Origin: Roseococcus suduntuyensis
GTDB lineage: Bacteria > Pseudomonadota > Alphaproteobacteria > Acetobacterales > Acetobacteraceae
Assembly: GCF_014196305.1 (NCBI RefSeq)
Contig: NZ_JACIDJ010000001.1
Location: forward strand, 1,226,290-1,290,289
Reading direction: 5' to 3'
Length of the DNA: 64,000 bases
Numbering within the stretch: the first letter of the stretch is position 1; each line of letters opens with the position of its first letter. Made by a program: the position numbers and the translations under genes. The notes under the pieces were generated by a model that did not search any database, was not told the DNA's origin, and saw nothing but the letters and a program-made list of their open reading frames with translations. Positions 1 to 64,000 of the stretch are shown here, piece after piece.

Positions 1-22
1 AACGAGGAAGGGTGAGCTCGGC

Positions 23-571
23 ATGAGCCTTGAGTTCAACAAGATCGCCGCGGCCGTGCTGACCGCGGGTGTGGCCTTCATGGGCGCGGGCATCGTGGCC
101 GAGGTGCTGATCCACCCCAAGCGCCTGGCCGAGCCCGCCATCAGCCTGGGCCGCGACCCGGCTGCTGCCGCCCCTGCCGCCGCCGCGGCGGCGCCGGCGG
201 CCCCGGCCATCGAGCCCATCGGCCCGCTGCTGGCCGCCGCCAATGCGGAGAATGGCGCCGCCGCCGCCCGCCGCTCCTGCGGCGCCTGCCACAGCTTCAA
301 CGAGGGCGGGCGCAACGGCGTGGGCCCGAACCTCTGGGGCATCGTGGGCGCCAACCATGCGCGGGCGGAGGGCTTCAACTACTCGGCCGCCAACCGCGCC
401 CTGGCCGACAAGCCCTGGGATTTCGAGGCGCTGAACCAGTTCATCGCCGCCCCGGCCCGCGCCATGCCGGGCACGCGCATGGCCTTCGCCGGCATTGCCA
501 ACACGCAGCAGCGGGCGGACATCATCGTCTACCTGCGCAGCCTGTCCAGCAGCCCGGTGCCGCTGCCCTGA
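23..571 (+). CDS. Membrane-anchored class I cytochrome c
   Basis: This is a single-heme electron carrier of 182 residues. An N-terminal hydrophobic segment (about residues 7-30) looks like an uncleaved anchor that places the heme domain in the periplasm. An Ala/Pro-rich linker (about 45-62) follows. The heme site CGACH lies at residues 86-90, and the PGTRM motif near residue 153 supplies the likely methionine ligand. This layout matches alphaproteobacterial CycM/c552-type cytochromes that pass electrons to terminal oxidases. The ATG at 23 lies 7 bases after a stop at 13-15 that may end an upstream gene outside the window. The family is clear; the electron partner is inference. Confidence 0.9.
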   Translation: MSLEFNKIAAAVLTAGVAFMGAGIVAEVLIHPKRLAEPAISLGRDPAAAAPAAAAAAPAAPAIEPIGPLLAAANAENGAAAARRSCGACHSFNEGGRNGVGPNLWGIVGANHARAEGFNYSAANRALADKPWDFEALNQFIAAPARAMPGTRMAFAGIANTQQRADIIVYLRSLSSSPVPLP

Positions 572-615
572 GGCTCGACCCGGCGCTCGTCGCCGCGGCG
601 GAGGCGGCGGCGGAT

Positions 616-1350
616 TTGGCGGGGGAGGCGATTCGCCCGCTGTTCCGCTCCGCCCTGCTGGTGGAGGCGAAGGGCGATGCCTCGCCGGTGACCGAGGCCG
701 ACCGCGCCGCCGAACGCGCGCTGCGCGCCTTCCTGGCCGAGCGCTTCCCCAGCCATGGCATCATGGGCGAGGAATACGGCACCGAACGCGGCGATGCCGA
801 GTACCTCTGGGTGCTGGATCCGATTGACGGCACCCGCGCCTTCCTGACCGGACGCCCCCTCTTCGGCACGCTGATCGGCCTGCTGCACCGGGGCGTCCCC
901 GTGCTGGGGCTGATTGACCAGCCCGTGACGGGCGAGCGCTGGGTGGGTGTGGCGGGCGAGGGCACGCGCTTCACCTCGCCGCTGGGCGGTACCGCGCGGG
1001 CGCGCCCCTGCGCGCGGCTGGCCGAGGCGGAACTCTCCGTCACCTCCCCCGACATCTTCGACGCCGCGCAGCGCCCGGGTTTCGAGCGCGTGCGCCAGGC
1101 CGCCCGCCGCGTGACCTGGGGCGGCGATTGCTACGCCTATGGGCTGGTGGCGCTGGGCCTGGTGGATGCGGTGGTCGAGGCCACGCTCAAACCCTGGGAC
1201 TGGGCGGCGCTGGTGCCGGTGGTGGAAGGCGCGGGCGGCCGCATGACCGATTGGCAGGGGCGCGCGCTGACGCTGGACAGCCCCGGCGATGTGGTGGCCG
1301 TGGGCGATGCCGCGCTGCTGCCGGAGATCGTGGGGCTGCTGGCGGGTTAG
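616..1350 (+). CDS. hisN: Inositol monophosphatase family, histidinol-phosphatase-like (HisN type)
   Basis: This is a metal-dependent sugar/alcohol phosphatase of the IMPase fold. The metal-binding motifs are visible: GEE at residues 51-53, DPIDGT at 68-73, and a C-terminal KPWDWAAL segment. The DPIDGTRAF form is typical of HisN, which removes phosphate from histidinol phosphate in histidine synthesis. The start at 616 is a TTG. The reading frame continues upstream as a plausible N-terminal helix (LVAAAEAAADLAGEAIRP) as far as about 568, overlapping the cytochrome stop, so about 16 residues may be missing from this call. With them the length is about 260, normal for the family. The stop codon TAG is shared with the start of a palindromic repeat. 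Confidence 0.8.
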   Translation: MAGEAIRPLFRSALLVEAKGDASPVTEADRAAERALRAFLAERFPSHGIMGEEYGTERGDAEYLWVLDPIDGTRAFLTGRPLFGTLIGLLHRGVPVLGLIDQPVTGERWVGVAGEGTRFTSPLGGTARARPCARLAEAELSVTSPDIFDAAQRPGFERVRQAARRVTWGGDCYAYGLVALGLVDAVVEATLKPWDWAALVPVVEGAGGRMTDWQGRALTLDSPGDVVAVGDAALLPEIVGLLAG

Positions 1351-1440
1351 AGCGGGATGCGTTGAGGTGGAATCACCGAAAACGCCGAATCCCGCTCTCA
1401 ACGACGGCTGGAGCGGGCTGCGTGAACGCAGCACGCTCCA
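1349..1440. repeat. Family B palindromic element, copy 1, with a second palindrome
   Basis: Arms AGAGCGGGAT (1349-1358) and ATCCCGCTCT (1389-1398) are perfect inverted repeats around a GGAATCA core. A second perfect hairpin follows, with TGGAGCG at 1409-1415 and CGCTCCA at 1434-1440. The tail CTCTCAACGA is shared with the copy in ccoI. The element sits between two convergent genes, and its first bases supply the TAG stop of the upstream gene. It could act as a bidirectional terminator. Confidence 0.7.
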
Positions 1441-1453
1441 CGCGCCGTGGCGC

Positions 1454-1795
1454 TCAGCGCGTGCGTGCCGGGGCCGTCGTGCCGCCGCCGCCACCGGGCA
1501 GGCTGCCCGCCGCGATGGCGCCCAGCGCGGCCAGGGGCACGATCAGCGCGGGCGCCGTCAGCCCCATGCCGCCCGTGACCGTGCCCAGCGCCGGGGGGGC
1601 GGCCTGCATCGGCGCCGTGACCGTCGCTCGGGGCGCGCCGGCCGGCGGCAGCACGGGGCGGGGCCGCGAGACGACGGGGGCGCCGCGCGGGGGCACCACC
1701 ACCTGTTCGCCAGGCGGGATCACCAGCGCGGGTTGCGCGGCGGCAGGCAGGACGGGAAGGGCGAGGGCGGCCAGCGCCACCACGAAGCTACGCAT
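1454..1795 (-). CDS. Small secreted or membrane protein, proline-rich, unknown function
   Basis: This is a 113-residue protein I do not recognise. It starts with a clear signal peptide (MRSFVVALAALALPVLPAAA, ending near AQ). A proline/valine-rich middle follows, then a hydrophobic stretch (about residues 78-98) and a glycine-rich tail. Such short proteins are common in Acetobacteraceae genomes and are usually unannotated. The start at 1795 is chosen because a signal peptide begins exactly there; the frame stays open upstream but then reads as an antisense shadow of the acyl-CoA dehydrogenase gene. It is convergent with the phosphatase gene. Confidence 0.6.
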   Translation of the reverse strand: MRSFVVALAALALPVLPAAAQPALVIPPGEQVVVPPRGAPVVSRPRPVLPPAGAPRATVTAPMQAAPPALGTVTGGMGLTAPALIVPLAALGAIAAGSLPGGGGGTTAPARTR

Positions 1796-1847
1796 GGTGG
1801 CGAGGTAGCGCCGCCGGGCAACCGGTGGCAAGCGAATTCCGCGCGGA

Positions 1848-2984
1848 TCAGCCCCGCAGCAGGTGGCGGGCGATGATGACGCGCATGATCTCGTTGGTGC
1901 CCTCCAGGATGCGGTGCACCCGCAGGTCGCGCACGATCTTCTCGATGCCGTAGTCGGCCAGATAGCCATACCCGCCCAGCAATTGCAGCGCGTCATCGGC
2001 CACGCGGTGGCCGGTGTCGGTGACGAAGCGCTTGGCCATGGCGCAGAAGGCGCCGGCATCGGGCGCCTTTTCGTCCAGCTTGGCGCAGGCGCGCCAGAGC
2101 AGGGTGCGGGCGGCCTCCAGCTCGGTTGCCATGTCGGCCAGCTTGAACTGGGTGGCCTGGAAATCGGCGATGGGGCGGCCGAAGGCGCGGCGTTCCTTCA
2201 CATAGGCCAGCGCGATGTCGAGCGCGGCCTGGGCACCCCCCAGCGAACAGGCGGCGATGTTGAGCCGCCCGCCGTCGAGGCCCGCCATGGCGTAGCGGAA
2301 GCCCTGGCCCTCTTCGCCCAGCAGGGCGGCGGCGGGGATGCGGGCATCCTCCAGGATGACCTGCCGGGTGGGCTGGGCGTTCCAGCCCATCTTTTTCTCG
2401 TTCGCCCCGAAGGAGAGGCCGGGGGTGCCCGCCGGGATCAGCAGGGCCGACACGCCATCGGCCCCCGCGCCCCCGGTGCGGACCATGGTCAGGTAGAGGT
2501 CCGCGGCACCCGCCCCGCTGATGAACTGCTTGGTGCCGTTCAGCACATAGCCCTCATTGTCCCGCGCGGCGCGCGTGGAAAGGGCGGCGGCGTCGCTGCC
2601 CGAGCCGGGCTCGGTCAGGCAGTAGCTGGCGACCTTCTCCATCGTCAACAGCGCGGGCAGCCATTCGGCGCGCTGGGCGTCACTGCCCCAGCGGTCCAGC
2701 ATCCAGGCCACCATGTTGTGAATGGAAAGAAAGGCGCTGGTCGTGGGGCAGCCGGTGGCCAGGGCCTCGAACACCACGGCGGCGTCCAGGCGGGTGAGGC
2801 CCGCGCCGCCGCTTTCCTCGCGCACATAGAGGCCGGCCATGCCGAGGCCCGCCGCCTCCCGCAGCACCTCCACCGGGAAATGCCGCGCCTCGTCCCATGC
2901 CTGGGCGTTGGGCGCGATTCGGTCGCGGGAAAAATCCAGCGCGGTGGCGCGGAGTTCGCGGGTGGCCTCGGGCAGGTCGAACAT
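1848..2984 (-). CDS. Acyl-CoA dehydrogenase, isobutyryl/short-branched-chain type
   Basis: This is a flavoenzyme of 378 residues that oxidises acyl-CoA to enoyl-CoA and passes electrons to ETF. The N-terminal helical domain, the CLTEPGSGSDA motif near residue 125 and the C-terminal LLGGYGYLADYGIEKIVRD block are typical of the family. The catalytic base is probably the Glu of ILEGTNE near residue 363, as in isobutyryl-CoA dehydrogenases. Its ATG overlaps the stop of the upstream indolepyruvate oxidoreductase gene (ATGA), so the two are translationally coupled. That context suggests amino-acid-derived acyl-CoA as substrate. The family is certain; the exact chain specificity is not. Confidence 0.9.
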   Translation of the reverse strand: MFDLPEATRELRATALDFSRDRIAPNAQAWDEARHFPVEVLREAAGLGMAGLYVREESGGAGLTRLDAAVVFEALATGCPTTSAFLSIHNMVAWMLDRWGSDAQRAEWLPALLTMEKVASYCLTEPGSGSDAAALSTRAARDNEGYVLNGTKQFISGAGAADLYLTMVRTGGAGADGVSALLIPAGTPGLSFGANEKKMGWNAQPTRQVILEDARIPAAALLGEEGQGFRYAMAGLDGGRLNIAACSLGGAQAALDIALAYVKERRAFGRPIADFQATQFKLADMATELEAARTLLWRACAKLDEKAPDAGAFCAMAKRFVTDTGHRVADDALQLLGGYGYLADYGIEKIVRDLRVHRILEGTNEIMRVIIARHLLRG

Positions 2985-5900
2985 CAGGCCTCCAGTTCGG
3001 CCCAGCGGGCGCGGACCTTTTCCACATTCGCGGCCTTGATGGGGCCGAAGCCCTTGATGCCCGCGGCGGCCTCCGCCCAGTCGCAGGCGCGGGCGTGGCT
3101 CGCGGGCGTCAGTTGCGCCAAGGCGCGCTCGATGCCCGCACGATACTCCGCGATCAGCGCGCGTTCCATGCGGCGTTCGGCGGTGCGGCCGAAGGGGTCC
3201 AGCGGGGTGCCGCGCAGCGCCTTGCCGTGGCGCAGCAGCCCCATGGCGCGCAGCATCCAGGGGCCGAATGCGCGCTTGGCGGGGCGTTCGGCCTTGGACA
3301 TCAGCGGCGGCGCCAGGTGCATGTTGATGCGCGTGGTGCCCGCGAAGCGGCGGCCGAGCTCCGCCTGCCAGGCGGGGTCCGTGTGCAGCCGCGCCACCTC
3401 GTATTCATCCTTGTAGGCCATGAGGCGATAGAGCTGCGTGGCGACGGCGCGGGAGAGGCGCTGCTCGCCCGGGATCAAGCTGCTCTCGGCTTCGCGCACG
3501 CGGGCCACGAAGTCGGCATAGGCGCGGGCGTAGCGGGCGGACTGGTAGTCGGTCAGGTCCGCGATGCGACGCGCGATGAGGCTGTCCAGGCTTTCCGGCG
3601 TGCGGGGGGCGGCCTCGGCCGCGCGGCGCCCGGCTTCGAAGGCCAGCAGGTTCCGCTCCACCGCGGCGCCGTTCAGCGTGATGGCCTGGCGCAGCGCATC
3701 CCGCCCCATGGGCACCAGGCCGCGCTGCCAGGCCGCACCCAGCAGCCAGATGTTGAGGAAGATGAGGTCGCCGAAATCGCGCTCGATGGTGCGGGCGCCG
3801 TCGAGTGCGACCACCTCGCGCGAAACGGCGCGCACGCTTTCCAGCATGGCCGGCGCGTCCTCGCGCGTCTCGGGGTCCATCACGAAGCGTCCGGTGGGGG
3901 AGACATTGGCGCTGACCACGACGCGGGTGCGCCCGGGGCCCAGCAGCGGGCGGGCCACCTTGCCATGCGCGCCCACCAGGTCGGCGGCGATCACGGCATC
4001 CGCCTGGCCCTGGCCGATGCGCGGGTTGGCCACGCTCCCGCCCGGCGCGCCGATGCGCAGCTGGGCATAGACGCCGCCCCCCTTCTGCGCGAGGCCCAGC
4101 ATGTCCAGCGTCCGAACCGGGCGGCCTTCCATATGCGCCGCCATGGCGAGGATGGCGGAGAGCGCCGTCACCCCCTGGCCGCCCACGCCGGCCAGCAGCA
4201 GGTTCCAGGCCTCGCCGCGGCGGGGTTCGGGGAGGGTGGGGTCGGGCGGCTCACCCTCCAGCACGGGCGTGGGGGGCTTCGCGGGCTCAGCGCCTTCCAG
4301 CGTCAGGAAGGAGGGGCAGAACCCTTCCACACAGGAAAAATCCTGGTTGCAGCCGGACTGGTCAATGCGGCGCTTGCGGCCCCATTCCGTCTCGATGGGC
4401 TCGATGGCGATGCAGTTGGAAACGCGCGAGCAATCGCCGCAATCCTCGCAGACGCGCGGGTTGATGACGGCGCGTTTCGTCGCGCGCGGCGAGAGGTCGC
4501 GCTTGCGCATGCGGCGGCGTTCGGTGGCGCATTGCTGGTCGTAGATCAGGACGGTGACGCCGGGCGTCTCGCGCAGGCGGCGCTGCACGGCGTCGAGTTC
4601 GGCGCGCGGGTGGAAGGTGACGCTGCGGGGGATCAGCGGGTCGCCGCGGTGGCGGTCCGGGTCGTCGCCCACCACCACGACGGCGGCGGCACCCTCCGCC
4701 ACCATCTGCGCGGCGATGCGCGGGACCGTGACCTCGCCTTCCGGCGCCTGGCCGCCCGTCATGGCGACGGCGGAGTTGACCAGGATCTTGTAGGTCATGG
4801 TCACCTTCGCCGCGATGGCGGCGCGCACGGCCATGCTGCCCGAATGGGCATAGGTGCCGTCGCCCATATTGGCGAATACGTGGGGCGTCTCGGTGAAGCG
4901 GTGCTGGCCGATCCAGGGCGCGCCCTCGCCGCCCATATGGGTGAAGAGGTCGCTCTCGCGGTTCATGTCCTTGGCGAGGTAGTGGCAGCCGATGCCGGCG
5001 AGCGCATGGCTGCCCTCGGGGAGCTTCGTGCTCGTGTTGTGCGGGCAGCCCGGGCAGAAATAGGGTTGGCGCAGCGAGAGGGGCTCGGCCGCGCGCGCCG
5101 CCAGCGCGTCCAGCTCCGCCATGCGGGCCGTGAGCTGTTCGGTGTGCAGCCCCTCGGGCAGGGTGGCGGCGAGTGCGCGCAGGATCTGCGCGGCTTCGAG
5201 TTCGGAGAGGTCGCTCAGCACATCCTTGCCGCGCAGCGCGGGGCGGGTGGGCAGGTCGTAGAGCGCCTCGCGCAGCTGGATTTCCAGGAAGGCGCGGCGG
5301 TCCTCCACCACCAGGATGGTGTCGAGGCCCCGGGCGAAGTCGCGCGCCGCCATCGGGTCCAGCGGCCAGACCAGGCCCGGCTTCCAGATGACGAGGCCCA
5401 TCATCCGCGCCAGCTCCGGCGTGATGCCGGCATCGGCCAGCGCCTGCTTCAGCGTGGACCAGGCCTTGCCGCGCACGGCGATGCCGAAGCGCGGATGGGG
5501 CGCCGGCCAGATCACGGGGTTGAGGTTGTTGGCGCGGGCGAAGGCGAGGGCGGCGGGCAGCTTGTGGCGGCGCACGCGCTCCTCGATGGGCAGCGCCGCG
5601 TCCTTCAGGCGGATGTGCAGGCCGCCCTCGGGCAGGGTGATGTCGGGAGCGATGGTGGCGAAGCTGGCGGGGTCCACCGTCAGGCTCATGGTGGCGTCCA
5701 TGGTCTCGGCCACGCATTTGAGGCCGACCCAGAGGCCCGAGAAGCGCGAAAGGGCGATGCCCTTCACGCCATATTCCAGCACCTCGCCCACATCGGCGGG
5801 GTCGAGCAGGGGAATTTCCAGGTCCGCGAAGGCATATTCGCAGCCCGAGGTGACGGTGGAGGATTTGGACGCCGGGTCATCGCCCGCCAGCGCCAGCACG

Positions 5901-6325
5901 CCGCCGAAGGGCGCCGTGCCCGCCCCGTTCGCGTGGCGCAGCACATCGCCCGAGCGGTCCACGCCCGGCCCCTTGCCATACCAGATGGCGAAGACGCCCT
6001 GGTGCTTCGCGTTCGGATAGAGGCCGACCTGCTGCGTGCCCCAGCAGGCGGTGGCGGCCAGGTCCTCGTTCAGCCCCGGCTCGAAATGGACCTGCTGCGC
6101 CTGGAGGCGCTTGTGCTGCTTCGCCAACTCCCGGTCGAAGCCGCCGAGCGGCGAGCCGCGATAGCCGCTGATGAAGCCCGCCGTGTCCAGCCCGGCCGAG
6201 GCATCCAGCTGCCGCACCACCAGGGGCAGCCGCACCAGGGCCTGGGTGCCGGTCAGCAGGGTTTCCCGGCCGGCGGCGTCCCAGCGTTCCTCGAGCGTGA
6301 TGTCCGGGCGCACGATGCTGTTCAT
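2984..6325 (-). CDS. Indolepyruvate ferredoxin oxidoreductase, fused one-polypeptide form
   Basis: This protein of 1113 residues oxidatively decarboxylates aryl- or branched 2-oxo acids to acyl-CoA, using TPP and iron-sulfur centres. The N-terminal half is the IorA-like catalytic region, with the TPP motif GDGTYAHSG near residue 485. A ferredoxin-like cluster region (CEDCGDCSRVSNC, then further cysteines up to CVEGFCPSF) lies near 620-670. A gamma-subunit domain begins at AGVGGQGV near 705. A long C-terminal domain of the family follows. The start at 6325 (MNSIVRPDITLEERW) is chosen because the upstream extension reads as random sequence. It is divergent from an Lrp/AsnC gene, its likely regulator, and coupled to an acyl-CoA dehydrogenase. 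Confidence 0.92.
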   Translation of the reverse strand: MNSIVRPDITLEERWDAAGRETLLTGTQALVRLPLVVRQLDASAGLDTAGFISGYRGSPLGGFDRELAKQHKRLQAQQVHFEPGLNEDLAATACWGTQQVGLYPNAKHQGVFAIWYGKGPGVDRSGDVLRHANGAGTAPFGGVLALAGDDPASKSSTVTSGCEYAFADLEIPLLDPADVGEVLEYGVKGIALSRFSGLWVGLKCVAETMDATMSLTVDPASFATIAPDITLPEGGLHIRLKDAALPIEERVRRHKLPAALAFARANNLNPVIWPAPHPRFGIAVRGKAWSTLKQALADAGITPELARMMGLVIWKPGLVWPLDPMAARDFARGLDTILVVEDRRAFLEIQLREALYDLPTRPALRGKDVLSDLSELEAAQILRALAATLPEGLHTEQLTARMAELDALAARAAEPLSLRQPYFCPGCPHNTSTKLPEGSHALAGIGCHYLAKDMNRESDLFTHMGGEGAPWIGQHRFTETPHVFANMGDGTYAHSGSMAVRAAIAAKVTMTYKILVNSAVAMTGGQAPEGEVTVPRIAAQMVAEGAAAVVVVGDDPDRHRGDPLIPRSVTFHPRAELDAVQRRLRETPGVTVLIYDQQCATERRRMRKRDLSPRATKRAVINPRVCEDCGDCSRVSNCIAIEPIETEWGRKRRIDQSGCNQDFSCVEGFCPSFLTLEGAEPAKPPTPVLEGEPPDPTLPEPRRGEAWNLLLAGVGGQGVTALSAILAMAAHMEGRPVRTLDMLGLAQKGGGVYAQLRIGAPGGSVANPRIGQGQADAVIAADLVGAHGKVARPLLGPGRTRVVVSANVSPTGRFVMDPETREDAPAMLESVRAVSREVVALDGARTIERDFGDLIFLNIWLLGAAWQRGLVPMGRDALRQAITLNGAAVERNLLAFEAGRRAAEAAPRTPESLDSLIARRIADLTDYQSARYARAYADFVARVREAESSLIPGEQRLSRAVATQLYRLMAYKDEYEVARLHTDPAWQAELGRRFAGTTRINMHLAPPLMSKAERPAKRAFGPWMLRAMGLLRHGKALRGTPLDPFGRTAERRMERALIAEYRAGIERALAQLTPASHARACDWAEAAAGIKGFGPIKAANVEKVRARWAELEA

Positions 6326-6335
6326 GGAAGGCCTC

Positions 6336-6375
6336 CCAAGCTTGGACCTTGGAAGCTTGCGCGGGTTCGCGCAAG
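6336..6375. promoter_or_regulatory. Palindromes in the divergent ior/lrp promoter region
   Basis: The 104-base gap between the oxidoreductase and the Lrp gene holds CCAAGCTTGG at 6336-6345, a second AAGCTT at 6353-6358, and a perfect inverted repeat CTTGCGCG (6356-6363) / CGCGCAAG (6368-6375). AsnC/Lrp proteins commonly bind such symmetric sites next to their own gene, so this is a candidate operator. The binding itself is inference. Confidence 0.45.
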
Positions 6376-6429
6376 ATTTCCTGCCGTATCCTGTTGTGCG
6401 GTGCCGAAGAGGCGGAAGGATCTGCTGCC

Positions 6430-6885
6430 ATGGACGCGATTGACCGCCGGATTCTCCGCGCCCTGCATGGCGAGGCGCGTCTGAGCAATGCCGAGCTGTC
6501 CGAACGGGTAGGGCTCTCGCCCTCGCCCTGCTGGGCCCGGGTGCGCAAGCTGGAGCAGGCGGGGGTGATCCGCGGCTACCGCGCGGAGCTGGACCAGGCC
6601 GCACTCGGCCTGCCCGACACGGTCATCATCGAGGTGATGACGGAAAAGCATGACGAGGCGCAGCTGCGCGACTTCGAACAGGCCATCGCCGCCATGCCCG
6701 AGGTGATCGAGGCCTGGCTGGTGACGGGCGAATACGACTACATCCTGAAGGCGGCGGTGGGCGGCACGGCGGGCTATGAACGCCTGCTGCGCGAGAAGAT
6801 CTACCGCCTGCCCGGCGTGCGACACACGCGCACGGCCTTCGGCATCCGGTGTTTGAAGCAGGTGTTCACGCCGGTGCCTGGATGA
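6430..6885 (+). CDS. Lrp/AsnC family transcriptional regulator
   Basis: This is a 151-residue feast/famine regulator. The N-terminal helix-turn-helix (about residues 4-50; LSNAELSERVGLSPSPCW) binds DNA, and the C-terminal RAM domain (about 65-145, with GEYDYILK) binds an amino acid effector. The length is normal. The ATG at 6430 begins MDAIDRRILRAL, the usual family start; the upstream in-frame extension is not conserved in style. Its divergent placement beside the indolepyruvate oxidoreductase and acyl-CoA dehydrogenase genes suggests that it controls them in response to an amino acid. Confidence 0.9.
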   Translation: MDAIDRRILRALHGEARLSNAELSERVGLSPSPCWARVRKLEQAGVIRGYRAELDQAALGLPDTVIIEVMTEKHDEAQLRDFEQAIAAMPEVIEAWLVTGEYDYILKAAVGGTAGYERLLREKIYRLPGVRHTRTAFGIRCLKQVFTPVPG

Positions 6886-6904
6886 GGGGAGCGCACCCCA
6901 TCAG

Positions 6905-7013
6905 AATCCGGCCGCAAGGCGGCCGGCGCGCCCAGACCTACCGGGCGGCCAGGCACGCCGGCGCGCGGCGCGGAAGCCAAGCGGCCGCAGGCCGCGCCCG
7001 GCGTTTGAGGGCG
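6905..7013. repeat. Family A intergenic repeat, copy 1
   Basis: This is a GC-rich element of about 109 bp that begins AATCCGGCCGCAAGGCGGCC and ends CGCGCCCGGCG then TTTGAGGGCG. It matches copies at 34192, 41021 and 41161. It contains two short hairpins (GGCCGC/GCGGCC near the start and GCGGCCGCAGGCCGC near the end). It fills the space between two convergent genes. Confidence 0.8.
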
Positions 7014-7017
7014 TGGT

Positions 7018-7203
7018 TTACAACCCCATGCGGTCCTGCGCATCAAAATACCGCTTCACGATGCCGTAGCCGTAGAACAGGCCGAAGGCGATCAGCATCA
7101 GGCCCCAGGCGTAGAAGAAGCCCTCGGCCAGGGTTACGACGAACATCCCGGCGAGAACCATCAGCGCGGCCATCACCATGAACACCACAGAGGAAACAGG
7201 CAT
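7018..7203 (-). CDS. Small two-helix membrane protein at the end of the cco operon
   Basis: This is a 61-residue protein with two predicted transmembrane helices (about residues 5-26 and 30-48) and a short charged tail (KRYFDAQDRMGL). I do not recognise a named family. Its ATG overlaps the ccoS stop (ATGA at 7203), as with the other junctions in this operon, which is good evidence that it is real and co-translated. A role in cbb3 oxidase assembly or stability is an inference from position only. Confidence 0.65.
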   Translation of the reverse strand: MPVSSVVFMVMAALMVLAGMFVVTLAEGFFYAWGLMLIAFGLFYGYGIVKRYFDAQDRMGL

Positions 7204-7364
7204 CAGCGTTTGTCCTTCCTGACATCGTCATCGTCGAAGAGGATGCGGGCGGCGGCGCCGTCCAGATCCTCGTATTGCCCCGAGCGCATGGCCCAGAGGA
7301 AACCCAGCAGCCCCAGCCCGCCCAGGAACAGCGCCAGCGGGATCAGCCACACCAGGATGTCCAT
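7203..7364 (-). CDS. ccoS: cbb3-type oxidase assembly protein CcoS
   Basis: This is a 53-residue protein with one N-terminal transmembrane helix (MDILVWLIPLALFLGGLGLL), followed by the family-typical FLWAMRSGQYEDLDGAAARI stretch and an acidic end (DDDD). CcoS is needed for cofactor insertion into CcoN. Its ATG at 7364 overlaps the ccoI stop by ATGA, and its own stop overlaps the next small gene. The motif match and the position after ccoI make the call secure despite the length. Confidence 0.9.
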   Translation of the reverse strand: MDILVWLIPLALFLGGLGLLGFLWAMRSGQYEDLDGAAARILFDDDDVRKDKR

Positions 7365-9808
7365 CAGCGCATCTCCCTTTGCAGGCGCAGCGCGTTGGCG
7401 ATGACGGCCAGCGAGGAGCTCGCCATCACCAGCGCCGCGATCAGCGGCGTGGCGAAGCCCAGGATGGCCACCGGCACCGCCACGATGTTGTAGAGGAAGG
7501 CGAAGCCGATGTTCTGCGCGGCCACCCGCTGCGCCAGGCGCGCGCGGCTGATGGCCTCGGCGAGCGGCAGCAGCCCGCCGCCCTGCAGCACGAAGTCGGA
7601 GGCGGCCTGGGCCACGTCCATGCCCTCGGCGGGGGCGGCGGAGACATGGGCGGAAGCCAGCGCGGCGGCGTCGTTCACGCCATCGCCCACCATCAGCACG
7701 CGCTTGCCCTGCGCGGCCAGTTCGGCGATGCGCGCGGCCTTGGCCTCGGGGCTGGCGCCGCCGCGATGGGTCTCGATGCCGGCCTCGGCGGCCACGCGGG
7801 CCACCACCTCGGGCGCATCGCCGGAGAGCAGTTCCACCGAAAGCCCCGCGCGCTGGAAGGCGGCGATGGCGGCGGCGGCGTCCGGGCGCAGCGCATCGGC
7901 GAAACGGAAGGCGACGGGCGCGGCGCCGGGGCGGGCGAGGTGCAGCCCCATGCCGGTGCGGTCCTCGCCCAACCCGCAGAAGCGCGCGGAGCCGAGGCGC
8001 GTGGCCCCCTGGCGCAGGCCCTGGCCGGGGATTTCCTCCACGCCCTCGGCCACAGGCGCGTCCGGGCAGGCGCGCACCAGCGCCTGTGCCAGCGGGTGGC
8101 GGCTGCGGCGGGCGAGGGATGCGGCCTCGCGCAGGTCCGCGTCGGTCCAGGCGCCGGGCAGCAGGCGCGGGCGGCCTTCGGTCAGCGTGCCGGTCTTGTC
8201 GAGCACCACATGGTCCGCGCTCGCCAACCGCTCGATGCCGGTGGAGGACGCCACCAGCACCCCGCGCCGGAACAGCGCGCCCGAGGTGACGACCTGCACG
8301 GCCGGCACGGCGATGGCGAGCCCGCACGGGCAGGTGATGATCAGCGCCGCCACGGCCGGTACCAGCGCCGCCTGCCAGGGCGCGCCGACCAGCAGCCACC
8401 AGCCCAGGAAGGTCAGCACCGCGACCACATGGGCGATGGGGATGTAGATGCGTGCCGCGCGGTCGGCCAGCGCGGGGAAGCGGCCCCGCGCCTGTTCCGC
8501 GCGTTCGAGGAAGCGGCCCATGGCGGCGAGCGAGCCATCGGTGGCCGTCGCCGTCACGGTGGCGGTGAAGGGGGCGCCCATGTTCACGCCGCCGGCCGCC
8601 AGCGTCTCGCCGCGGGCGAAGCGGCGGGGCAGGCTTTCGCCGGTGGTGCTGGCGGTGTCGAGCAGGGCTTCCGCGTCATCGAGGCGTGCATCGAGGCGCA
8701 GGCGTTCGCCGCTGGCGACCAGGATGCGCGCGCCGACCGCCACGCGCTCCACCGGAATGGGCGCTGGCGCGCCCAGCACCTGCACCTGGCCTTCCTGCAA
8801 GGCCAGCAGTTCCGCGACCGATTGCCGCGCGCGGCGGCGTGCCGCGCGGTCCAGCAGGCGGCCGGCCAGCATCAGCGCCAGCAGCGCGGTGGCGCCGTCG
8901 AACCAGGTGTATTCGCCGTTGCGGAAGGTCTCACTCAGCGACATCAGCGTGGTGGCGATGACGCCGAGCGAGACGGCGCTGTCCATGTTCAGCCGGCCGG
9001 CCTGCAACCCGCGCCAGGCGCCGCGATAGAGCGGCATGCCCGCGATCAGCACGGTCGGCATCCCGATCAGCGCGGCCAGCCAATGCATGAGGTGGCGCGA
9101 CTGCTCGCCCAGCTCCACCCCTACCCAGACGGGCACGGAGACGAGCATGACGTTCATCGCGCCAAAGGCCGCGATGCCGAGTGCGCGCGCGAGTTCCCGG
9201 CCCTCGGCGTCCTCTGTGGCGCGCAGGCAGGCGGGCGAGAAGGGCGCCACCCGAAAACCGAGCCGCGCGATGAGTGCGGAAAAATCGTTCGCGCGTTCGG
9301 CCGGGCCTTCCCAGCCGATGGTCAGCCGGCGCGTGGAGAGGTTGGCGCGGGCGCGCCGCACATCGGGCTCGGCCGCCAGCGCCTGTTCGACCAGCCAGAT
9401 GCAGGCGCCGCAGGTCAGGCCCGACACCACCAGTTCTAGCCGGTGCGTGCCGTCCTTCTGCGCCACGGCGTGCGCGGCGAAGTCGAGGCTGGGCGCGTCC
9501 ACGGGCTTGAGGTTGCCGTCCGCCGTCTCGCGCTTGCGATAGAAGGCGTCGAGGCCCAGGCCCTGCACCAGGTGGTGCGCGCCCTCGCAGCCCGTGCAGC
9601 AGAAGCGGGTGGAGCCCATGCTTGCGGAAAGGGGCGCCCCGCAATGCGCGCAGGCGGCTCCGGCGTTTTCGCGCTGACGGCTGTCAGGGCGAAAGCGCCG
9701 GAGCATTCGTTGAGAGGGCGATTCACCCCCTGGCTGATTCCAGCCAGGGTGATCGCGCTCCAGCGATTGTAGCGCGGCCTGTGGCGCGGGGCGGCCCAGC
9801 ACGCTCAT
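7364..9808 (-). CDS. ccoI: Copper-translocating P-type ATPase CcoI (FixI), with an N-terminal insertion
   Basis: This inner-membrane copper pump supplies the cbb3 oxidase. Visible motifs are an N-terminal cysteine-rich segment (CAHCGAPL, then CCTGCEG), a heavy-metal-binding SGLTCGAC, the metal-transport CPC in TCPCGLAIAVP, the phosphorylation site DKTGTLTEG, and the hinge GDGVNDAAA. The ATG at 9808 overlaps the ccoH stop by ATGA, which fits the rest of the operon and gives 814 residues. Residues about 15-51 are encoded by a palindromic repeat, so the N-terminus is longer than usual. An alternative ATG at 9706 lies just inside that repeat and would give 780 residues. The function is certain; the start is less so. 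Confidence 0.92.
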   Translation of the reverse strand: MSVLGRPAPQAALQSLERDHPGWNQPGGESPSQRMLRRFRPDSRQRENAGAACAHCGAPLSASMGSTRFCCTGCEGAHHLVQGLGLDAFYRKRETADGNLKPVDAPSLDFAAHAVAQKDGTHRLELVVSGLTCGACIWLVEQALAAEPDVRRARANLSTRRLTIGWEGPAERANDFSALIARLGFRVAPFSPACLRATEDAEGRELARALGIAAFGAMNVMLVSVPVWVGVELGEQSRHLMHWLAALIGMPTVLIAGMPLYRGAWRGLQAGRLNMDSAVSLGVIATTLMSLSETFRNGEYTWFDGATALLALMLAGRLLDRAARRRARQSVAELLALQEGQVQVLGAPAPIPVERVAVGARILVASGERLRLDARLDDAEALLDTASTTGESLPRRFARGETLAAGGVNMGAPFTATVTATATDGSLAAMGRFLERAEQARGRFPALADRAARIYIPIAHVVAVLTFLGWWLLVGAPWQAALVPAVAALIITCPCGLAIAVPAVQVVTSGALFRRGVLVASSTGIERLASADHVVLDKTGTLTEGRPRLLPGAWTDADLREAASLARRSRHPLAQALVRACPDAPVAEGVEEIPGQGLRQGATRLGSARFCGLGEDRTGMGLHLARPGAAPVAFRFADALRPDAAAAIAAFQRAGLSVELLSGDAPEVVARVAAEAGIETHRGGASPEAKAARIAELAAQGKRVLMVGDGVNDAAALASAHVSAAPAEGMDVAQAASDFVLQGGGLLPLAEAISRARLAQRVAAQNIGFAFLYNIVAVPVAILGFATPLIAALVMASSSLAVIANALRLQREMR
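9661..9760 (-). repeat. Family B palindromic element, copy 2, inside the ccoI coding region
   Basis: Read on the minus strand this copy gives GAGCGCGATC, then TGGCTGGAATCAGCCA, then GGTGAATCGC and CTCTCAACGA, matching the copies at 51070 and 53773 and the tail of the copy at 1349. A second inverted repeat at 9661-9700 (CGGCGTTTTCGC paired with GCGAAAGCGCCG, one mismatch) resembles the second hairpin at 51137-51160. The element keeps the ccoI frame open. Confidence 0.65.
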
Positions 9809-10278
9809 GGGAAGATCAGGCGCTGGCGGATGTCGAGGCGCTGGCCATACCCGTCCAGCAGGAACCCGCGGAATTCCCACTGGCCGGAAGCGATGTCGGG
9901 GGCGGCGAAGCCCTCGCGCGGGGTGGTGGTGCCGAGTTCGACGCGCGTGCCCTCGATGGGGCGTTGCAGATAGGCCTCCACCACACCCTGCACCGGGCGG
10001 CCCTCGCGGTCGGTGACGGCGAGGGTGATGCGCCCGCCCGCCAGCCGAACGCGCGGCGTCCAGCCCAGCGCATCCTGCCGCGCGGCCTCGGCCAGCACGT
10101 GGTTGTAGGCGCGGCCGCGGTCATAGGCCTGGCCGGTGGTGAGGCCGGTGAAGCTGCTGATGGCGGTGTAGGCCATGAAGCCGTTCACCACGACCACCAC
10201 CAGCATGCCCCCCACAAAGACCCAGGGGATCCAGCGGCTTTTGCGTTCCCCCGAGGGGCGTTGGATCGTGCTGCTCAT
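9805..10278 (-). CDS. ccoH: cbb3 oxidase assembly protein CcoH (FixH)
   Basis: This is a 157-residue protein with one N-terminal transmembrane helix (about residues 16-38) and a periplasmic beta-rich FixH domain (TDREGRPVQG, then a C-terminal GQWEFRGFLLDGYGQRLDIRQ). FixH/CcoH assists copper delivery and assembly of the cbb3 oxidase. The ATG at 10278 overlaps the ccoG stop (ATGA), and the gene ends overlapping the ccoI start. The position between ccoG and ccoI is the canonical ccoGHIS order. Confidence 0.9.
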   Translation of the reverse strand: MSSTIQRPSGERKSRWIPWVFVGGMLVVVVVNGFMAYTAISSFTGLTTGQAYDRGRAYNHVLAEAARQDALGWTPRVRLAGGRITLAVTDREGRPVQGVVEAYLQRPIEGTRVELGTTTPREGFAAPDIASGQWEFRGFLLDGYGQRLDIRQRLIFP

Positions 10279-11765
10279 CGGCGTGGTCCCATGAAGGCGC
10301 TGCGTTGCGTCACCAGCGTGCGGCCGGAGCCGTCCACCAGGCGGAAGGTGACGGGGGTGTTGTCGCCCAGGCGCAGCCCGGGCGGGGCGGTGACCAGCGC
10401 GCGCCATTGCGTGATGCCGTCATCGCGCGTGGTCAGGATGGGGCGGCCGGCCGCGTCCTCGCCCGCGTCCTGCACGGTGAGGAGGAGGCCCTGCGGCCCG
10501 TCCAGCACCAGCGCCAGGTGCAGGTCCTCGCCGCGCGTCTTGTTCGCGAGCTTCAGCGTGTAGCCATTGCGGATGCCGCCATCCGAGAGCTGCACGAAGA
10601 GCGGCGCGCGGTCGCGCTCCACCGACAGCGTCAGCGTGGCGCGCAGCATCCAGGCGCCCAGCATGAGGGCGACCACGCCCAGGATCACGCCCGAATAGAT
10701 CAGCGTGCGCGGGCGGATCTTCTTCTGCGGCACGCGCGCGGCCATGCCGGCGGCGTTGCGGGCGGGGCCGGGGGGCATGCCGGCCACGGCGGCCTGGCTG
10801 GCGGCCAGGTTCTTCAGCGTCTCGAAGGCGACGAGGCCCTTGTCGCGGCCGAGCTTGGCCATCACGTCGTCGCAGGCATCCACGCAGAGGCCGCAGCCGA
10901 TGCATTCGAGCTGCTGCCCGTCGCGGATATCAATGCCCGTGGGGCAGACATGCACGCAGGCCTTGCAGTCCACGCAGTCGCCATGCGCCGCGTCGGGCTT
11001 GCCGCGGGGTTCGCCGCGCCAGTCGCGATAGGTGACGACGAGGGAGTTGTCGTCCAGCATCGCGCCCTGGAAGCGCGGCCAGGGGCACATGTAGGTGCAG
11101 ACCTGCTCCCGCGCCGCGCCGGCCAGCACATAGGTCGTGGCGGTGAACAGCGCGAAGAAGCCATAGACGGTGGCGGAGGCCTGGCCCGTCAGCAGCGCCC
11201 AGGTCACGGTCGGCGCGTCGTTGAAATACATGATCCAGGCGCCGCCGGTGGCCATCGCGATGCCCAGCCAGGCGGCGTGCTTGGAGAGCTTCAGCTTCCA
11301 CCAGCGGCCATCCTTGGCGCCCTGGTCGAGCTTGATGCGCGCGTTGCGGTCGCCCTCGATGCGGCGCTCCACCCACATGAACAGGTCCGTCCAGACCGTC
11401 TGCGGGCAGGTGAAGCCGCACCAGAGGCGGCCATAGAGCGAGGTGACGGCGAAGAGGCCGATGGCGCCCAGCACCAGGGCGCCGGTCAGGAAATAGACCT
11501 CCTGCGGCCACAGCTCGATCCAGAGGAAGAACAGGCGGGCATGGCCGATATCCACCAACACCGCCTGGTCCGGCACGCCGGGCCCACGGTCCCAGCGGAA
11601 CCAGGGCACGACGTAGTAGAGGGCCAGCAGCACGACCAGCACGGCCCATTTGATGTTGCGGACACGCCCCTTGACCGCGCGCGGCTGGACCTTCTGGTGG
11701 CTGGCGTAGAGCGAGGGCTCGGGCTTTTGGTCCACCTTCGGCCGGTCTGGCGCGATCTGGTTCAT
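10275..11765 (-). CDS. ccoG: Cytochrome c oxidase accessory protein CcoG (RdxA/FixG)
   Basis: This is a 496-residue membrane ferredoxin with about five transmembrane segments. Two [4Fe-4S] motifs are clear: CVDCKACVHVCP and CIGCGLCVDAC. An N-terminal CGFTCPQTVW segment and a C-terminal IG-like FixG domain complete the family pattern. CcoG reduces copper for the cbb3 biogenesis route. The start at 11765 (MNQIAPDRPK) is preferred over an in-frame start 12 codons upstream because that one would overlap ccoP. Confidence 0.93.
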   Translation of the reverse strand: MNQIAPDRPKVDQKPEPSLYASHQKVQPRAVKGRVRNIKWAVLVVLLALYYVVPWFRWDRGPGVPDQAVLVDIGHARLFFLWIELWPQEVYFLTGALVLGAIGLFAVTSLYGRLWCGFTCPQTVWTDLFMWVERRIEGDRNARIKLDQGAKDGRWWKLKLSKHAAWLGIAMATGGAWIMYFNDAPTVTWALLTGQASATVYGFFALFTATTYVLAGAAREQVCTYMCPWPRFQGAMLDDNSLVVTYRDWRGEPRGKPDAAHGDCVDCKACVHVCPTGIDIRDGQQLECIGCGLCVDACDDVMAKLGRDKGLVAFETLKNLAASQAAVAGMPPGPARNAAGMAARVPQKKIRPRTLIYSGVILGVVALMLGAWMLRATLTLSVERDRAPLFVQLSDGGIRNGYTLKLANKTRGEDLHLALVLDGPQGLLLTVQDAGEDAAGRPILTTRDDGITQWRALVTAPPGLRLGDNTPVTFRLVDGSGRTLVTQRSAFMGPRR

Positions 11766-11772
11766 GGCGTGC

Positions 11773-12642
11773 TCACTCACCCCCGCCGAGGGCATGCACA
11801 TAGACGGTGATCATGTTGATCATCGCGGGGTCGAGCCGACCGCGCCACGCCGGCATGACGCCCGCGCGGCTGTAGGCGATGGAGCGCACCACGCTCGCGC
11901 GGTCCCCGCCATAGAGCCAGATCTGGTCGTTCAGCCGCGGCGCGCCCATGTCGCGGTTGCCCTCGCCGCCATCGCCGTGGCAGCTCGCGCAATTCTCGGC
12001 ATAGAGCTCCCGCCCGCGTTCGACGGCGGCGGGTTCGACGTTGCGGCCCGAAAGGCTCAGCACGAAGTCCGCCGTGTCATTGACCTGCGCCTGGGTCAGC
12101 ATGCCGGTGGTGAGGAAGGCGGGCATGGCGATGCCCCGTTCCTCATCGCTCTCGCCCGCGCGCACGCCGTGGCTGATGGTGGTGTGGATGGCCTCGAAGC
12201 TGCCGCCCCACAGCCAGTCATCATCGGCGAGGCTGGGGAAGCCGCCCGTCGCACCCTGGCCGCCCGCGCCATGGCAGCCGGCGCAGTTGTTGGCGAAGCC
12301 CACGCGGCCACCGGCGAGCGCGAAGCCGCGCAGCTCGGGGTCGGCCGCGATCTGCTCGGCGCTCACTTCGCGCAGCCGGGCCAGCATGGGCGCCTGGCGG
12401 GCGCGTTCGGCGTCCATCTGCGCGGGCAGGGCGCCGCGCGCGGTCCAGCCCGTCAGCCCCGTCCAGCCCTGCACGGGGATGGCCGGATAGAGCACCACCC
12501 AGACCGCCGCGAAGACGATGGTGGCGTAGAAGGTGTAGAGCCACCACTTCGGCAGCGGCGTGTTCAGCTCCTTCAGCCCGTCCCACTCGTGGCCGGTGGT
12601 CTCCTGGCCGGTGATGCTGTCCTTTTCGATCTTGGTCGGCAT
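11773..12642 (-). CDS. ccoP: cbb3 oxidase diheme subunit CcoP
   Basis: This is a 289-residue membrane-anchored diheme cytochrome c. One transmembrane helix lies at about residues 34-54. Two heme motifs, CAGCH (120-124) and CASCH (218-222), sit in two cytochrome c domains, with MPAF and MPAW as likely methionine ligand regions. It receives electrons from soluble cytochrome c or the bc1 complex and passes them to CcoO and CcoN. It lies four bases downstream of ccoQ in a normal ccoNOQP order. Confidence 0.95.
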   Translation of the reverse strand: MPTKIEKDSITGQETTGHEWDGLKELNTPLPKWWLYTFYATIVFAAVWVVLYPAIPVQGWTGLTGWTARGALPAQMDAERARQAPMLARLREVSAEQIAADPELRGFALAGGRVGFANNCAGCHGAGGQGATGGFPSLADDDWLWGGSFEAIHTTISHGVRAGESDEERGIAMPAFLTTGMLTQAQVNDTADFVLSLSGRNVEPAAVERGRELYAENCASCHGDGGEGNRDMGAPRLNDQIWLYGGDRASVVRSIAYSRAGVMPAWRGRLDPAMINMITVYVHALGGGE

Positions 12643-12646
12643 CGGT

Positions 12647-12802
12647 TCAGCCTTTCCCGCCGTCGCGGAAGATCATCTCGCCATGCCGCTTCCAGTCCTT
12701 GCGGCGCGAGGGTTTGAGGGTCCAGATCAGGATTCCGCCGAAGAGGACGAAGAACCACACGACCCAGAGGGTGGAGAACAGGGGTTGCAACTCGACGAGC
12801 AT
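12647..12802 (-). CDS. ccoQ: cbb3 oxidase small subunit CcoQ
   Basis: This is a 51-residue protein read from the sequence between ccoO and ccoP. It begins MLVELQPLFSTLWVVWFFVL, a single transmembrane helix, and continues with WTLKPSRRKDWKRHGEMIF. This is the usual CcoQ form, with a helix followed by a basic cytoplasmic tail. CcoQ stabilises the complex. The start at 12802 lies 13 bases after the ccoO stop. Confidence 0.9.
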   Translation of the reverse strand: MLVELQPLFSTLWVVWFFVLFGGILIWTLKPSRRKDWKRHGEMIFRDGGKG

Positions 12803-12815
12803 GGGGGCCGCTCCT

Positions 12816-13547
12816 CTACTGCTGGCGCAGCTGCTCGGGCGTCACGTCGCGGAAGTCCACGAGCGTGCCGAGCATCTGCATGTAGGCGACCAGCGCATCC
12901 ATCTCGGTCACCACGCCGGGGTTGCCGTCGAAGGCCGCCTGGCGGGCGCGGGCGTAGCGGGACTGGAAGCCCGCGGGGTCGCGGTCCGGGCGCGCCTGGG
13001 TCTCGAGGTCGGCGCGCGCGTTCGCGATCATCTCCGGCGTGTAGGGCACGCCGAGGGTGGCCTGGGCCTGCAGGTGCCGCTGGATGTTGCGCGTGTCGAG
13101 CGGCCGGTCGAGGAAGGCGTAGGGCGGCATGATGCTCTCGGGCACCAGCGCGCGCGGATCACGCAGATGCGCCGCCTGCCAGTCATCCGAATAGCGGCCG
13201 CCCACGCGCGCGAGGTCGGGCCCCGTGCGCTTCGATCCCCACTGGAAGGGCCGATCATACATGCTCTCGGCCGCCAGGCTGTAGTGGCCATAGCGTTCGG
13301 CCTCGTCGCGGAAGGGGCGGATCATCTGGCTGTGGCAGGCGTAGCAGCCCTCGCGCACATAGATGTTGCGGCCCATCAGTTCGAGCGGCGTGTAGGGGCG
13401 GATGCCCGCCACGCGCTCGATCGTGGTCTCCACCGTGAAGAGCGGCACGATCTGCGCGAGCCCGCCGATCGAGACGGTGATGAGAGTGAGCACGCCGAGC
13501 AGGAGGATGTTCCGCTCGATCATGCCATGGCTGAATTTCTTGAGCAT
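12816..13547 (-). CDS. ccoO: cbb3 oxidase monoheme subunit CcoO
   Basis: This is a 243-residue membrane-anchored cytochrome c (FixO). A transmembrane helix lies at about residues 13-35. The heme motif CYACH is at 68-72, inside the family signature [17 protein letters not shown]. It passes electrons from CcoP to the CcoN catalytic subunit. It lies 12 bases downstream of ccoN in the operon. Confidence 0.95.
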
Positions 13548-13559
13548 GTCGGGTTCCCC

Positions 13560-15047
13560 TTACTCGGCGGCCACGGCGCGGGCGGGGGCGAGGTCGCGCT
13601 CCGCCTCGTGCGCCTCGGCCACGGTGATGGTCTTGTAGAAATTCCACGCCATGAGCAGCGCGCCGGTCAGGTAGAGCACGCCACCCAGCACGCGGATCAC
13701 GTAGTAGGGGTGCATGGCGGCGACGGTCTCGACGAAGCTGTATTGCAGGAAGCCCAGCTCGTCATAGGCGCGCCACATGAGGCCCTGCATGATGCCCGAG
13801 ACCCACATCGCGGTGATGTAGAGAACGATGCCCAGCGTGGCCAACCAGAAGTGCCACTCGATCAGTCGGGTGCTGTACATCTTCGCGCGCGACCACAGCG
13901 CCGGCACCAGCCAGTAGAGCGCGCCGAAGGTGATCAGCCCGTTCCAGCCCAGCGCGCCCGAATGCACGTGCCCGATGGTCCAGTCGGTGTAGTGCGACAG
14001 GCTGTTCACCGCGCGGATGGACATGACCGGGCCTTCGAAGGTGGACATGCCGTAGAAGGCGACGGCGGTGACGGAGAAGCGCAGGCCGGGGTCCGTGCGG
14101 AGTTTGTCCCACGCGCCCGACAGCGTCATGATCCCGTTGATCATCCCGCCCCAGGACGGCATCCACAGCATCACCGAGAACACCATGCCGAGCGTCTGCG
14201 CCCAGTCGGGCAGGGCGGTGTAGTGCAGGTGGTGCGGGCCGGCCCAGATGTAGAGGAAGATGATGGACCAGAAGTGCACGATGGACAGCCGGTAGCTGTA
14301 GATCGGCCGGTTCGCCTGCTTCGGGATGAAGTAGTACATCATGCCGAGGAAGCCCGCGGTCAGGAAGAAGCCCACCGCGTTGTGGCCATACCACCACTGG
14401 ATCATCGCCCCCTGCACGCCGGCGGGTGCCGAGTAGGAGAAGCCGCTGCCCCAATGGATGGGCAGGGAGATGTTGTTGCCGATGTGCAGCATCGCCACCG
14501 TGATGATGAAGGCGAGCAGGAACCAGTTGGCCACGTAGATGTGCGGCTCCTCGCGCTTCACCAGCGTGCCGCCGAAGCCCACCAGGTAGGTGACCCAGAG
14601 CACGGTCAGGAAGATGTCGATGAACCACTCGGGCTCGGCGTATTCCTTGCCCTGGCTGTAGCCGAGCACGTAGCTGAGTGCGGCCGAGACAATGAAGAAC
14701 TGGTAGCCCCAGAAGATGAACCAGCCCATCTCCTCGCCGCCGAACAGCCGTGCGCGGCAGGTGCGCTGCACGATGTAGAGGCTGGTGCCGATCAGCGCGC
14801 AGCCGCCGAAGGCGAAGATCACCGCGCTGGTATGGACCGGCCGCAGCCGGCCGAAATGCGTCCATTCCAGGTCGAGGTTCAGCAGCGGCCAGGCGAGCTG
14901 GGACGCGATGACCACGCCCACCAGGAAGCCCACGATGCCCCAGAACATGGTGGCGATGGCAAAGGCGCGGATGGGGCCGTCCACGTAGTCGGGCATGGGT
15001 CTCGGGGCCGACATGGCCCCTGGTTGCGTGGCGCTCAGCGTGGCCAT
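13560..15047 (-). CDS. ccoN: cbb3 oxidase catalytic subunit CcoN
   Basis: This is a 495-residue heme-copper oxidase subunit I of the C family, with about twelve transmembrane helices. Heme ligands are likely His72 (RPVHTSA) and the His pair at 360/362 (GHVHSG). CuB ligands are His222 (WYGHNAVGF), His272 and His273 (AGPHHLHY). The cross-linked Tyr of C-type oxidases is likely Tyr266. It reduces oxygen to water with high affinity and pumps protons. It is the first gene of the cco operon, with an FNR box about 120 bases upstream, so it is probably induced at low oxygen. Confidence 0.97.
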
Positions 15048-15168
15048 CCTTGCTGTCCTTCCTCATCAGGCGGCGCGTCTCGGCCGCCGGGGCGATGGAG
15101 GCGCGCGGCCACCGGGCCGGGCTTTTCTCCATGGGTCCGGAAACAAGCATCCCACTCCGTCAACGTCC

Positions 15169-15182
15169 TTGATTTGGATCAA
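15169..15182. promoter_or_regulatory. FNR/FixK/Anr box between ccoN and the DUF2189 gene
   Basis: TTGATTTGGATCAA is a perfect match to the FNR-type consensus TTGAT-N4-ATCAA. Its centre is at 15175.5. On the plus strand a TATAAG sequence at 15207-15212 could be a -10 element; the transcript start about 7 bases later gives a distance near -41.5, the class II geometry. On the minus strand the equivalent position reads TTGTTT, a weaker -10. The site may serve both directions. Confidence 0.85.
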
Positions 15183-15206
15183 CCGCATGGTGCGATGCGG
15201 CGATGC

Positions 15207-15212
15207 TATAAG
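15207..15212 (+). promoter_or_regulatory. Candidate -10 element for the DUF2189 gene
   Basis: TATAAG lies 24 bases downstream of the FNR box and about 36 bases upstream of the ATG at 15248. A transcript start near 15217 would place the FNR box at about -41.5. This is inferred from spacing only. Confidence 0.5.
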
Positions 15213-15247
15213 CGGGGCGCAAGCCGAGCAGCGCAGGGCCACCCGAC

Positions 15248-16033
15248 ATGAGCACCGAGACCACCGCCGTAGTGACGCCGATCACTGGCCGCATCCGACG
15301 CATCGCGACCGACCGCCCCTGGACCTGGCTGACGCTGGGCTGGCGCGACATGATGGCGAACAAGGCCATCAGCCTCGCCTATGGTGCGGTGCTGACGCTG
15401 GCGGGCTGGGTGCTGGCCCTGCTGCTGTTCGAGATGGGCACGGCCTGGGCCATCCTGCCCGCCACGGCCGGCTTCTTCATCATGGCGCCGATCCTGGCCG
15501 CCGGCCTTTATGAGGTGAGCCGCCGGCGCGAGGCGGGCGAGGCGGTCACGCTGGCCGAGGCCGTCGCGGGCTTCCGCCGCAACCCCACGCAGATCGCGAT
15601 GATGGGGGTGACGCTGCTGGTGCTGCACCTGTTCTGGACGCGCATCGCGGGGCTGCTCTTCGCGCTGTTCTTCGGCATCAACTTCGCCCCCAGCCTGGGG
15701 CAGCTGCCGCTGGCCATGCTGCAGAGCGAGCAATTGCTGCCCTTCCTGGTGGTGGGCACGGGCTTCGGCTTCGTGCTGGCCTCGGTCACCTTCGCGGTGG
15801 CCGCCATCTCCATCCCCATGCTGCTGGACAAGCCGGAGGTGAGCTTCCTGGAGGCCGCCACCGTCTCCATCCAGGCGGTGATGGAGAACTGGCGGGCCAT
15901 GGCGCTCTGGGCGGGCTTGATCGTGGTGTTCACCGGGCTGGCGCTGGTGCCCTTCTTCCTGGGCCTCGTCATCGTGATGCCGTTGATCGGGCACGCCACC
16001 TGGCACGCCTACAAGGATCTGGTTGCGCGGTAG
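15248..16033 (+). CDS. DUF2189 family integral membrane protein
   Basis: This is a 261-residue protein with about six transmembrane segments and an N-terminal cytoplasmic piece ending in WTWLTLGWRDMM. It matches the DUF2189 membrane family, often found beside respiratory oxidase genes in proteobacteria; its biochemical role is unknown. The C-terminus has the family-like ending VMPLIGHATWHAYKDLV. It is divergent from ccoN and shares the FNR box, so co-regulation with the cbb3 oxidase under low oxygen is likely. A role in respiratory membrane function is inference. Confidence 0.85.
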   Translation: MSTETTAVVTPITGRIRRIATDRPWTWLTLGWRDMMANKAISLAYGAVLTLAGWVLALLLFEMGTAWAILPATAGFFIMAPILAAGLYEVSRRREAGEAVTLAEAVAGFRRNPTQIAMMGVTLLVLHLFWTRIAGLLFALFFGINFAPSLGQLPLAMLQSEQLLPFLVVGTGFGFVLASVTFAVAAISIPMLLDKPEVSFLEAATVSIQAVMENWRAMALWAGLIVVFTGLALVPFFLGLVIVMPLIGHATWHAYKDLVAR

Positions 16034-16098
16034 GAGCTGTTCAGGCGGCCCCGCTTCACGTCCTCGGTGAGGCCACCGGGGACGATCAGGCGCCGGCG

Positions 16099-17271
16099 CT
16101 ACCTGGCGAACAGGGGCAGCATCAGGATCAGGGTCAGCAGCAGGGCGTTCGCCAGGGTGACGAACAGCCCCGCCGTGAGCGAGACGATCAGGATGGCGCG
16201 CGGCATGGGGCCGTGATGGTTCTCCATCTCGCGCATGGTGGCCACGGCGGTGGCGGTGGAGCCGATGGCGAAGCCGAAAAAGCCCGCGGCGCAGACCGCG
16301 GCCTCGGCGTCGCGGCCCATCACCCGGAACACCATCCAGCGGGCAAAGAGCGCGGTGGCCAGCGTCTGCGCCGCCAGCAGCAGCAGCAGCGGGCCGGCCA
16401 GCGCCACCAGCTCCCACAGGCGCAGCGCCGCCATGGCCAGGGCCAGGAACAGCGCCAGCGTGATGCCGGACAGCGCCTCCAGCGCGGGCGGTGGCGGCGG
16501 TTGGCGCAGTGGCGCCAGGATGAGGTTCCGCAACAGCACGCCCGCCAGCAGCGCCCAGAGGAAATCGGGCAGCGTCACGGGCCAGGTCCGGGCCAGGGGC
16601 ACCATCGCCATGGCCGCCGCCACGCAGAGCAGCACCAGGGCAAGGGTGGGCGCCAGCGCGGCCTCGTCCGGACGGCGCGGCGGGGGCGGGGGCGAATCGG
16701 CGCCGGCTGTTCCACGCGCGCCGCCCAGCCCGCGCGCCACCGGCCCCGCCAGCAGCCCGCCGATGACGATGCCCAGCGTGGACGCCGCCACCGCCAGTTC
16801 CAGCGCCGCCGGCACGCCATACTCCCCCGCGAAGAGCCCCCCGAAGGCCGCCCCCGTGCCATGCCCGCCCACCAGCGTGACCGAGCCCGCCAGCAGCCCG
16901 ATCAAGGGGTCGAGCCCCAGCGCAACCGCCAGCCCCACCCCCAGCGCGTTCTGCGCCAGGATCAGCCCCACCGTCAGCAGGGCGAAGCGGGCCAGCAGCG
17001 CGCCGCCTTGCAGCAATTGCCGCAGGTCCGCCGAGAGGCCCACGGTGGCGAAGAAGGCCAGCAGCATGGGCTCGCGGATGGCGGCGCTGGTCTCGGGCAC
17101 GGGCGCGTCCGCCAGGTGCAGCAGCGCCACGCCCAGCGCCCAGGCGGTGCCGCCCGAGACGGGTTCGGGGATGTGCCAGCGCGTCAGTGCCGGAAAGCCC
17201 CGGTGCAATGCCCGGCCGAGCAGAATGACCAGGGCGGCCACCGCCAGGCTGCCCACCGCGTCCAGCGCCAT
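16099..17271 (-). CDS. gltS: Sodium/glutamate symporter GltS family
   Basis: This is a 390-residue transporter with about eleven hydrophobic segments in two halves, separated by a proline-rich loop (PPPPPRRPDE, near residue 205). The GltS signature GGHGTGAAFGGLF is near residue 140, and the second-half counterpart GSTATAVATM is near 335. It imports glutamate with sodium. The ATG at 17271 is preferred over a TTG four codons upstream because GGGGA lies at ribosome-binding distance before it. It is convergent with the DUF2189 gene. The family is firm; the exact substrate is inferred. Confidence 0.85.
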   Translation of the reverse strand: MALDAVGSLAVAALVILLGRALHRGFPALTRWHIPEPVSGGTAWALGVALLHLADAPVPETSAAIREPMLLAFFATVGLSADLRQLLQGGALLARFALLTVGLILAQNALGVGLAVALGLDPLIGLLAGSVTLVGGHGTGAAFGGLFAGEYGVPAALELAVAASTLGIVIGGLLAGPVARGLGGARGTAGADSPPPPPRRPDEAALAPTLALVLLCVAAAMAMVPLARTWPVTLPDFLWALLAGVLLRNLILAPLRQPPPPPALEALSGITLALFLALAMAALRLWELVALAGPLLLLLAAQTLATALFARWMVFRVMGRDAEAAVCAAGFFGFAIGSTATAVATMREMENHHGPMPRAILIVSLTAGLFVTLANALLLTLILMLPLFAR

Positions 17272-17353
17272 GAATGTCCCCAACCACCGAGAGCGACTGA
17301 TGGACCGCTCCGGCGATTCCGCCCGCGCGGATCAGGCGCCATGGGGGCGAAGG

Positions 17354-18169
17354 CTACACCGGGGCGGCCAGCGTCTCCACACCCGCCACCCGCGGCCCCG
17401 CGAGATAGCGGTTCACCGCACCGGCCAGGGCGCGGGCCAGGCGCACCCGGTGCGCGGGGGTGTTCAGCAGCGCCTCGTCGCGCGGGTGGGACAGGAAGCC
17501 GCCCTCGACCAGCACGGCCGGCACGTCGGGCGCCTTCAGCACCACGAAGCCCGCGCGGCGGTGCGGCTGGTTCAGCAGTTGGAAATCGCCTTCCAGCGCG
17601 TTCACCGCCAGCCGGGCGACGCGGGTGGAGGCGGCATGCGTCTCCTGCCGCATGAGGCTGAGCAGGATGCGCTGCACCTCGGGCGAGACGGAGGGCAGGC
17701 GCAGCCCGCCGGCGCGGTCGGCCAGGTTCTCGCGCCGGGCGAGTGCGGCGGCCAGCGCGTCCGAGGCATCCTCCGAAAGCGTGTAGACCGAGGCGCCGCG
17801 CAGCCCCGAGGCCTGGCCCGGCGGGGCGGCATCGGCATGCAGCGAGACCAGCAGCGCGGCCTCCTGGTCGCGGGCCACCTGCACGCGGCGGCCGAGCGGC
17901 ACGAAGACATCGCGCCCGCGCGTCAGCACCACCCGGCAGCGCCCGCCGGCCAGAAGCTGGCGGCGCAGTTCGATGGCCAGCGCCAGCGTGATGCGTTTTT
18001 CCTGGGTGCCCCCGGGGCCGATGGCCCCCGGATCGGCCCCGCCATGGCCCGGATCGAGCACCACCACGGGCAGCCTGGCGGCCGGGCGGCGCTGGGCCGC
18101 GGCGGGCGAGGCGCTCCATGCCAACCCCGCCATCGCGGCGAGCCAGGCCCGCCGATGCATGTCATTCAT
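17354..18169 (-). CDS. N-acetylmuramoyl-L-alanine amidase (AmiC type)
   Basis: This is a 271-residue zinc amidase (amidase_3 family) that cuts the bond between MurNAc and the peptide stem during cell separation. A short N-terminal export signal with an RR pair (MHRRAWLAAMAGLAW) precedes the catalytic domain. Zinc-site motifs are DPGHGGADPGAIG (near 40), the Glu in TQEKRITL, SLHADA (near 117) and a C-terminal VLVEGGFLSHPRDE with the catalytic Glu. There is no AMIN domain, so the protein is shorter than E. coli AmiC. The start at 18169 gives MNDMHRR; the second ATG at 18160 is also possible. Confidence 0.88.
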   Translation of the reverse strand: MNDMHRRAWLAAMAGLAWSASPAAAQRRPAARLPVVVLDPGHGGADPGAIGPGGTQEKRITLALAIELRRQLLAGGRCRVVLTRGRDVFVPLGRRVQVARDQEAALLVSLHADAAPPGQASGLRGASVYTLSEDASDALAAALARRENLADRAGGLRLPSVSPEVQRILLSLMRQETHAASTRVARLAVNALEGDFQLLNQPHRRAGFVVLKAPDVPAVLVEGGFLSHPRDEALLNTPAHRVRLARALAGAVNRYLAGPRVAGVETLAAPV

Positions 18170-18822
18170 ATGGTCGCGCCCCCCAGCGCGGCGGCGCGAC
18201 CCCCCGATCGCGCCAGAGGGCAGTCTAGCCTGAAGCGGCCTCGGAATCCACCTTTGGCTGCCTTCGCGCCGGGCAAACCGCCCGTTGGCTGGGCAGGGGC
18301 CGGGGAAAACCTGGGCGCGATGGCAATGGGCGCCTTGTGGGACAGGGACGCGGCGCGTAAGGTGAGCCGCCCCAGCGATAGGTGTTGCGGGCGGAACGGG
18401 GCAGGCGGCAGACGCGCCACCCCCGTCGCGGCCTGGTCCGATGCCCCCTCCCGGAAGGGAGACCGGCGGCGCCATCCCTGACAAGGGGGGCGGGCCGGGC
18501 AGGCATCCACCACAATCCGTGACCTGTTCCGCCGGTCTCATCCGCGGTGCATGAGCCCTGCCGCCCGCGGCGGGGCCTGCCGCACTATCGCCCGCCCGTG
18601 TCGGGCGCACATGAGTGGGGGTGCAGCCATTGGGCCTGCCAGCCCGCCGCGCGCGCAGCGCCGGCAATGTCACCGGCAGGCCCCCGAGCGAGGAAAGACG
18701 CCCGATGTCCCCGACATCGCCGGATGGCCGATCCCGCACGGAATCCGTCCCTTCCTTCCCATTGCGCGCCCTCCCTGCCCTGGCCTTGCGCCCGGCGGGC
18801 CTGCGCGCGGAGTTTTTCCCGC
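18170..18822. other. Divergent intergenic region between the amidase and rne
   Basis: This stretch of 653 bases has no convincing gene on either strand. The frame upstream of rne stays open but reads as Pro/Arg/Ala-rich sequence without family features. The region must hold the promoters of both genes and, by analogy with other bacteria, a long rne leader that could take part in autoregulation. I found no clear -35/-10 pair. Confidence 0.5.
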
Positions 18823-21792
18823 ATGACCAAGCGCATGTTGATCGACGCCGCCCACCCGGAAGAGACCCGGGTGGTCGTCATGGATGGCCACCGCGTTGAC
18901 GAGTTCGACCTGGAGGCCGCCAATCGCCTCCCGCTGAAGGGCAATATCTACCTGGCCCGGGTGGTCCGGGTCGAACCCAGCCTGCAGGCCGCCTTCGTCG
19001 AATATGGCGGCAACCGCCACGGCTTCCTCGCCTTCGGCGAGATCCACCCCGACTACTACCAGATCCCCGTCGCCGACCGGCAGAAGCTGATCGAGGCGCA
19101 GGAAGCCGAGGCCCGCGAGGAGGCCGAGGCCGAGGCCCGCGAGGAAGAGCGCCGCGTCCAAAGGGAGACCCAGCGCGAGGCGCAAAAGGAATCCCAGAAG
19201 GAAGGCCAGCGCGCCGCCGCCAAGGCCATGGCCGAGCAGCGCCGCGCCGCCGCCCAGGCCATCCTGGACGCGACGCCGGGCTCGGAAGCGCCCGCCGAGG
19301 ACCTGCCCGAGGGCGAGGTGGCCGAGGCCCTGGCCGCCGAACTCGCCGCCGAGGACGCCGCCCGCGCCCGCGAAGCCGAGGAGGCCGCCGGCGAGGAAAC
19401 CCTGCCCGACGACGTGGTGGCCGAGGCCGGCGCCGATGAGGGCGAGGGCGAGGACGGCCAGGAGGAGGGCGAGGAGCCCTCCGGCCGCGTGGAAATCCTG
19501 CCCCCCTCCGACAGCCCGCGCCCCGAGACCATCGGCGTGAACGAAGGCGACGCCGAGGGCGATGCGGAGGCCGAGGCCGAGGAACAGGCGCGCGAGCGCC
19601 GCTCCTCCCCCCGCTTCCTGCGGAACTACAAGATCCAGGAGGTCATCCGTCGCCGCCAGATCCTGCTGATCCAGGTGGTGAAGGAGGAGCGCGGGTCGAA
19701 GGGCGCGGCGCTCACCACCTACATTTCGCTGGCCGGGCGTTTCTCCGTGCTGATGCCCAATTCCCCACGCGGCGGCGGCGTGTCGCGCAAGATCACCTCG
19801 GCCGCCGACCGGCGCCGCCTGCGCGAGGTGATCGAGGAGCTGGAGATGCCCAAGGGCATGTCGCTCATCGTCCGCACCGCGGGCGCGCAGCGGCCCAAGC
19901 CCGAAATCCGGCGCGACTGCGAATACCTGCTGCGCCTGTGGGACGGCATCCGCGAACGCACGCTGGCCAGCACCGCGCCCGCGCTGATCTATGAGGAAGC
20001 GGACCTCATCAAGCGCTCCATCCGCGACGGCTATGCCCGCGACATGGACGAGATCTTCGTCGAGGGCGACGACGCCTACGCCCAGGCGCGCGAGTTCATG
20101 GGCATGCTGATGCCCGAGCACCTGGGCAAGATCAAAGCCTATCGCGACGGCGCGGTGCCGTTGTTCTCGCGCTTCCAGGCCGAGGCGCAGCTCGATGCCA
20201 TGCACGACCCGAACGTGCAGCTGAAGTCGGGCGGCTACATCGTCATCAACCAGACCGAGGCGCTGGTGGCGATCGACGTGAACTCCGGCCGCTCCACGCG
20301 CGAGCGCAACATCGAGGACACGGCGCTCAAGACGAACATCGAGGCGGCGGAGGAGATCGCGCGGCAGCTGCGCCTGCGCGACCTCGCCGGGCTGATCGTG
20401 ATCGACTTCATCGACATGGACAGCAACCGTGCCAATGCGCTGGTCGAGAAGAAGCTGAAGGACGCGCTGCGCCATGACCGCGCGCGCATCCAGGTGGGCC
20501 GCATCAGCCATTTCGGGCTGATGGAGATGTCGCGGCAGCGGCTGCGGCCCTCGCTGGCCGAGACCACCTTCATCACCTGCCCGCATTGCCAGGGCCGCGG
20601 CGTGGTCCGCAACATCGAGAGCGCCGCGCTGGCCGCGCTGCGCGCCGTCGAGGAAGAGTGCGCCAAGCGCCGCGCCGCCGAGATCACGGTGCGGGTGACC
20701 AGCGCCGTGGCGCTCTACCTTCTGAACCGCAAGCGCGACCGCCTGGCCGATATCGAGGCGCGCTGGGGTGTCACCGTGCTGTTCGAGCCCGACGACACGC
20801 TGATGGGCGCCGAGACGCGCATCGAGCGCAGCAAGGCCCCGCCGCCGCCGCCGGCCGAGGAGCGGCCCAGCGCGCTGCGGATGGATTTCGCGCCCCAGCC
20901 CGAGGACGCCGAGGAAGAGGCCGAGGAGGCCGAGGCCGAAGCACCGGCCGAAGCCGCCACCACGTCCGCCAATGGCGAGGAGAACGGCCGCCGCCGCCGT
21001 CGCCGCCGTGGCCGTGGTCGCCGCGAGAATGGCGATGCGGGGTCGGCCTCCGACGGGAGCCCGGAAGGTGAGGGCGAGGCGGATAGCGAGGGCGAGGCCC
21101 CCGAGGCCAAGGCGGCCCCCGAGGCGTCGGACGCCGAGGCCAGGCCCGACGAACCCTCCGCCGAGGGTGAGGACGAAGCCAACCGCCGCCGTCGCGGCCG
21201 TCGCGGCGGTCGCCGCCGGCGCGAGGGCGAGGCGCCTGAGGGTGGCACCCCCGCCCCCGCCACGCGCGAGGCCAAGAGCTACGAAGGCCCCACCCCGGCC
21301 GACCCCTTTGCGGGCACCTCGGACGGGCTGATGGCGGCGATGGAAGCGGCCGAAGCCGCGGCCGAGGCGGCACTGGCCGCATCGCGGGCTCCCCGGGCTC
21401 GCCCCGCGTCGGCGCCCGAGCCCTCGGCGGCGCCCGAGCCCATGGCGGAGCCAGCGCCCACGGCGGAGCCAGCGCCCATGGCGGAGCCGGCACCCACGGC
21501 GGAGCCAGCAGCGGTGACGCTGATGGTCGAGGCGGAAGCCGTCGCCGCCGCTGAGGTTGCGCCTGTCGAGGCGGCGCCCGAAACGGCGCCGGTGACCGAG
21601 GCCGTGCCGGTGGCGGAGGCGCCGGTCGTGGAAGCGCCCACCGCCGAGCCGGCCCCGACGTCCGAACCCGCAGCCCCCGAACCCACGGCGGCGGAGCCCG
21701 CTGGACCCGTGATCGGCCCCGCCATCACGCCCAAGCCCGTCGAGGAAGTGGCCGCTGCCGCCCCGCGCCGTGGCGGCTGGTGGAAGAAATGA
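18823..21792 (+). CDS. rne: Ribonuclease E
   Basis: This is a 989-residue endoribonuclease that starts mRNA decay and processes rRNA. The N-terminal S1 domain (MTKRMLIDAAHPEETRVVV, then GNIYLARVVRVEPSLQAAFV) is split by an acidic, Glu/Ala-rich insert from about residue 85 to 262. The catalytic DNase I-like region follows, with IDVNSGRST near 482 and VIDFIDMDSN near 525; these carry the magnesium-binding Asp residues. The zinc-link CPHCQGRG is near 586. The C-terminal 280 residues form a disordered scaffold with arginine-rich tracts (near 725 and 790) and Ala/Pro/Glu repeats. The ATG at 18823 is the usual family start. The stop overlaps the next gene. Confidence 0.95.
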   Translation: MTKRMLIDAAHPEETRVVVMDGHRVDEFDLEAANRLPLKGNIYLARVVRVEPSLQAAFVEYGGNRHGFLAFGEIHPDYYQIPVADRQKLIEAQEAEAREEAEAEAREEERRVQRETQREAQKESQKEGQRAAAKAMAEQRRAAAQAILDATPGSEAPAEDLPEGEVAEALAAELAAEDAARAREAEEAAGEETLPDDVVAEAGADEGEGEDGQEEGEEPSGRVEILPPSDSPRPETIGVNEGDAEGDAEAEAEEQARERRSSPRFLRNYKIQEVIRRRQILLIQVVKEERGSKGAALTTYISLAGRFSVLMPNSPRGGGVSRKITSAADRRRLREVIEELEMPKGMSLIVRTAGAQRPKPEIRRDCEYLLRLWDGIRERTLASTAPALIYEEADLIKRSIRDGYARDMDEIFVEGDDAYAQAREFMGMLMPEHLGKIKAYRDGAVPLFSRFQAEAQLDAMHDPNVQLKSGGYIVINQTEALVAIDVNSGRSTRERNIEDTALKTNIEAAEEIARQLRLRDLAGLIVIDFIDMDSNRANALVEKKLKDALRHDRARIQVGRISHFGLMEMSRQRLRPSLAETTFITCPHCQGRGVVRNIESAALAALRAVEEECAKRRAAEITVRVTSAVALYLLNRKRDRLADIEARWGVTVLFEPDDTLMGAETRIERSKAPPPPPAEERPSALRMDFAPQPEDAEEEAEEAEAEAPAEAATTSANGEENGRRRRRRRGRGRRENGDAGSASDGSPEGEGEADSEGEAPEAKAAPEASDAEARPDEPSAEGEDEANRRRRGRRGGRRRREGEAPEGGTPAPATREAKSYEGPTPADPFAGTSDGLMAAMEAAEAAAEAALAASRAPRARPASAPEPSAAPEPMAEPAPTAEPAPMAEPAPTAEPAAVTLMVEAEAVAAAEVAPVEAAPETAPVTEAVPVAEAPVVEAPTAEPAPTSEPAAPEPTAAEPAGPVIGPAITPKPVEEVAAAAPRRGGWWKK

Positions 21793-22577
21793 GCGCGCCG
21801 CCCGTCCTGGTCTCGCGCCAGGGGCCGGTCGTGCATGTCACGCTCAACCGGCCTGAGCGGCGCAACGCCATCGGCGGCGGGATGGGCGAGGCGCTGGACG
21901 AGGTGATCGCCTCCCTCGCCACCGACCGTGACGCGCGCGCCGTGGTGCTGCGTGGCGCGGGCGGGCATTTCTGCGCCGGGCTCGACCTGTCCGAGGTCGG
22001 GCAGGGCAGCCCGGAGGAACGGCTGGCCGGTGGTCAGGCGCGCAACCGCGCCATCGGCGAGCGTTTCCGCAAGCTGTCCGCCCTGCCGCAGGTCGTGATC
22101 GCGGCGGTGGAGGGCGCGGCCCATGCCGGCGGCCTCGGCTTCGTCTGCGCCGCCGACCTCGCCTTCGGCACGGCGGATGCGCGCTTCGCGGCGCCCGAGG
22201 TGCGGCGCGGCCTGGTGCCCGCGCAAATCCTGCCCTGGCTGGTGCGCCGCATGGGCCGCAGCCAGGCCACGCGACTGGTGCTGGAAGGCCGGGTGGTGGA
22301 TGCGCCCGCCGCCTTCCGCATGGGGCTGCTGCACGAGGTGGTGGCGGACCGCGCGGCTCTCGATGCCCTGCTGGCCGAGGTGCTGGCCGCCCTGCGCGAG
22401 GGCGCACCTGGCGCCCTGGCCGAGACCAAGGGGCTGCTGGCGGCACTCGGCCCCATCTCGCCGGAGGGCTATGCCGAGGCGGGTGTGGCCGCCTTCGCCC
22501 GCACCGCCGCCGGTCCCGAGGCCGAGGAGGGCATCGCCGCCTTCCGCGAGAAGCGCCGCCCCGCCTGGGCGGGCTGA
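21789..22577 (+). CDS. Enoyl-CoA hydratase/isomerase (crotonase) family protein
   Basis: This is a 262-residue crotonase-fold enzyme. The oxyanion-hole segments are HFCAGLDLSEV (near 62) and AAHAGGLGFVCAADL (near 110), and a catalytic Glu is present in FAAPEVRRGLVP. The shape resembles methylglutaconyl-CoA hydratases, but the substrate cannot be fixed from sequence. The ATG at 21789 overlaps the rne stop as ATGA, so it is coupled to RNase E; an alternative GTG start lies three codons upstream. The pairing with rne is probably an accident of genome packing. Confidence 0.88.
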   Translation: MSAPPVLVSRQGPVVHVTLNRPERRNAIGGGMGEALDEVIASLATDRDARAVVLRGAGGHFCAGLDLSEVGQGSPEERLAGGQARNRAIGERFRKLSALPQVVIAAVEGAAHAGGLGFVCAADLAFGTADARFAAPEVRRGLVPAQILPWLVRRMGRSQATRLVLEGRVVDAPAAFRMGLLHEVVADRAALDALLAEVLAALREGAPGALAETKGLLAALGPISPEGYAEAGVAAFARTAAGPEAEEGIAAFREKRRPAWAG

Positions 22578-22595
22578 GTTTTCCCGCGGCCGGGC

Positions 22596-22621
22596 GTAAC
22601 CCCGGCCGCGCGCGCGGCGAA
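22596..22621 (+). promoter_or_regulatory. Candidate ECF promoter upstream of the sigma gene
   Basis: GTAACC at 22596-22601, 16 bases, then CGAA at 22618-22621, 38 bases before the ATG at 22659. The same layout, GTAACC-N16-CGTA, occurs upstream of the flavin reductase gene at 23893. The AAC core and a CGAA/CGTA -10 are typical of ECF sigma promoters, so autoregulation is likely. Recognition by this sigma factor is inferred. Confidence 0.65.
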
Positions 22622-22658
22622 AACATGGCGTGAACGCCGCGAAACCGGGCTAGGCTCC

Positions 22659-23255
22659 ATGTCCCATGCCCAACCTCTCTGTCTGATGCTGGCCCCCGGT
22701 CAGGTGGCGCGCGATGCGCGTGACCTCCGCTGGTCCGCCCTCATGGCCGCGGCCCAGGAGGGGGATGGGGCGGCCTATGCCACGCTGCTGGCCGAATGCC
22801 TGCCATTGCTGCGCGCCATCTGCCGCGCCCGGCTGCGCGACGCGACCGAGGCCGAGGACGCCGTGCAGGACACGCTGCTGACCCTGCACCGCGTGCGCCA
22901 CACCTATGACCCCGCGCGCCCCTTCCGCCCCTGGGTGGCCGCCCTCGCGGAGCGCCGGGCGCTCGACCGGGCGCGCCGGCGCGGCCGTCAGGTGGCGCGC
23001 GAGACCCTGCTGGACGACGCGGCCGAGCTGGGCGCCGAGGGCGAGGCCGAGGAACGCCTGGCCGCCCGCCAGCTGCGCGAGGCGGTGGGCGGGCTGCCCG
23101 CTTCCCAGCGCACCGCCCTGCAACTGACGAAGATCGAGCAGCTTTCCCTCCAGGAAGCGAGCGCGCGTTCGGGCATGAGCATCGGCGCGCTGAAGGTCGC
23201 GACCCACCGCGCTCTGCACAGCCTGCGGCGCCGGCTCACCGGCGGTGCGCCATGA
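22659..23255 (+). CDS. ECF-type RNA polymerase sigma factor, partner of NrsF
   Basis: This is a 198-residue sigma-70 family protein. Region 2 spans about residues 32-100 (LRDATEAEDAVQDTLLTLHR, then RPFRPWVAALAERRALDRAR). Region 4 spans about 140-192 (LPASQRTALQL, then QEASARSGMSIGALKVATHR). Its stop overlaps the start of an NrsF-like anti-sigma gene, the standard pairing of SigF-type ECF factors known from Caulobacter, which respond to metal or oxidative stress. The first ATG at 22659 is used; another in-frame ATG lies at 22686. A candidate cognate promoter precedes the gene. Confidence 0.9.
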   Translation: MSHAQPLCLMLAPGQVARDARDLRWSALMAAAQEGDGAAYATLLAECLPLLRAICRARLRDATEAEDAVQDTLLTLHRVRHTYDPARPFRPWVAALAERRALDRARRRGRQVARETLLDDAAELGAEGEAEERLAARQLREAVGGLPASQRTALQLTKIEQLSLQEASARSGMSIGALKVATHRALHSLRRRLTGGAP

Positions 23256-23896
23256 GGACCGAGGAGATGATCGCCCGGCTGGCCTGCGGCCTGCGGCCGG
23301 TGCGCCGGATGCCCTCGCCCCTGGTGCTGCTGGCGCTGTGGACGCTGCTGGCCGCCGCGGTCATCGGCCTCGCGGCCCTGATCTTCGGCACGCGGGCGGG
23401 GCTCGACCGCCCGATGACCGGCTTCGAGAGGATGCACAGCCTGGCCGCGCTGCTCACCGCGCTGCTTGCGGGCCTGGCGGCCTTCGAGCTTTCCCTGCCC
23501 GACCGCGACCGGCGCTGGGCCTGGCTGCCCCTGCCGGCCATCGGGCTGTGGCTGGGCACCATGGGCGTGGGCTGCGTGGGGGAGCTGGTGCGGGTGGGTC
23601 TCGACGGCATCCGCTTCCACGTCAGCTGGCCCTGCCTGCAATTCATCATCGGCATGGGGCTGCCGATGGCCGGGCTGATGCTGTGGTTGACACGGCACGC
23701 GGCCTGGATCAGGCCGGGGCCGGTGGCGGCGTTCAGTGCCCTGTCCGCCGCCGCCTTCGCCAGCATCGGCCTGACCCTGGTGCACCCCACCTTCGGCCCG
23801 CTGATGGTGCTGGCCTGGCACGGGGTGGCGGTGCTGGCGGTGACGGGGCTGGCGGCGCTGTTCGGCCCGCGCCTCGCCTGGCGCGTTCCGGCGTAA
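23252..23896 (+). CDS. nrsF: NrsF (DUF1109) family anti-sigma factor
   Basis: This is a 214-residue membrane protein with six predicted transmembrane helices and a short N-terminal cytoplasmic piece. Two cysteines, Cys108 (GVGCVGEL) and Cys128 (SWPCLQF), sit where the conserved sensing cysteines of NrsF proteins lie; a third, Cys12, is in the N-terminus. NrsF holds its ECF sigma factor at the membrane and releases it when thiols are attacked by metals or oxidants. It overlaps the sigma gene by ATGA. The -35 of the next promoter overlaps its stop codon. Confidence 0.9.
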   Translation: MRTEEMIARLACGLRPVRRMPSPLVLLALWTLLAAAVIGLAALIFGTRAGLDRPMTGFERMHSLAALLTALLAGLAAFELSLPDRDRRWAWLPLPAIGLWLGTMGVGCVGELVRVGLDGIRFHVSWPCLQFIIGMGLPMAGLMLWLTRHAAWIRPGPVAAFSALSAAAFASIGLTLVHPTFGPLMVLAWHGVAVLAVTGLAALFGPRLAWRVPA

Positions 23897-23918
23897 CCTT
23901 CCGCCCCGGCCGCGCGTA
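23893..23918 (+). promoter_or_regulatory. Candidate ECF promoter for the downstream seven-gene run
   Basis: GTAACC at 23893-23898, 16 bases, then CGTA at 23915-23918, 30 bases before the ATG at 23948. It repeats the spacing and -35 of the site at 22596. This is the evidence that the flavin reductase and the following genes form the regulon of the neighbouring sigma factor. Confidence 0.65.
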
Positions 23919-23947
23919 ACGGCCATAGACCCCGAAACGGACACCCC

Positions 23948-25408
23948 ATGGCCCACCCGCGCACCCCCCGGCTGAAGAATGGCGTGCTGCACACCGATAT
24001 CTGCGTGATCGGCGCGGGGTCGGGCGGGCTGTCGGTGGCGGCGGGGGCGGTGCAGATGGGCGCCTCGGTCGTGCTGATCGAGAAGGGCGAGATGGGGGGC
24101 GACTGCCTGAACACGGGCTGCGTGCCGTCCAAGTCGCTCATCGCCGCCGCCCATGCGGCCCATGCGGCGCGGCAGGCGGGGCGCTTCGGCATCCATCTGC
24201 CGCCGCCGGAGGTGGAGTTCGCCGGCGTCCATCGCCACATCCATGGGGTGATCGCCTCCATCGCCCCGCATGACAGCGTGGAGCGCTTCGAGGGGTTGGG
24301 CTGCACCGTGATCCGCGCCGAGGCGCGCTTCACCGCGCCGGACCGGCTGGAGGCGGGCGGGCAGGTGGTGCGCGCGCGGCGCTTCGTCATCGCCACCGGC
24401 TCCCGCGCCGCGGTGCCGCCCATCCCGGGGCTCGACCGGGTGCCGCACCTCACCAATGAGAGCGTCTTCGACCTGAAGGACCGGCCGGACCACCTGGTGG
24501 TGATGGGCGGCGGGCCGATCGGGGTGGAGATGGCCCAGGCCTTCCGCCGCCTGGGCTCGGCGGTGACGGTGCTGGAGCGCGCCACCATCCTGCCGCGCGA
24601 CGAGCCCGAGGCCGTCGCCCTGCTGCGTGGCCACCTGCTGGCTGAGGGCGTAACCATCGAGGAGGGGGCTCAGGTGGCCGCGCTGCATCCCGGCGCCGAA
24701 GGCCAGGGGCTTGAGGTGGAGTTCGACCAGGCCGGCCGTCGCCGCACGCTGCGCGCCTCGCATCTGCTGGTGGCGGCGGGGCGGCAGCCCAACATCGAGA
24801 ATCTGGGGCTGGAGGCGGCGGGGGTGGACCACACCCCGCGCGGCATCACGGTGGATGGTGGGCTGCGCACCAGCAACCGGCGCATCCTCGCCGTGGGCGA
24901 CGTGGCGGGCGGGCCGCAATTCACCCATGTGGCGGGGTATCACGCGGGCATCGTCATTCGCCGCGCCCTGTTCGGCCTGCCGGCGAAGGCGGACTACCGC
25001 GCGCTGCCCTGGGTGACCTACACCGATCCCGAACTCGCCCATGTCGGCATGGGCGAGGCCGAGGCGCGCGAGGCCGGCGAGGCGGTGACGGTGCTGACCG
25101 AATCCCTTTCCGGCAATGACCGCGCCCGTGCCGAGGGCGCGGGGGAGGGACTGGCCAAGATCGTCCTCGGCGCGCGCGGGCGCATCCTGGGCGCCACCAT
25201 CCTGGCCCCGCGCGCGGGCGAGATGATCGGGCTGTGGGGGCTGGCCATCCAGAAGCGCCTCAAGGTGGGCGACGTGGCGCAGATGATGGCGCCCTATCCC
25301 ACCATGTCCGAAATCTCGAAGCGGGCGGCGGGGTCCCATTACACGCCATCGCTTTTCTCGGCGCGCACGCGCTTCCTGGTGGGTCTGATCCAGCGGGTGC
25401 TGCCGTGA
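23948..25408 (+). CDS. FAD-dependent pyridine nucleotide-disulfide oxidoreductase, mercuric-reductase-like
   Basis: This is a 486-residue flavoprotein of the Lpd/MerA/glutathione reductase family. The FAD site GAGSGG is near residue 22, the redox pair Cys53 and Cys58 lies in GGDCLNTGCVPSK, the NAD(P)H site GGGPIGVEM is near 196, and the second FAD motif AVGDVAGG is near 316. The C-terminal segment reads APYPTMSE where Lpd enzymes have the catalytic HAHPT motif, so the His base is absent. There is no N-terminal MerA metal-binding domain. It probably reduces a small disulfide or an oxidant rather than lipoamide. It is the first gene after the candidate ECF promoter and overlaps the TVP38 gene. 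Confidence 0.88.
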   Translation: MAHPRTPRLKNGVLHTDICVIGAGSGGLSVAAGAVQMGASVVLIEKGEMGGDCLNTGCVPSKSLIAAAHAAHAARQAGRFGIHLPPPEVEFAGVHRHIHGVIASIAPHDSVERFEGLGCTVIRAEARFTAPDRLEAGGQVVRARRFVIATGSRAAVPPIPGLDRVPHLTNESVFDLKDRPDHLVVMGGGPIGVEMAQAFRRLGSAVTVLERATILPRDEPEAVALLRGHLLAEGVTIEEGAQVAALHPGAEGQGLEVEFDQAGRRRTLRASHLLVAAGRQPNIENLGLEAAGVDHTPRGITVDGGLRTSNRRILAVGDVAGGPQFTHVAGYHAGIVIRRALFGLPAKADYRALPWVTYTDPELAHVGMGEAEAREAGEAVTVLTESLSGNDRARAEGAGEGLAKIVLGARGRILGATILAPRAGEMIGLWGLAIQKRLKVGDVAQMMAPYPTMSEISKRAAGSHYTPSLFSARTRFLVGLIQRVLP

Positions 25409-26106
25409 GGTGGCTGCGCGACAGGCGGCTCTGGCTGGCGCTGGCGGCCATCGCGCTGCTGCTGGCGCTGCGCTTCACGGGGTTGGGGGAATTCCTCTCG
25501 CTGGAGACGCTGGCGCGGCACCGCGCGGCGCTGTCGGGCTTCGTGGCGGGCAACCCGCTGCTGGCGGGCGCGATCTATGTGGCGGTCTATGCCGCGGCGG
25601 TGGCGCTTTCCGTGCCGGGGGCGGTGATCCTGACGCTGACGGGGGGCTTCCTGTTCGGCGCGCTCTGGGGCACGGCCATGGCGGTGGTGGGCGCGACGCT
25701 GGGGGCCACGGGCGTCTTCCTCTTCGCCAAGCTGCTCTTCGGCCCCAACGCCCTGGACCGCTTCGGCGCGCCGGCGCGGCGCCTGGCCGAGGCCATCCGG
25801 CGCAACGCCGCCTCCTATCTGCTGGTGCTGCGCCTGGTGCCGCTGTTCCCCTTCTTCCTGGTGAACCTGGTGCCGGCTTTCGTGGGGGTGCGGCTGCCGG
25901 TCTATGTCGTGACCACCTTCCTCGGCATCATTCCCGGCACGGCGGTGTTCAGCCTGACCGGGGCGGGGCTGGGCAACATCCTGGATGCGGGCGGGACGTT
26001 GGATTTGCGCTCGGTGCTGTCGCCGGAAATCCTGGCGGGGCTGCTGGGGCTGGCCGCCTTGTCGCTGGCGGCCATCCCCCTCAAAAACCGTTTCGCGGGG
26101 CGCTGA
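25405..26106 (+). CDS. TVP38/TMEM64 (VTT domain) family membrane protein
   Basis: This is a 233-residue protein with about six hydrophobic segments. The VTT/SNARE-associated domain spans about residues 60-190, with VPGAVILTLTGGFLFG and the later LRLVPLFPFFLVNLVPAF and TFLGIIPGTAVF blocks conserved. DedA-superfamily proteins of this type are lipid scramblase or transporter-like. The GTG at 25405 overlaps the previous stop as GTGA and is preferred to upstream starts inside the flavin reductase gene. TVP38 and DUF547 genes often occur together, as they do here. The substrate is unknown. Confidence 0.88.
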   Translation: MRWLRDRRLWLALAAIALLLALRFTGLGEFLSLETLARHRAALSGFVAGNPLLAGAIYVAVYAAAVALSVPGAVILTLTGGFLFGALWGTAMAVVGATLGATGVFLFAKLLFGPNALDRFGAPARRLAEAIRRNAASYLLVLRLVPLFPFFLVNLVPAFVGVRLPVYVVTTFLGIIPGTAVFSLTGAGLGNILDAGGTLDLRSVLSPEILAGLLGLAALSLAAIPLKNRFAGR

Positions 26107-26107
26107 C

Positions 26108-26905
26108 ATGGCCATCCTCCGCCGCGCCTTCCCTGGCCTTGCCGTCGCCGCCCTGCTGGTGCGGGAGAGCCGCGCCGCCGCGCCCGAGGCGCTGGAGGAA
26201 CTGCTGGCGCGGCATGTCGTGTTGCCGGAAGATGGCGTCAGCCGCGTGCGCTACGCCGCCTGGAAGGCGAGTGCGGCCGACATGGCGGCGCTCGACGCCT
26301 GGATCGCGGCCGCCGCCGCGCAGCGCCCCTCCGCCATGGCGCGGGGCGAGGCCTATGCCTATTGGGCCAACCTCTACAACGCGCTGACGTTGAAGGTGGT
26401 GCTGGACCGATACCCGGTGCGCTCCATCCGCGACATCCGCTCCACGGGCGTGCCCTTCGACCCGCGCCAGTTCATCGGCCCCTGGCGCACGCGGCTGGTG
26501 ACGGTGGAGGGCCGTCGCATGTCGCTCGACGACATCGAGCACGAGACGATGCGCCCGACCTTCCGCGACCCGCGGGTGCATTACGCGGTGAACTGCGCCT
26601 CGATCGGCTGCCCCAACCTGTGGCCGCGCGCCTGGCGGGCCGGGACGCTGGAAGCCGCCCTGGACGAGGCCGCGCGCGCCTTCGTGAACCACCCGCGCGG
26701 GGCCGTCTTCCGGGCGGATGGGGGGCTGCGCGTCTCCTCCATCTACAAGTGGTTCCAGGAGGATTTCGGGGGTTCCGAAGCGGGCGTCATCGCCCATCTC
26801 CGACACTACGCCACGGGGGAGCTGGCCCGGCGCCTTGCCACCGCCACCCGCATCGCCGAAGACGCCTATGACTGGGCATTGAACGACGCCGCGACCCTGT
26901 CCTGA
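26108..26905 (+). CDS. DUF547 domain-containing secreted protein
   Basis: This is a 265-residue protein with a short N-terminal export signal (AFPGLAVAALLVRESRAAA). The DUF547 domain covers about residues 75-235, with its signature pieces YWANLYNALTLKVVL, DIEHETMRP, VHYAVNCASIGCPNL and VSSIYKWFQEDFGG. The Asn-Cys-Ala and His residues resemble a papain-like catalytic arrangement proposed for the family, but no activity is established. The ATG at 26108 follows the TVP38 stop by one base, so it belongs to the same operon. Confidence 0.88.
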   Translation: MAILRRAFPGLAVAALLVRESRAAAPEALEELLARHVVLPEDGVSRVRYAAWKASAADMAALDAWIAAAAAQRPSAMARGEAYAYWANLYNALTLKVVLDRYPVRSIRDIRSTGVPFDPRQFIGPWRTRLVTVEGRRMSLDDIEHETMRPTFRDPRVHYAVNCASIGCPNLWPRAWRAGTLEAALDEAARAFVNHPRGAVFRADGGLRVSSIYKWFQEDFGGSEAGVIAHLRHYATGELARRLATATRIAEDAYDWALNDAATLS

Positions 26906-26918
26906 AGGAGCAACGCCC

Positions 26919-27875
26919 TTGTCCATCCGCACCCAGGACGCGCCGCCGCGCCTGAACCCCGCCAAGTTCCAGCACCCGGAGGTGACGCTGAAGGGCGAGC
27001 GCCGGGCGCAGGTGGCGCTGACGGCGCTGGACACGCTGTGGGTGAACACTGGCACGCTGTGCAACATCACCTGCGCGAACTGCTACATCGAGAGCAGCCC
27101 GCGCAATGACGCGCTGGTCTACATCACGCCCGCCGAGGTCGCGGCCTACCTGGACGAGGCGGAAGGGATGGGCGTGCGCGAGGTGGGCTTCACCGGCGGC
27201 GAGCCCTTCATGAACCCGGGCCTGGTGCCCATGCTGGACGACGTGCTGTCGCGCGGGCTGCACGCCCTGGTGCTGACCAACGCCATGCAGCCCATGCGCC
27301 GCTACGCGGAGCCGCTGCGTGCGCTGCTGGCGAGGCATGGCGGGGCGCGGCTGGTGGTCCGCGTCAGCCTCGACCACCACGACGCGGCGGTGCACGACAT
27401 CGAGCGCGGCGCGGGCAGCTATGCCCGCACCATGGAAGGGCTGGAATGGATGGCGCGCGAGGGCTTCACGATCCATGTCGCGGGCCGGGTGGGCTTCGGC
27501 CATGACGGCGAGGCGGCCATGCGCGCGGGCTATGCGGCGGTCTTCGCGCGCCATGGCATTCCGGTGGATGCCACGGACCCCGTGGCGCTGATGCTGTTCC
27601 CGGAGATGGATGCGGGGCGCGACGTGCCCGAGATCACGGAGGCCTGCTGGGGCATCCTGGGCAAGTCGCCGGACAGCCTGATGTGCGCCTCCTCGCGCAT
27701 GGTGGTGAAGCGCCGCGGCGCCGAACGTCCCGCCGTGCTGGCCTGCACCCTGCTGGCCTATGACGCGCGCTTCGAGCTGGGCGCCACGCTGGAAGAGGCC
27801 GCGCGGCCGGTGGCCCTGAACCACCCGCATTGCGCGACCTTCTGCGTGCTGGGAGGGGCCTCATGCTCGCGTTGA
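26919..27875 (+). CDS. Radical SAM protein of unknown specificity
   Basis: This is a 318-residue radical SAM enzyme. The [4Fe-4S] motif CNITCANC is near residue 47, followed by the SAM-binding GFTGGEPFMNPG near 89. The C-terminus has further cysteines (LACTLLAYD, HCATFCVLGGASC) that could hold an additional cluster, though the protein is shorter than classical SPASM enzymes. The start is a TTG at 26919, with a strong AAGGAG ribosome site 8 bases before it. The gene overlaps phnD by 13 bases. I cannot name the substrate; its position between DUF547 and a phosphonate-type transporter suggests work on a small imported or exported compound. Confidence 0.85.
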   Translation: MSIRTQDAPPRLNPAKFQHPEVTLKGERRAQVALTALDTLWVNTGTLCNITCANCYIESSPRNDALVYITPAEVAAYLDEAEGMGVREVGFTGGEPFMNPGLVPMLDDVLSRGLHALVLTNAMQPMRRYAEPLRALLARHGGARLVVRVSLDHHDAAVHDIERGAGSYARTMEGLEWMAREGFTIHVAGRVGFGHDGEAAMRAGYAAVFARHGIPVDATDPVALMLFPEMDAGRDVPEITEACWGILGKSPDSLMCASSRMVVKRRGAERPAVLACTLLAYDARFELGATLEEAARPVALNHPHCATFCVLGGASCSR

Positions 27876-28729
27876 CCCGTCGCGCCGCACTGGGCGCCGC
27901 GCTGGGCGCCCCGCTGGGCGCCGTCCTGGCCACGCCGGCGCTGGCGCAATCCCGCGCGCCGCTGCGCTTCGCCGTCGGGCCGTTCCAGCCCACGGCGGGC
28001 GACACGCGCCGGGCCTTCGAGCCCTTCTTCGCGCATCTGGCGCAGCGGCTCGGCCGGCCCTACGAGCTGACCGTCACGACCGACTGGGCGGGCATCGCGG
28101 TGGCCATGGGTTCGGGCCAGGTGGATGCGGCCTGGATGGGGCCCTGGGGCTATGTGCTGGCCCATGCGCGGGCGGGCGCCGAGGCGCTGGCGACGGTGCT
28201 CTATGAAGGGCGGCCGACCTACCACGCCATCATCATCGCGCGCGAAGGGGTGAACATCGCGCGCTTCCCCGAGGATGCGCGGGGCATGTCCATCTCCTTC
28301 GCCGATGCCGGTTCCACCTCGGGCTGGCTCATTCCGCACCATTGGTTCCAGACCCAGGGCGTGGATCCGCGCACCTTCTTCCGCTACCGCGACGGGGCGA
28401 GCCACGCGGCCAACGTGATTTCGGTGGCCTCGGGCCAGGTGGATCTGGCGACGGATTTCGACCGGAACCTGAACGCGATGATCGCCTCCGGCCGGGTGCG
28501 CGCCGAGCAGGTGCGGGTGGTCTGGCGCAGCGCGCCGCTGCCCAATGACGCGCTGGCCGCGCGGCGGGACCTGGATGGGGCGACCCGCGCGGCGCTGCGC
28601 GAAGCCGCCCTTGCCACCGGCGCGGAGGTGCTGCCGCCGCGCTACACCGGCTGGGTGGCCGCGACACCCGAGACCTACGCGCCCATCGAGGCCGCGGGCC
28701 GCGCCCTGGGGCGGCTGCGGACCTCGTGA
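27863..28729 (+). CDS. PhnD-like periplasmic substrate-binding protein
   Basis: This is a 288-residue ABC receptor of the phosphate/phosphite/phosphonate-binding (PhnD) family. The signal peptide ends near ALAQ (about residue 26). The family pattern is visible in FAVGPFQPTAGD, VDAAWMGPWGYV and SISFADAGSTSGWLIP (the binding loop with Ser/Thr residues). Ligands of this family are oxyanions such as phosphonates, but related receptors bind other compounds. The start at 27863 lies inside the radical SAM gene with a GGGAGG site upstream. The gene is coupled to phnE by a GTGA overlap. Confidence 0.88.
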   Translation: MLALTRRAALGAALGAPLGAVLATPALAQSRAPLRFAVGPFQPTAGDTRRAFEPFFAHLAQRLGRPYELTVTTDWAGIAVAMGSGQVDAAWMGPWGYVLAHARAGAEALATVLYEGRPTYHAIIIAREGVNIARFPEDARGMSISFADAGSTSGWLIPHHWFQTQGVDPRTFFRYRDGASHAANVISVASGQVDLATDFDRNLNAMIASGRVRAEQVRVVWRSAPLPNDALAARRDLDGATRAALREAALATGAEVLPPRYTGWVAATPETYAPIEAAGRALGRLRTS

Positions 28730-29478
28730 CGCTACGACAGGCCGCCTTCTGGGCGGGGTTCGCCGCGCTGCTGGGCGTCTCGGTCTGGACGGTGGCGCCC
28801 GACCCGGCGCGGCTGGCGGCGGGCCTGCCGCGGCTGCTGGGCTGGCTGGCCGGTTCCTGGCCGCCGGATTTCTCGGGGGCGGGCGACATCGCGCGCCGCG
28901 CCGGCGAGACGGTGGGCATTGCCACGCTGGGCACGCTCTGCGCCGCGTTGCTGGCATTCCCGCTGGCGCTGCTGGCGACCAGGCCGCTTTCGCCCTTCCT
29001 GGCGCTGTATCAGCCCACGCGCGGCGTGTTGGACGGGCTGCGCGGGACGGATGGCTTCGTCTTCGCGCTGCTGTTCGTGGCCGCCGTGGGGCTTGGCCCC
29101 TTCGCGGGGATGCTGGGGGTGGCGCTGCATTCGGCGGGGTCCTTGGCCAAGCTGTGGTCGGAGAGCATGGAAACCGCCGACCCGCGCCCGGCCGAGGCCA
29201 TCACCGCCGTCGGCGCCACACGGATGCAGGTGGCGCTGTTCGCCCTGATCCCGCAGACCATGCCGCAGAACCTCTCCCACCTGCTCTATGTGTGGGAGTT
29301 CAACATCCGCGCCTCCACCGTGCTGGGCCTGGTGGGCGCGGGCGGGCTGGGGCAGGAGTTGAAGAACGCCGTGGACCTGCTGGATTTCAACCGGGTGCTG
29401 GCCATCCTCATCGTCATCATCGCGCTGACGCTGGCGGCGGACCGGATCAGCGCCACGCTGCGGCGGCATCTGGCATGA
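28726..29478 (+). CDS. PhnE-like ABC transporter permease
   Basis: This is a 250-residue inner-membrane permease with about six helices. The binding-protein-dependent transport motif, which docks the ATPase, is present as ESMETADPRPAEAITAVGA near residue 145. The RASTVLGLVGAGGLG block near 197 is typical of PhnE/MetI-like permeases. It overlaps phnD (GTGA at 28726) and the next gene (ATGA at 29475). No ATPase (PhnC) gene is present in the operon or elsewhere in the window, so the transporter must borrow one or be incomplete. Confidence 0.88.
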   Translation: MTLRQAAFWAGFAALLGVSVWTVAPDPARLAAGLPRLLGWLAGSWPPDFSGAGDIARRAGETVGIATLGTLCAALLAFPLALLATRPLSPFLALYQPTRGVLDGLRGTDGFVFALLFVAAVGLGPFAGMLGVALHSAGSLAKLWSESMETADPRPAEAITAVGATRMQVALFALIPQTMPQNLSHLLYVWEFNIRASTVLGLVGAGGLGQELKNAVDLLDFNRVLAILIVIIALTLAADRISATLRRHLA

Positions 29479-30338
29479 TGGAACTGGACGCGCCCTGGCT
29501 CGTCTTCGGCGGGCCCTATTCCAATTCGCACGCCACGCGCGCCCTGTTGGCGGAGGCCGCGCGGCGCGGCATCCCGTCCGCGCGCATTCTCTGCACCGGC
29601 GATGTGGTGGCCTATGCGGCCGATGCGGCGGCCACCACCGCGCTGGTGATGGGAAGCGGCATCCATGTGCTGATGGGCAATTGCGAGGAACAGCTTGCCG
29701 CCGGCGCCGGGGATTGCGGCTGCGGTTTCGAGGAGGGCACGGCCTGCGACCTGCTGGCGCGCGGCTGGTATGCCCATGCGCTGCGTGAGGTGACGCCCGC
29801 GCAGCGCGACTGGATGGGCGCCCTGCCGCGCCGCCTCGTGCTGCGCCTGCCCGATGGGCGGCGGCTGGCCGTGGTGCATGGTGGCGCCACCGAGATCAAC
29901 CGCTTCCTCTTCCGCTCGACGCCCGAGAATGTGCTGGCGGCCGAGATCGCGGCCACGGGCTGCGATGGCGTCGTCGCGGGCCATAGCGGCATTCCCTTCG
30001 CGCGGCGGGTGGGGCAGGGGGTGTGGATCAATGCCGGCGCCATCGGCATGCCCGCGCATGACGGCACGCCGCGCGTGTGGTTCAGCCTCCTTAGGCCGCG
30101 CGCCGAGGGGCTGGAGGTGAGTTTCCACGCGCTGGATTACGACCACGCCGCCGCAGCCGCCGCCATGCGCCGCGCGCGCTTGGCGGAGGGCTACGCCACG
30201 GCATTGGAAACGGGGCTCTGGCCCTCGGAGGACGTGCTGCCACAAGCCGACCGCGCCCGGCGCGGCGTGGCGCTGGAGCCCCCCGCCTTCGCCTGGGCGG
30301 TCAGGCCGCCATCCGGTCCCGGCGCATGCGCAGCGTGA
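29475..30338 (+). CDS. Calcineurin-like metallophosphoesterase, YfcE/MJ0936-like
   Basis: This is a 287-residue phosphoesterase-fold protein. Metal-site motifs are CTGDVVAYA (GDxxxY block, near residue 38), MGNCEEQ (GNCE instead of GNHE, near 66), VVHGG (near 133) and AGHSG (near 170). The first motif, normally DxHGN, reads GGPYSN, so the first metal ligand set is degenerate. A cysteine-rich insert (GDCGCGFEEGTAC) is unusual. The ATG at 29475 overlaps the phnE stop. The 3' end overlaps the convergent kinase gene by 38 bases. The substrate is unknown. Confidence 0.8.
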   Translation: MMELDAPWLVFGGPYSNSHATRALLAEAARRGIPSARILCTGDVVAYAADAAATTALVMGSGIHVLMGNCEEQLAAGAGDCGCGFEEGTACDLLARGWYAHALREVTPAQRDWMGALPRRLVLRLPDGRRLAVVHGGATEINRFLFRSTPENVLAAEIAATGCDGVVAGHSGIPFARRVGQGVWINAGAIGMPAHDGTPRVWFSLLRPRAEGLEVSFHALDYDHAAAAAAMRRARLAEGYATALETGLWPSEDVLPQADRARRGVALEPPAFAWAVRPPSGPGACAA

Positions 30339-31305
30339 CGACCAGCCCCTCGGGTGCCCATTCATAGGCGATGCCGCCGCCGAACTGGTGCATCATGCTG
30401 CGCTCGATCAAATCGCCGCCATAGCCGGCGCCAGGCGCGGGCTGGGTCGCGGTCGGGCCGCCATGCTCGGCCCATACCAGCACCACCTCCTCGTCTGGGG
30501 CGTCGCATGACAGGTCCAGCGTGCCGGCGGGCACCGACAAGGCGCCATGCTTGAGGGAGTTGGTCGAGAGTTCATGGATGACGAGCGCCAGCGTCGTGGC
30601 CGCGCCCTCGTTCAGGTCCATCCGTGGCACGGACACGCGAATACGGCTGGAGGCGGGATCGTCCTCGTCATAGGCCTGCAGCAGCACCGCCAGCAGGTCG
30701 CCCATCAGCACCGCCTCCACCGGCCGCCCGCCGCGCGGCCGCACCAGGTCATGCGCGCGGCCCAGCGCCATCAGCCGCTGGGTGAGGTCGAGCGCCATGT
30801 CCTCCGTGGTTTCGCTGCTGCGCGAGGTGATGCGCGCCAGCCCGCAGGCGACGAGCAGCAGGTTCTGCACCCGGTGGCTCATCTCGCCGGCCAGGAGCTG
30901 GTGGCTTTCCTCCGCCTGCTTGCGGCGCGTGACGTCGAGGAAGATGCCGCGCATCACGCCATGCTCGATATCCGCGTCATTCCCCTGGCCGCGCGCCGAC
31001 ACCCAGCGGATATCGTCGCCGGAGAGGATGCGGAAATCGATCTCATAGCCGCCCACGATGGCGCGTGTGGCCGCGAAGGCGGCGCGCACGCGGTCGAGGT
31101 CGGTCGGATGGATCTTCGCCGAAAGCTCCCGGAAGGTCGTGACGGTGGCCCCGGCGAGGTCCCACAGCTCCATGGCCCGCCGGTCGAGGCCGATATGGTC
31201 GGACTCCACGTTCCAGCGCCAGAGGCCGACGCCCGCGGCCTCGATGGCCGCGCGCAGATGCGTCAAGTCCCAATCCGAAGCATAGGTAGGGTCGGCGGAG
31301 GGCAT
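30301..31305 (-). CDS. Soluble PAS-HisKA_2/HWE sensor histidine kinase
   Basis: This is a 334-residue kinase without transmembrane helices. A PAS domain spans about residues 12-130 (AIEAAGVGLWRWNVES and GIFLDVTRRK at its end). The phosphoacceptor box is EMSHRVQNLLLVACGL near 148, of the HWE/HisKA_2 kind. The ATPase part has HELSTNSLKHGAL near 248 and a glycine-rich GAGYGG. Such kinases in alphaproteobacteria often sense light, redox or general stress. The start at 31305 is chosen because the PAS region begins soon after and the upstream extension is not conserved in style. No response regulator is adjacent. Confidence 0.85.
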   Translation of the reverse strand: MPSADPTYASDWDLTHLRAAIEAAGVGLWRWNVESDHIGLDRRAMELWDLAGATVTTFRELSAKIHPTDLDRVRAAFAATRAIVGGYEIDFRILSGDDIRWVSARGQGNDADIEHGVMRGIFLDVTRRKQAEESHQLLAGEMSHRVQNLLLVACGLARITSRSSETTEDMALDLTQRLMALGRAHDLVRPRGGRPVEAVLMGDLLAVLLQAYDEDDPASSRIRVSVPRMDLNEGAATTLALVIHELSTNSLKHGALSVPAGTLDLSCDAPDEEVVLVWAEHGGPTATQPAPGAGYGGDLIERSMMHQFGGGIAYEWAPEGLVVTLRMRRDRMAA

Positions 31306-31550
31306 TGGGCAGGTGTCCTGATCGGAGGGATGCCCCGTCGGGTGTCGGCTGCCCTCGGGCAGGGAGGCCGGAGGGACGCGGCGCGCCCGAACCAACGTGT
31401 ATAAGGCATTCGGAAGGGGGGGGCGAGCCTGCGGTCGACTGGCCGGAACCCTGGCGCCGGATGGAAAAATGCAGCGGCCCGGTGTCTTTCCGCCGGCATC
31501 GCGCGCCCCCGGAGATTTCGCGACCGGCGATGATGTTCTAGACCAGGGGG

Positions 31551-32945
31551 ATGGATTTCGACACCGTCTATGACGTGCTGGTGGTGGGCGGCGGCAATGC
31601 CGCGCTCTCCGCCGCCATCACCGCCCGCAAGCTCGGCGCCTCGGTGGTGGTGGCCGAACACGCCCCCAAGCCCATGCGCGGCGGCAATTCGCGCCACACC
31701 CGCAACCTGCGGGCGCTGCACCCGGCACCGACCGACGTGCTGACCGAAAGCTACCTGGAAGAGGAATACTGGGACGACCTGCTGCGCGTCACGGGCGGCC
31801 GCACGGATGAGCACCTGGCCCGCATGTGCATCCGCGCGAGCGAACATGCGCCTGGTTTCCTGCGCGATTGCGGGGTGGTGTTCCAGCCCTCGCTCTCCGG
31901 CACGCTGAGCCTGTCGCGCACCAACGCCTTCTTCCTGGGTGGGGGCAAGGCGCTGGTGAACGCGCTGTACCGCACGGCGGAGAAGCTCGGCATCACCATC
32001 CTCTACGACACCGAGGTGCAGCACATCGCCGTCGAGGAAGGCCATGCGACGGAGGCCATCGTCTCCTGGCGCGGCTTTCCGCAGCGCATCCGCTTCAAGG
32101 CGCTGGTGGCCTCCGCCGGCGGGTTCCAGGCGAACCGCGAATGGCTGCGGCAATACTGGGGCGATGCTGCGGACCGCTTCCAGGTGCGCGGCACGCCCTA
32201 TGCCCAGGGCACGGTGCTGAAGGACCTGCTGGCCTCCGGCGTGCAGGAGGTGGGCGACCCCACGCAGTTCCATGCGGTGGCCAACGACGCCCGCGCGCCG
32301 ATGGAGGATGGCGGGCTGGCCATGCGGCTGGACTGCGTGCCTTTCTCCATCGTGGTGAACCAGAAGGTCGAGCGGTTCTACGACGAGGGCGAGGATGTCT
32401 GGCCCAAGCGCTACGCCATCTGGGGGCGGATGATCGCGCAGCAGCCGATGTCCCGCGCCTATGCCATCACCGACAGCCAGGCGCTGCACAACTACCTGCC
32501 GAGCGTATTCCCGCCGATGCGCGCGAACAGCGTGCGTGAGTTGGCCGGGATGATGGACCTGGACCCGGACAAGCTCGAAGCCCTGGTCGCGCGCTACAAT
32601 GCCAGCGTGCGCGACGGCACCTTCACGCCCATGAAGCCCGATGACTGCCGGACCGAGGGCCTGACCCCGCCGAAAAGCCACTGGGCGCGGCGCATCGAGG
32701 TGCCGCCCTTCATCGGGCACCCGCTGGCGCCGGGCATCACCTTCACCTTCCTGGGCGTGAAGGTGAACGACAAGGCGCGGGTGATCATGGCGGACGGCAA
32801 GCCCAGTGCGAACATGTTCGCCAGCGGCGAGATCATGGCTGGCAATATCCTGGGCCAGGGCTATCTGGCGGGCTTCGGAATGACGATCGGCACCGTCTTC
32901 GGGCGGCTGGCCGGGGAGGGGGCGGCCCAAAATGCGCGAAACTGA
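31551..32945 (+). CDS. tcuA: FAD-dependent tricarballylate dehydrogenase TcuA
   Basis: This is a 464-residue flavoprotein of the fumarate reductase/succinate dehydrogenase flavoprotein family. The FAD motif GGGNAALSAA is near residue 13 and a C-terminal FASGEIMAGNILGQGYLAG closes the FAD site. TcuA oxidises tricarballylate to cis-aconitate and passes electrons to TcuB. The call rests on length and the immediate partner, a TcuB-like gene that overlaps it by 14 bases. Neither the transporter TcuC nor the regulator TcuR is nearby. Confidence 0.85.
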   Translation: MDFDTVYDVLVVGGGNAALSAAITARKLGASVVVAEHAPKPMRGGNSRHTRNLRALHPAPTDVLTESYLEEEYWDDLLRVTGGRTDEHLARMCIRASEHAPGFLRDCGVVFQPSLSGTLSLSRTNAFFLGGGKALVNALYRTAEKLGITILYDTEVQHIAVEEGHATEAIVSWRGFPQRIRFKALVASAGGFQANREWLRQYWGDAADRFQVRGTPYAQGTVLKDLLASGVQEVGDPTQFHAVANDARAPMEDGGLAMRLDCVPFSIVVNQKVERFYDEGEDVWPKRYAIWGRMIAQQPMSRAYAITDSQALHNYLPSVFPPMRANSVRELAGMMDLDPDKLEALVARYNASVRDGTFTPMKPDDCRTEGLTPPKSHWARRIEVPPFIGHPLAPGITFTFLGVKVNDKARVIMADGKPSANMFASGEIMAGNILGQGYLAGFGMTIGTVFGRLAGEGAAQNARN

Positions 32946-34095
32946 GACCACGGCCGAAGCCCGGCGGCAGATGGAAATCTGCAATGCCTGCCGTTACTGC
33001 GAGGGCTATTGCGCGGTCTTCCCGGCCATGGCGATGCGGCGGGAATTCTCCACCGGGGACCTGACGCACCTGGCCAACCTCTGCCATGGCTGCAAGGGCT
33101 GCTACCACGCCTGCCAATACGCGCCGCCGCACGCCTTCGGGGTGAACATCCCGCAGACCTTCGCCACGCTCCGCGCCGAAAGCTATGCCGAATACGCCTG
33201 GCCGCCCGCCATGGGCCGGCTGTTCGAGCGCAACGGCACGGTGGTGGTGCTGGTGACCTTCCTCGCACTCACGGCCGTGCTGCTGCTGACCATGGGGCTG
33301 CAGGACCCGGCCATCCTCTACACGGCGCAGACGGGCACGGGCGCCTTCTTCCGCGTGATCCCCTACTGGCTGATGACGGGGCTGGCGACGGTCACCTTCG
33401 GCTATGCGCTCTTCGCCATGGCGATGGGCGCGCTGCGCTACTGGCGCGGCACGGCGCCGGGGGCGGGCCAAAGGCCCATCACGCCGGCACCCGTCGCCAC
33501 CGCGGCCTTCGACATCCTGACGCTGCGAAACCTGGGCGGCGGCGGGCATGGCTGCAACGACCTGGACGACAGCTTCGCGCAGAAGCGGCGCTGGCTGCAC
33601 CACGCCATGTTCTACGGCTTCATGCTGTGCTTCGCGGCGACGACGACGGGCGCCTTCTACCACCACTTCCTGGGCTGGAAGTCACCGCACCACTTCCTGA
33701 GCCTGCCCGTGCAGTTCGGCACCTGGGGCGGGGTGCTGCTGTGCATCGGCACGGCGGGGTTGATCTGGGTGAAGACGGTGACGGACCCGGTGCCGGTGGC
33801 GAAGAAGCTGCTGGGCAGCGAATACGCCATGCTGTCGCTGCTGTTCCTGGTGTCCATCACCGGGCTGCTGCTGCTGGTGGTGCGGCACACGGGGGCGATG
33901 GGCGTGATGCTGGCGGTGCATCTGGGCCTGGTCTTGGCCTTCTTCCTGCTGCTGCCCTACAGCAAGATGGTGCATGGGGTGTATCGGGGCCTGGCCCTGC
34001 TGCGCAACGCGCAGGAGCGTGGGGCGGAGACCGGTGCCGCCCCGGCCAAGGCGCCTTCCGGCAAGGCCACGCTGAAGGCGGCGAGCGCGAGCTGA
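32932..34095 (+). CDS. tcuB: Tricarballylate utilization protein TcuB (iron-sulfur, heme b membrane protein)
   Basis: This is a 387-residue membrane electron carrier. Two N-terminal iron-sulfur motifs are seen: CNACRYCEGYC (near 17-27) and CHGCKGCYHAC (near 50-60). About six transmembrane helices follow, with several histidines (WLHHAMFY, FYHHFLGW) as likely heme b ligands. It re-oxidises the TcuA flavin and passes electrons to quinone. The ATG at 32932 overlaps tcuA. The C-terminus is an Ala/Lys-rich tail without features. Confidence 0.9.
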   Translation: MRETETTAEARRQMEICNACRYCEGYCAVFPAMAMRREFSTGDLTHLANLCHGCKGCYHACQYAPPHAFGVNIPQTFATLRAESYAEYAWPPAMGRLFERNGTVVVLVTFLALTAVLLLTMGLQDPAILYTAQTGTGAFFRVIPYWLMTGLATVTFGYALFAMAMGALRYWRGTAPGAGQRPITPAPVATAAFDILTLRNLGGGGHGCNDLDDSFAQKRRWLHHAMFYGFMLCFAATTTGAFYHHFLGWKSPHHFLSLPVQFGTWGGVLLCIGTAGLIWVKTVTDPVPVAKKLLGSEYAMLSLLFLVSITGLLLLVVRHTGAMGVMLAVHLGLVLAFFLLLPYSKMVHGVYRGLALLRNAQERGAETGAAPAKAPSGKATLKAASAS

Positions 34096-34191
34096 GGGGA
34101 GCGCCCCTCAGCGCAGGTGCGGGCTTGTTGTGGCGTGGCTTGCACGGCGCAGCGATCGCAACCGTGCAGAACTAACTCCAAGTTCAAAGTG

Positions 34192-34296
34192 TCCGGCCGC
34201 AAAGCGGCCGGCGCGCCCAGACGAACCGAGCGGCCAGCACAGCTGAAGCGGCGCGCAAGCCCAGCGGCCGGAGGCCGCGCCCGGCGCCTGAGGGCG
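34192..34296. repeat. Family A intergenic repeat, copy 2
   Basis: This copy runs from TCCGGCCGCAAAGCGGCCGG to CGCCTGAGGGCG, about 105 bp. It lies between the convergent tcuB and lpdA genes, the same kind of place as copy 1. The middle part (GCGCGCAAGCCCAGCGGCCG) is nearly identical to copy 1. It may form a hairpin that ends both transcripts. Confidence 0.8.
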
Positions 34297-34320
34297 CAAA
34301 AACGCTGGCCGCGCGAGACT

Positions 34321-35712
<1,392 letters not shown>

Positions 35713-35877
35713 GCTCTGCCCCTCAACCTGGAAAATCGCGGCGGACCTTGGCGCGGGGCGGCGCGGGATGCAAGGCGCGGGGGAATGGTTCCGCTTGGCA
35801 AGGGGCTTTGGGCCGGTCCACCATGCCACTTCCAAGGGCGCCGACAGACGCGCCCTGCCCGAAGGAGGAGCTTCCGC

Positions 35878-36867
35878 ATGACTTTCAAGCCCGGTCCGTT
35901 CTCGCGCCGCACCGCCATTGCCGCCGCCGTCGCGGCCCCTCTCGCCACGCCACGCCTGGCCGGCGCCCAGGCCGGTTTTCCGACGCGCCCCATCAAGCTG
36001 ATCGTGCCCTGGCCGCCAGGCGGCAGTTCGGACGTGCATCTGCGCAGCCTGGCCGACATCGCCTCGCGCCATTTCGGCCATCCGGTCACCATCGAGAACC
36101 GCGCGGGCGCCGGCGGCACGCTGCACGCCGTGCACCTGGCGCGCGAGGCGCGGCCGGATGGCTACACCGTCGGCCAGATGCACCTTTCCGTGGTGCGGCG
36201 CCCCTTCCTGGTGCGCCAGCCGCAATGGGACACCACCACCGATTTCACGCACATCATCGGCCTGACGGGGTGGTTGTTCGGCATCGCGGTGCGGGCGGAC
36301 AGCCCCATCCAGACCTTCGCGGACCTGCTGGCCGAGGCCCGGCGCCGCCCGGGCGAACTCAGCTATTCCACCTCCGGCATCGCCACCACCAATCATTTGG
36401 CCATGGAGGACATCGCGGGGCGGGAGAACGTCCAGCTCATCCATGTGCCCTTCCGCGGGGCGTCCGAGGGCATCACCGCCGTGCTGGGCGGGCAGGTGAC
36501 CATGATCGCCGACAGCTCCACCTGGGCGCCGCATGTCGAGGCGGGGCGGATGCGCGCGCTGTGCGTCTGGAGCGCCGAGCGCGCGCCGCGCTTCCCCGAC
36601 GTGCCCACCCTGCGCGAGCTGGGCTATGACATCGTCGTCACCTCCAACTACGGCATCAGCGGCCCGCCGCGCATGGACCCGGGCATCGCCCGCAACCTGC
36701 ACGACGCCTTCAAGCAGGCGCTGATGAGCGAGGAGAACACCCGCGTCCGCAACCAGTTCGACATGCCGACCGTCTATCTCGACACCGAGCAGTATCGCGA
36801 CTTCATCGTCCAGCGCGCGGCCTATGAGCGCGAGATGGTGACGCGCCTCGGCATCCGGATGGAATGA
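35878..36867 (+). CDS. Bug/TctC family tripartite tricarboxylate receptor
   Basis: This is a 329-residue periplasmic receptor. The signal peptide is Tat-like (SRRTAIAAAVAAPLATPRLA, ending near GAQA). The Bug family pattern PTRPIKLIVPWPPGGSSD (near residue 35) and ENRAGAGGTL (near 80) are clear, followed by IHVPFRGASEGITAVLGG. It binds a carboxylate for a TctAB-type permease; no TctA/B genes lie nearby. A GAAGGAGGAG ribosome site precedes the ATG at 35878. Orphan Bug receptors of this kind are very common in Roseomonas-type genomes. Confidence 0.92.
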   Translation: MTFKPGPFSRRTAIAAAVAAPLATPRLAGAQAGFPTRPIKLIVPWPPGGSSDVHLRSLADIASRHFGHPVTIENRAGAGGTLHAVHLAREARPDGYTVGQMHLSVVRRPFLVRQPQWDTTTDFTHIIGLTGWLFGIAVRADSPIQTFADLLAEARRRPGELSYSTSGIATTNHLAMEDIAGRENVQLIHVPFRGASEGITAVLGGQVTMIADSSTWAPHVEAGRMRALCVWSAERAPRFPDVPTLRELGYDIVVTSNYGISGPPRMDPGIARNLHDAFKQALMSEENTRVRNQFDMPTVYLDTEQYRDFIVQRAAYEREMVTRLGIRME

Positions 36868-36886
36868 TCCACAACGAATGACCACC

Positions 36887-36920
36887 GGGGGGGTGCGCGG
36901 CCATCGCGCCCCCTTCCTTT
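36887..36920 (+). terminator. Possible Rho-independent terminator after the Bug gene
   Basis: GGGG then T then GCGCG (36890-36899) can pair with CGCGCCCCC (36905-36913), with the T bulged. TTCCTTTC follows. The run of T is imperfect, so the call is moderate. It lies between the Bug gene and the hydrolase gene. Confidence 0.4.
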
Positions 36921-36938
36921 CATTGGAACCCCCACAGC

Positions 36939-37778
36939 ATGAGCTTCCCCCACCGCGCCGGCACCCTGGCGCGCCCCGACTGCACTTTGGCCTATGAGGT
37001 GACGGGGCAGGGGCCGCCCTTGGTCTTCGCCCATGGGCTGGGGGGGTGCCTGATGTCCTGGTGGCAGCAGGTGGCGCATTTCGCGGCGAACTACACCTGC
37101 ATCGCCTTCTCGCACCGGGGCTTTTACCCCTCCACCGCGCCCGAGGGTGGGGTGGACCCGGCGGAATACGCGCCGGACCTGGCCGCCCTGCTGGACCATC
37201 TGGGCCATGGCGAGGTGGCGCTGGTCTGCCAGTCCATGGGCGGCTGGACGGGGGTGGAATTCGCCATCGCCCATCCGGGACGCGTGAAGGCGCTGGTGCT
37301 GGCCGCGACCACGGGCTCGCTCGACCCGCGCCAGGCGGCGGCGCCGGTGCCGGAGCGGCTCGCCCCCTGGCAGGCGGAGAGTGCCGCGGCGCGCGCGGCC
37401 ATGCTGGAACGGCACATCCTGCCCGCCTCCGGCCCGCACATGGCGGCCGAAAGCCCGGCGCTGGCGCATCTGTATCGTCAGATCAACGGGCTGACGCGCG
37501 GCTGGGACCGCGAGGCGCTGCGCGCCCGCCTGGGCGCCGCCCGCATCCGCCCGCCGGCCGACCTGGCCGCCGCGCGCTGCCCCGTGCTGTTCCTGGCCAA
37601 TGGCGAGGACCAGGTGCTGCCGCCCTTCGCCCCCGCCGGGATGGTGGACGCCATCCCGGGCGCGCGGGTGGCCATGATCCCGGCCGCCGGGCACTCCGCC
37701 TATTTCGAGAAGCCGGCCGCCTTCAATGCGCTGGTCGAGGCCTTCCTGGTGGAGAACGGCTGGGGGTCGGCGCGTTGA
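36939..37778 (+). CDS. Alpha/beta hydrolase
   Basis: This is a 279-residue alpha/beta-fold enzyme. The oxyanion motif is FAHGLGG near residue 30. The nucleophile elbow CQSMGG is near 95, with Ser the likely nucleophile. The C-terminal His lies in AAGHSAYFEKP near 250, and the acid is probably the Asp in ANGEDQVLP. It resembles 3-oxoadipate enol-lactonase-like and other lactone or ester hydrolases; the substrate cannot be told. It sits between a Bug receptor and a TAXI receptor on the same strand, so it may act on a carboxylate imported by either. Confidence 0.85.
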   Translation: MSFPHRAGTLARPDCTLAYEVTGQGPPLVFAHGLGGCLMSWWQQVAHFAANYTCIAFSHRGFYPSTAPEGGVDPAEYAPDLAALLDHLGHGEVALVCQSMGGWTGVEFAIAHPGRVKALVLAATTGSLDPRQAAAPVPERLAPWQAESAAARAAMLERHILPASGPHMAAESPALAHLYRQINGLTRGWDREALRARLGAARIRPPADLAAARCPVLFLANGEDQVLPPFAPAGMVDAIPGARVAMIPAAGHSAYFEKPAAFNALVEAFLVENGWGSAR

Positions 37779-37836
37779 CAGCCTGCGCCTTCCTGGCCGA
37801 CAAACCCCGTAACGAAAAGCAGAGGAGGCTGTCCAG

Positions 37837-39000
37837 ATGATCACCCGCCGCAACACGTTCGCCCTTGGTGGCGCCGCCCTCGGTGGTGCCTTTGGCGCCG
37901 CGGGCCTCGCCACGCCCGCGCTGGCGCAGACCCGCAACCTCGCCAACCTGCCCGCCACCATGATCTGGTCGGTCTATGATGTGGGCTCGACCGGCTATGT
38001 CGAGGCCTCGGCCATTTCGGACGCGCTGGGTCGCGCCCATGGCACCCGCGTGCGGCTGCAGCCCTCGGGCACCTCCATCGGCCGCATCCTGCCGCTGAAG
38101 CAGCGCCGCGCGAGCCATGCCTGGCTGGCCAACGAGCTCTACTTCGCCGCCGAGGGCCTCTACGAATATGCCACGCCGGACTGGGGCCCGCAGGATTTCC
38201 GCGTGCTGGCCGGGCGCAAGAACGCCTTCTCGGTGGTGGCGACGCGCGAGAGCGGGATCACGAAGCCCGAGGATCTGCGCGGCAAGCGCATGGCCTGGGT
38301 GCCGGCCAATTCCTCGGTGAACATCAAGGTCGAGCCCATCCTGGCCTTCGCGGGCCTCACGCTGAACGACGTGCAGATCGTGCAGTTCCCCTCCTATGCC
38401 GCGAGCCTGCGCGCGCTGATCGAGGGCCGCGCCGATTGCGCCGGCGCCGCCCCGGCCGCCGCCGTGCTGCGTGAGCTGGAGGCGAGCCCGCGCGGCATCT
38501 CCTGGGTGCAGCTCGACCCCAACAATGCCGAGGGCTGGGCGCGGGCGCAGCGCGCCGTGCCCTTCGTGGAACCCTTCGCGGAGACCATCGGGGCCGGCAT
38601 GTCCGAGCAGAACCCGGTGAACGTCATGGGCTATCGCTACCCCATGATCACGGTGAACGCCGATGCCGCCGAGGCCGAGGTCTATGCGCTGATGACGGCC
38701 ATCACCGACAGCTTCGACATGTTCAAGGACACCAACCCGATCATGCCGCGCTGGGCCATGAACCTGGCCGGCACGCCGCCGATGGACGCGCCCTTCCACG
38801 AGGGCGCCATCCGCTTCCTGCGTGAGCGCAACATCTGGAATGCCGACATCCAGCGCTGGCAGGACACCACGCTGACCCGCCTCAACACGCTGCGCGCCGC
38901 CTGGGCCGAATTCCTGCCCGGCGCCCGCAGCCAGCCGGCCGAGGCCTTCGCCGCGGCCTGGACCGAACGGCGCCGCGCCGCACTCGCCACCCTCGGCTGA
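37837..39000 (+). CDS. TAXI family TRAP transporter solute-binding protein
   Basis: This is a 387-residue periplasmic receptor of the TAXI class. A Tat-like signal (MITRRNTFALGGAALGGAFG) ends near ALAQT. The body begins with TMIWSVYDVGSTGYVEAS and continues with LPLKQRRASHAWLANELYF, typical of the family. It has an AGAGGAGG ribosome site 7 bases upstream of the ATG. The matching fused permease follows after a strong terminator, so the receptor is probably made in excess. The substrate is unknown; TAXI systems carry glutamate or other carboxylates. Confidence 0.88.
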   Translation: MITRRNTFALGGAALGGAFGAAGLATPALAQTRNLANLPATMIWSVYDVGSTGYVEASAISDALGRAHGTRVRLQPSGTSIGRILPLKQRRASHAWLANELYFAAEGLYEYATPDWGPQDFRVLAGRKNAFSVVATRESGITKPEDLRGKRMAWVPANSSVNIKVEPILAFAGLTLNDVQIVQFPSYAASLRALIEGRADCAGAAPAAAVLRELEASPRGISWVQLDPNNAEGWARAQRAVPFVEPFAETIGAGMSEQNPVNVMGYRYPMITVNADAAEAEVYALMTAITDSFDMFKDTNPIMPRWAMNLAGTPPMDAPFHEGAIRFLRERNIWNADIQRWQDTTLTRLNTLRAAWAEFLPGARSQPAEAFAAAWTERRRAALATLG

Positions 39001-39009
39001 GCCCCTTCA

Positions 39010-39039
39010 CCGCCGCCGGACCCCCCGGCGGCGGTTTTT
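39010..39039 (+). terminator. Rho-independent terminator between the TAXI receptor and the permease
   Basis: A perfect 10-bp stem, CCGCCGCCGG (39010-39019) with CCGGCGGCGG (39025-39034), has a five-base loop and is followed by five T. This is the strongest terminator I see in the window. It sits inside the operon and would reduce read-through into the permease gene. Confidence 0.85.
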
Positions 39040-39067
39040 CTTTCACCTCCCGTCCGGTTCCCCCCGC

Positions 39068-41002
39068 ATGTCCAGCACCGTCGCCGCCGCCCCCGCCATC
39101 GAGGACCCGGAGGCGCGGTCCTCCCGCCTGACAGGGGCCGCCTTCTGGGCGGCCTTCGTTCTTTCATCGGCGGGGCTGCTGCTGACCATCAACCAGGTGT
39201 TCAACCTGGGCGTGGGCGGGTTCCGGCCGATCAGCACGGCCTATTACTACCTCATCATCGGCTGCTTCGGCGCCTTCGCCTTCCTGGCCTTCCCGGCCAT
39301 CAAGCGGCAGAAGACGCATGTGCCCTGGTTCGACTGGGTGCTGGCGGCGGCGACGCTGGGCATCAGCGTGTGGCTGGCCACCGTCTCGCTCACCATCCAG
39401 CTCGCGGGCTGGAACGCGACGGCGCCCGACTGGGCGGCCTGGCTGGGTGTCGCGCTGATCGTGATGATCCTGGATGGGGTGCGGCGCACTGGCGAGAACG
39501 TGCTGTTCTTCGCCTGCCTCATCTTCGGCGCCTTTCCCATCTTCGCGGGCGAGATGCCGGGCTTCCTCTGGGGCGTGGAGTTCAGCCCGCTCGACACGGT
39601 GCGCGAGCATGTCTTCGGCACCGAGAGCATCATCGGCATCCCCATGCAGGTGGTGGCCGACACGCTGATCGGCTTCCTGGTCTTCGGCGTGGTGCTGTCG
39701 GCCACGGGCGGGGCCGCCTTCTTCATGGATTTCGCACTCGCCTTGATGGGCACCTCGCGCGGAGGGCCGGCCAAGGTGGCGGTGGTGTCGTCCGCCACCT
39801 TCGGCATGCTGTCGGGCAGCCCCACCTCCAACGTGCTGACGACGGGCACGCTCACCATCCCGACCATGAAGCGCTGCGGCTATTCGGCGCATTACGCGGG
39901 CGCGGTGGAGGCCTGTTCCTCCACCGGTGGCGCCCTGATGCCGCCGGTGATGGGGGCCGCGGCCTTCATCATGGCCACCTTCCTGAACGTGCCCTATGCC
40001 GAGGTGATGCTGGCGGCGCTGCTGCCCTCGGTGCTGTTCTACGCCGCGCTGTTCCTGCAGACCGACCTCTACGCCGTGCGGAAGGGGCTCAGGGGCGTGC
40101 CGAAGTCGGAGGTGCCGCCGCTCGGGCCCACGCTGGCTTCGGGCTGGTATTTCATCGGCGCCATCGTGGGGCTGACGGTGCTGCTGCTGGCCTTCCGGAT
40201 GGAGGCGCAGGCGCCCTTCTGGGTCTGCCTCTTCCTGCTGGTGGTGGCGGTGCTGCGGCGCAAGACGACCGGGTTCAACCTGATGTCCTTCTGCCGGCTG
40301 GTGGTGGATGGCGGGCAGGCGGTGGCGCAGATCGTGGCACTCATCGCGGGCATCGGCCTCATCATCGGGGCGCTGTCGGTGACGGGCGTGGCCAACTCCT
40401 TCTCGCGCGAGCTGGTGCAGTATGCGGCGGGCAATATCGGGCTGCTGCTGTTCTTCGGCGCCATCACCAGCTTCATCCTGGGCATGGGGATGACGGCATC
40501 CGCCTGCTACATCTTCCTGGCCATCGTGCTGGCGCCCGCGCTGGTGCAGGCGGGGTTGGACCCGATGGCCTCGCATCTCTACGTCCTCTACTGGGGCATC
40601 GTCTCCTTCATCACGCCGCCGGTGGCGCTGGCGGCGATCGCCGCGGCCTCCATCGCGAAGTCCTCGCCGATGAAGACGGGGCTGATGTCGCTGCGGATCG
40701 GCTGCCTGCTGATGCTGTTGCCGGTGCTGTTCGTGCTGCAGCCGGCGCTGATCCTGCGGGGCGACCTGCCGCTGATCCTGCAATCGGTGGCGACGGCGGG
40801 GGTGGCGATCTTCATGCTGGCCTCGGCCTTCGAGGGGTATGTCTATGGCGTGGGGGCCACGCCGATCTGGGCGCGCATCCCCATCCTGGTCGGCGGGCTG
40901 CTGCTGCTGATCCCGGAGGGGATGACGGACCTGCTGGGACTGGGCATCGCGCTGGCGGGCATTCTGGCCATGTGGCTGGCGAGGCCGAGAGTGGCGGCGT
41001 AG
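39068..41002 (+). CDS. TRAP transporter permease, DctQ-DctM fusion (TAXI type)
   Basis: This is a 644-residue membrane protein joining the small DctQ part (about residues 25-170) to the large DctM part (about 180-610). The DctM family features are FGMLSGSPTSNVLTTGTLTI and GGALMPPVMGAAAFIMA in the first half and TSFILGMGMTASACYIFLA with VSFITPPVALAAIAAA in the second half. Around 15 helices are expected. It imports the TAXI receptor's ligand with sodium. The start at 39068 lies just after a terminator hairpin. Confidence 0.92.
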   Translation: MSSTVAAAPAIEDPEARSSRLTGAAFWAAFVLSSAGLLLTINQVFNLGVGGFRPISTAYYYLIIGCFGAFAFLAFPAIKRQKTHVPWFDWVLAAATLGISVWLATVSLTIQLAGWNATAPDWAAWLGVALIVMILDGVRRTGENVLFFACLIFGAFPIFAGEMPGFLWGVEFSPLDTVREHVFGTESIIGIPMQVVADTLIGFLVFGVVLSATGGAAFFMDFALALMGTSRGGPAKVAVVSSATFGMLSGSPTSNVLTTGTLTIPTMKRCGYSAHYAGAVEACSSTGGALMPPVMGAAAFIMATFLNVPYAEVMLAALLPSVLFYAALFLQTDLYAVRKGLRGVPKSEVPPLGPTLASGWYFIGAIVGLTVLLLAFRMEAQAPFWVCLFLLVVAVLRRKTTGFNLMSFCRLVVDGGQAVAQIVALIAGIGLIIGALSVTGVANSFSRELVQYAAGNIGLLLFFGAITSFILGMGMTASACYIFLAIVLAPALVQAGLDPMASHLYVLYWGIVSFITPPVALAAIAAASIAKSSPMKTGLMSLRIGCLLMLLPVLFVLQPALILRGDLPLILQSVATAGVAIFMLASAFEGYVYGVGATPIWARIPILVGGLLLLIPEGMTDLLGLGIALAGILAMWLARPRVAA

Positions 41003-41020
41003 CCACTCGCGCGCCGCCAG

Positions 41021-41130
41021 ACGAATCCGGCCGCACGGCGGCCGGCGCCGCCTACCCCACCGCGCCACCCGCGCATCCGCCGCGCGGCGAAAGCCCAGCG
41101 CGCGGAGCGCGCGCCCGGCGCCTGAGGGCG
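41021..41130. repeat. Family A intergenic repeat, copy 3
   Basis: About 110 bp, beginning ACGAATCCGGCCGCACGGCG and ending CGCCTGAGGGCG. It is followed by copy 4 exactly 140 bp later, with a 30-base spacer. The two are nearly identical, apart from a variable middle section (about 41052-41080). Confidence 0.8.
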
Positions 41131-41160
41131 TGAATCACGATATGGTGGGCGCTCAGTCAG

Positions 41161-41270
41161 ACGAATCCGGCCGCAAGGCGGCCGGCGCCGCCCCACCGAC
41201 CGCGCCACAGGCGCACCCGTCGCGCGGCGAAAGCCCAGCGCGCGGAGCGTGCGCCCGGCGCCTGAGGGCG
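41161..41270. repeat. Family A intergenic repeat, copy 4 (tandem with copy 3)
   Basis: Same element as copy 3. Both start after CAG with ACGAATCCGG and end CCTGAGGGCG. The 386-base gap between the TRAP permease and the RND gene holds only these two copies and a short stretch (41271-41388) that should carry the promoter of the RND genes. I saw no gene in the gap. Confidence 0.8.
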
Positions 41271-41388
41271 TAGATCATGGGGTGTTACAGATCATTTCAT
41301 GGCGCGGAATTGGCCTGCGCGGGGAGTGCCTTTCGTGGGATAACCGCGTGGCAATGCAACCTCGCCCCGCCGGCCGGCCTTCCTTCCG

Positions 41389-42546
41389 ATGAACATGCTC
41401 GATGCCCGTCCCCAGGAGGCGGAGGAGGCGCAGGCCTCCCGCCCCGCGCGTCGGCGCGGGCGCGTCGTCATGCTCGTGCTGGTGCTGCTGGCCCTGGCCG
41501 CCGCGGCTTGGTTCCTCTGGCCGCGACCCGCCGCCACGCCTCGGGCGCCCGCCGCAATCGGCCCGACCCCCGTGCTGACCGTCCCGCTCATCCCCGCCAC
41601 CATCCGGCCGCTGACCGTGCCCGTGGTGGGCGATGGCAGCGTCGCCCCCTGGCAGGAGCTGGTGCTGGGCGCCGAGGTGGGGGGGCTGCGCGTGCTGGAG
41701 GTGCGGGTGGAGGAGGGCGACCAGGTCCGCGCCGGCGATGTGCTGGTGCGGCTGGACGACGCCCTGCTGCGCGCCCAGGGCGCCCAGGTGGAGGCCAGCA
41801 TCAACGAGGCAAGGCTGGCGCTGGACTTCGCCCAGAGCGAGGTCGCCCGCGCCCGCACGCTGGCCAGCGGCGGGATCGGGCCCCGGCAGGTGCTGGAGCA
41901 GCGGGAATCCGTCGCCGCCCAGGCCGAGGCGCGGCTTGCCGCCGCCATCGCGCGGCGTGAGGAGGTGGCGGCACGCCTCGCCCAGGCGACCATGCTGGCG
42001 CCGACCGATGGCCTGGTCTCGCGCGTGGTGCTGCGCATTGGCGCGGTGACGGGGGCCGGGCAGGAGGCGCTGCGCCTGGTGCGCGACGGGCGGCTTGAGC
42101 TGAACGCCCGTGTGCCCGAGCTGGAACTGGCCGGCATCGCCCCCGGCCAGCCGGTCCGCGTGCGCCATGGCGGGCGCGAGATCATGGCCGAGGTGCGCGC
42201 CATCGCGCCCACCATCACCCCCGAGAACCGGCTGGGCACCGTCCATGTGGCGCTGCCGCCCGGCGCGGGCCTGCTGCCCGGCATGTTCGCCCGCGCCGAG
42301 ATCATGGGCCCGCCGCGCCCGGCCGTGCTGCTGCCCGCCGCCGCCGTGGTGTTCCGCGACGGCGCGCCCGCCGTCTTCACCCTGGCGCCCGGCGAGGAGC
42401 GCGTGCGCCTGCGCCGCCTGACGCTCGGCCAGCGGCTGGAGGGCATGGTGGAGGTGCGCGAAGGCCTGGCGGAAGGGGAGCGCGTGGTGCTCTCCGGCGC
42501 GGGCTTCCTGGCCGATGGAGACCTGGTGCGGGTCGCGGCGCCATGA
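41389..42546 (+). CDS. RND efflux periplasmic adaptor (membrane fusion protein)
   Basis: This is a 385-residue MFP-family protein. An N-terminal transmembrane anchor (RVVMLVLVLLALAAAAWFLW, about residues 24-43) holds it in the inner membrane. The biotinyl-lipoyl-like hairpin is visible as EVRVEEGDQVRAGDVLVRLDD (near 103), with alpha-helical hairpin and beta-barrel segments after it. It links the pump below to an outer membrane channel. Its stop overlaps the RND pump start by ATGA. No outer membrane factor gene is present. Confidence 0.9.
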   Translation: MNMLDARPQEAEEAQASRPARRRGRVVMLVLVLLALAAAAWFLWPRPAATPRAPAAIGPTPVLTVPLIPATIRPLTVPVVGDGSVAPWQELVLGAEVGGLRVLEVRVEEGDQVRAGDVLVRLDDALLRAQGAQVEASINEARLALDFAQSEVARARTLASGGIGPRQVLEQRESVAAQAEARLAAAIARREEVAARLAQATMLAPTDGLVSRVVLRIGAVTGAGQEALRLVRDGRLELNARVPELELAGIAPGQPVRVRHGGREIMAEVRAIAPTITPENRLGTVHVALPPGAGLLPGMFARAEIMGPPRPAVLLPAAAVVFRDGAPAVFTLAPGEERVRLRRLTLGQRLEGMVEVREGLAEGERVVLSGAGFLADGDLVRVAAP

Positions 42547-45500
42547 GCCGCATCCTCCCCCACCACCGCAACATCTCGGGCTGGGCCATCCACAACCCGG
42601 TGGCGACGACCGTCATCTTCCTGCTGCTGACGGTGGCGGGGATCTTCGCCTACCCCATGCTGCGGATCAACAACACGCCGGACCTCGATCTGCCGGCGGT
42701 GGTGATCTCGGTGGTGCAGTCGGGGGCCGCGCCCACCGAGATGGAAACCCAGGTGACCCGCCGCGTCGAGGATGCGGTGGCGGGGCTGGGGCAGGTGAAG
42801 ACCATCCGCTCCATCATCGTGGATGGCAGCTCCACCACCGTGGTCGAGTTCACGCTGGGCACCAACATAGACCGCGCGGCCAATGACGTGCGCGACGCGG
42901 TGGGGCGCATCCGCAGCGACCTGCCCGCCGGCGTGCGCGAACCCGTGGTGACGCGCGTGGAGGCCACGGGTGGGGCCATCGTCACCTTCACCGTCTCCTC
43001 GCCCCGGCTGACGGTGCCGGAGCTGAGCTGGCTGGTGGACGACACCATCTCGCGCGCCATGCTGGCGGTGAACGGCGTGGCGCAGGTGAACCGCGTGGGC
43101 GGCGTGGCCCGCGAGGTCCGCGTGGCGTTGCGGCCGGACCGGCTGCTGGCGCTGGGCATCACGGCCGGCCAGGTGAACGCGCAGCTGCGCGAACAGAACA
43201 TCAACCTGCCCGGCGGCCGCGGCACCATCGGCACGGGCGAGCAGGCCATCCGCACCCTGGGCTCGGCGCTGACGGTGGCCGAACTGCGCGAGCGCAGCAT
43301 CATCCTGCCCAGCGGCCGCAGCGCAAGGCTGGCCGAACTGGCCGATGTGGAGGACGGCACCGCCGAAATCCGCACCGCCGCGCGGCTGGACGGCAGGCCC
43401 GTGGTGGGCTTCGAGATCGTCCGCACGCGCGGTTCCTCGGAAGTGCGCGTGGCGGAGGAGGTGATGGCCCGCGCCCGCGCCCTCTCGGCCGAGATGGACG
43501 GCGTGGAGATCACGCCCGTCACCACCACCGCCACCTTCGTGCTGGCCGGCTACCACGCGGCGGTGGAGGCGCTGGTGATCGGCTCCGTGCTGGCGATGCT
43601 GGTGGTGTATCTGTTCCTGCGCGACTGGCGGGCGACCATCATGGCCTCGCTGGCCATGCCGCTCTCGCTGATCCCGACCTTCTTCGTGATGCAATGGCTG
43701 GGCTTCTCGCTCAACAACGTCACGCTGCTGGGGCTGACGCTGGTGGTGGGCGTGCTGGTGGACGATGCCATCGTGGAGATCGAGAACACGGTGCGCCACA
43801 TCCGGCAGACGCCGGGCATCAGCGTGTTCCGCGCCTCGCTCGACGCCTCGGCCGAAATCGGGCTGGCGGTGGTCGCGACCACGGCCACCATCCTGGCGGT
43901 CTTCGTGCCGGTGGCCTTCATGCCGGGCATCCCTGGCCAGTTCTTCCGGCAGTTCGGGCTGACGGTGGCGGCGGCGGTGGTGTTCTCGCTGGTGGTGGCG
44001 CGGCTGCTGACGCCGCTGCTGGGCGCCTATTTCCTGAAGCCGCCGCGCCACGAGCCCGAGCGCGAGGGCCGGGTGGGCCGCTGGTATGGCGGCGTGCTGC
44101 GCTGGTGCCTGCGGCACAAGCGCCTCACCATCCTGGGTGGCGTGGCGTTCTTCGCCCTCTCGCTGGCCCTCATTCCCTTCATCTCGCGCGACTTCGTGCC
44201 GGGTGCCGATCGCGGGCGGATTTCGATGGCCCTCGAACTCGCCCCCGGCGCCAGCATCGAGGACACGGATGCGGCGGTGCGCGAGGCCACGCGCATCCTG
44301 CGCGCGCGGCCCGAGGTGGTGACGGTCTTCGCGAGCCTGGGCACGCAGGTGGGCGGCGGCGGGGGCCCGGGCCTCGGCAGCGTGACCCGCAATGGCGACC
44401 CGCGCGTGGCGAACATCCTGGCCACGCTCGTGCCCTTCCAGGAGCGCGCGCTGCGCCAGGTGGACATCGAGAACGCCCTGCGGCCGGAACTGGAGATGAT
44501 CCCCGGCGCGCGCATCCGCTTCGGCGCGGATGGGCAGAGCGGCTCGCGCCTGCAGGTGACGCTGGTGGGGCAGGACCCCGTGGCCCTGGCGGCCGCCGGC
44601 GATGCGCTGGCGGCGCAGATGCGCACCATCCCGGGCCTCTCCGGCGCGCGGTCCACGGCGGCACTCGCCCGGCCCGAATTGCAGATCACGCCCCGCGAGG
44701 CGCGGGCGGCGGATCTGGGCGTCTCCGTCTCGGCCATCGCCAACACCATCCGGCTGGCGACGGTGGGGGATGTGGACCAGGCCCTGCCGCGCTTCACCCT
44801 GGCCGAGCGGCAGATCCCCATTCGCGTCATGCTGGACGAACGCGCGCGGGCCGACATGGCGGAACTGCGCGCGCTGCGCGTGGAAGGCCGTGGCGGGCTG
44901 GCGGTGCCGCTTGAGGCGGTGGCCGACATCGCCCACGCCGCCGGCCCCGCGCAGATAGACCGGCTGGGCCGGCAGCGGCAGTTGACGGTGGAGGCGGAAC
45001 TGGGCGGCATGCCGCTGGGCGATGCCATGCAGCGGGTGAACGCCCTGCCCATCATGCAGAACCTGCCGCCCGGTGTCGCGAACCGCCCCACCGGCGACAG
45101 CGAGGTGATGGCGGAGCTGTTCGGCGGCTTCCTGATGGCGCTGGGGACGGGCGTGCTGCTGGTCTACCTGGTGCTGGTGCTGCTGTTCGGGGGCTTCCTG
45201 CAGCCGCTCACCATCATGTCGGCGCTGCCGCTCTCGTTGGGCGGCGCGCTGCTGGCGCTGCTGGTGGCGCAGCAGGCCATGGGCGTCTCGGCCGTCATCG
45301 GCGTGCTGATGCTGATGGGGATCGTGGCGAAGAACTCCATCCTGCTGGTCGAATACGCCATCATGATCCGCGCGGACGGGCAGGTGGACCGCGAGACCGC
45401 CATCATCGAGGCCTGCCGCAAGCGCGCGCGCCCCATCGTGATGACGACCATCGCGATGGTGGCGGGCATGGCGCATATCGCGCTGGGCATCGGCGCGGAG

Positions 45501-45668
45501 AGCGAGTTCCGCGCGCCGATGGCACTGGTGGTGATCGGCGGGCTGGCCACGTCCACGCTGCTGAGCCTGCTGTTTGTCCCCGTGGCCTATGTCTACATGG
45601 ACCGCTTCGAGGGGTGGGTGGCGCGGCGCCTCAGGCCGAAATCCTGGGCGCAGGCGCCGGCGGAATAG
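42543..45668 (+). CDS. RND efflux transporter, inner-membrane permease (AcrB/MexF-like)
   Basis: This is a 1041-residue pump of the hydrophobe/amphiphile efflux class. It has the usual two sets of a first helix, large periplasmic loops and five further helices. Signatures include NNTPDLDLPAVVISV (near 44), LVVGVLVDDAIVEIENTVRH (proton-relay Asp region, near 400) and GIVAKNSILLVEYAI (near 930). It exports toxic compounds with proton entry. It overlaps the adaptor gene by four bases and ends three bases before the convergent acs gene. The substrate is not predictable. Confidence 0.93.
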   Translation: MSRILPHHRNISGWAIHNPVATTVIFLLLTVAGIFAYPMLRINNTPDLDLPAVVISVVQSGAAPTEMETQVTRRVEDAVAGLGQVKTIRSIIVDGSSTTVVEFTLGTNIDRAANDVRDAVGRIRSDLPAGVREPVVTRVEATGGAIVTFTVSSPRLTVPELSWLVDDTISRAMLAVNGVAQVNRVGGVAREVRVALRPDRLLALGITAGQVNAQLREQNINLPGGRGTIGTGEQAIRTLGSALTVAELRERSIILPSGRSARLAELADVEDGTAEIRTAARLDGRPVVGFEIVRTRGSSEVRVAEEVMARARALSAEMDGVEITPVTTTATFVLAGYHAAVEALVIGSVLAMLVVYLFLRDWRATIMASLAMPLSLIPTFFVMQWLGFSLNNVTLLGLTLVVGVLVDDAIVEIENTVRHIRQTPGISVFRASLDASAEIGLAVVATTATILAVFVPVAFMPGIPGQFFRQFGLTVAAAVVFSLVVARLLTPLLGAYFLKPPRHEPEREGRVGRWYGGVLRWCLRHKRLTILGGVAFFALSLALIPFISRDFVPGADRGRISMALELAPGASIEDTDAAVREATRILRARPEVVTVFASLGTQVGGGGGPGLGSVTRNGDPRVANILATLVPFQERALRQVDIENALRPELEMIPGARIRFGADGQSGSRLQVTLVGQDPVALAAAGDALAAQMRTIPGLSGARSTAALARPELQITPREARAADLGVSVSAIANTIRLATVGDVDQALPRFTLAERQIPIRVMLDERARADMAELRALRVEGRGGLAVPLEAVADIAHAAGPAQIDRLGRQRQLTVEAELGGMPLGDAMQRVNALPIMQNLPPGVANRPTGDSEVMAELFGGFLMALGTGVLLVYLVLVLLFGGFLQPLTIMSALPLSLGGALLALLVAQQAMGVSAVIGVLMLMGIVAKNSILLVEYAIMIRADGQVDRETAIIEACRKRARPIVMTTIAMVAGMAHIALGIGAESEFRAPMALVVIGGLATSTLLSLLFVPVAYVYMDRFEGWVARRLRPKSWAQAPAE

Positions 45669-45671
45669 CCC

Positions 45672-47609
<1,938 letters not shown>

Positions 47610-47685
47610 GGCGTGGCGTCTCCCTCACTTCAGGCGTTTTGTTCCGGAATTGGCGCATAGCGGGTCGCCGCGCGTCAATGCCTTG

Positions 47686-48657
47686 TCAGCTTTCGGGGCG
47701 GATGCCGAGGCGCTGGATCACCTCTCCCCAATGGGAAAGTTCGGCGCGAACCAGCGTGGCCAGCAGGCCGGGCGGCGTGCCCAGCGGCTCGAACCCCGCG
47801 GTGGTGAGCGCGCGGTGGGTTTCGGGCGCGGCGAGCGCGGCGGCGGCCTCCCCGGCCAGGCGGGTGATGCGGGCCTCGGGCGTGCCGCGCGGGGCGAACA
47901 GGCCGATCCAGGCATAGACGCCGATATCGGGCTCGTTCTGTTCGCGCAGGGTCGGGATGGCGGGAAGCTGGTTCACGCGGGCCTCGCCCGTCACGGCCAG
48001 CGGGCGCACCTGTTCGGACAGCGCCTGGGGCAGCACGGCGCCGGCGGCGGCGGCCACCAGCTGCACGCGCCCGGCCACGACCTCGCCGATGGCCTGGGGC
48101 CAGGAGCGGAAGGGCACATGCGTCATGTCCAGCCCATGCCGCGCCGCGAATTCCGCCGTGACCAGGTGCCCCAGCGTGCCCGCGCCCACCGAGCCATAGT
48201 TCAGCCGCCCCTGGTTCGCCCGCGCATGGGCGACGAGGCCCGCCACGTCGCGCACCGGCACGCCCGGATGCACGGACAGCACGAAGGGCATGCGCGCCAG
48301 CAGGCTGACGGGCATCAGGTCGGTCGCGGGGTCATAGGGCAGCTGTGGGTTGACCAGCCGCGCGATGGAGCCGGGGCCGCCGATGGTGACGATCAGGCTG
48401 TGCTCGTCCTGGGCGCGAAGGGCCGCATCCACCCCGATGGTGCCGCCGCCGCCCGCGCGGTTGTCCACCACCACGGGCTGGCCCAGCACGGGCTGGAGGT
48501 GCTGCGCGAGCGCGCGGGCCGCGATGTCGGGGGTGGAGCCTGCGGGGAAGCCCACGACCAGCCGCACCGGGCGCGAGGGCCAGGGCGCCTGGGCCCGCGC
48601 GGCCGGCGCCACGGCCAGGGCGGGCAGCGCCAGCGCGGCGCGGCGGGGGATGGACAT
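47686..48657 (-). CDS. Bug/TctC family tripartite tricarboxylate receptor
   Basis: This is a 323-residue periplasmic receptor. The signal peptide starts MSIPRRAALALPALAVAPAA and ends near ARAQA. The family pattern WPSRPVRLVVGFPAGSTPD and DNRAGGGGTIGVDAAL follow. The start at 48657 is chosen because GGAGG lies 8 bases before it; longer in-frame starts at 48675 and 48720 lack a ribosome site. It is the second orphan Bug receptor in the window, again without TctA/B. Confidence 0.9.
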   Translation of the reverse strand: MSIPRRAALALPALAVAPAARAQAPWPSRPVRLVVGFPAGSTPDIAARALAQHLQPVLGQPVVVDNRAGGGGTIGVDAALRAQDEHSLIVTIGGPGSIARLVNPQLPYDPATDLMPVSLLARMPFVLSVHPGVPVRDVAGLVAHARANQGRLNYGSVGAGTLGHLVTAEFAARHGLDMTHVPFRSWPQAIGEVVAGRVQLVAAAAGAVLPQALSEQVRPLAVTGEARVNQLPAIPTLREQNEPDIGVYAWIGLFAPRGTPEARITRLAGEAAAALAAPETHRALTTAGFEPLGTPPGLLATLVRAELSHWGEVIQRLGIRPES

Positions 48658-48754
48658 GGGCGGCCTCCGGTTCATCAGGGCACGATCCGCGTCGCCGAAG
48701 CGGTGAATCGCCCTTTGCAACGGGCCGTATAGGGCGGGACGCGGCCCGGCGAAA

Positions 48755-49444
48755 TCACCCTTGCGCCAGTTCCAGCAGCAGCGCGGCCAGTGCCTCGGGG
48801 GCCGTGATGTTGGGGCTGTGGCTCGCTTCCATGGCGTGGAAGTTCCAGCCGGGCATGCCCCGCAACCGGTCGGCGATGGGGCGGAAGGGGTCGTGGCCGT
48901 CCTTCACCGTGCAATGGATGTAGGTGCGGGCGAAGGGTGGCGTGGCGTGGTTGAGCCGCAGCTTCTGCGTGAAGCAGCGCGCGGGCTGGTGGCGCCGGCG
49001 CGGGCGGGTCCATTGCAGATCCTCGGGCGCGGTGTCGGGCGCGCCGGGCATGGGCGGGAGGAGCCAGCCCTCGAAGGGCGCCTGCGGCTCGCCGCCGCCC
49101 ACCATGTCCTGCAGCGACTGGCCATCCTCCGGCACGAAGGCATCCAGGTAGACCAAATGGCGGATGCGGCCCGGCACGCGGTCGGCCACGCCCGTGCCCA
49201 CCATGCCGCCATAGGAATGCGCGACGAGAATGATGTCGCGCAGATCCTCCATCTCGATCACGCCCAATATGTCCTGGATATGGGTTTGCAGGTCCACCAG
49301 CGGGTGGGTCAGGTGGGCGCGTTCGCCAAGGCCGGTGTAGGTGGGGGTGAAGACCTCATGCCCCGCCGCGCGCAGCGGTTCGCGCAGCTTCTTCCAGGAC
49401 CAGCCGCCCGACCAGGCGCCGTGGCAGACGAGGATGCAGGCCAT
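48755..49444 (-). CDS. Alpha/beta hydrolase, plant-esterase-like
   Basis: This is a 229-residue hydrolase whose N-terminus LVCHGAWSGGWSWKKL resembles the methylesterase/hydroxynitrile-lyase group of alpha/beta enzymes. The nucleophile elbow AHSYGG is near residue 75, and the catalytic His is in ASHSPNITAPE near 211. Length and order are normal for this group. The true substrate is unknown. It lies 12 bases upstream of the CHAP gene on the minus strand, which is downstream in transcription order reversed, so operon membership with the CHAP gene is possible. Confidence 0.82.
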   Translation of the reverse strand: MACILVCHGAWSGGWSWKKLREPLRAAGHEVFTPTYTGLGERAHLTHPLVDLQTHIQDILGVIEMEDLRDIILVAHSYGGMVGTGVADRVPGRIRHLVYLDAFVPEDGQSLQDMVGGGEPQAPFEGWLLPPMPGAPDTAPEDLQWTRPRRRHQPARCFTQKLRLNHATPPFARTYIHCTVKDGHDPFRPIADRLRGMPGWNFHAMEASHSPNITAPEALAALLLELAQG

Positions 49445-49455
49445 CGGGACCCCCT

Positions 49456-49983
49456 TCAGCGCCCCGCCATCACCGTGCGCGGCAGGATGAAACCATGCGC
49501 CGCGAAGACCGTGTTGCCCAGCGCGTTGATGCGCGGATACCAGACGCGCACCTGCGTCCAGTCGTTGCGGGGCGAGACGTCCAGCACCGGCTGGTCCTCC
49601 GCCACGCGGCCGCGCAGGGCGCCCGAGGCCCAGTTGGCATGGTCCACGCGGATTTCCCGCGAGGAGACCACCCGCCGCACCACCGACAGATGCCCTGAAT
49701 TCAGCCGCGAGGTGCGGGCCAGGACCAGCACCCCGCCCGGCTCCGGCTGCCGGGCACGGCTATAGCGGCCCGCCGCCGCGTCCCACCATTGCCAGGCGTC
49801 GCCCGCGAGCTGGATGCCCGAGCGCTGCCGCGCATAGGGCACGCAGGAGATGCCGGTATAGGGCCCATGGCCCGGAACATCGGCGATGACGGGCGGCGCA
49901 GGGGCGCGGCTGGTGCCGCAGCCGGCCAGCATGGCCAGTGGGGCGCCCAGGGCGCAGGCGCCGAGAAGCGCGCGTCGGTGCAT
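49456..49983 (-). CDS. CHAP domain lipoprotein, putative peptidoglycan amidase
   Basis: This is a 175-residue protein with a lipoprotein signal (LGAPLAMLAGC, cysteine at residue 22). The CHAP domain begins GISCVPYARQRSGIQLAGDA near 45, with the catalytic Cys at about 47. The His is in NSGHLSVV near 98 and RVDHANW supports the fold. CHAP proteins of this kind cut peptide links in the cell wall. The ATG at 49983 starts exactly at the signal peptide. It is probably transcribed with the hydrolase gene 11 bases downstream. Confidence 0.85.
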   Translation of the reverse strand: MHRRALLGACALGAPLAMLAGCGTSRAPAPPVIADVPGHGPYTGISCVPYARQRSGIQLAGDAWQWWDAAAGRYSRARQPEPGGVLVLARTSRLNSGHLSVVRRVVSSREIRVDHANWASGALRGRVAEDQPVLDVSPRNDWTQVRVWYPRINALGNTVFAAHGFILPRTVMAGR

Positions 49984-50124
49984 GTGGTCCACTCCCCCCA
50001 AGTGGATGGCCCCAGTGGATGACCCAAGTGGCGTGGCGCCGCCTTCCCCAAGGTGGCGCCTTGCGTGCTTTAGCTTGGAATTCCGTCGGAAATCCAGCCT
50101 TTCCGTGCCGCCAGCCAAATCCCC

Positions 50125-50188
50125 TCAACGCCGCCAGCGGCACTTCCTTCAACGCCGCCAGCGGCCCACCTTCAACGCCGCCAGCGGC
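50125..50188 (-). repeat. Tandem echo of the lpxL 3' end (three copies)
   Basis: TCAACGCCGCCAGCGGC occurs at 50125-50141, 50149-50165 and 50172-50188, with a period of 24 and 23 bases. The last copy is the true end of the lpxL gene (codons for RWRR plus stop). The two others lie downstream of the stop in the transcript. A weaker remnant, GTGCCGCCAGCC, lies near 50105. Confidence 0.85.
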
Positions 50189-51059
50189 GATGCATCCACA
50201 GCCACTGCCCCGGGTCCTCGCGGATCCAGCCCTCGATGATGCGGTTCAGCAGGGCGGTACTGGCCTCCACATCCACGCGGCCCGTGGCGTCGCGCGGCAG
50301 TTCCACCGGCCCCACCAGCTCGATGCGGAAGCGCGGGCCCGGCTCACGGATGGCGCGCATGCCATAGACCGGTGCCTCGAAGCGCCGCGCCAGCCGCGCC
50401 AGGAAGGGGTTGGAGGCGGCCGGCTGGCCGAAGAAGGGCACCACCGGGCCGCGGCCGAAGCGCTGGTCCACCAGCATGCCGAGCGACTTGCCCTCGTCCA
50501 GCGCGGAGGCCATGCGGATGGGCGCGGCCACGCTGGCCGGGATCAGCTCGCCCATGATGGGCGCGCGGCGGGCGATGATGTCGGCCGCGATGAAGCGGTT
50601 GTTGGGTGTGCGGTAGAGGATGGCCCCCTGGTGCCCCATCCGCGCCGCCACCACCGCCGGCAATTCCCAGTTCGCCAGGTGCGCCGAGAAGGTCAGCACG
50701 GGCCGCCCCTCGGCCATCAGGGCCTGCAGGCGCGCCTTGGTGTCCGGGTGGGAATAGACCCGCCCGCCGTCGAAATCCCAGATGCGGTCCAGATGGGCGT
50801 ATTCGCAGGCGGTGCGGCCCAAATTCTCCCAGGCGCGCCGCGCGATGGCCTGGTGCTGCGCCGCGTCCATCTCCGGCAGGGCGAGGCGGAGATTGTCCAT
50901 CATCTGCCGGTGGTTGCGGGTGAAGGGCCCGAGCCGCGGCAGCACGAAGCCGCCCAGCGCCGAGGCCGCCCGCAGCCCCAGCAGGCGCAGGAAGGCGAAG
51001 GCGGCGCGCGCCACCATCGCCAGGGCCCATTCGCCCGCCAGGGCCAGCCGCGCGCGCAC
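50172..51059 (-). CDS. Lipid A biosynthesis lauroyl acyltransferase (LpxL/HtrB family)
   Basis: This is a 295-residue inner-membrane acyltransferase that adds a secondary acyl chain to lipid A. A hydrophobic N-terminus (about residues 10-45) is followed by the LPLAT domain. The catalytic pair reads HLANWE (near 123; normally HxxxxD/E), and later blocks such as DQRFGRGPVVPFFG (near 198) are characteristic. The only good start is a GTG at 51059, right beside a family B repeat. The last codons are duplicated downstream of the stop. Confidence 0.88.
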   Translation of the reverse strand: MRARLALAGEWALAMVARAAFAFLRLLGLRAASALGGFVLPRLGPFTRNHRQMMDNLRLALPEMDAAQHQAIARRAWENLGRTACEYAHLDRIWDFDGGRVYSHPDTKARLQALMAEGRPVLTFSAHLANWELPAVVAARMGHQGAILYRTPNNRFIAADIIARRAPIMGELIPASVAAPIRMASALDEGKSLGMLVDQRFGRGPVVPFFGQPAASNPFLARLARRFEAPVYGMRAIREPGPRFRIELVGPVELPRDATGRVDVEASTALLNRIIEGWIREDPGQWLWMHRRWRR

Positions 51060-51069
51060 GCCGCGCGCC

Positions 51070-51160
51070 TAGAGCAGATCGCACATGGCTGGAGCCAGCC
51101 ATTGCGTGAATCTGCTCGCAATGACGCGGCTGGGGCGGTTTTCGCGCATGTGAAAAGCGC
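51070..51160. repeat. Family B palindromic element, copy 3
   Basis: AGAGCAGATCGCACATGGCT, then GGAGCCAGCCATTGCGTGAA and TCTGCTCG (51071-51118) form a long imperfect hairpin. It is nearly identical to the copy at 53773 (one base differs in the core). A second hairpin, GGCGGTTTTCGC with GTGAAAAGCGCC (51133-51160), resembles the second hairpin of the ccoI copy. It fills the gap between lpxL and the dehydrogenase gene. Confidence 0.8.
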
Positions 51161-51161
51161 C

Positions 51162-52184
51162 CTACAGCGTGACGACGATCTTGCCGAAGACGCGCCGGGA
51201 TTCGAGCCGCGCCAGCCCCTCCTCGAAGCGGTCGAGCGGCAGCACGCTGTCCAGCACGGGGCGGATGCCCTGGGCCATCTTGTCCAGCCCCTCGGCCACG
51301 TTGCGCACCGTGGCGCCGAAGCTGCCGATCAGGCGCAATTGCCGCTGGAACAGCATCATCAAATTCGTCTCGGCCGAGACGCCGGAGGTGCTGCCGCAGG
51401 TCACCAGCCGCCCGCCCATCTTCATGGAGAGCAATGAGCCCTGCCAGGTGGCCGCCCCCACATGCTCGAACACCACATCCACGCCGCGCTTGCCGGTGAC
51501 GCGGCGGGCGATGCTCTCGAAGCGGTCCACATTGTAGTTCACCACATGGTCGGCGCCGAGCGCGCGCGCCTTTTCGGCCTTCTCCTCATCGCCGACCGTG
51601 CCGATGACGGTGCAGCCGATGGCCTTCGCCATGCGCACCGCCGCACTGCCGATGCCCGAGCCCGCGGCATGGACCAGCACGGTCTCGCCGGGCTCCAGCT
51701 TCGCGTTGTCGAACAGCATGTGCTGGACGGTGGCGAAGGTGATGCTGGCGCAGGCGGCGTCCTCGATGGAGACACCCTCCGGCACCGGCACGCACAAACG
51801 GGCTGGCGTGTTCACCAGCCCCTGGGCGAAGCCATCCACATGGAAGCCGCGCACGCCGGCCACGTTCTCGCACAGATTGTCGCGGCCGGCCTGGCAATGC
51901 TTGCAGGTGCCGCAGGTCATGCCGCCATAGGGCACCACGCGCTGGCCTGGGCGGAATGCCGCCACACCCTCGCCCAGGGCCGTGACCTCGCCCACCGCCT
52001 CGGCGCCCACGGTCAGCGGCAGGGTCCGCTTGGCGAAGGCCATGCCACGCCAGCCCCAGACATCAATGTGGTTGAGCGCCACGGCCTTCATGGCGATCTG
52101 CACCTCGCCCGGGCCGGGAGGCGGGGGCGGGGGTGCTTCGGTGAGACGGAGGTCGCGGTCGGCGAGGAGACGGAGGGCGTGCAT
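51162..52184 (-). CDS. Zinc-binding alcohol dehydrogenase family (MDR) protein without the catalytic zinc site
   Basis: This is a 340-residue medium-chain reductase. The structural zinc cysteines are present in CGTCKHCQAGRDNLC (near 94-108), and the cofactor site AAGSGIGSAAVRM is near 170. The catalytic zinc ligands are missing: the usual Cys in the first motif is Asn (VALNHIDVW, near 38) and the GHE motif reads GAEAVG (near 60). This pattern fits quinone oxidoreductase or enoyl reductase type enzymes that use NADPH without catalytic zinc. The start at 52184 is normal. The substrate is unknown. Confidence 0.85.
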   Translation of the reverse strand: MHALRLLADRDLRLTEAPPPPPPGPGEVQIAMKAVALNHIDVWGWRGMAFAKRTLPLTVGAEAVGEVTALGEGVAAFRPGQRVVPYGGMTCGTCKHCQAGRDNLCENVAGVRGFHVDGFAQGLVNTPARLCVPVPEGVSIEDAACASITFATVQHMLFDNAKLEPGETVLVHAAGSGIGSAAVRMAKAIGCTVIGTVGDEEKAEKARALGADHVVNYNVDRFESIARRVTGKRGVDVVFEHVGAATWQGSLLSMKMGGRLVTCGSTSGVSAETNLMMLFQRQLRLIGSFGATVRNVAEGLDKMAQGIRPVLDSVLPLDRFEEGLARLESRRVFGKIVVTL

Positions 52185-52224
52185 GGCGCGCCCATAGCAG
52201 GGAACGCCGCGCCCTCCTACCGGA

Positions 52225-52410
52225 TCACTGCCGTATGACCCTGGGGCCGCGGTCCACCGTCAGCGCATCCGGCCAGCCGAAGCCCCATTCGACCAGGGCG
52301 ATGACAACCGCCACCGCCACCGTTGCCCCGATGATCCAGAGGTGCTGGCGCGACGGGGGGCGCCGAAACCATTGGAACAGGCGCAGCAGGACCCGCATTT
52401 GAACGTCCAT
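52225..52410 (-). CDS. Small membrane protein, unknown
   Basis: This is a 61-residue protein with a basic N-terminus (MDVQMRVLLRLFQWFRRPPS), one transmembrane helix (about residues 25-43) and a short tail. I do not recognise it. The in-frame extension upstream of 52410 reads as unlikely sequence (it includes CKAQACQG). The gene is divergent from the EAL gene, and a second candidate start at 52398 exists. It is weakly supported except by its helix. Confidence 0.45.
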   Translation of the reverse strand: MDVQMRVLLRLFQWFRRPPSRQHLWIIGATVAVAVVIALVEWGFGWPDALTVDRGPRVIRQ

Positions 52411-52556
52411 GGACCTATCCCCTCTTGTGCCGCCGATCACCAGGCGCGCGATAATTCCTTGGCAAGCTTGGGCTTTGCAACCAGACCGCGGCGTCAACAT
52501 TGTCGTCACTCGGGTGCTGCTATGCAGGCCGGAGCCAACTCCTGGGAACAGCCAGC

Positions 52557-53774
52557 ATGCCACAATCCGCCCTCGGCAGCGTCATCACCCCCGAAACCCT
52601 GGATGCGCCGATGGCCCCCACCCTGGAGGCGATCCGCCGCCACCTGGGCATGGAGGTGGCCTATATCTCGGAATTCGTAGGCGATCTTTCCATGATGCGC
52701 GAGGTGAGTGCCCCCGGCCTCGAACATCTCATCAAGCAGGGCGACGCGCTTTCCCTCGATGACGTCTATTGCCGGCACATCGTGGCGGGCCGCCTGCCCG
52801 AGCTCATTGCCGACACCGCGGCCGAGGCGCTCTGCCAAACCCTGCCCATCACCCGCAATGTCCCCATCGGCGCGCATATGAGCGTGCCCATCCGGCTGGC
52901 GGATGGCGAGTTGTACGGCATGTTCTGCTGCCTCAGCCCCACGCCCAACCACAGCCTGAACCCGCGCGACCTCCAGGTGATGCGCGTCTTCGCCGACCTG
53001 GCGGCACACCAGATCGACCGGGAGCGCGCCCGCGATCAGGAGGCGAACGCCCTGCGCGACCGCATCCTGCAGGTGATCGAGGGGCGGGAATTCGAGTTCC
53101 ACTACCAGCCCATCTTCACCTTCGCCCCCTTTCGCCTGGTGGGATTCGAGGCCTTGTGCCGCTTCCACGCCACGCCCTACCGCACGCCCGACATCTGGTT
53201 CGCGGAGGCGGAAGCCTCTGACCTGGCCGAGCCCCTGGAACTCGCCGCCGCCGCGCGTGCGCTCGAAGCCCTGGGCGACCTGCCGGACCCGCTCTTCGTC
53301 TCGGTCAACCTGGCGCCGGCCACGCTGCTGGGGGGCCGCCTCTCCGAGGCGCTGGGCGATTGGCCCTGCGGGCGCGTGATCATCGAGGTGACGGAGCATA
53401 CCCCCGTGGGCGACTATGCCGCGCTGAACGCCGCCATCGCCCCGCTGCGCGCGGCGGGCGTGCGGCTGGCGGTGGATGACGCGGGCTCGGGCTTCGCCAG
53501 CCTCCAGCACATCATCCAGCTCGAACCGGACATCATCAAGCTGGATGTGGAACTGACCCGCGGCCTCGATTCCGACACCGCCCGCCGCGCGCTGGTGGCG
53601 GCGCTGACCTATTTCGCGCGGGAGACGGGCATCGAGATCGTCGCCGAGGGCGTGGAGACCGAGGCCGAGCGCCAGGCGCTGGAGGCGTTGCAGGTGCGCA
53701 AGGGCCAGGGCTACCTGCTCGGCCGCCCCATGCCGCGCGTCGCGGCCATGGCGCTGGCCGCGCGCTTGGCCTAG
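52557..53774 (+). CDS. GAF-EAL protein, putative cyclic-di-GMP phosphodiesterase
   Basis: This is a 405-residue signalling protein. A GAF sensor domain covers about residues 20-155 (VAYISEFVGD, then SVPIRLADGELYGMFCCLS). The EAL domain covers about 170-400, with FHYQPIF, the EAL motif in GFEALCRF, VSVNLAP, EVTEH, LAVDDAGSGFASL, KLDVEL, VAEGVET and QGYLLGRPM. These include the Glu and Asp metal ligands, so it is probably active in degrading cyclic-di-GMP; the DDFGTG loop reads DDAGSG. The start at 52557 is chosen over 52500 by domain fit. Its stop codon TAG overlaps a family B repeat. Confidence 0.88.
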   Translation: MPQSALGSVITPETLDAPMAPTLEAIRRHLGMEVAYISEFVGDLSMMREVSAPGLEHLIKQGDALSLDDVYCRHIVAGRLPELIADTAAEALCQTLPITRNVPIGAHMSVPIRLADGELYGMFCCLSPTPNHSLNPRDLQVMRVFADLAAHQIDRERARDQEANALRDRILQVIEGREFEFHYQPIFTFAPFRLVGFEALCRFHATPYRTPDIWFAEAEASDLAEPLELAAAARALEALGDLPDPLFVSVNLAPATLLGGRLSEALGDWPCGRVIIEVTEHTPVGDYAALNAAIAPLRAAGVRLAVDDAGSGFASLQHIIQLEPDIIKLDVELTRGLDSDTARRALVAALTYFARETGIEIVAEGVETEAERQALEALQVRKGQGYLLGRPMPRVAAMALAARLA

Positions 53775-53820
53775 AGCAGATCGCACATGGCTGGAACCAG
53801 CCATTGCGTGAATCTGCTCG
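53773..53820. repeat. Family B palindromic element, copy 4
   Basis: AGAGCAGATCGCACATGGCT, then GGAACCAGCCATTGCGTGAA and TCTGCTCG. This is the same element as at 51071, with one base changed. As at 1349, its first bases AG complete the TAG stop codon of the preceding gene. It lies between the convergent EAL and rdgB genes. Confidence 0.8.
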
Positions 53821-53841
53821 CCGCGATGCGGACAGGGCCCC

Positions 53842-54465
53842 TCAGCCCAGGCAGGCGGCGGCGAGTGCCCTGAAGGCCCGGGCGCGGTGGGAGAGGCGGG
53901 CTTTTTCGGCCATGCTCATCTCCGCATAGGTCAGCGTTTCACCGTCCGGCACGAAGATGGGGTCGAAGCCGAAGCCCTGGGCGCCGCGGGGCGGCCAGGT
54001 CCATTGGCCCTCGGTGCGGCCCTCGAAGCCTTCCGTGTGGCCATCGGGCCAGGCCAGCACCAGGGTGGCCACGAAGGCGCAGCCTCGGTCGGGGTTGGCG
54101 TTGGCCTCGCGCCAGACGCGTTCCATGGCCGGGCCGTAGTCGCGGCTGCCATCGGGCTGGGTGGCCCAGTCGGCGGTGTAGACGCCGGGGGCGCCGCCCA
54201 GGGCCGCCACCTCGCAGCCGCTGTCGTCGGCCAGGGCTGGCAGGCCGGTGGCCTGGGTGGCGGCCAGCGCCTTGATGCGGGCGTTGTCGAGGAAGGTGGT
54301 GCCGGTCTCGGCGGGCTCGGGCAGGCCGAGTTCCTTGGCCGAGACCACCTCCAGCCCATAGGGCGCCAGCAGGCTGGCGAATTCGCGCAGCTTGCCGGCG
54401 TTGTGGCTGGCCAGGACCAGCCTGCCGGGGAGAAGCTTCCGGGGCTGGCCGGCCGAAGCGGTCAA
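53842..54465 (-). CDS. rdgB: XTP/dITP diphosphatase (RdgB/HAM1 family)
   Basis: This is a 207-residue house-cleaning nucleotidase that removes non-canonical purine triphosphates. Conserved segments are [14 protein letters not shown] near residue 19, [13 protein letters not shown] near 59, [20 protein letters not shown] near 79 and [12 protein letters not shown] near 168. The start is a TTG at 54465 that overlaps the rph stop as TTGA, so it is coupled to RNase PH; rph-rdgB is a conserved pair in alphaproteobacteria. The TTG gives [12 protein letters not shown]; no ATG is available at the right place. Confidence 0.92.
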
Positions 54466-55178
54466 AGCCCCACCGCCGCCTTCTGTCGCGCCACCAGGTC
54501 CGCCACGCCATCGCGGGCCAAATCCAGCATGGCCAGGAACTGCGCCTCGCTGAAGGGGGCGCCCTCGGCCGTGGCCTGGACTTCCACCAGCGCGCCGCCG
54601 CCCGTCAGGACGAAGTTGGCGTCCGCCTCGGCCGCGCTGTCCTCCTGGTAATCGAGGTCCAGCACCGCCTCGCCATTCACCACGCCGCAGGAGATGGCGG
54701 CGACATGGTCGGTCAGCGGCACCTGGCTCATGATGTTGTGGCGCACGCAATGCTGGAAGGCCAGGTGCAGCGCGACCCAGGCGCCGGTGATGGAGGCGCA
54801 GCGCGTGCCGCCATCGGCGTTGAGCACGTCGCAGTCGAGCGTGATGCTCATCTCGCCCATCGCCTTGCGGTCCACCACGGCCCGCAGGGAACGGCCGATC
54901 AGCCGCTGGATTTCCTGGGTGCGGCCCGACTGCTTGCCGCGCGCCGCCTCGCGGTCGCCGCGGGTGTGGGTGGCGCGGGGCAGCATGCCGTATTCGGCCG
55001 TGACCCAGCCCAGGCCGGTGTTGCGCAGGAAGGGCGGCACCCGCGTCTCGACGCTGGCGGCGCAGAGCACCTCGGTCTGGCCCACGCGGATGAGGCAGGA
55101 CCCCTCGGCATGCTTGGCGATTCCCGTCTCGATCACGACGGGGCGGAGGGCATCGGGGGTGCGGCCGGATGGGCGCAT
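54462..55178 (-). CDS. rph: Ribonuclease PH
   Basis: This is a 238-residue phosphorolytic exonuclease that trims tRNA 3' ends. It shows [14 protein letters not shown] at the start, then [12 protein letters not shown] near 30, [21 protein letters not shown] near 56, [20 protein letters not shown] near 112, and [20 protein letters not shown] near 170. All conserved segments look intact. The start at 55178 has AAGGA 9 bases upstream; an ATG two codons earlier (55184) is the alternative. It is coupled to rdgB. Confidence 0.95.
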
Positions 55179-55252
55179 GGTCATTATTCCTTGGCAAAGG
55201 CGAAGCGGGCGCACCATACGCGGGCGCGCGGCGAAGGCCAGGGGTTAAGCAG

Positions 55253-55711
55253 ATGACCGAAGACAGCACCACGCACGAGGCCTGGATCGGCCTGCCGCCC
55301 ATGGCGGCCTTCCGCCTCTTCACCGATGGCTTCGACCGCTGGTGGCCGCGCGAATACACCTGGGGCGGGGCGGCCTGCGTCGAGATCGGCATGGAGCCGG
55401 GCCTCGGCGGCGCCTGCCGCGAGATAGGCCCGCACGGCTTCCGCTGTGACTGGGGGCGCATCACGCTGTGGGAGCCGCCGCGGCGTCTGTGCTTCACCTG
55501 GCAGATCGCGCCCGACCGTGCGCCCCAGCCCGACCCTGCCTTCGCCTCGGAGGTGGAGGTGGTCTTCGAGGCCCAGGGCGCGCGCACCCGCGTGGTGCTG
55601 ACCCATTCCGGCATGGCCCGCCATGGCGCGGGCTGGGAGGCGGTGCGCGAGGGCATGGGCTCGCCCCAGGGCTGGCCGCTGCTGCTGGGGCGGTATGTGG
55701 GGCTGGTGTGA
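55253..55711 (+). CDS. SRPBCC (AHSA1-like) domain protein
   Basis: This is a 152-residue protein of the START/SRPBCC fold, close to the AHSA1 type, with PPMAAFRLFTDGFDRWWPRE near residue 15, ITLWEPPRRLCFTWQI near 70 and VVLTHSGMARHGAGWEAVREG near 110. These proteins bind small hydrophobic ligands or act as ATPase activators; no specific role can be given. The start at 55253 begins MTEDSTTHEAW. Earlier in-frame starts would run over the rph promoter. It is followed by hrcA on the same strand. Confidence 0.8.
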   Translation: MTEDSTTHEAWIGLPPMAAFRLFTDGFDRWWPREYTWGGAACVEIGMEPGLGGACREIGPHGFRCDWGRITLWEPPRRLCFTWQIAPDRAPQPDPAFASEVEVVFEAQGARTRVVLTHSGMARHGAGWEAVREGMGSPQGWPLLLGRYVGLV

Positions 55712-55715
55712 GCCT

Positions 55716-55745
55716 GCTTGACCCGCCCCCCGGCAGGACCCACCT
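55716..55745 (+). promoter_or_regulatory. Possible heat-shock (RpoH-like) promoter for hrcA
   Basis: CTTGACC (55716-55722), 15 bases, then CCCACCTT (55738-55745). This resembles sigma-32 promoters (CTTGAA, then CCCATNT). It would place the transcript start near 55752, only a few bases before the ATG at 55758, so the message may be nearly leaderless. No CIRCE element is seen. Moderate to low certainty. Confidence 0.4.
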
Positions 55746-55757
55746 TACCTCATTGTG

Positions 55758-56828
55758 ATGCACACGCCCTTCAAGCCGGGCCTCCTGCCCCTTGCCGCCG
55801 CCTCGGGCCTGGACCATAGGGCCACCGCGGTCCTGCGCGAGCTGGTCGAGGTGTATGTCGCGACCGGCGAACCGGTCGGCAGCCGCACCCTCTCGCGCCG
55901 CCTGCCGCTGAACCTCTCGCCCGCCTCCATCCGCAACGTCATGGCCGACCTGGAGGAGGCGGGGCTGCTCTACGCCCCCCACACCTCCGCCGGCCGCCTG
56001 CCGACCGAGCGCGGCCTGCGCCTCTTCGTGGATGGGCTGCTGGAATTCGGGGATCTGAGCGAAGAGGAGCGCGAGTCCATCGCCGCCCGCTGCGCCGCCC
56101 ATGGGCGTTCCCTGCAGGAGACGCTGGCCGAGGCGGGGCAGATGCTGTCCGGCCTTGCGGGTGCGGCGGGCCTTGTCGTGGCGCCCAAGGGCGAGGCGCC
56201 GCTGCGCCACATCGAATTCGTGCCCTTGGGCCCTGGCCGCGCGTTGGTGGTGTTGGTGCAGGGCGATGGGCGCGTCGAGAACCGCGTCATCGAAGTGCCG
56301 CCCGGCCTGCCGCCCTCGGCGCTGATCGAGGCCGGCAACTATCTCAACGCGCAGCTTGCCGGCCGCACGCTGGAGGAGGCGCGGGAGAAGGTGGAGGGCG
56401 AGATCACCGCCAACCGCACCGCCCTCGATGCCCTGACGCAGCAGGTGATCGCGGCCGGTCTCGCCACCTGGGCCGGCGGCGGCAATGCCGCGCTGATCCT
56501 GCGCGGGCAGGCGAAGCTGCTGGAGAATCTGGAAACGCTCGCCCGCGTGCAGGAAATCCAGGCGCTCTTCGAGCGGCTGGAGGCGCAGGAGACCACGTTG
56601 CGCCTGCTGGAACTCGCCCAGCGGGGCGAGGGCGTGCAGATCTTCATCGGCGCCGAGAGCGGGCTGTTCAGCAGCGCGGGGCTGTCCGTGGTGGTGGCGC
56701 CCTTCCGCAACGCGCAGGAAAAGATCGTGGGTGCCATCGGCGTCATCGGCCCCTCGCGCATCAATTACGGACGGGTGATCCCGGTGGTGGACTACACCGC
56801 CCGCGTCATTGGCCGGCTCTTGGGTTGA
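55758..56828 (+). CDS. hrcA: Heat-inducible transcription repressor HrcA
   Basis: This is a 356-residue repressor of groE/dnaK-type operons. The N-terminal winged helix spans about residues 16-80 (LDHRATAVLRELVEVYVATG, then EPVGSRTLSRRL and SPASIRNVMADLEEAGLL). The C-terminal GAF-like domain carries the HrcA signature VQIFIGAESGLF near 292 and GAIGVIGPSRINYGRVIPVV near 326. The ATG at 55758 is used; a GTG one codon earlier is possible, and no ribosome site is visible. It is followed by grpE, as in many bacteria. Confidence 0.95.
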   Translation: MHTPFKPGLLPLAAASGLDHRATAVLRELVEVYVATGEPVGSRTLSRRLPLNLSPASIRNVMADLEEAGLLYAPHTSAGRLPTERGLRLFVDGLLEFGDLSEEERESIAARCAAHGRSLQETLAEAGQMLSGLAGAAGLVVAPKGEAPLRHIEFVPLGPGRALVVLVQGDGRVENRVIEVPPGLPPSALIEAGNYLNAQLAGRTLEEAREKVEGEITANRTALDALTQQVIAAGLATWAGGGNAALILRGQAKLLENLETLARVQEIQALFERLEAQETTLRLLELAQRGEGVQIFIGAESGLFSSAGLSVVVAPFRNAQEKIVGAIGVIGPSRINYGRVIPVVDYTARVIGRLLG

Positions 56829-56859
56829 TCGGCCGGGCCCTGCCCATTACGTCACGCGC

Positions 56860-57444
56860 ATGACCACCGAACCCAACGCCAAGCCCGACACCGCCCCCGA
56901 AGACGAGACCGTGGCCGCCGCCGAGGCGCCGCCGCCCCCCGAGCCCACGCCGGAGGAGCGGATCGCGGCCCTTGAAGCCGCGCTGGCCGAGATGAAGGAC
57001 CGCTGGCTGCGCGCCGAGGCCGAGATCCAGAACATCCGCAACCGCGCCCGCGACGATGTCGAGAAGGCGCGCAACTTCGCCGTGCAGAAATTCGCGGCCG
57101 ATGTGGTGGAAGCGGCGGAGAACCTGCGCCGCGGCCTCGACGCCCTGCCCGCCGCGGCCGAGGACGAGCCCGAGATCATCACCAAGCTGCGCGGCGGCTT
57201 CGAGGGTGTCGAGCGCTTCCTGCTGCAGCGCATGGAAGCGAACGGCGTGGCCCGCAAGCCCGCCCAGGGCGAGACCTTCAACCCCGACCTGCACCAGGCG
57301 ATGAGCGAGGCCCCGGCGCCGGAGGGTGTGGCGCCGGGCACCATCCTCCAGGCCTGGTCCTCGGCCTGGACGCTGAATGGGCGCCTGCTCAAGCCGGCCA
57401 TGGTGGTGGTGGCGGGCCAGCCCGCGGCGGAGCCGCAGAAGTAG
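56860..57444 (+). CDS. grpE: Nucleotide exchange factor GrpE
   Basis: This is a 194-residue DnaK co-chaperone. The N-terminus is acidic and Ala/Pro-rich. A long coiled coil follows (about residues 30-85, EERIAALEAALAEMKDRWL and IQNIRNRARDDVEKARNFAV). The beta domain has the family end PGTILQAWSSAWTLNGRLLKPAMVVV. The start at 56860 lies 31 bases after the hrcA stop. The last codons (AAEPQK plus stop) are repeated in tandem downstream. dnaK and dnaJ are not in the window. Confidence 0.95.
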   Translation: MTTEPNAKPDTAPEDETVAAAEAPPPPEPTPEERIAALEAALAEMKDRWLRAEAEIQNIRNRARDDVEKARNFAVQKFAADVVEAAENLRRGLDALPAAAEDEPEIITKLRGGFEGVERFLLQRMEANGVARKPAQGETFNPDLHQAMSEAPAPEGVAPGTILQAWSSAWTLNGRLLKPAMVVVAGQPAAEPQK

Positions 57445-57547
57445 CGCCGCGGCGGAGCCGCATAAGTAACGCCGCGGCGGAGCCGCATAAGTAACGCCGC
57501 GGCGGAGCCGCAGAGGTAGCACTCGGCGGAGCCGCAGAAGCAACGCC
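57424..57547 (+). repeat. Tandem echo of the grpE 3' end (five units of about 25 bp)
   Basis: The unit GCGGCGGAGCCGCAGAAGTA plus GCGCC starts inside grpE at 57424 (codons for AAEPQK and stop). It recurs at 57449, 57474, 57499 and 57524, with small changes (the copies at 57449 and 57474 are identical, with AAGTAACGCC ends). The array ends 2 bases before the stop of the convergent SMP-30 gene. Each unit holds a GGCGGAGCCGC palindrome-like core. Confidence 0.9.
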
Positions 57548-57549
57548 TC

Positions 57550-58467
57550 TCAGCAATAGGGCAGGCGCAGCCCCTTCTCCCGCCAGGGCATGCTGACCAG
57601 CTTCCCCGTGGTGGAGAGCGTGATGTAGGCCACGTCCAGCCCCGGCCCGCCGAAGCAGATATTGGTCGGCATGGGCTCGGGCATCTTCACCACGTCGAGG
57701 ATTTCCCCGGCCGGCGAGACGGTGGTGATTTCGCCGGAGACGAGGGTGGCCACCACGATATTGCCCTCGGCGGTGATGGCCAGGCTATCCAGCCGCCGGA
57801 AGCCCGGGAACTGGCACAGCATGTTGCCGCCATGGGGGCTCGGCCAGGGGGATTTCCGGAGGCGCCCGGGGCCCAGGATGTCGAAGGCCCAGAGGCGGCC
57901 CGTCTCCGTCTCGGCCACATAGAGCGTCTCGCCCTCGGGGCTGATGCCGATGCCGTTGGCGCCGCCCGGCACCGGGTGCGCGGCTTCCACGATGCGCGAG
58001 CCGTCCAGCGCCGCCCAATAGACGCCGCCATGGTCGCGGTCCCGCGCGCGGGACTTGCCGAGGTCGCTGAACCAGAAGCCGCCCTTGCCGTCGAGCTGCA
58101 GGTCGTTCGGGCCCTTGAGCGGCACGTCGCCGCAGCGGTCATACAGGGTGCGGACCGCGCCCGACGCCATGTCCACCACCTCGATCCGGCCGGTGGTGTA
58201 GTCGGTCGCCTGGCCGGTGGGGCGCAGTTGCCCCGGCGCGTCATGCCAGGTGAAGCCGCCATTGTTGCAGAGGATCAGCGTGCCCTCCGGCCCCGCCGCC
58301 AGCCCGTTCGGCCCGCCGCCGGGGGTCGCGATGACGCTGGTGGTGCCATCGGCGGCCACGCGGGTGACGGTGCCGTGCTCGATTTCCACCAGGGCAATGG
58401 AACCGTCGGGCAGGGCCACGGGGCCTTCCGGAAAGCGCAGGCCTTCGGCCAGCGTGGTGAATTCCAT
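57550..58467 (-). CDS. SMP-30/gluconolactonase family protein
   Basis: This is a 305-residue six-bladed beta-propeller lactonase. Family motifs are LRFPEGPVALPDGSIALVEIE (near 10; its Glu is a metal ligand), LKGPNDLQLDGKGGFWFSD (near 115), PGGANGIGISPEGETLYVAETE (near 160) and RRLDSLAITAEGNIVVAT (near 220). The Asn and Asp metal ligands seem present. It hydrolyses sugar-acid lactones or similar esters. The start at 58467 is chosen by the family start MEFTTLAEGLRFPEGP; the longer frame to 58524 is unlikely. Confidence 0.88.
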   Translation of the reverse strand: MEFTTLAEGLRFPEGPVALPDGSIALVEIEHGTVTRVAADGTTSVIATPGGGPNGLAAGPEGTLILCNNGGFTWHDAPGQLRPTGQATDYTTGRIEVVDMASGAVRTLYDRCGDVPLKGPNDLQLDGKGGFWFSDLGKSRARDRDHGGVYWAALDGSRIVEAAHPVPGGANGIGISPEGETLYVAETETGRLWAFDILGPGRLRKSPWPSPHGGNMLCQFPGFRRLDSLAITAEGNIVVATLVSGEITTVSPAGEILDVVKMPEPMPTNICFGGPGLDVAYITLSTTGKLVSMPWREKGLRLPYC

Positions 58468-58538
58468 GGCGCATCTCCCTCTTTTTGTGGGCGTGAGGAT
58501 GCGCCACGCTGGCGCTTGCGCCAAGTGAAGGAAGCCGC

Positions 58539-60188
58539 ATGGACCCCGTGACGCTCGCCGTGTTGAACGCCCGCTTCACCGCGATCGTGGAGGAGATGGG
58601 CGAGGCGCTGCTGCGCACGGCCTATAGCCAGATCCTGAACTCCTCGCGCGATTTCTCCATCGCGGTGACGGATGGGCAATGCCGGCTGGTGGCGCAGGCG
58701 GACCATATCCCCGTGCATGTGGGTGCCATGCCCTTCGCGGCGCGGGCGGTGGTGGACCGCTTCGGCGATGCGATGAAGCCGGGCGATGTCTATCTGCTGA
58801 ACGACCCCTGGCATGGGGGGAGCCATCTGCCGGACCTCACGATTGTCCTTCCCATATTTGGAGAGGGGTCATTGCGCTTCCTCGCCGTGGTCCGCGCCCA
58901 TCACAGCGATATCGGCGGCGCCACCCATGGCGGCTACAACCCGGGGGCCACCGAGATCTGGCAGGAGGGGCTTCGCATCCCGCCCATCCTGCTGGGCGAG
59001 GGCGGCGAGATGCGGCCGGACCTCGTGGACATGCTGGCGCTGAACACCCGCATCAACCGCGACTTCCGCGGCGACCTGGCGGCCATGCTGGGGGCCGCCA
59101 AGCTCGGCGCGCTGCGGCTTGGCGCGCTGCTGGACCAGCATGGCGCGACGGCGCTGATGGGCGCGGTGGACGCCATCCTGGACCTGGCGCACGCCCATGC
59201 CGCGCGCATCGTCGAAAGCTGGCCGGACGGCACCTGGACGGGCGAGGCCTTCCTCGATGATGACGGGCACGGCGCCGAGAACATCGCCATCCGCGCCACC
59301 TGCACCAAGCGGGGCGGCACGCTGACCGTGGACCTCTCCGCCAGTGACGACCAGGTGCGGGGCTTCGTGAACTCGTCCCATCCCAACATGGTCAGCGCCT
59401 GCTGCATGGGTTTCGCCTATCTGCTCGACCCCGAGGTGGCGAAGAACGAGGGCGCCTTCCGCGCGCTGCGCGTGGTGGCGCGCGAGGGCAGCGTGGTCTG
59501 GGCGCGGGAGGGCGCGGCGGTGACGCTCTGCACCAGCCACTGCTCCAACGAGATCGTGGAAGCCATCATGCGCGCCATGCAGGGATGCTGCCCGGAGCGG
59601 GTGATGGGCGGCTGGGGGCGGCGCTTCCGCATCGCCATCACGGGCGAGGATGCGCGGCGGCCCCAGGCGGATGGAAAAGGCCGGCGCTTCGTCTGGCACC
59701 TGTTCCACGCACGGCCGGGCGGGGGCGGGCATGCGAAGGGCGATGGCTGGTCCACCGCCGGCGAATGGCACAGCGCGGGCGGCCTCAAGTTCGGCAGCGT
59801 GGAAATGGCCGAGGCGCGCTTTCCCCTGCATTTCCGCCGCCATGAATTCCTGCCCGGCTCGGCCGGGGAGGGCCAGCACCGCGGCGGCCTCGGCGCGCTG
59901 CTGGACCTGGTGGTGGAAAGCGATGGCCCGGCGCGCGCCAACACGGCCGGCGATGGCGCGCGCCATGGCAGCGCCGGCCTCCATAGCGGCCAGGACAGCG
60001 CGCCGCACCGCTACGTGCTGCGCCATGCGGACGGCACGGAGCGCGTGCTGCGGACCAAGGAGGTCGGCGTCGTGATCCAGCCCGGCGAAGTGATCGAGGT
60101 GCGCTCGGCCGGCGGCGGCGGCTGGGGCGATCCGGCGCAACGTGACCCGCACGCCGTGGAAGCCGACCGCGCGGAAGGGCTGCTCTGA
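58539..60188 (+). CDS. Hydantoinase B/oxoprolinase family protein (HyuB)
   Basis: This is a 549-residue subunit. Recognisable segments are FTAIVEEMGEALLRTAYSQI near 10, MPFAARAVVDRF near 64, YLLNDPWHGGSHLPDLTIV near 84 and HHSDIGGATHGGY near 122, with SAGGGGWGDPAQRD near the end. With HyuA it forms an ATP-dependent enzyme that opens hydantoins, oxoproline or related rings. The ATG at 58539 lies 71 bases from the divergent SMP-30 gene, so the two share a promoter region. Its stop overlaps the HyuA start by one base. Confidence 0.92.
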   Translation: MDPVTLAVLNARFTAIVEEMGEALLRTAYSQILNSSRDFSIAVTDGQCRLVAQADHIPVHVGAMPFAARAVVDRFGDAMKPGDVYLLNDPWHGGSHLPDLTIVLPIFGEGSLRFLAVVRAHHSDIGGATHGGYNPGATEIWQEGLRIPPILLGEGGEMRPDLVDMLALNTRINRDFRGDLAAMLGAAKLGALRLGALLDQHGATALMGAVDAILDLAHAHAARIVESWPDGTWTGEAFLDDDGHGAENIAIRATCTKRGGTLTVDLSASDDQVRGFVNSSHPNMVSACCMGFAYLLDPEVAKNEGAFRALRVVAREGSVVWAREGAAVTLCTSHCSNEIVEAIMRAMQGCCPERVMGGWGRRFRIAITGEDARRPQADGKGRRFVWHLFHARPGGGGHAKGDGWSTAGEWHSAGGLKFGSVEMAEARFPLHFRRHEFLPGSAGEGQHRGGLGALLDLVVESDGPARANTAGDGARHGSAGLHSGQDSAPHRYVLRHADGTERVLRTKEVGVVIQPGEVIEVRSAGGGGWGDPAQRDPHAVEADRAEGLL

Positions 60189-62218
60189 TGCGCTATGTCA
60201 TCGGCGTGGATGTGGGCGGCACCTTCACCGATGTGGTGGGGGTGGATGAGGAGGGGCGGGAGTTCCTCGCCAAGGCCGCCTCCACGCCCCATGACCAGAG
60301 CGAGGGCGTGATCCAGGGGCTGCGGAACCTGGCCTCCATGCTGGGACTGACGCTGGGCGAATTGCTGGAGACCACCACGCGCATCGTCCATGGCACCACG
60401 GTCGCCACCAACGCGCTGCTGGAGCGGCGCGGCGCGCGGACGGCCATGCTCACCACCGAGGGCCACCGCGACGTGGTGGCGATGCGCGAGGGGCTGAAGC
60501 CCGCGCGCTATGATTTGCGCCTGCCCGCGCCCGAACCGCTGATCCCGCGCCGGCTGCGCCTGGGTGTGCGGGAGCGCCTGCGGCCCGATGGCGCTGTCGA
60601 AACGCCGCTGGACGCGGCCAGCCTCGACGCCGCCATCACGACCCTACGCGCGGAGGGCGTGGAGGCGGTTTCCATCTGCTTCCTCCATTCCTGGGCCGCG
60701 CCCGCGCATGAGCACGCGGCGGCCGAGGCGGTGCGGGCGGCGCTGCCGGGCGTCTTCGTCACCTGCTCGGCCGATGTGCTGCCGCAGATCAAGGAATATG
60801 AGCGGTTCTCGACGGCCGCGGTGAATGCCTATGTGGGGCCTGTGGTGTCCCGATACCTCATGCGGCTGGAGGCGCGGCTGCAGGAGGCGGGGTGCGCGGC
60901 GCCGGTCTTCGTCATCCTCTCGCATGGCGGCGTGGCGCCGATTGCCGAGGCCGCGCGTCTCGCGGCCGGCACGGCGCTGTCCGGGCCGGCGGGGGGGGTG
61001 GTGGCGGCGGTGGCGCTGGCGCGGCGGGGGATGGGCGCCAACCTCGTGACCTTCGACATGGGTGGTACCTCCACCGACATCGCGCTGGTGACCGACGGCG
61101 CCGCCGCCATCGGCCGCGGGCGCGAGGTGGGGGGCGAGCGTATCGCGCTGGACAGCCTCGACATCATCACGCTCGGTGCGGGCGGCGGGTCCATCGCGCA
61201 TCTGGGCGCGGGCGGCACCTTGCAGGTCGGGCCGCAATCGGCCGGCGCGCGGCCTGGCCCCGCCTGCTATGGGCGCGGCGGCACCCTGCCCACGGTGACG
61301 GACGCGAACCTGCTGCTGGGCTATCTCGACCCCGGAAGCTTCCTGGGCGGCGCCCAGCGCCTGGACGTGGCGGCGGCCGAACGCGCCATGGCGCTCCTGG
61401 CCGGGGCATTGGGCTTGGACGCGGCCCAGGCCGCGCTGGGCGTGCATCGCCTCGTCAATGCCCGCATGGCCGATGGGGTGCGGGTGGCGACCGTGCGGCG
61501 CGGCGTGGACCCGCGCGGGGCCACGCTGCTGGCCTTCGGGGGGGCCGCCGGGCTGCATGCCAGCGCGGTGGCGCGGGACCTCGGCATGGCGCGCGTCGCG
61601 GTGCCGCTGTTCGCCGCGGGGCTCTCGGCCTGGGGCATGTTGCAGACCGAGCTGCGGCACGAAATCGCGCGCAGCGTGGTCGGTGCCGGTGCCATGCCGG
61701 GCGATGATGCGCTGCCAGCCCTGTTCGACGGGCTGGCGGAGGAGGCGCGCGCCCAGCTCGCGCAATGGTATGGCGGCGAGATCGGCCTCAGCCTGGCCGC
61801 CGACATGCGCTATGGCGAGCAGGTCTTCGAGATCACGGTGCCGCTGGACGGCGTTGTGCCCACACGGGCCGCCCTGCGCGAGGCCTTCCACGCCCGCCAT
61901 CGCGCCCTGTTCACCTACGATCTGCCGGAGGAGGAGGTGGTGCTGGTCACCGCCCGCGCCGCCGCGCGCGGGGTGCTGCCCGCCCTGCCGCGCCTGCCCG
62001 CCGGCGCCCCCCGCCCCGCCACGCCCGAGGCCGAGCGGCGCTGCCTGCTGGAGGGCGGCTGGACCATGCTGCCCGTCTGGCGCTTCGAGGCATTGGCGGC
62101 GGGGCAGCGCGTGGCCGGCCCGGCCATCGTGGAAAGCCCCACCACCACCGTGCTGCTGCAACCGGGCGATGCGGCGGTGATGGAGCCAGGCGGCTGGCTC
62201 GCCGTCAGCCTGGGGTAA
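60188..62218 (+). CDS. Hydantoinase A/oxoprolinase family protein (HyuA)
   Basis: This is a 676-residue ATP-binding subunit of the HyuA family. Motifs include VDVGGTFTDVVGVDEEGREF at the N-terminus (near 6), HGTTVATNALLERRGARTAM near 64 and FDMGGTSTDIALV near 288. The substrate is unknown: hydantoin, 5-oxoproline and N-methylhydantoin enzymes look alike, and the split of two subunits with no transporter gives no clue. The 3' end overlaps the convergent mobA gene by 14 bases. Confidence 0.92.
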   Translation: MRYVIGVDVGGTFTDVVGVDEEGREFLAKAASTPHDQSEGVIQGLRNLASMLGLTLGELLETTTRIVHGTTVATNALLERRGARTAMLTTEGHRDVVAMREGLKPARYDLRLPAPEPLIPRRLRLGVRERLRPDGAVETPLDAASLDAAITTLRAEGVEAVSICFLHSWAAPAHEHAAAEAVRAALPGVFVTCSADVLPQIKEYERFSTAAVNAYVGPVVSRYLMRLEARLQEAGCAAPVFVILSHGGVAPIAEAARLAAGTALSGPAGGVVAAVALARRGMGANLVTFDMGGTSTDIALVTDGAAAIGRGREVGGERIALDSLDIITLGAGGGSIAHLGAGGTLQVGPQSAGARPGPACYGRGGTLPTVTDANLLLGYLDPGSFLGGAQRLDVAAAERAMALLAGALGLDAAQAALGVHRLVNARMADGVRVATVRRGVDPRGATLLAFGGAAGLHASAVARDLGMARVAVPLFAAGLSAWGMLQTELRHEIARSVVGAGAMPGDDALPALFDGLAEEARAQLAQWYGGEIGLSLAADMRYGEQVFEITVPLDGVVPTRAALREAFHARHRALFTYDLPEEEVVLVTARAAARGVLPALPRLPAGAPRPATPEAERRCLLEGGWTMLPVWRFEALAAGQRVAGPAIVESPTTTVLLQPGDAAVMEPGGWLAVSLG

Positions 62219-62777
62219 GCTGCGCCCGCGCCAGTTGCTCGGGCGTGTTGATGTTGAGGAAGGGCTCGCCCGGCCATTCCACCCGGGCCACGCCTTGGGC
62301 GGCGGCGAAGCGGCCCACCGCGCGTTCGCCCGCCGCCAGGGCCTGGCGCAGCGCGGGGGCCAGGGTGCGCGGCCAGAGCGCGATCACGGGATGGGCGCGC
62401 CCGCCGGAGGCGGCCTGCGCCACCGCCGCCATCCCGCGCCCCGCATGCAGCCGCGCCACGAGGTCGGGCGGCAGGAAGGGGGCGTCACCGGGCACGGTCA
62501 GCACGAAGGGCAGGGGTGAGGCCTCCAGCGCCGCCAGTACGCCGCCCAGCGGCCCCATTCCGGGCAGGGGGTCGGGCCAGACCGGCAGGCCATAATCCGC
62601 GAAGCGCGCCGCATCGCCATTGGCGCTGATGGCCAGCGCCGCGCATTGCCGGGTGAGGCGCGCCAGGATGTGCGCCAGCAAGGGCCGCCCGTGCAGCATC
62701 CGCAGCGTCTTGTCGCCGCCGCCCATTCGCGTGGCCCTGCCGCCCGCCAGCACGCAGCCCAGCGTGTCGGCGCACAT
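62205..62777 (-). CDS. mobA: Molybdenum cofactor guanylyltransferase MobA
   Basis: This is a 190-residue enzyme that joins GMP to molybdopterin. The nucleotide-binding start LAGGRATRMGGGDKTL near residue 10 has the family's LAGGxxxRMGGxDK. ISANGDAARFADYGLPVWPD near 50 and VPGDAPFLPPDLVARL near 94 follow. The length is normal. It starts three bases after the stop of a membrane protein gene on the same strand. The end overlaps HyuA. No molybdoenzyme gene lies in the window. Confidence 0.92.
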   Translation of the reverse strand: MCADTLGCVLAGGRATRMGGGDKTLRMLHGRPLLAHILARLTRQCAALAISANGDAARFADYGLPVWPDPLPGMGPLGGVLAALEASPLPFVLTVPGDAPFLPPDLVARLHAGRGMAAVAQAASGGRAHPVIALWPRTLAPALRQALAAGERAVGRFAAAQGVARVEWPGEPFLNINTPEQLARAQLTPG

Positions 62778-62780
62778 GGG

Positions 62781-63308
62781 TCAGGTCTGGCGCCGCAGCG
62801 GCGGCGGGCGGGCCGCGCGGCGGGCGGACGGCGGCGCCTTCATCCGGCGCAGGGCCAGCGGCCGCAGCAGGAAGCCCGTGCCGAAGCCGAAGGCCGCGTT
62901 GATCAGCCCCGCGCGCAGCAGGGTCTGGGTGTTGCCGCCGGCATACATCGGCACCCCGCGCATCTGCGCCACCAGCGTCACCGCCACCAGCGTGCAGCCC
63001 ACGGCGCCGATGAGTGTGGCGGTGAAGAGGTCGGGCAGGGGGGTCCAGCGCAGCACGGCCGCGATCAGGATGCCCCAGACGCCCCCCCAGAACATGGCGC
63101 TGAAGAATTGCGGGATGTGCAGCCCCGCCACGGGCGGATTCGCCATGGCCCGGCCGATGTCCCAGCCCGGCCCCTGCACCCGGCCGATGACGGCGGTCAG
63201 CGCCTCGACATTGTTTCCGTAGTTGTAGAGCAGGTGGATGGTGCCCTGGTGGAACGCCAGGACGGACAAGGCCCCCATGAGGAAACCCCCGATCAATACC
63301 TTCAGCAC
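62781..63308 (-). CDS. Integral membrane protein of unknown function
   Basis: This is a 175-residue protein with about four transmembrane segments (residues 3-20, 70-90, 95-115 and 135-155) and a basic, Arg/Pro-rich C-terminus. I do not recognise the family. The stretch GLHIPQFFSAMFWGGVWGIL suggests a transporter-like or oxidase-associated fold, but that is speculation. It is in an apparent operon with mobA (three-base gap) and divergent from the TPP enzyme gene. Confidence 0.65.
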   Translation of the reverse strand: MLKVLIGGFLMGALSVLAFHQGTIHLLYNYGNNVEALTAVIGRVQGPGWDIGRAMANPPVAGLHIPQFFSAMFWGGVWGILIAAVLRWTPLPDLFTATLIGAVGCTLVAVTLVAQMRGVPMYAGGNTQTLLRAGLINAAFGFGTGFLLRPLALRRMKAPPSARRAARPPPLRRQT

Positions 63309-63385
63309 TTGGCGCCCCCCAGGCTTGCCCGTGCGGCATCTTCGGCCCAGGCTGCGCGCCAGTCCAGTTCAGAGGGGAATACGCG

Positions 63386-64000
63386 GTGAACGGTGCGGAA
63401 AGTCTGGTCCACAGCCTGTTGAAGAGCGGTGTCGAGGTGTGTTTCTCCAACCCCGGCACGAGCGAGATGCATTTCGTCGCCGCGCTGGACCGCATTCCCG
63501 GCATGCGCTGCGTGCTGGGCCTGCAGGAGAACATCGTCACTGGCGCCGCCGATGGCTATTGGCGCATGGCCGGCAAGCCCGCCGTCACGCTGCTGCATTG
63601 CGGCCCGGGTCTGGCGAACGGCCTGGCCAACCTTCACAACGCGCGCCGCGCTCGGTCGGGGATCGTGAACTGCGTGGGCGACCAGGCCACCTATCACCGC
63701 CCCTATGACGCCCCGCTGACGGCCGACACCGAAGGCTTCGCGCGCGGCGTCTCGCAATGGGTGCGGACCACGAGCAAGGCCGCCGATGTGGGCGCGGACG
63801 CGGCCGCCGCCGTGCAGGCCGCCCGCACCTCGCCCGGGCAGGTCGCGACGCTGATCCTGCCGTCGGACACCTGCTGGGATGAGGGCGGCACCGTCGCCGC
63901 CGCCCTGCCCGTGCCCGCCGTGCCCCAGGCCGACCCGCACGCCATCCGCGCCGCCGCCCGCGTGCTGCGCGAGAAGAAGAACGTGCTGCTGCTGCTGGGC
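63386..64000 (+). CDS. Acetolactate synthase-like TPP enzyme, cut by the window end
   Basis: The first 205 residues of a thiamine diphosphate enzyme are present; the frame is open at base 64000. The GTG start at 63386 has an AGAGGGG ribosome site 7 bases upstream. The N-terminal TPP pyrimidine-binding domain shows FSNPGTSEMHFVAALD near 23, LGLQENIVTGAADGYWRMAG near 45 (the Glu that activates TPP) and LHCGPGLANGLANLHNA near 72. This domain is typical of ilvB/benzoylformate decarboxylase-like proteins. The exact reaction needs the missing C-terminal part. Confidence 0.88.
   Translation, partial: MNGAESLVHSLLKSGVEVCFSNPGTSEMHFVAALDRIPGMRCVLGLQENIVTGAADGYWRMAGKPAVTLLHCGPGLANGLANLHNARRARSGIVNCVGDQATYHRPYDAPLTADTEGFARGVSQWVRTTSKAADVGADAAAAVQAARTSPGQVATLILPSDTCWDEGGTVAAALPVPAVPQADPHAIRAAARVLREKKNVLLLLG

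Follow-up and report, generated by a model that had tools for sequence, protein, structure and literature searches.

The locus raises the question of what seven coupled plus-strand genes, lying at 23948-30338 of the window (the whole 64,000-nt stretch of Roseococcus suduntuyensis DNA that was analysed), might do together. A preliminary description had named the seven families, placed them behind a candidate ECF promoter and knew of no described pathway with this exact set. The gene calls were confirmed, with an ECF sigma/NrsF pair directly upstream, and all seven genes plus sigma and NrsF exceeded the Pfam gathering score, each for its own family (Table 1). The reductase starts 51 bases past the end of NrsF. 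The spacings, described earlier as overlaps or gaps of at most 13 bases, do run from −13 to +13: reductase/TVP38 −4, TVP38/DUF547 +1, DUF547/radical SAM +13, radical SAM/PhnD −13, PhnD/PhnE −4 and PhnE/phosphoesterase −4, with putative start codons that are TTG for the radical SAM gene and GTG for TVP38 and PhnE. The claim that the set has no described counterpart did not survive, as it is related to the ArsS cassette: the seven-gene unit appears to be a relative, as yet uncharacterised, of the genes by which sugars receive arsenic. No Rfam families or tRNAs were detected in the 64-kb window.

Table 1. Promoter boxes and genes of the locus, in window coordinates.
Feature	Position	Strand	Evidence
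SigF-type promoter box before sigma gene	22596..22622	+	exact GTAACC-N16-CGWAA
ECF sigma factor gene	22659..23255	+	PF04542 53.8 bits, PF08281 35.5 bits
NrsF-family anti-sigma gene	23252..23896	+	PF06532 78.2 bits
SigF-type promoter box before seven-gene unit	23893..23919	+	exact motif match
MerA-like flavin disulfide reductase without C-terminal cysteines	23948..25408	+	PF07992, PF02852
TVP38/VTT-domain membrane protein	25405..26106	+	PF09335 64.8 bits
DUF547 protein	26108..26905	+	PF04784 80 bits
Radical SAM protein, family sister to ArsS	26919..27875	+	PF04055 62.6 bits
PhnD/HtxB-family periplasmic binding protein	27863..28729	+	PF12974 191.6 bits; HtxB E 3.1e-73
PhnE-type permease	28726..29478	+	TIGR01097 246.2 bits, cut-off 216.7
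Metallophosphoesterase with GNCE + DCGCGF cysteine loop	29475..30338	+	PF12850 39.8 bits; alignment

Scanning the 64 kb for GTAACC-N16-CGWAA with at most one mismatch gave two sites, one ahead of each unit, where 0.12 were expected, and two boxes arose in 0/100 shuffled sequences. The candidate ECF promoter named in the preliminary description exceeds chance. The box ahead of the sigma gene holds the same position in 13 related loci, and that ahead of the reductase is present in seven. A scripted count over 87 related loci put 37 of 40 boxes upstream of cassette genes and the remaining three upstream of a glycosyltransferase frame; these 40 boxes are not independent, since the loci are mutually related. 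The sigma gene, the adjacent NrsF-family gene and the GTAACC-N16-CGAA-type box are features of a SigF-NrsF (ECF16) pair, and the controlling sigma factor looks like one of the metal/oxidant stress type. Genes for MsrP and a YHS protein stand downstream of the same box type in this genome. NrsF scores 22 bits against NCBIfam NF042994, under the cut-off of 300; its C108 and C128 (spacing 20) are kept in 12/12 aligned rows; the two conserved cysteines of Caulobacter NrsF, a protein outside that alignment, are C131 and C181 (spacing 50). Separate transcripts for reductase and transporter genes had been named as evidence against a single system, and here the outcome is divided. In relatives such as L040, L047 and L048 the radical SAM/PhnDE unit has a separate box of this type, and so is probably a transcript apart within the same regulon, whereas the motif scan of the window found no box preceding the radical SAM gene.

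The radical SAM protein reached 61.6 bits against the ArsS model TIGR04167 (NCBIfam equivalog cut-off 300), and identity as a true ArsS was rejected on this score. Its family and ArsS are sister clades (97/86) in a tree that compares the two with only 21 other radical SAM proteins, several on long branches; the next branch (96/83) is the Rv1680-Rv1681-type radical SAM protein. Profiles of the two families align end to end (E 4.9e-27, residues 8-318), the five extra cysteines of the family match those of ArsS, and, as in ArsS, the protein has the CX3CX2C motif of radical SAM enzymes along with additional C-terminal cysteines. The C-terminal cysteine motif, a pattern drawn up after both families had been seen, occurs in 113/113 family rows, 21/21 ArsS rows and 0/21 other radical SAM proteins. 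A fold search with the predicted structure (pLDDT 85.1, pTM 0.86) returned radical SAM folds of a general kind, led by SkfB and BlsE, and so does not discriminate between the families; sequence search retrieved no solved ArsS structure, the top match of the ArsS query being SkfB (E 2.6e-4). No ArsM in the window's own genome exceeded the cut-off, the best score being 58.8 of 263 bits.

Relatives of the radical SAM protein lie on 391 stretches in genome_contigs, the best 80 of which were examined. Neighbours of five types (MerA-like, TVP38, DUF547, ArsM-like or glycosyltransferase) were present at 8/20 family loci from outside Acetobacteraceae, at 13/20 ArsS loci and at 0/20 control stretches; of the loci in this comparison, L149-L151 are from one genus and L133-L135 from one family. 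ArsM-like genes occurred at 5/20 loci in this survey, 12/20 family loci had none of the five types, and no locus of either family (0/20 each) had PhnD, PhnE, sigma or NrsF. Two loci, L276 and L338, are true ArsS cassettes containing phosphoesterase, PhnD, PhnE and PhnC, both from one alphaproteobacterial genus other than the window's. ArsS was found in 74/150 genomes surveyed, none listed from the window's own class, and the 22 radical-SAM-positive genomes include none of the 74; L276 and L338 show that ArsS does occur in Alphaproteobacteria. A TIGR04282 glycosyltransferase heads related cassettes, and PhnC is present in 8/80 related loci (best 80 of 391). Lack of conservation of the neighbourhood had been set beforehand as grounds for abandoning the proposed system; it is conserved in relatives, the cultured Roseococcus thiosulfatophilus (locus L029) being one carrier of the unit, and the proposal stands on this point.

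MerA has a C-terminal vicinal cysteine pair. The cysteines of the reductase are at 19, 53, 58 and 119, with none beyond, and it scores 385.2 bits against the MerA model TIGR02053, under the equivalog cut-off of 454.45, and 466 of 620 bits against NF004991; mercury resistance was rejected for want of a cysteine past residue 119 and the score under the MerA cut-off. The phosphoesterase directly adjoins the radical SAM gene in 9/23 genomes; within the flanking sequence examined, 12/23 of these genes lack both radical SAM and ArsS. DUF547 had no solved relative at E 1.

The binding protein brings in a different reading, in which HtxB-like import of phosphite, hypophosphite or methylphosphonate is followed by formation of a carbon-phosphorus bond by the radical SAM enzyme and action of the phosphoesterase on a phosphosugar. 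The closest solved relative of PhnD is the hypophosphite-binding HtxB, three of whose four pocket residues (Trp52, Arg178, Asp206) are kept, Phe158 being replaced by His as in PtxB, and PhnD relatives outside the cassette share operons with genes annotated as phosphonate dehydrogenase and as a phytanoyl-CoA dioxygenase family protein. Neither of those enzymes is among the nine genes scanned, however, the importer and phosphoesterase also accompany true ArsS, and the kin and neighbours of the radical SAM family are ArsS, ArsM-like and MerA-like; we consider a reduced-phosphorus system distinctly unlikely. Classical phosphonate use is unsupported: the nine genes include no PhnC (or other ATPase for the importer) and no C-P lyase family, and PhnD scores 166.8 bits, under the PhnD equivalog cut-off of 261.1, although PhnE exceeds its own. 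AioX-like cysteine-based arsenite binding is unlikely, since PhnD has no cysteine at all and AioX gives no match better than 1.9e-15. The preliminary description had not noted the importer without an ATPase gene, the likeness of PhnD to HtxB or the relation of the radical SAM protein to ArsS.

Handling of selenite, or repair of oxidised sulfur or selenium compounds within the SigF response, would fit the MsrP and YHS (seleno)domain proteins behind the same box, the Nterm_to_SelD-type oxidoreductase adjoining the L110 and L276 cassettes, and a weak match of PhnD to the selenate-transporter model TIGR04553 (86 of 250 bits). That match is far under its cut-off where HtxB is close, and selenium genes were not found among the nine genes scanned, making this reading very unlikely. 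The genes might instead share a sigma factor and no pathway. Three relatives (L164, L036 and L038) keep reductase, TVP38 and radical SAM without DUF547, PhnD, PhnE and phosphoesterase, and at the thresholds used 55/80 loci (best 80 of 391) have not one of reductase, TVP38, DUF547, PhnD and phosphoesterase. Such a loose stress regulon is nonetheless unlikely: the same families recur beside ArsS and the radical SAM family in varied orders and taxa, and the genes that are absent are absent together.

We put at about even the chance that the unit is a version of the ArsS (arsenosugar-type) cassette placed under SigF/NrsF control, which imports a small oxyanion and forms a carbon-heteroatom bond. 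This judgement, made from sequence, draws on the gene set, its coupling, the promoter boxes, the ArsS-sister radical SAM protein and the neighbours that the two families have partly in common, as well as on a true ArsS cassette that includes homologues of importer and phosphoesterase; the MsrP and YHS genes behind the same box, the TIGR04282 glycosyltransferase of related cassettes and the nine adjoining phosphoesterases were also counted in its favour. Counted against it were the low ArsS score, the lack of ArsM in the genome, the absence of ATPase, nucleoside phosphorylase and glycosyltransferase genes among the nine scanned, a cysteine-free binding protein nearest a hypophosphite protein, the family loci without the five neighbour types or PhnD, PhnE, sigma and NrsF, the 12 phosphoesterases without radical SAM or ArsS, and the origin of both linking ArsS loci in one genus.

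Under the ArsS-cassette reading, metal or thiol-oxidant stress would cause NrsF to free the sigma factor. Binding protein and permease would import a small tetrahedral oxyanion, served by an ATPase whose gene presumably lies elsewhere, and the MerA-like flavoprotein might give reducing power or reduce the compound. The radical SAM enzyme would link a SAM-derived group, perhaps 5'-deoxyadenosyl by analogy with ArsS, to a heteroatom that the extra cysteines hold and that is most likely arsenic; phosphoesterase, DUF547 protein and TVP38 may act on, trim or move a sugar or lipid product. Of the stress-induced system proposed earlier, the stress-type sigma control, the uptake of an oxyanion, its modification by a radical SAM enzyme and a reduction step are retained. 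The phosphonate label is doubtful because the binding protein is nearest HtxB, and the membrane protection ascribed to TVP38 is conjectural. A more speculative and unlikely extension is another pathway to carbon-arsenic (or carbon-phosphorus) sugars that dispenses with ArsM, in which a preformed methylated arsenical or a reduced oxyanion would enter through the HtxB-like importer, its pocket perhaps open to a third oxygen, and be adenosylated by the ArsS-sister enzyme as SigF/NrsF fires in a metal/chlorine-type stress response.

Such a cassette would tie a widespread, unnamed radical SAM family to the few enzymes reported to form carbon-arsenic bonds and give it a testable function, together with a regulator, a probable importer and a phosphoesterase as partner. 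SigF/NrsF-type control would be linked with organometalloid-type chemistry, and DUF547 and TVP38 proteins could be placed in a pathway. In open PMC text, no paper was found that joins TVP38, DUF547 and radical SAM, nor one that combines Rv1681 with radical SAM.

Among known systems, the SigF-NrsF regulon of Caulobacter crescentus (PMC3511200) shares the sigma/NrsF pair, the GTAACC-N16-CGAA-type boxes and MsrP/YedY behind a box; among the SigF genes that the available part of that paper names, the seven-gene cassette does not appear. The HtxB/PtxB reduced-phosphorus importers (PMC5700983) resemble the window in the binding protein with Trp52 and Arg178-Asp206, and differ in that the window has His for Phe158, no ATPase gene and, among its nine scanned genes, no phosphite- or hypophosphite-oxidising enzyme. 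In the Rv1680-Rv1681-type pair of Actinomycetota (Mycolicibacterium vanbaalenii plasmid, L224) a PhnD/SsuA-family protein likewise adjoins a related radical SAM protein, but one without the C-terminal cysteine motif and in other company, which includes acyl-CoA dehydrogenase and CcdA. The closest known system is the ArsS/ArsM arsenosugar cassette (TIGR04167 with MerA-like, TVP38 and TIGR04282/04283), for example on Pseudanabaena galeata plasmid pPg_02. The window differs in having a sister-family radical SAM protein under the ArsS cut-off, no ArsM and SigF/NrsF-type boxes; it shares an ArsS-type radical SAM protein with extra cysteines, adjoined by a MerA-like reductase and TVP38, and at L276 and L338 the ArsS cassette further includes the HtxB-like importer together with the phosphoesterase.

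Features of the window; all seven genes of the unit match their Pfam family above the gathering score
Feature	Position	Strand	Remark
SigF-type box	22596		before the sigma gene
SigF-type box	23893		before the reductase gene
Seven-gene unit	23948-30338	+	
MerA-like flavin disulfide reductase	first gene of unit	+	
TVP38/VTT protein	second gene	+	
DUF547 protein	third gene	+	
Radical SAM protein	fourth gene	+	
PhnD-family binding protein	fifth gene	+	
PhnE permease	sixth gene	+	
Metallophosphoesterase	seventh gene	+	
Convergent frame	30301-31395	-	38-base overlap with the end of the phosphoesterase gene
TcuA (tricarballylate gene)	31551-32945		above curated NCBIfam cut-off
TcuB (tricarballylate gene)	32932-34095		above curated NCBIfam cut-off
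Tandem repeat	41018-41271		140-base unit, 1.8 copies, 91 percent
Repeat	57422-57547		25-base unit, 5 copies

The genes of the unit are separated by overlaps of 4 or 13 bases or gaps of 1 or 13 bases, and begin 51 bases downstream of an ECF sigma and NrsF gene pair, which itself overlaps by 4 bases. The convergent frame is a putative HWE-type histidine kinase, as judged by eye, and TcuA and TcuB lie beyond it, 3′ of the cassette.

The SigF box of Caulobacter is given as GTAACC-N16-CGAA in PMC3511200. In the 64-kb window, GTAACC-N16-CGWAA occurs only at the two tabulated sites, compared with 0.12 expected, and none of 100 shuffles contained two. The survey was extended to 87 related loci, consisting of the best 80 of 391 radical SAM relatives, L110 and L162-L167. 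Their 2.82 Mb of strand sequence held 40 exact boxes. Of these, 37 lie close to the estimated start of a cassette gene, at most 40 bases into it or 200 bases 5′ of it (sigma 13, radical SAM 9, rhodanese 8, reductase 7). These positions indicate that the box stands at the unit heads wherever the cassette is divided among several units. Each of the other three boxes (L043, L049, L054) precedes a similar open frame; the L054 frame, the single one of the three that was scanned, and its L040 counterpart exceed the cut-off for the TIGR04282 glycosyltransferase. The own genome has six sites of the box pattern versus two of the reversed pattern: two at the cassette, two that precede the genes for a YHS-domain protein (142.4 bits against a cut-off of 70) and MsrP (391.6 bits against 207) at loci L299 and L302, and two that fall within called frames and appear to be chance matches. 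The Caulobacter SigF regulon is described as containing a YedY (MsrP-type) gene and responding to chromium and cadmium (PMC3511200), and a Brucella NrsF-type system as responding to HOCl (PMC8315932).

A sample of 41 genomes close to the own genome contained strong relatives of the radical SAM protein (E 1.4e-116 or better) in 23 cases and any match at E 0.001 in 34. Relatives are encoded on 391 stretches of genome_contigs. Of the best 80, several with short flanks, 25 had one or more of reductase, TVP38, DUF547, PhnD and phosphoesterase. TVP38 was found at 20 of these 80 loci, phosphoesterase at 18, reductase at 17, PhnD and DUF547 at 16 each and PhnE at 15, alongside RecQ (37), CydD (26), NrsF (15), sigma (14), rhodanese (9) and PhnC (8). 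Cassette-type PhnD (at least 79 percent identity) occurs in 9/41 genomes, always less than 2 kb from the radical SAM gene, and cassette-type DUF547 (at least 72 percent) in 11/41, on the radical SAM contig in 10 of the 11. Three loci (L164, L036, L038) keep reductase, TVP38 and radical SAM, with no match better than E 0.009 for DUF547, PhnD, PhnE or phosphoesterase. At L074, radical SAM, PhnD, PhnE and phosphoesterase genes lie between CydDC and OmpA-RecQ, an interval that also houses solo radical SAM copies; because the cassette occupies the solo site, the two kinds of copy look orthologous. The cassette proposed in the preliminary description as a candidate undescribed system is real and conserved, and carries SigF-type boxes.

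Some variants were also seen. At L031 (10954-11724), and similarly at L032, L163 and L165, which are some of the relatives without PhnC, the radical SAM gene is separated from PhnD by a gene for a protein of about 256 residues with no NCBIfam or Pfam match. In other Acetobacteraceae (L074, L090, L110) the cassette is joined by genes for a second radical SAM protein, DUF547 and DoxX; this second protein is TrsS-like (about 100 of 490 bits; L074, L110).

By NCBIfam, the cassette radical SAM protein was rejected both as ArsS, the TIGR04167 protein of arsenosugar-type cassettes (61.6 of 300 bits), and as Rv1681-type (97.5 of 380 bits). Profile-profile comparison aligned its residues 8-318 with ArsS (probability 99.8, E 4.9e-27), with cysteines 256, 276, 305, 309 and 316 coinciding with ArsS cysteines. 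The C-terminal cysteine motif, drawn up after both families had been seen, was present in 113/113 family and 21/21 ArsS rows and in 0/21 other radical SAM proteins. A 67-row tree placed the family and ArsS as sisters (97/86), with two Rv1681-like proteins as the next branch (96/83). ArsS is reported to adenosylate arsenic during oxo-arsenosugar synthesis (PMC12159101), and SsArsS to act together with SsArsM (PMC8552651). Related radical SAM proteins are also encoded on Actinomycetota plasmids (L224, L226), beside a PhnD/SsuA-family protein in one and glycosyltransferase, DUF2064 and selA/selD in the other.

Neighbours were compared at E 1e-15 among 20 family loci outside Acetobacteraceae, 20 ArsS loci and 20 control stretches (one per genome, from 16 ArsS and 4 family genomes, at positions picked by the author). 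For family, ArsS and control respectively, the counts were 7, 7 and 0 for MerA-like proteins, 4, 4 and 0 for TVP38, 4, 3 and 0 for glycosyltransferase, 4, 5 and 0 for ArsM, 1, 1 and 0 for both DUF547 and fatty acid hydroxylase, and 1, 0 and 0 for phosphoesterase; PhnD, PhnE, sigma, NrsF and rhodanese gave none in any set, and CydDC, a positive check of the search, gave 1, 0 and 3. At least one of MerA-like, TVP38, DUF547, glycosyltransferase and ArsM accompanied 8/20 family and 13/20 ArsS loci, the other 12 family loci having none of the five. Three scanned proteins beside family members scored 168-183 of 263 bits, and are therefore ArsM-like, not ArsM by cut-off. At L148 and L149, two loci from another class of the phylum, TVP38 and MerA share one frame; fusions of this type have been described among COG0398 DedA proteins as well (PMC10127716).

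The two kinds of cassette meet at L276, from a genome of the same class. There a true ArsS (445.7 bits) is accompanied by a TIGR04282-like glycosyltransferase (tblastn), a TVP38-MerA fusion, and MTA phosphorylase-like and TIGR04283-like proteins, both below their cut-offs; beside this ArsS cassette lie phosphoesterase, PhnD and PhnE with 54, 57 and 58 percent identity to those of the window, and also PhnC. L338, of the same genus, has the same arrangement. The phosphoesterase occurs in 6/398 genomes of the phylum and 24/385 of the class, the own genome included. Among the 23 other class genomes, its same-strand neighbour is the radical SAM gene in nine (22-117 bases between matches) and an ArsS cassette is present in two; the examined flanks of the remaining 12, some of them short, contain neither. 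L331, one of the nine, additionally encodes reductase, TVP38, sigma and NrsF, with a GTAACC-N16-CGAA box before the phosphoesterase. Class genomes of 1.2-1.3 Mb (L298, L346) carry the DCGCGF-type phosphoesterase with no radical SAM or ArsS in the examined flank.

The nearest solved relative of the cassette PhnD is the hypophosphite-binding HtxB (E 3.1e-73), followed by PhnD, PtxB, AioX and ArrX proteins at 1e-24 or weaker. All 22 cassette rows, of which 21 are distinct because L278 and L037 are the same contig, retain HtxB residues Trp52, Arg178 and Asp206 and have His in place of Phe158; the row from L276 is among them. Among non-cassette rows, L291 and L292 resemble the cassette, L293 and L294 resemble HtxB, and L277 differs. 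In PtxB, the His at this position is described as accompanying a third oxygen that the Phe of HtxB blocks (PMC5700983), so by analogy a ligand with three oxygens is plausible for the cassette protein. The permease exceeds the NCBIfam PhnE cut-off. The seven-gene unit has no ATPase gene; PhnC-like genes occur in the own genome in two other importer clusters.

From the directly observed sequence, coupling, boxes, kinship and neighbourhoods of the cassette, we infer the following mechanism. Stress would cause NrsF to release the sigma factor, an oxyanion would be imported by the cassette importer and reduced by the flavoprotein, and the radical SAM enzyme would transfer a SAM-derived group onto a thiophilic element, with the phosphoesterase, DUF547 and TVP38 proteins taking later steps. 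The links to ArsS and ArsM make arsenic the favoured element; what speaks most against it is that the own genome has no ArsM and that the binding protein is HtxB-like. Both points could be reconciled with arsenic if the imported compound were an arsenical methylated beforehand, though this is speculation. We read the cassette as a variant form of the ArsS type and not as an entirely new one, with the function above as its predicted role.
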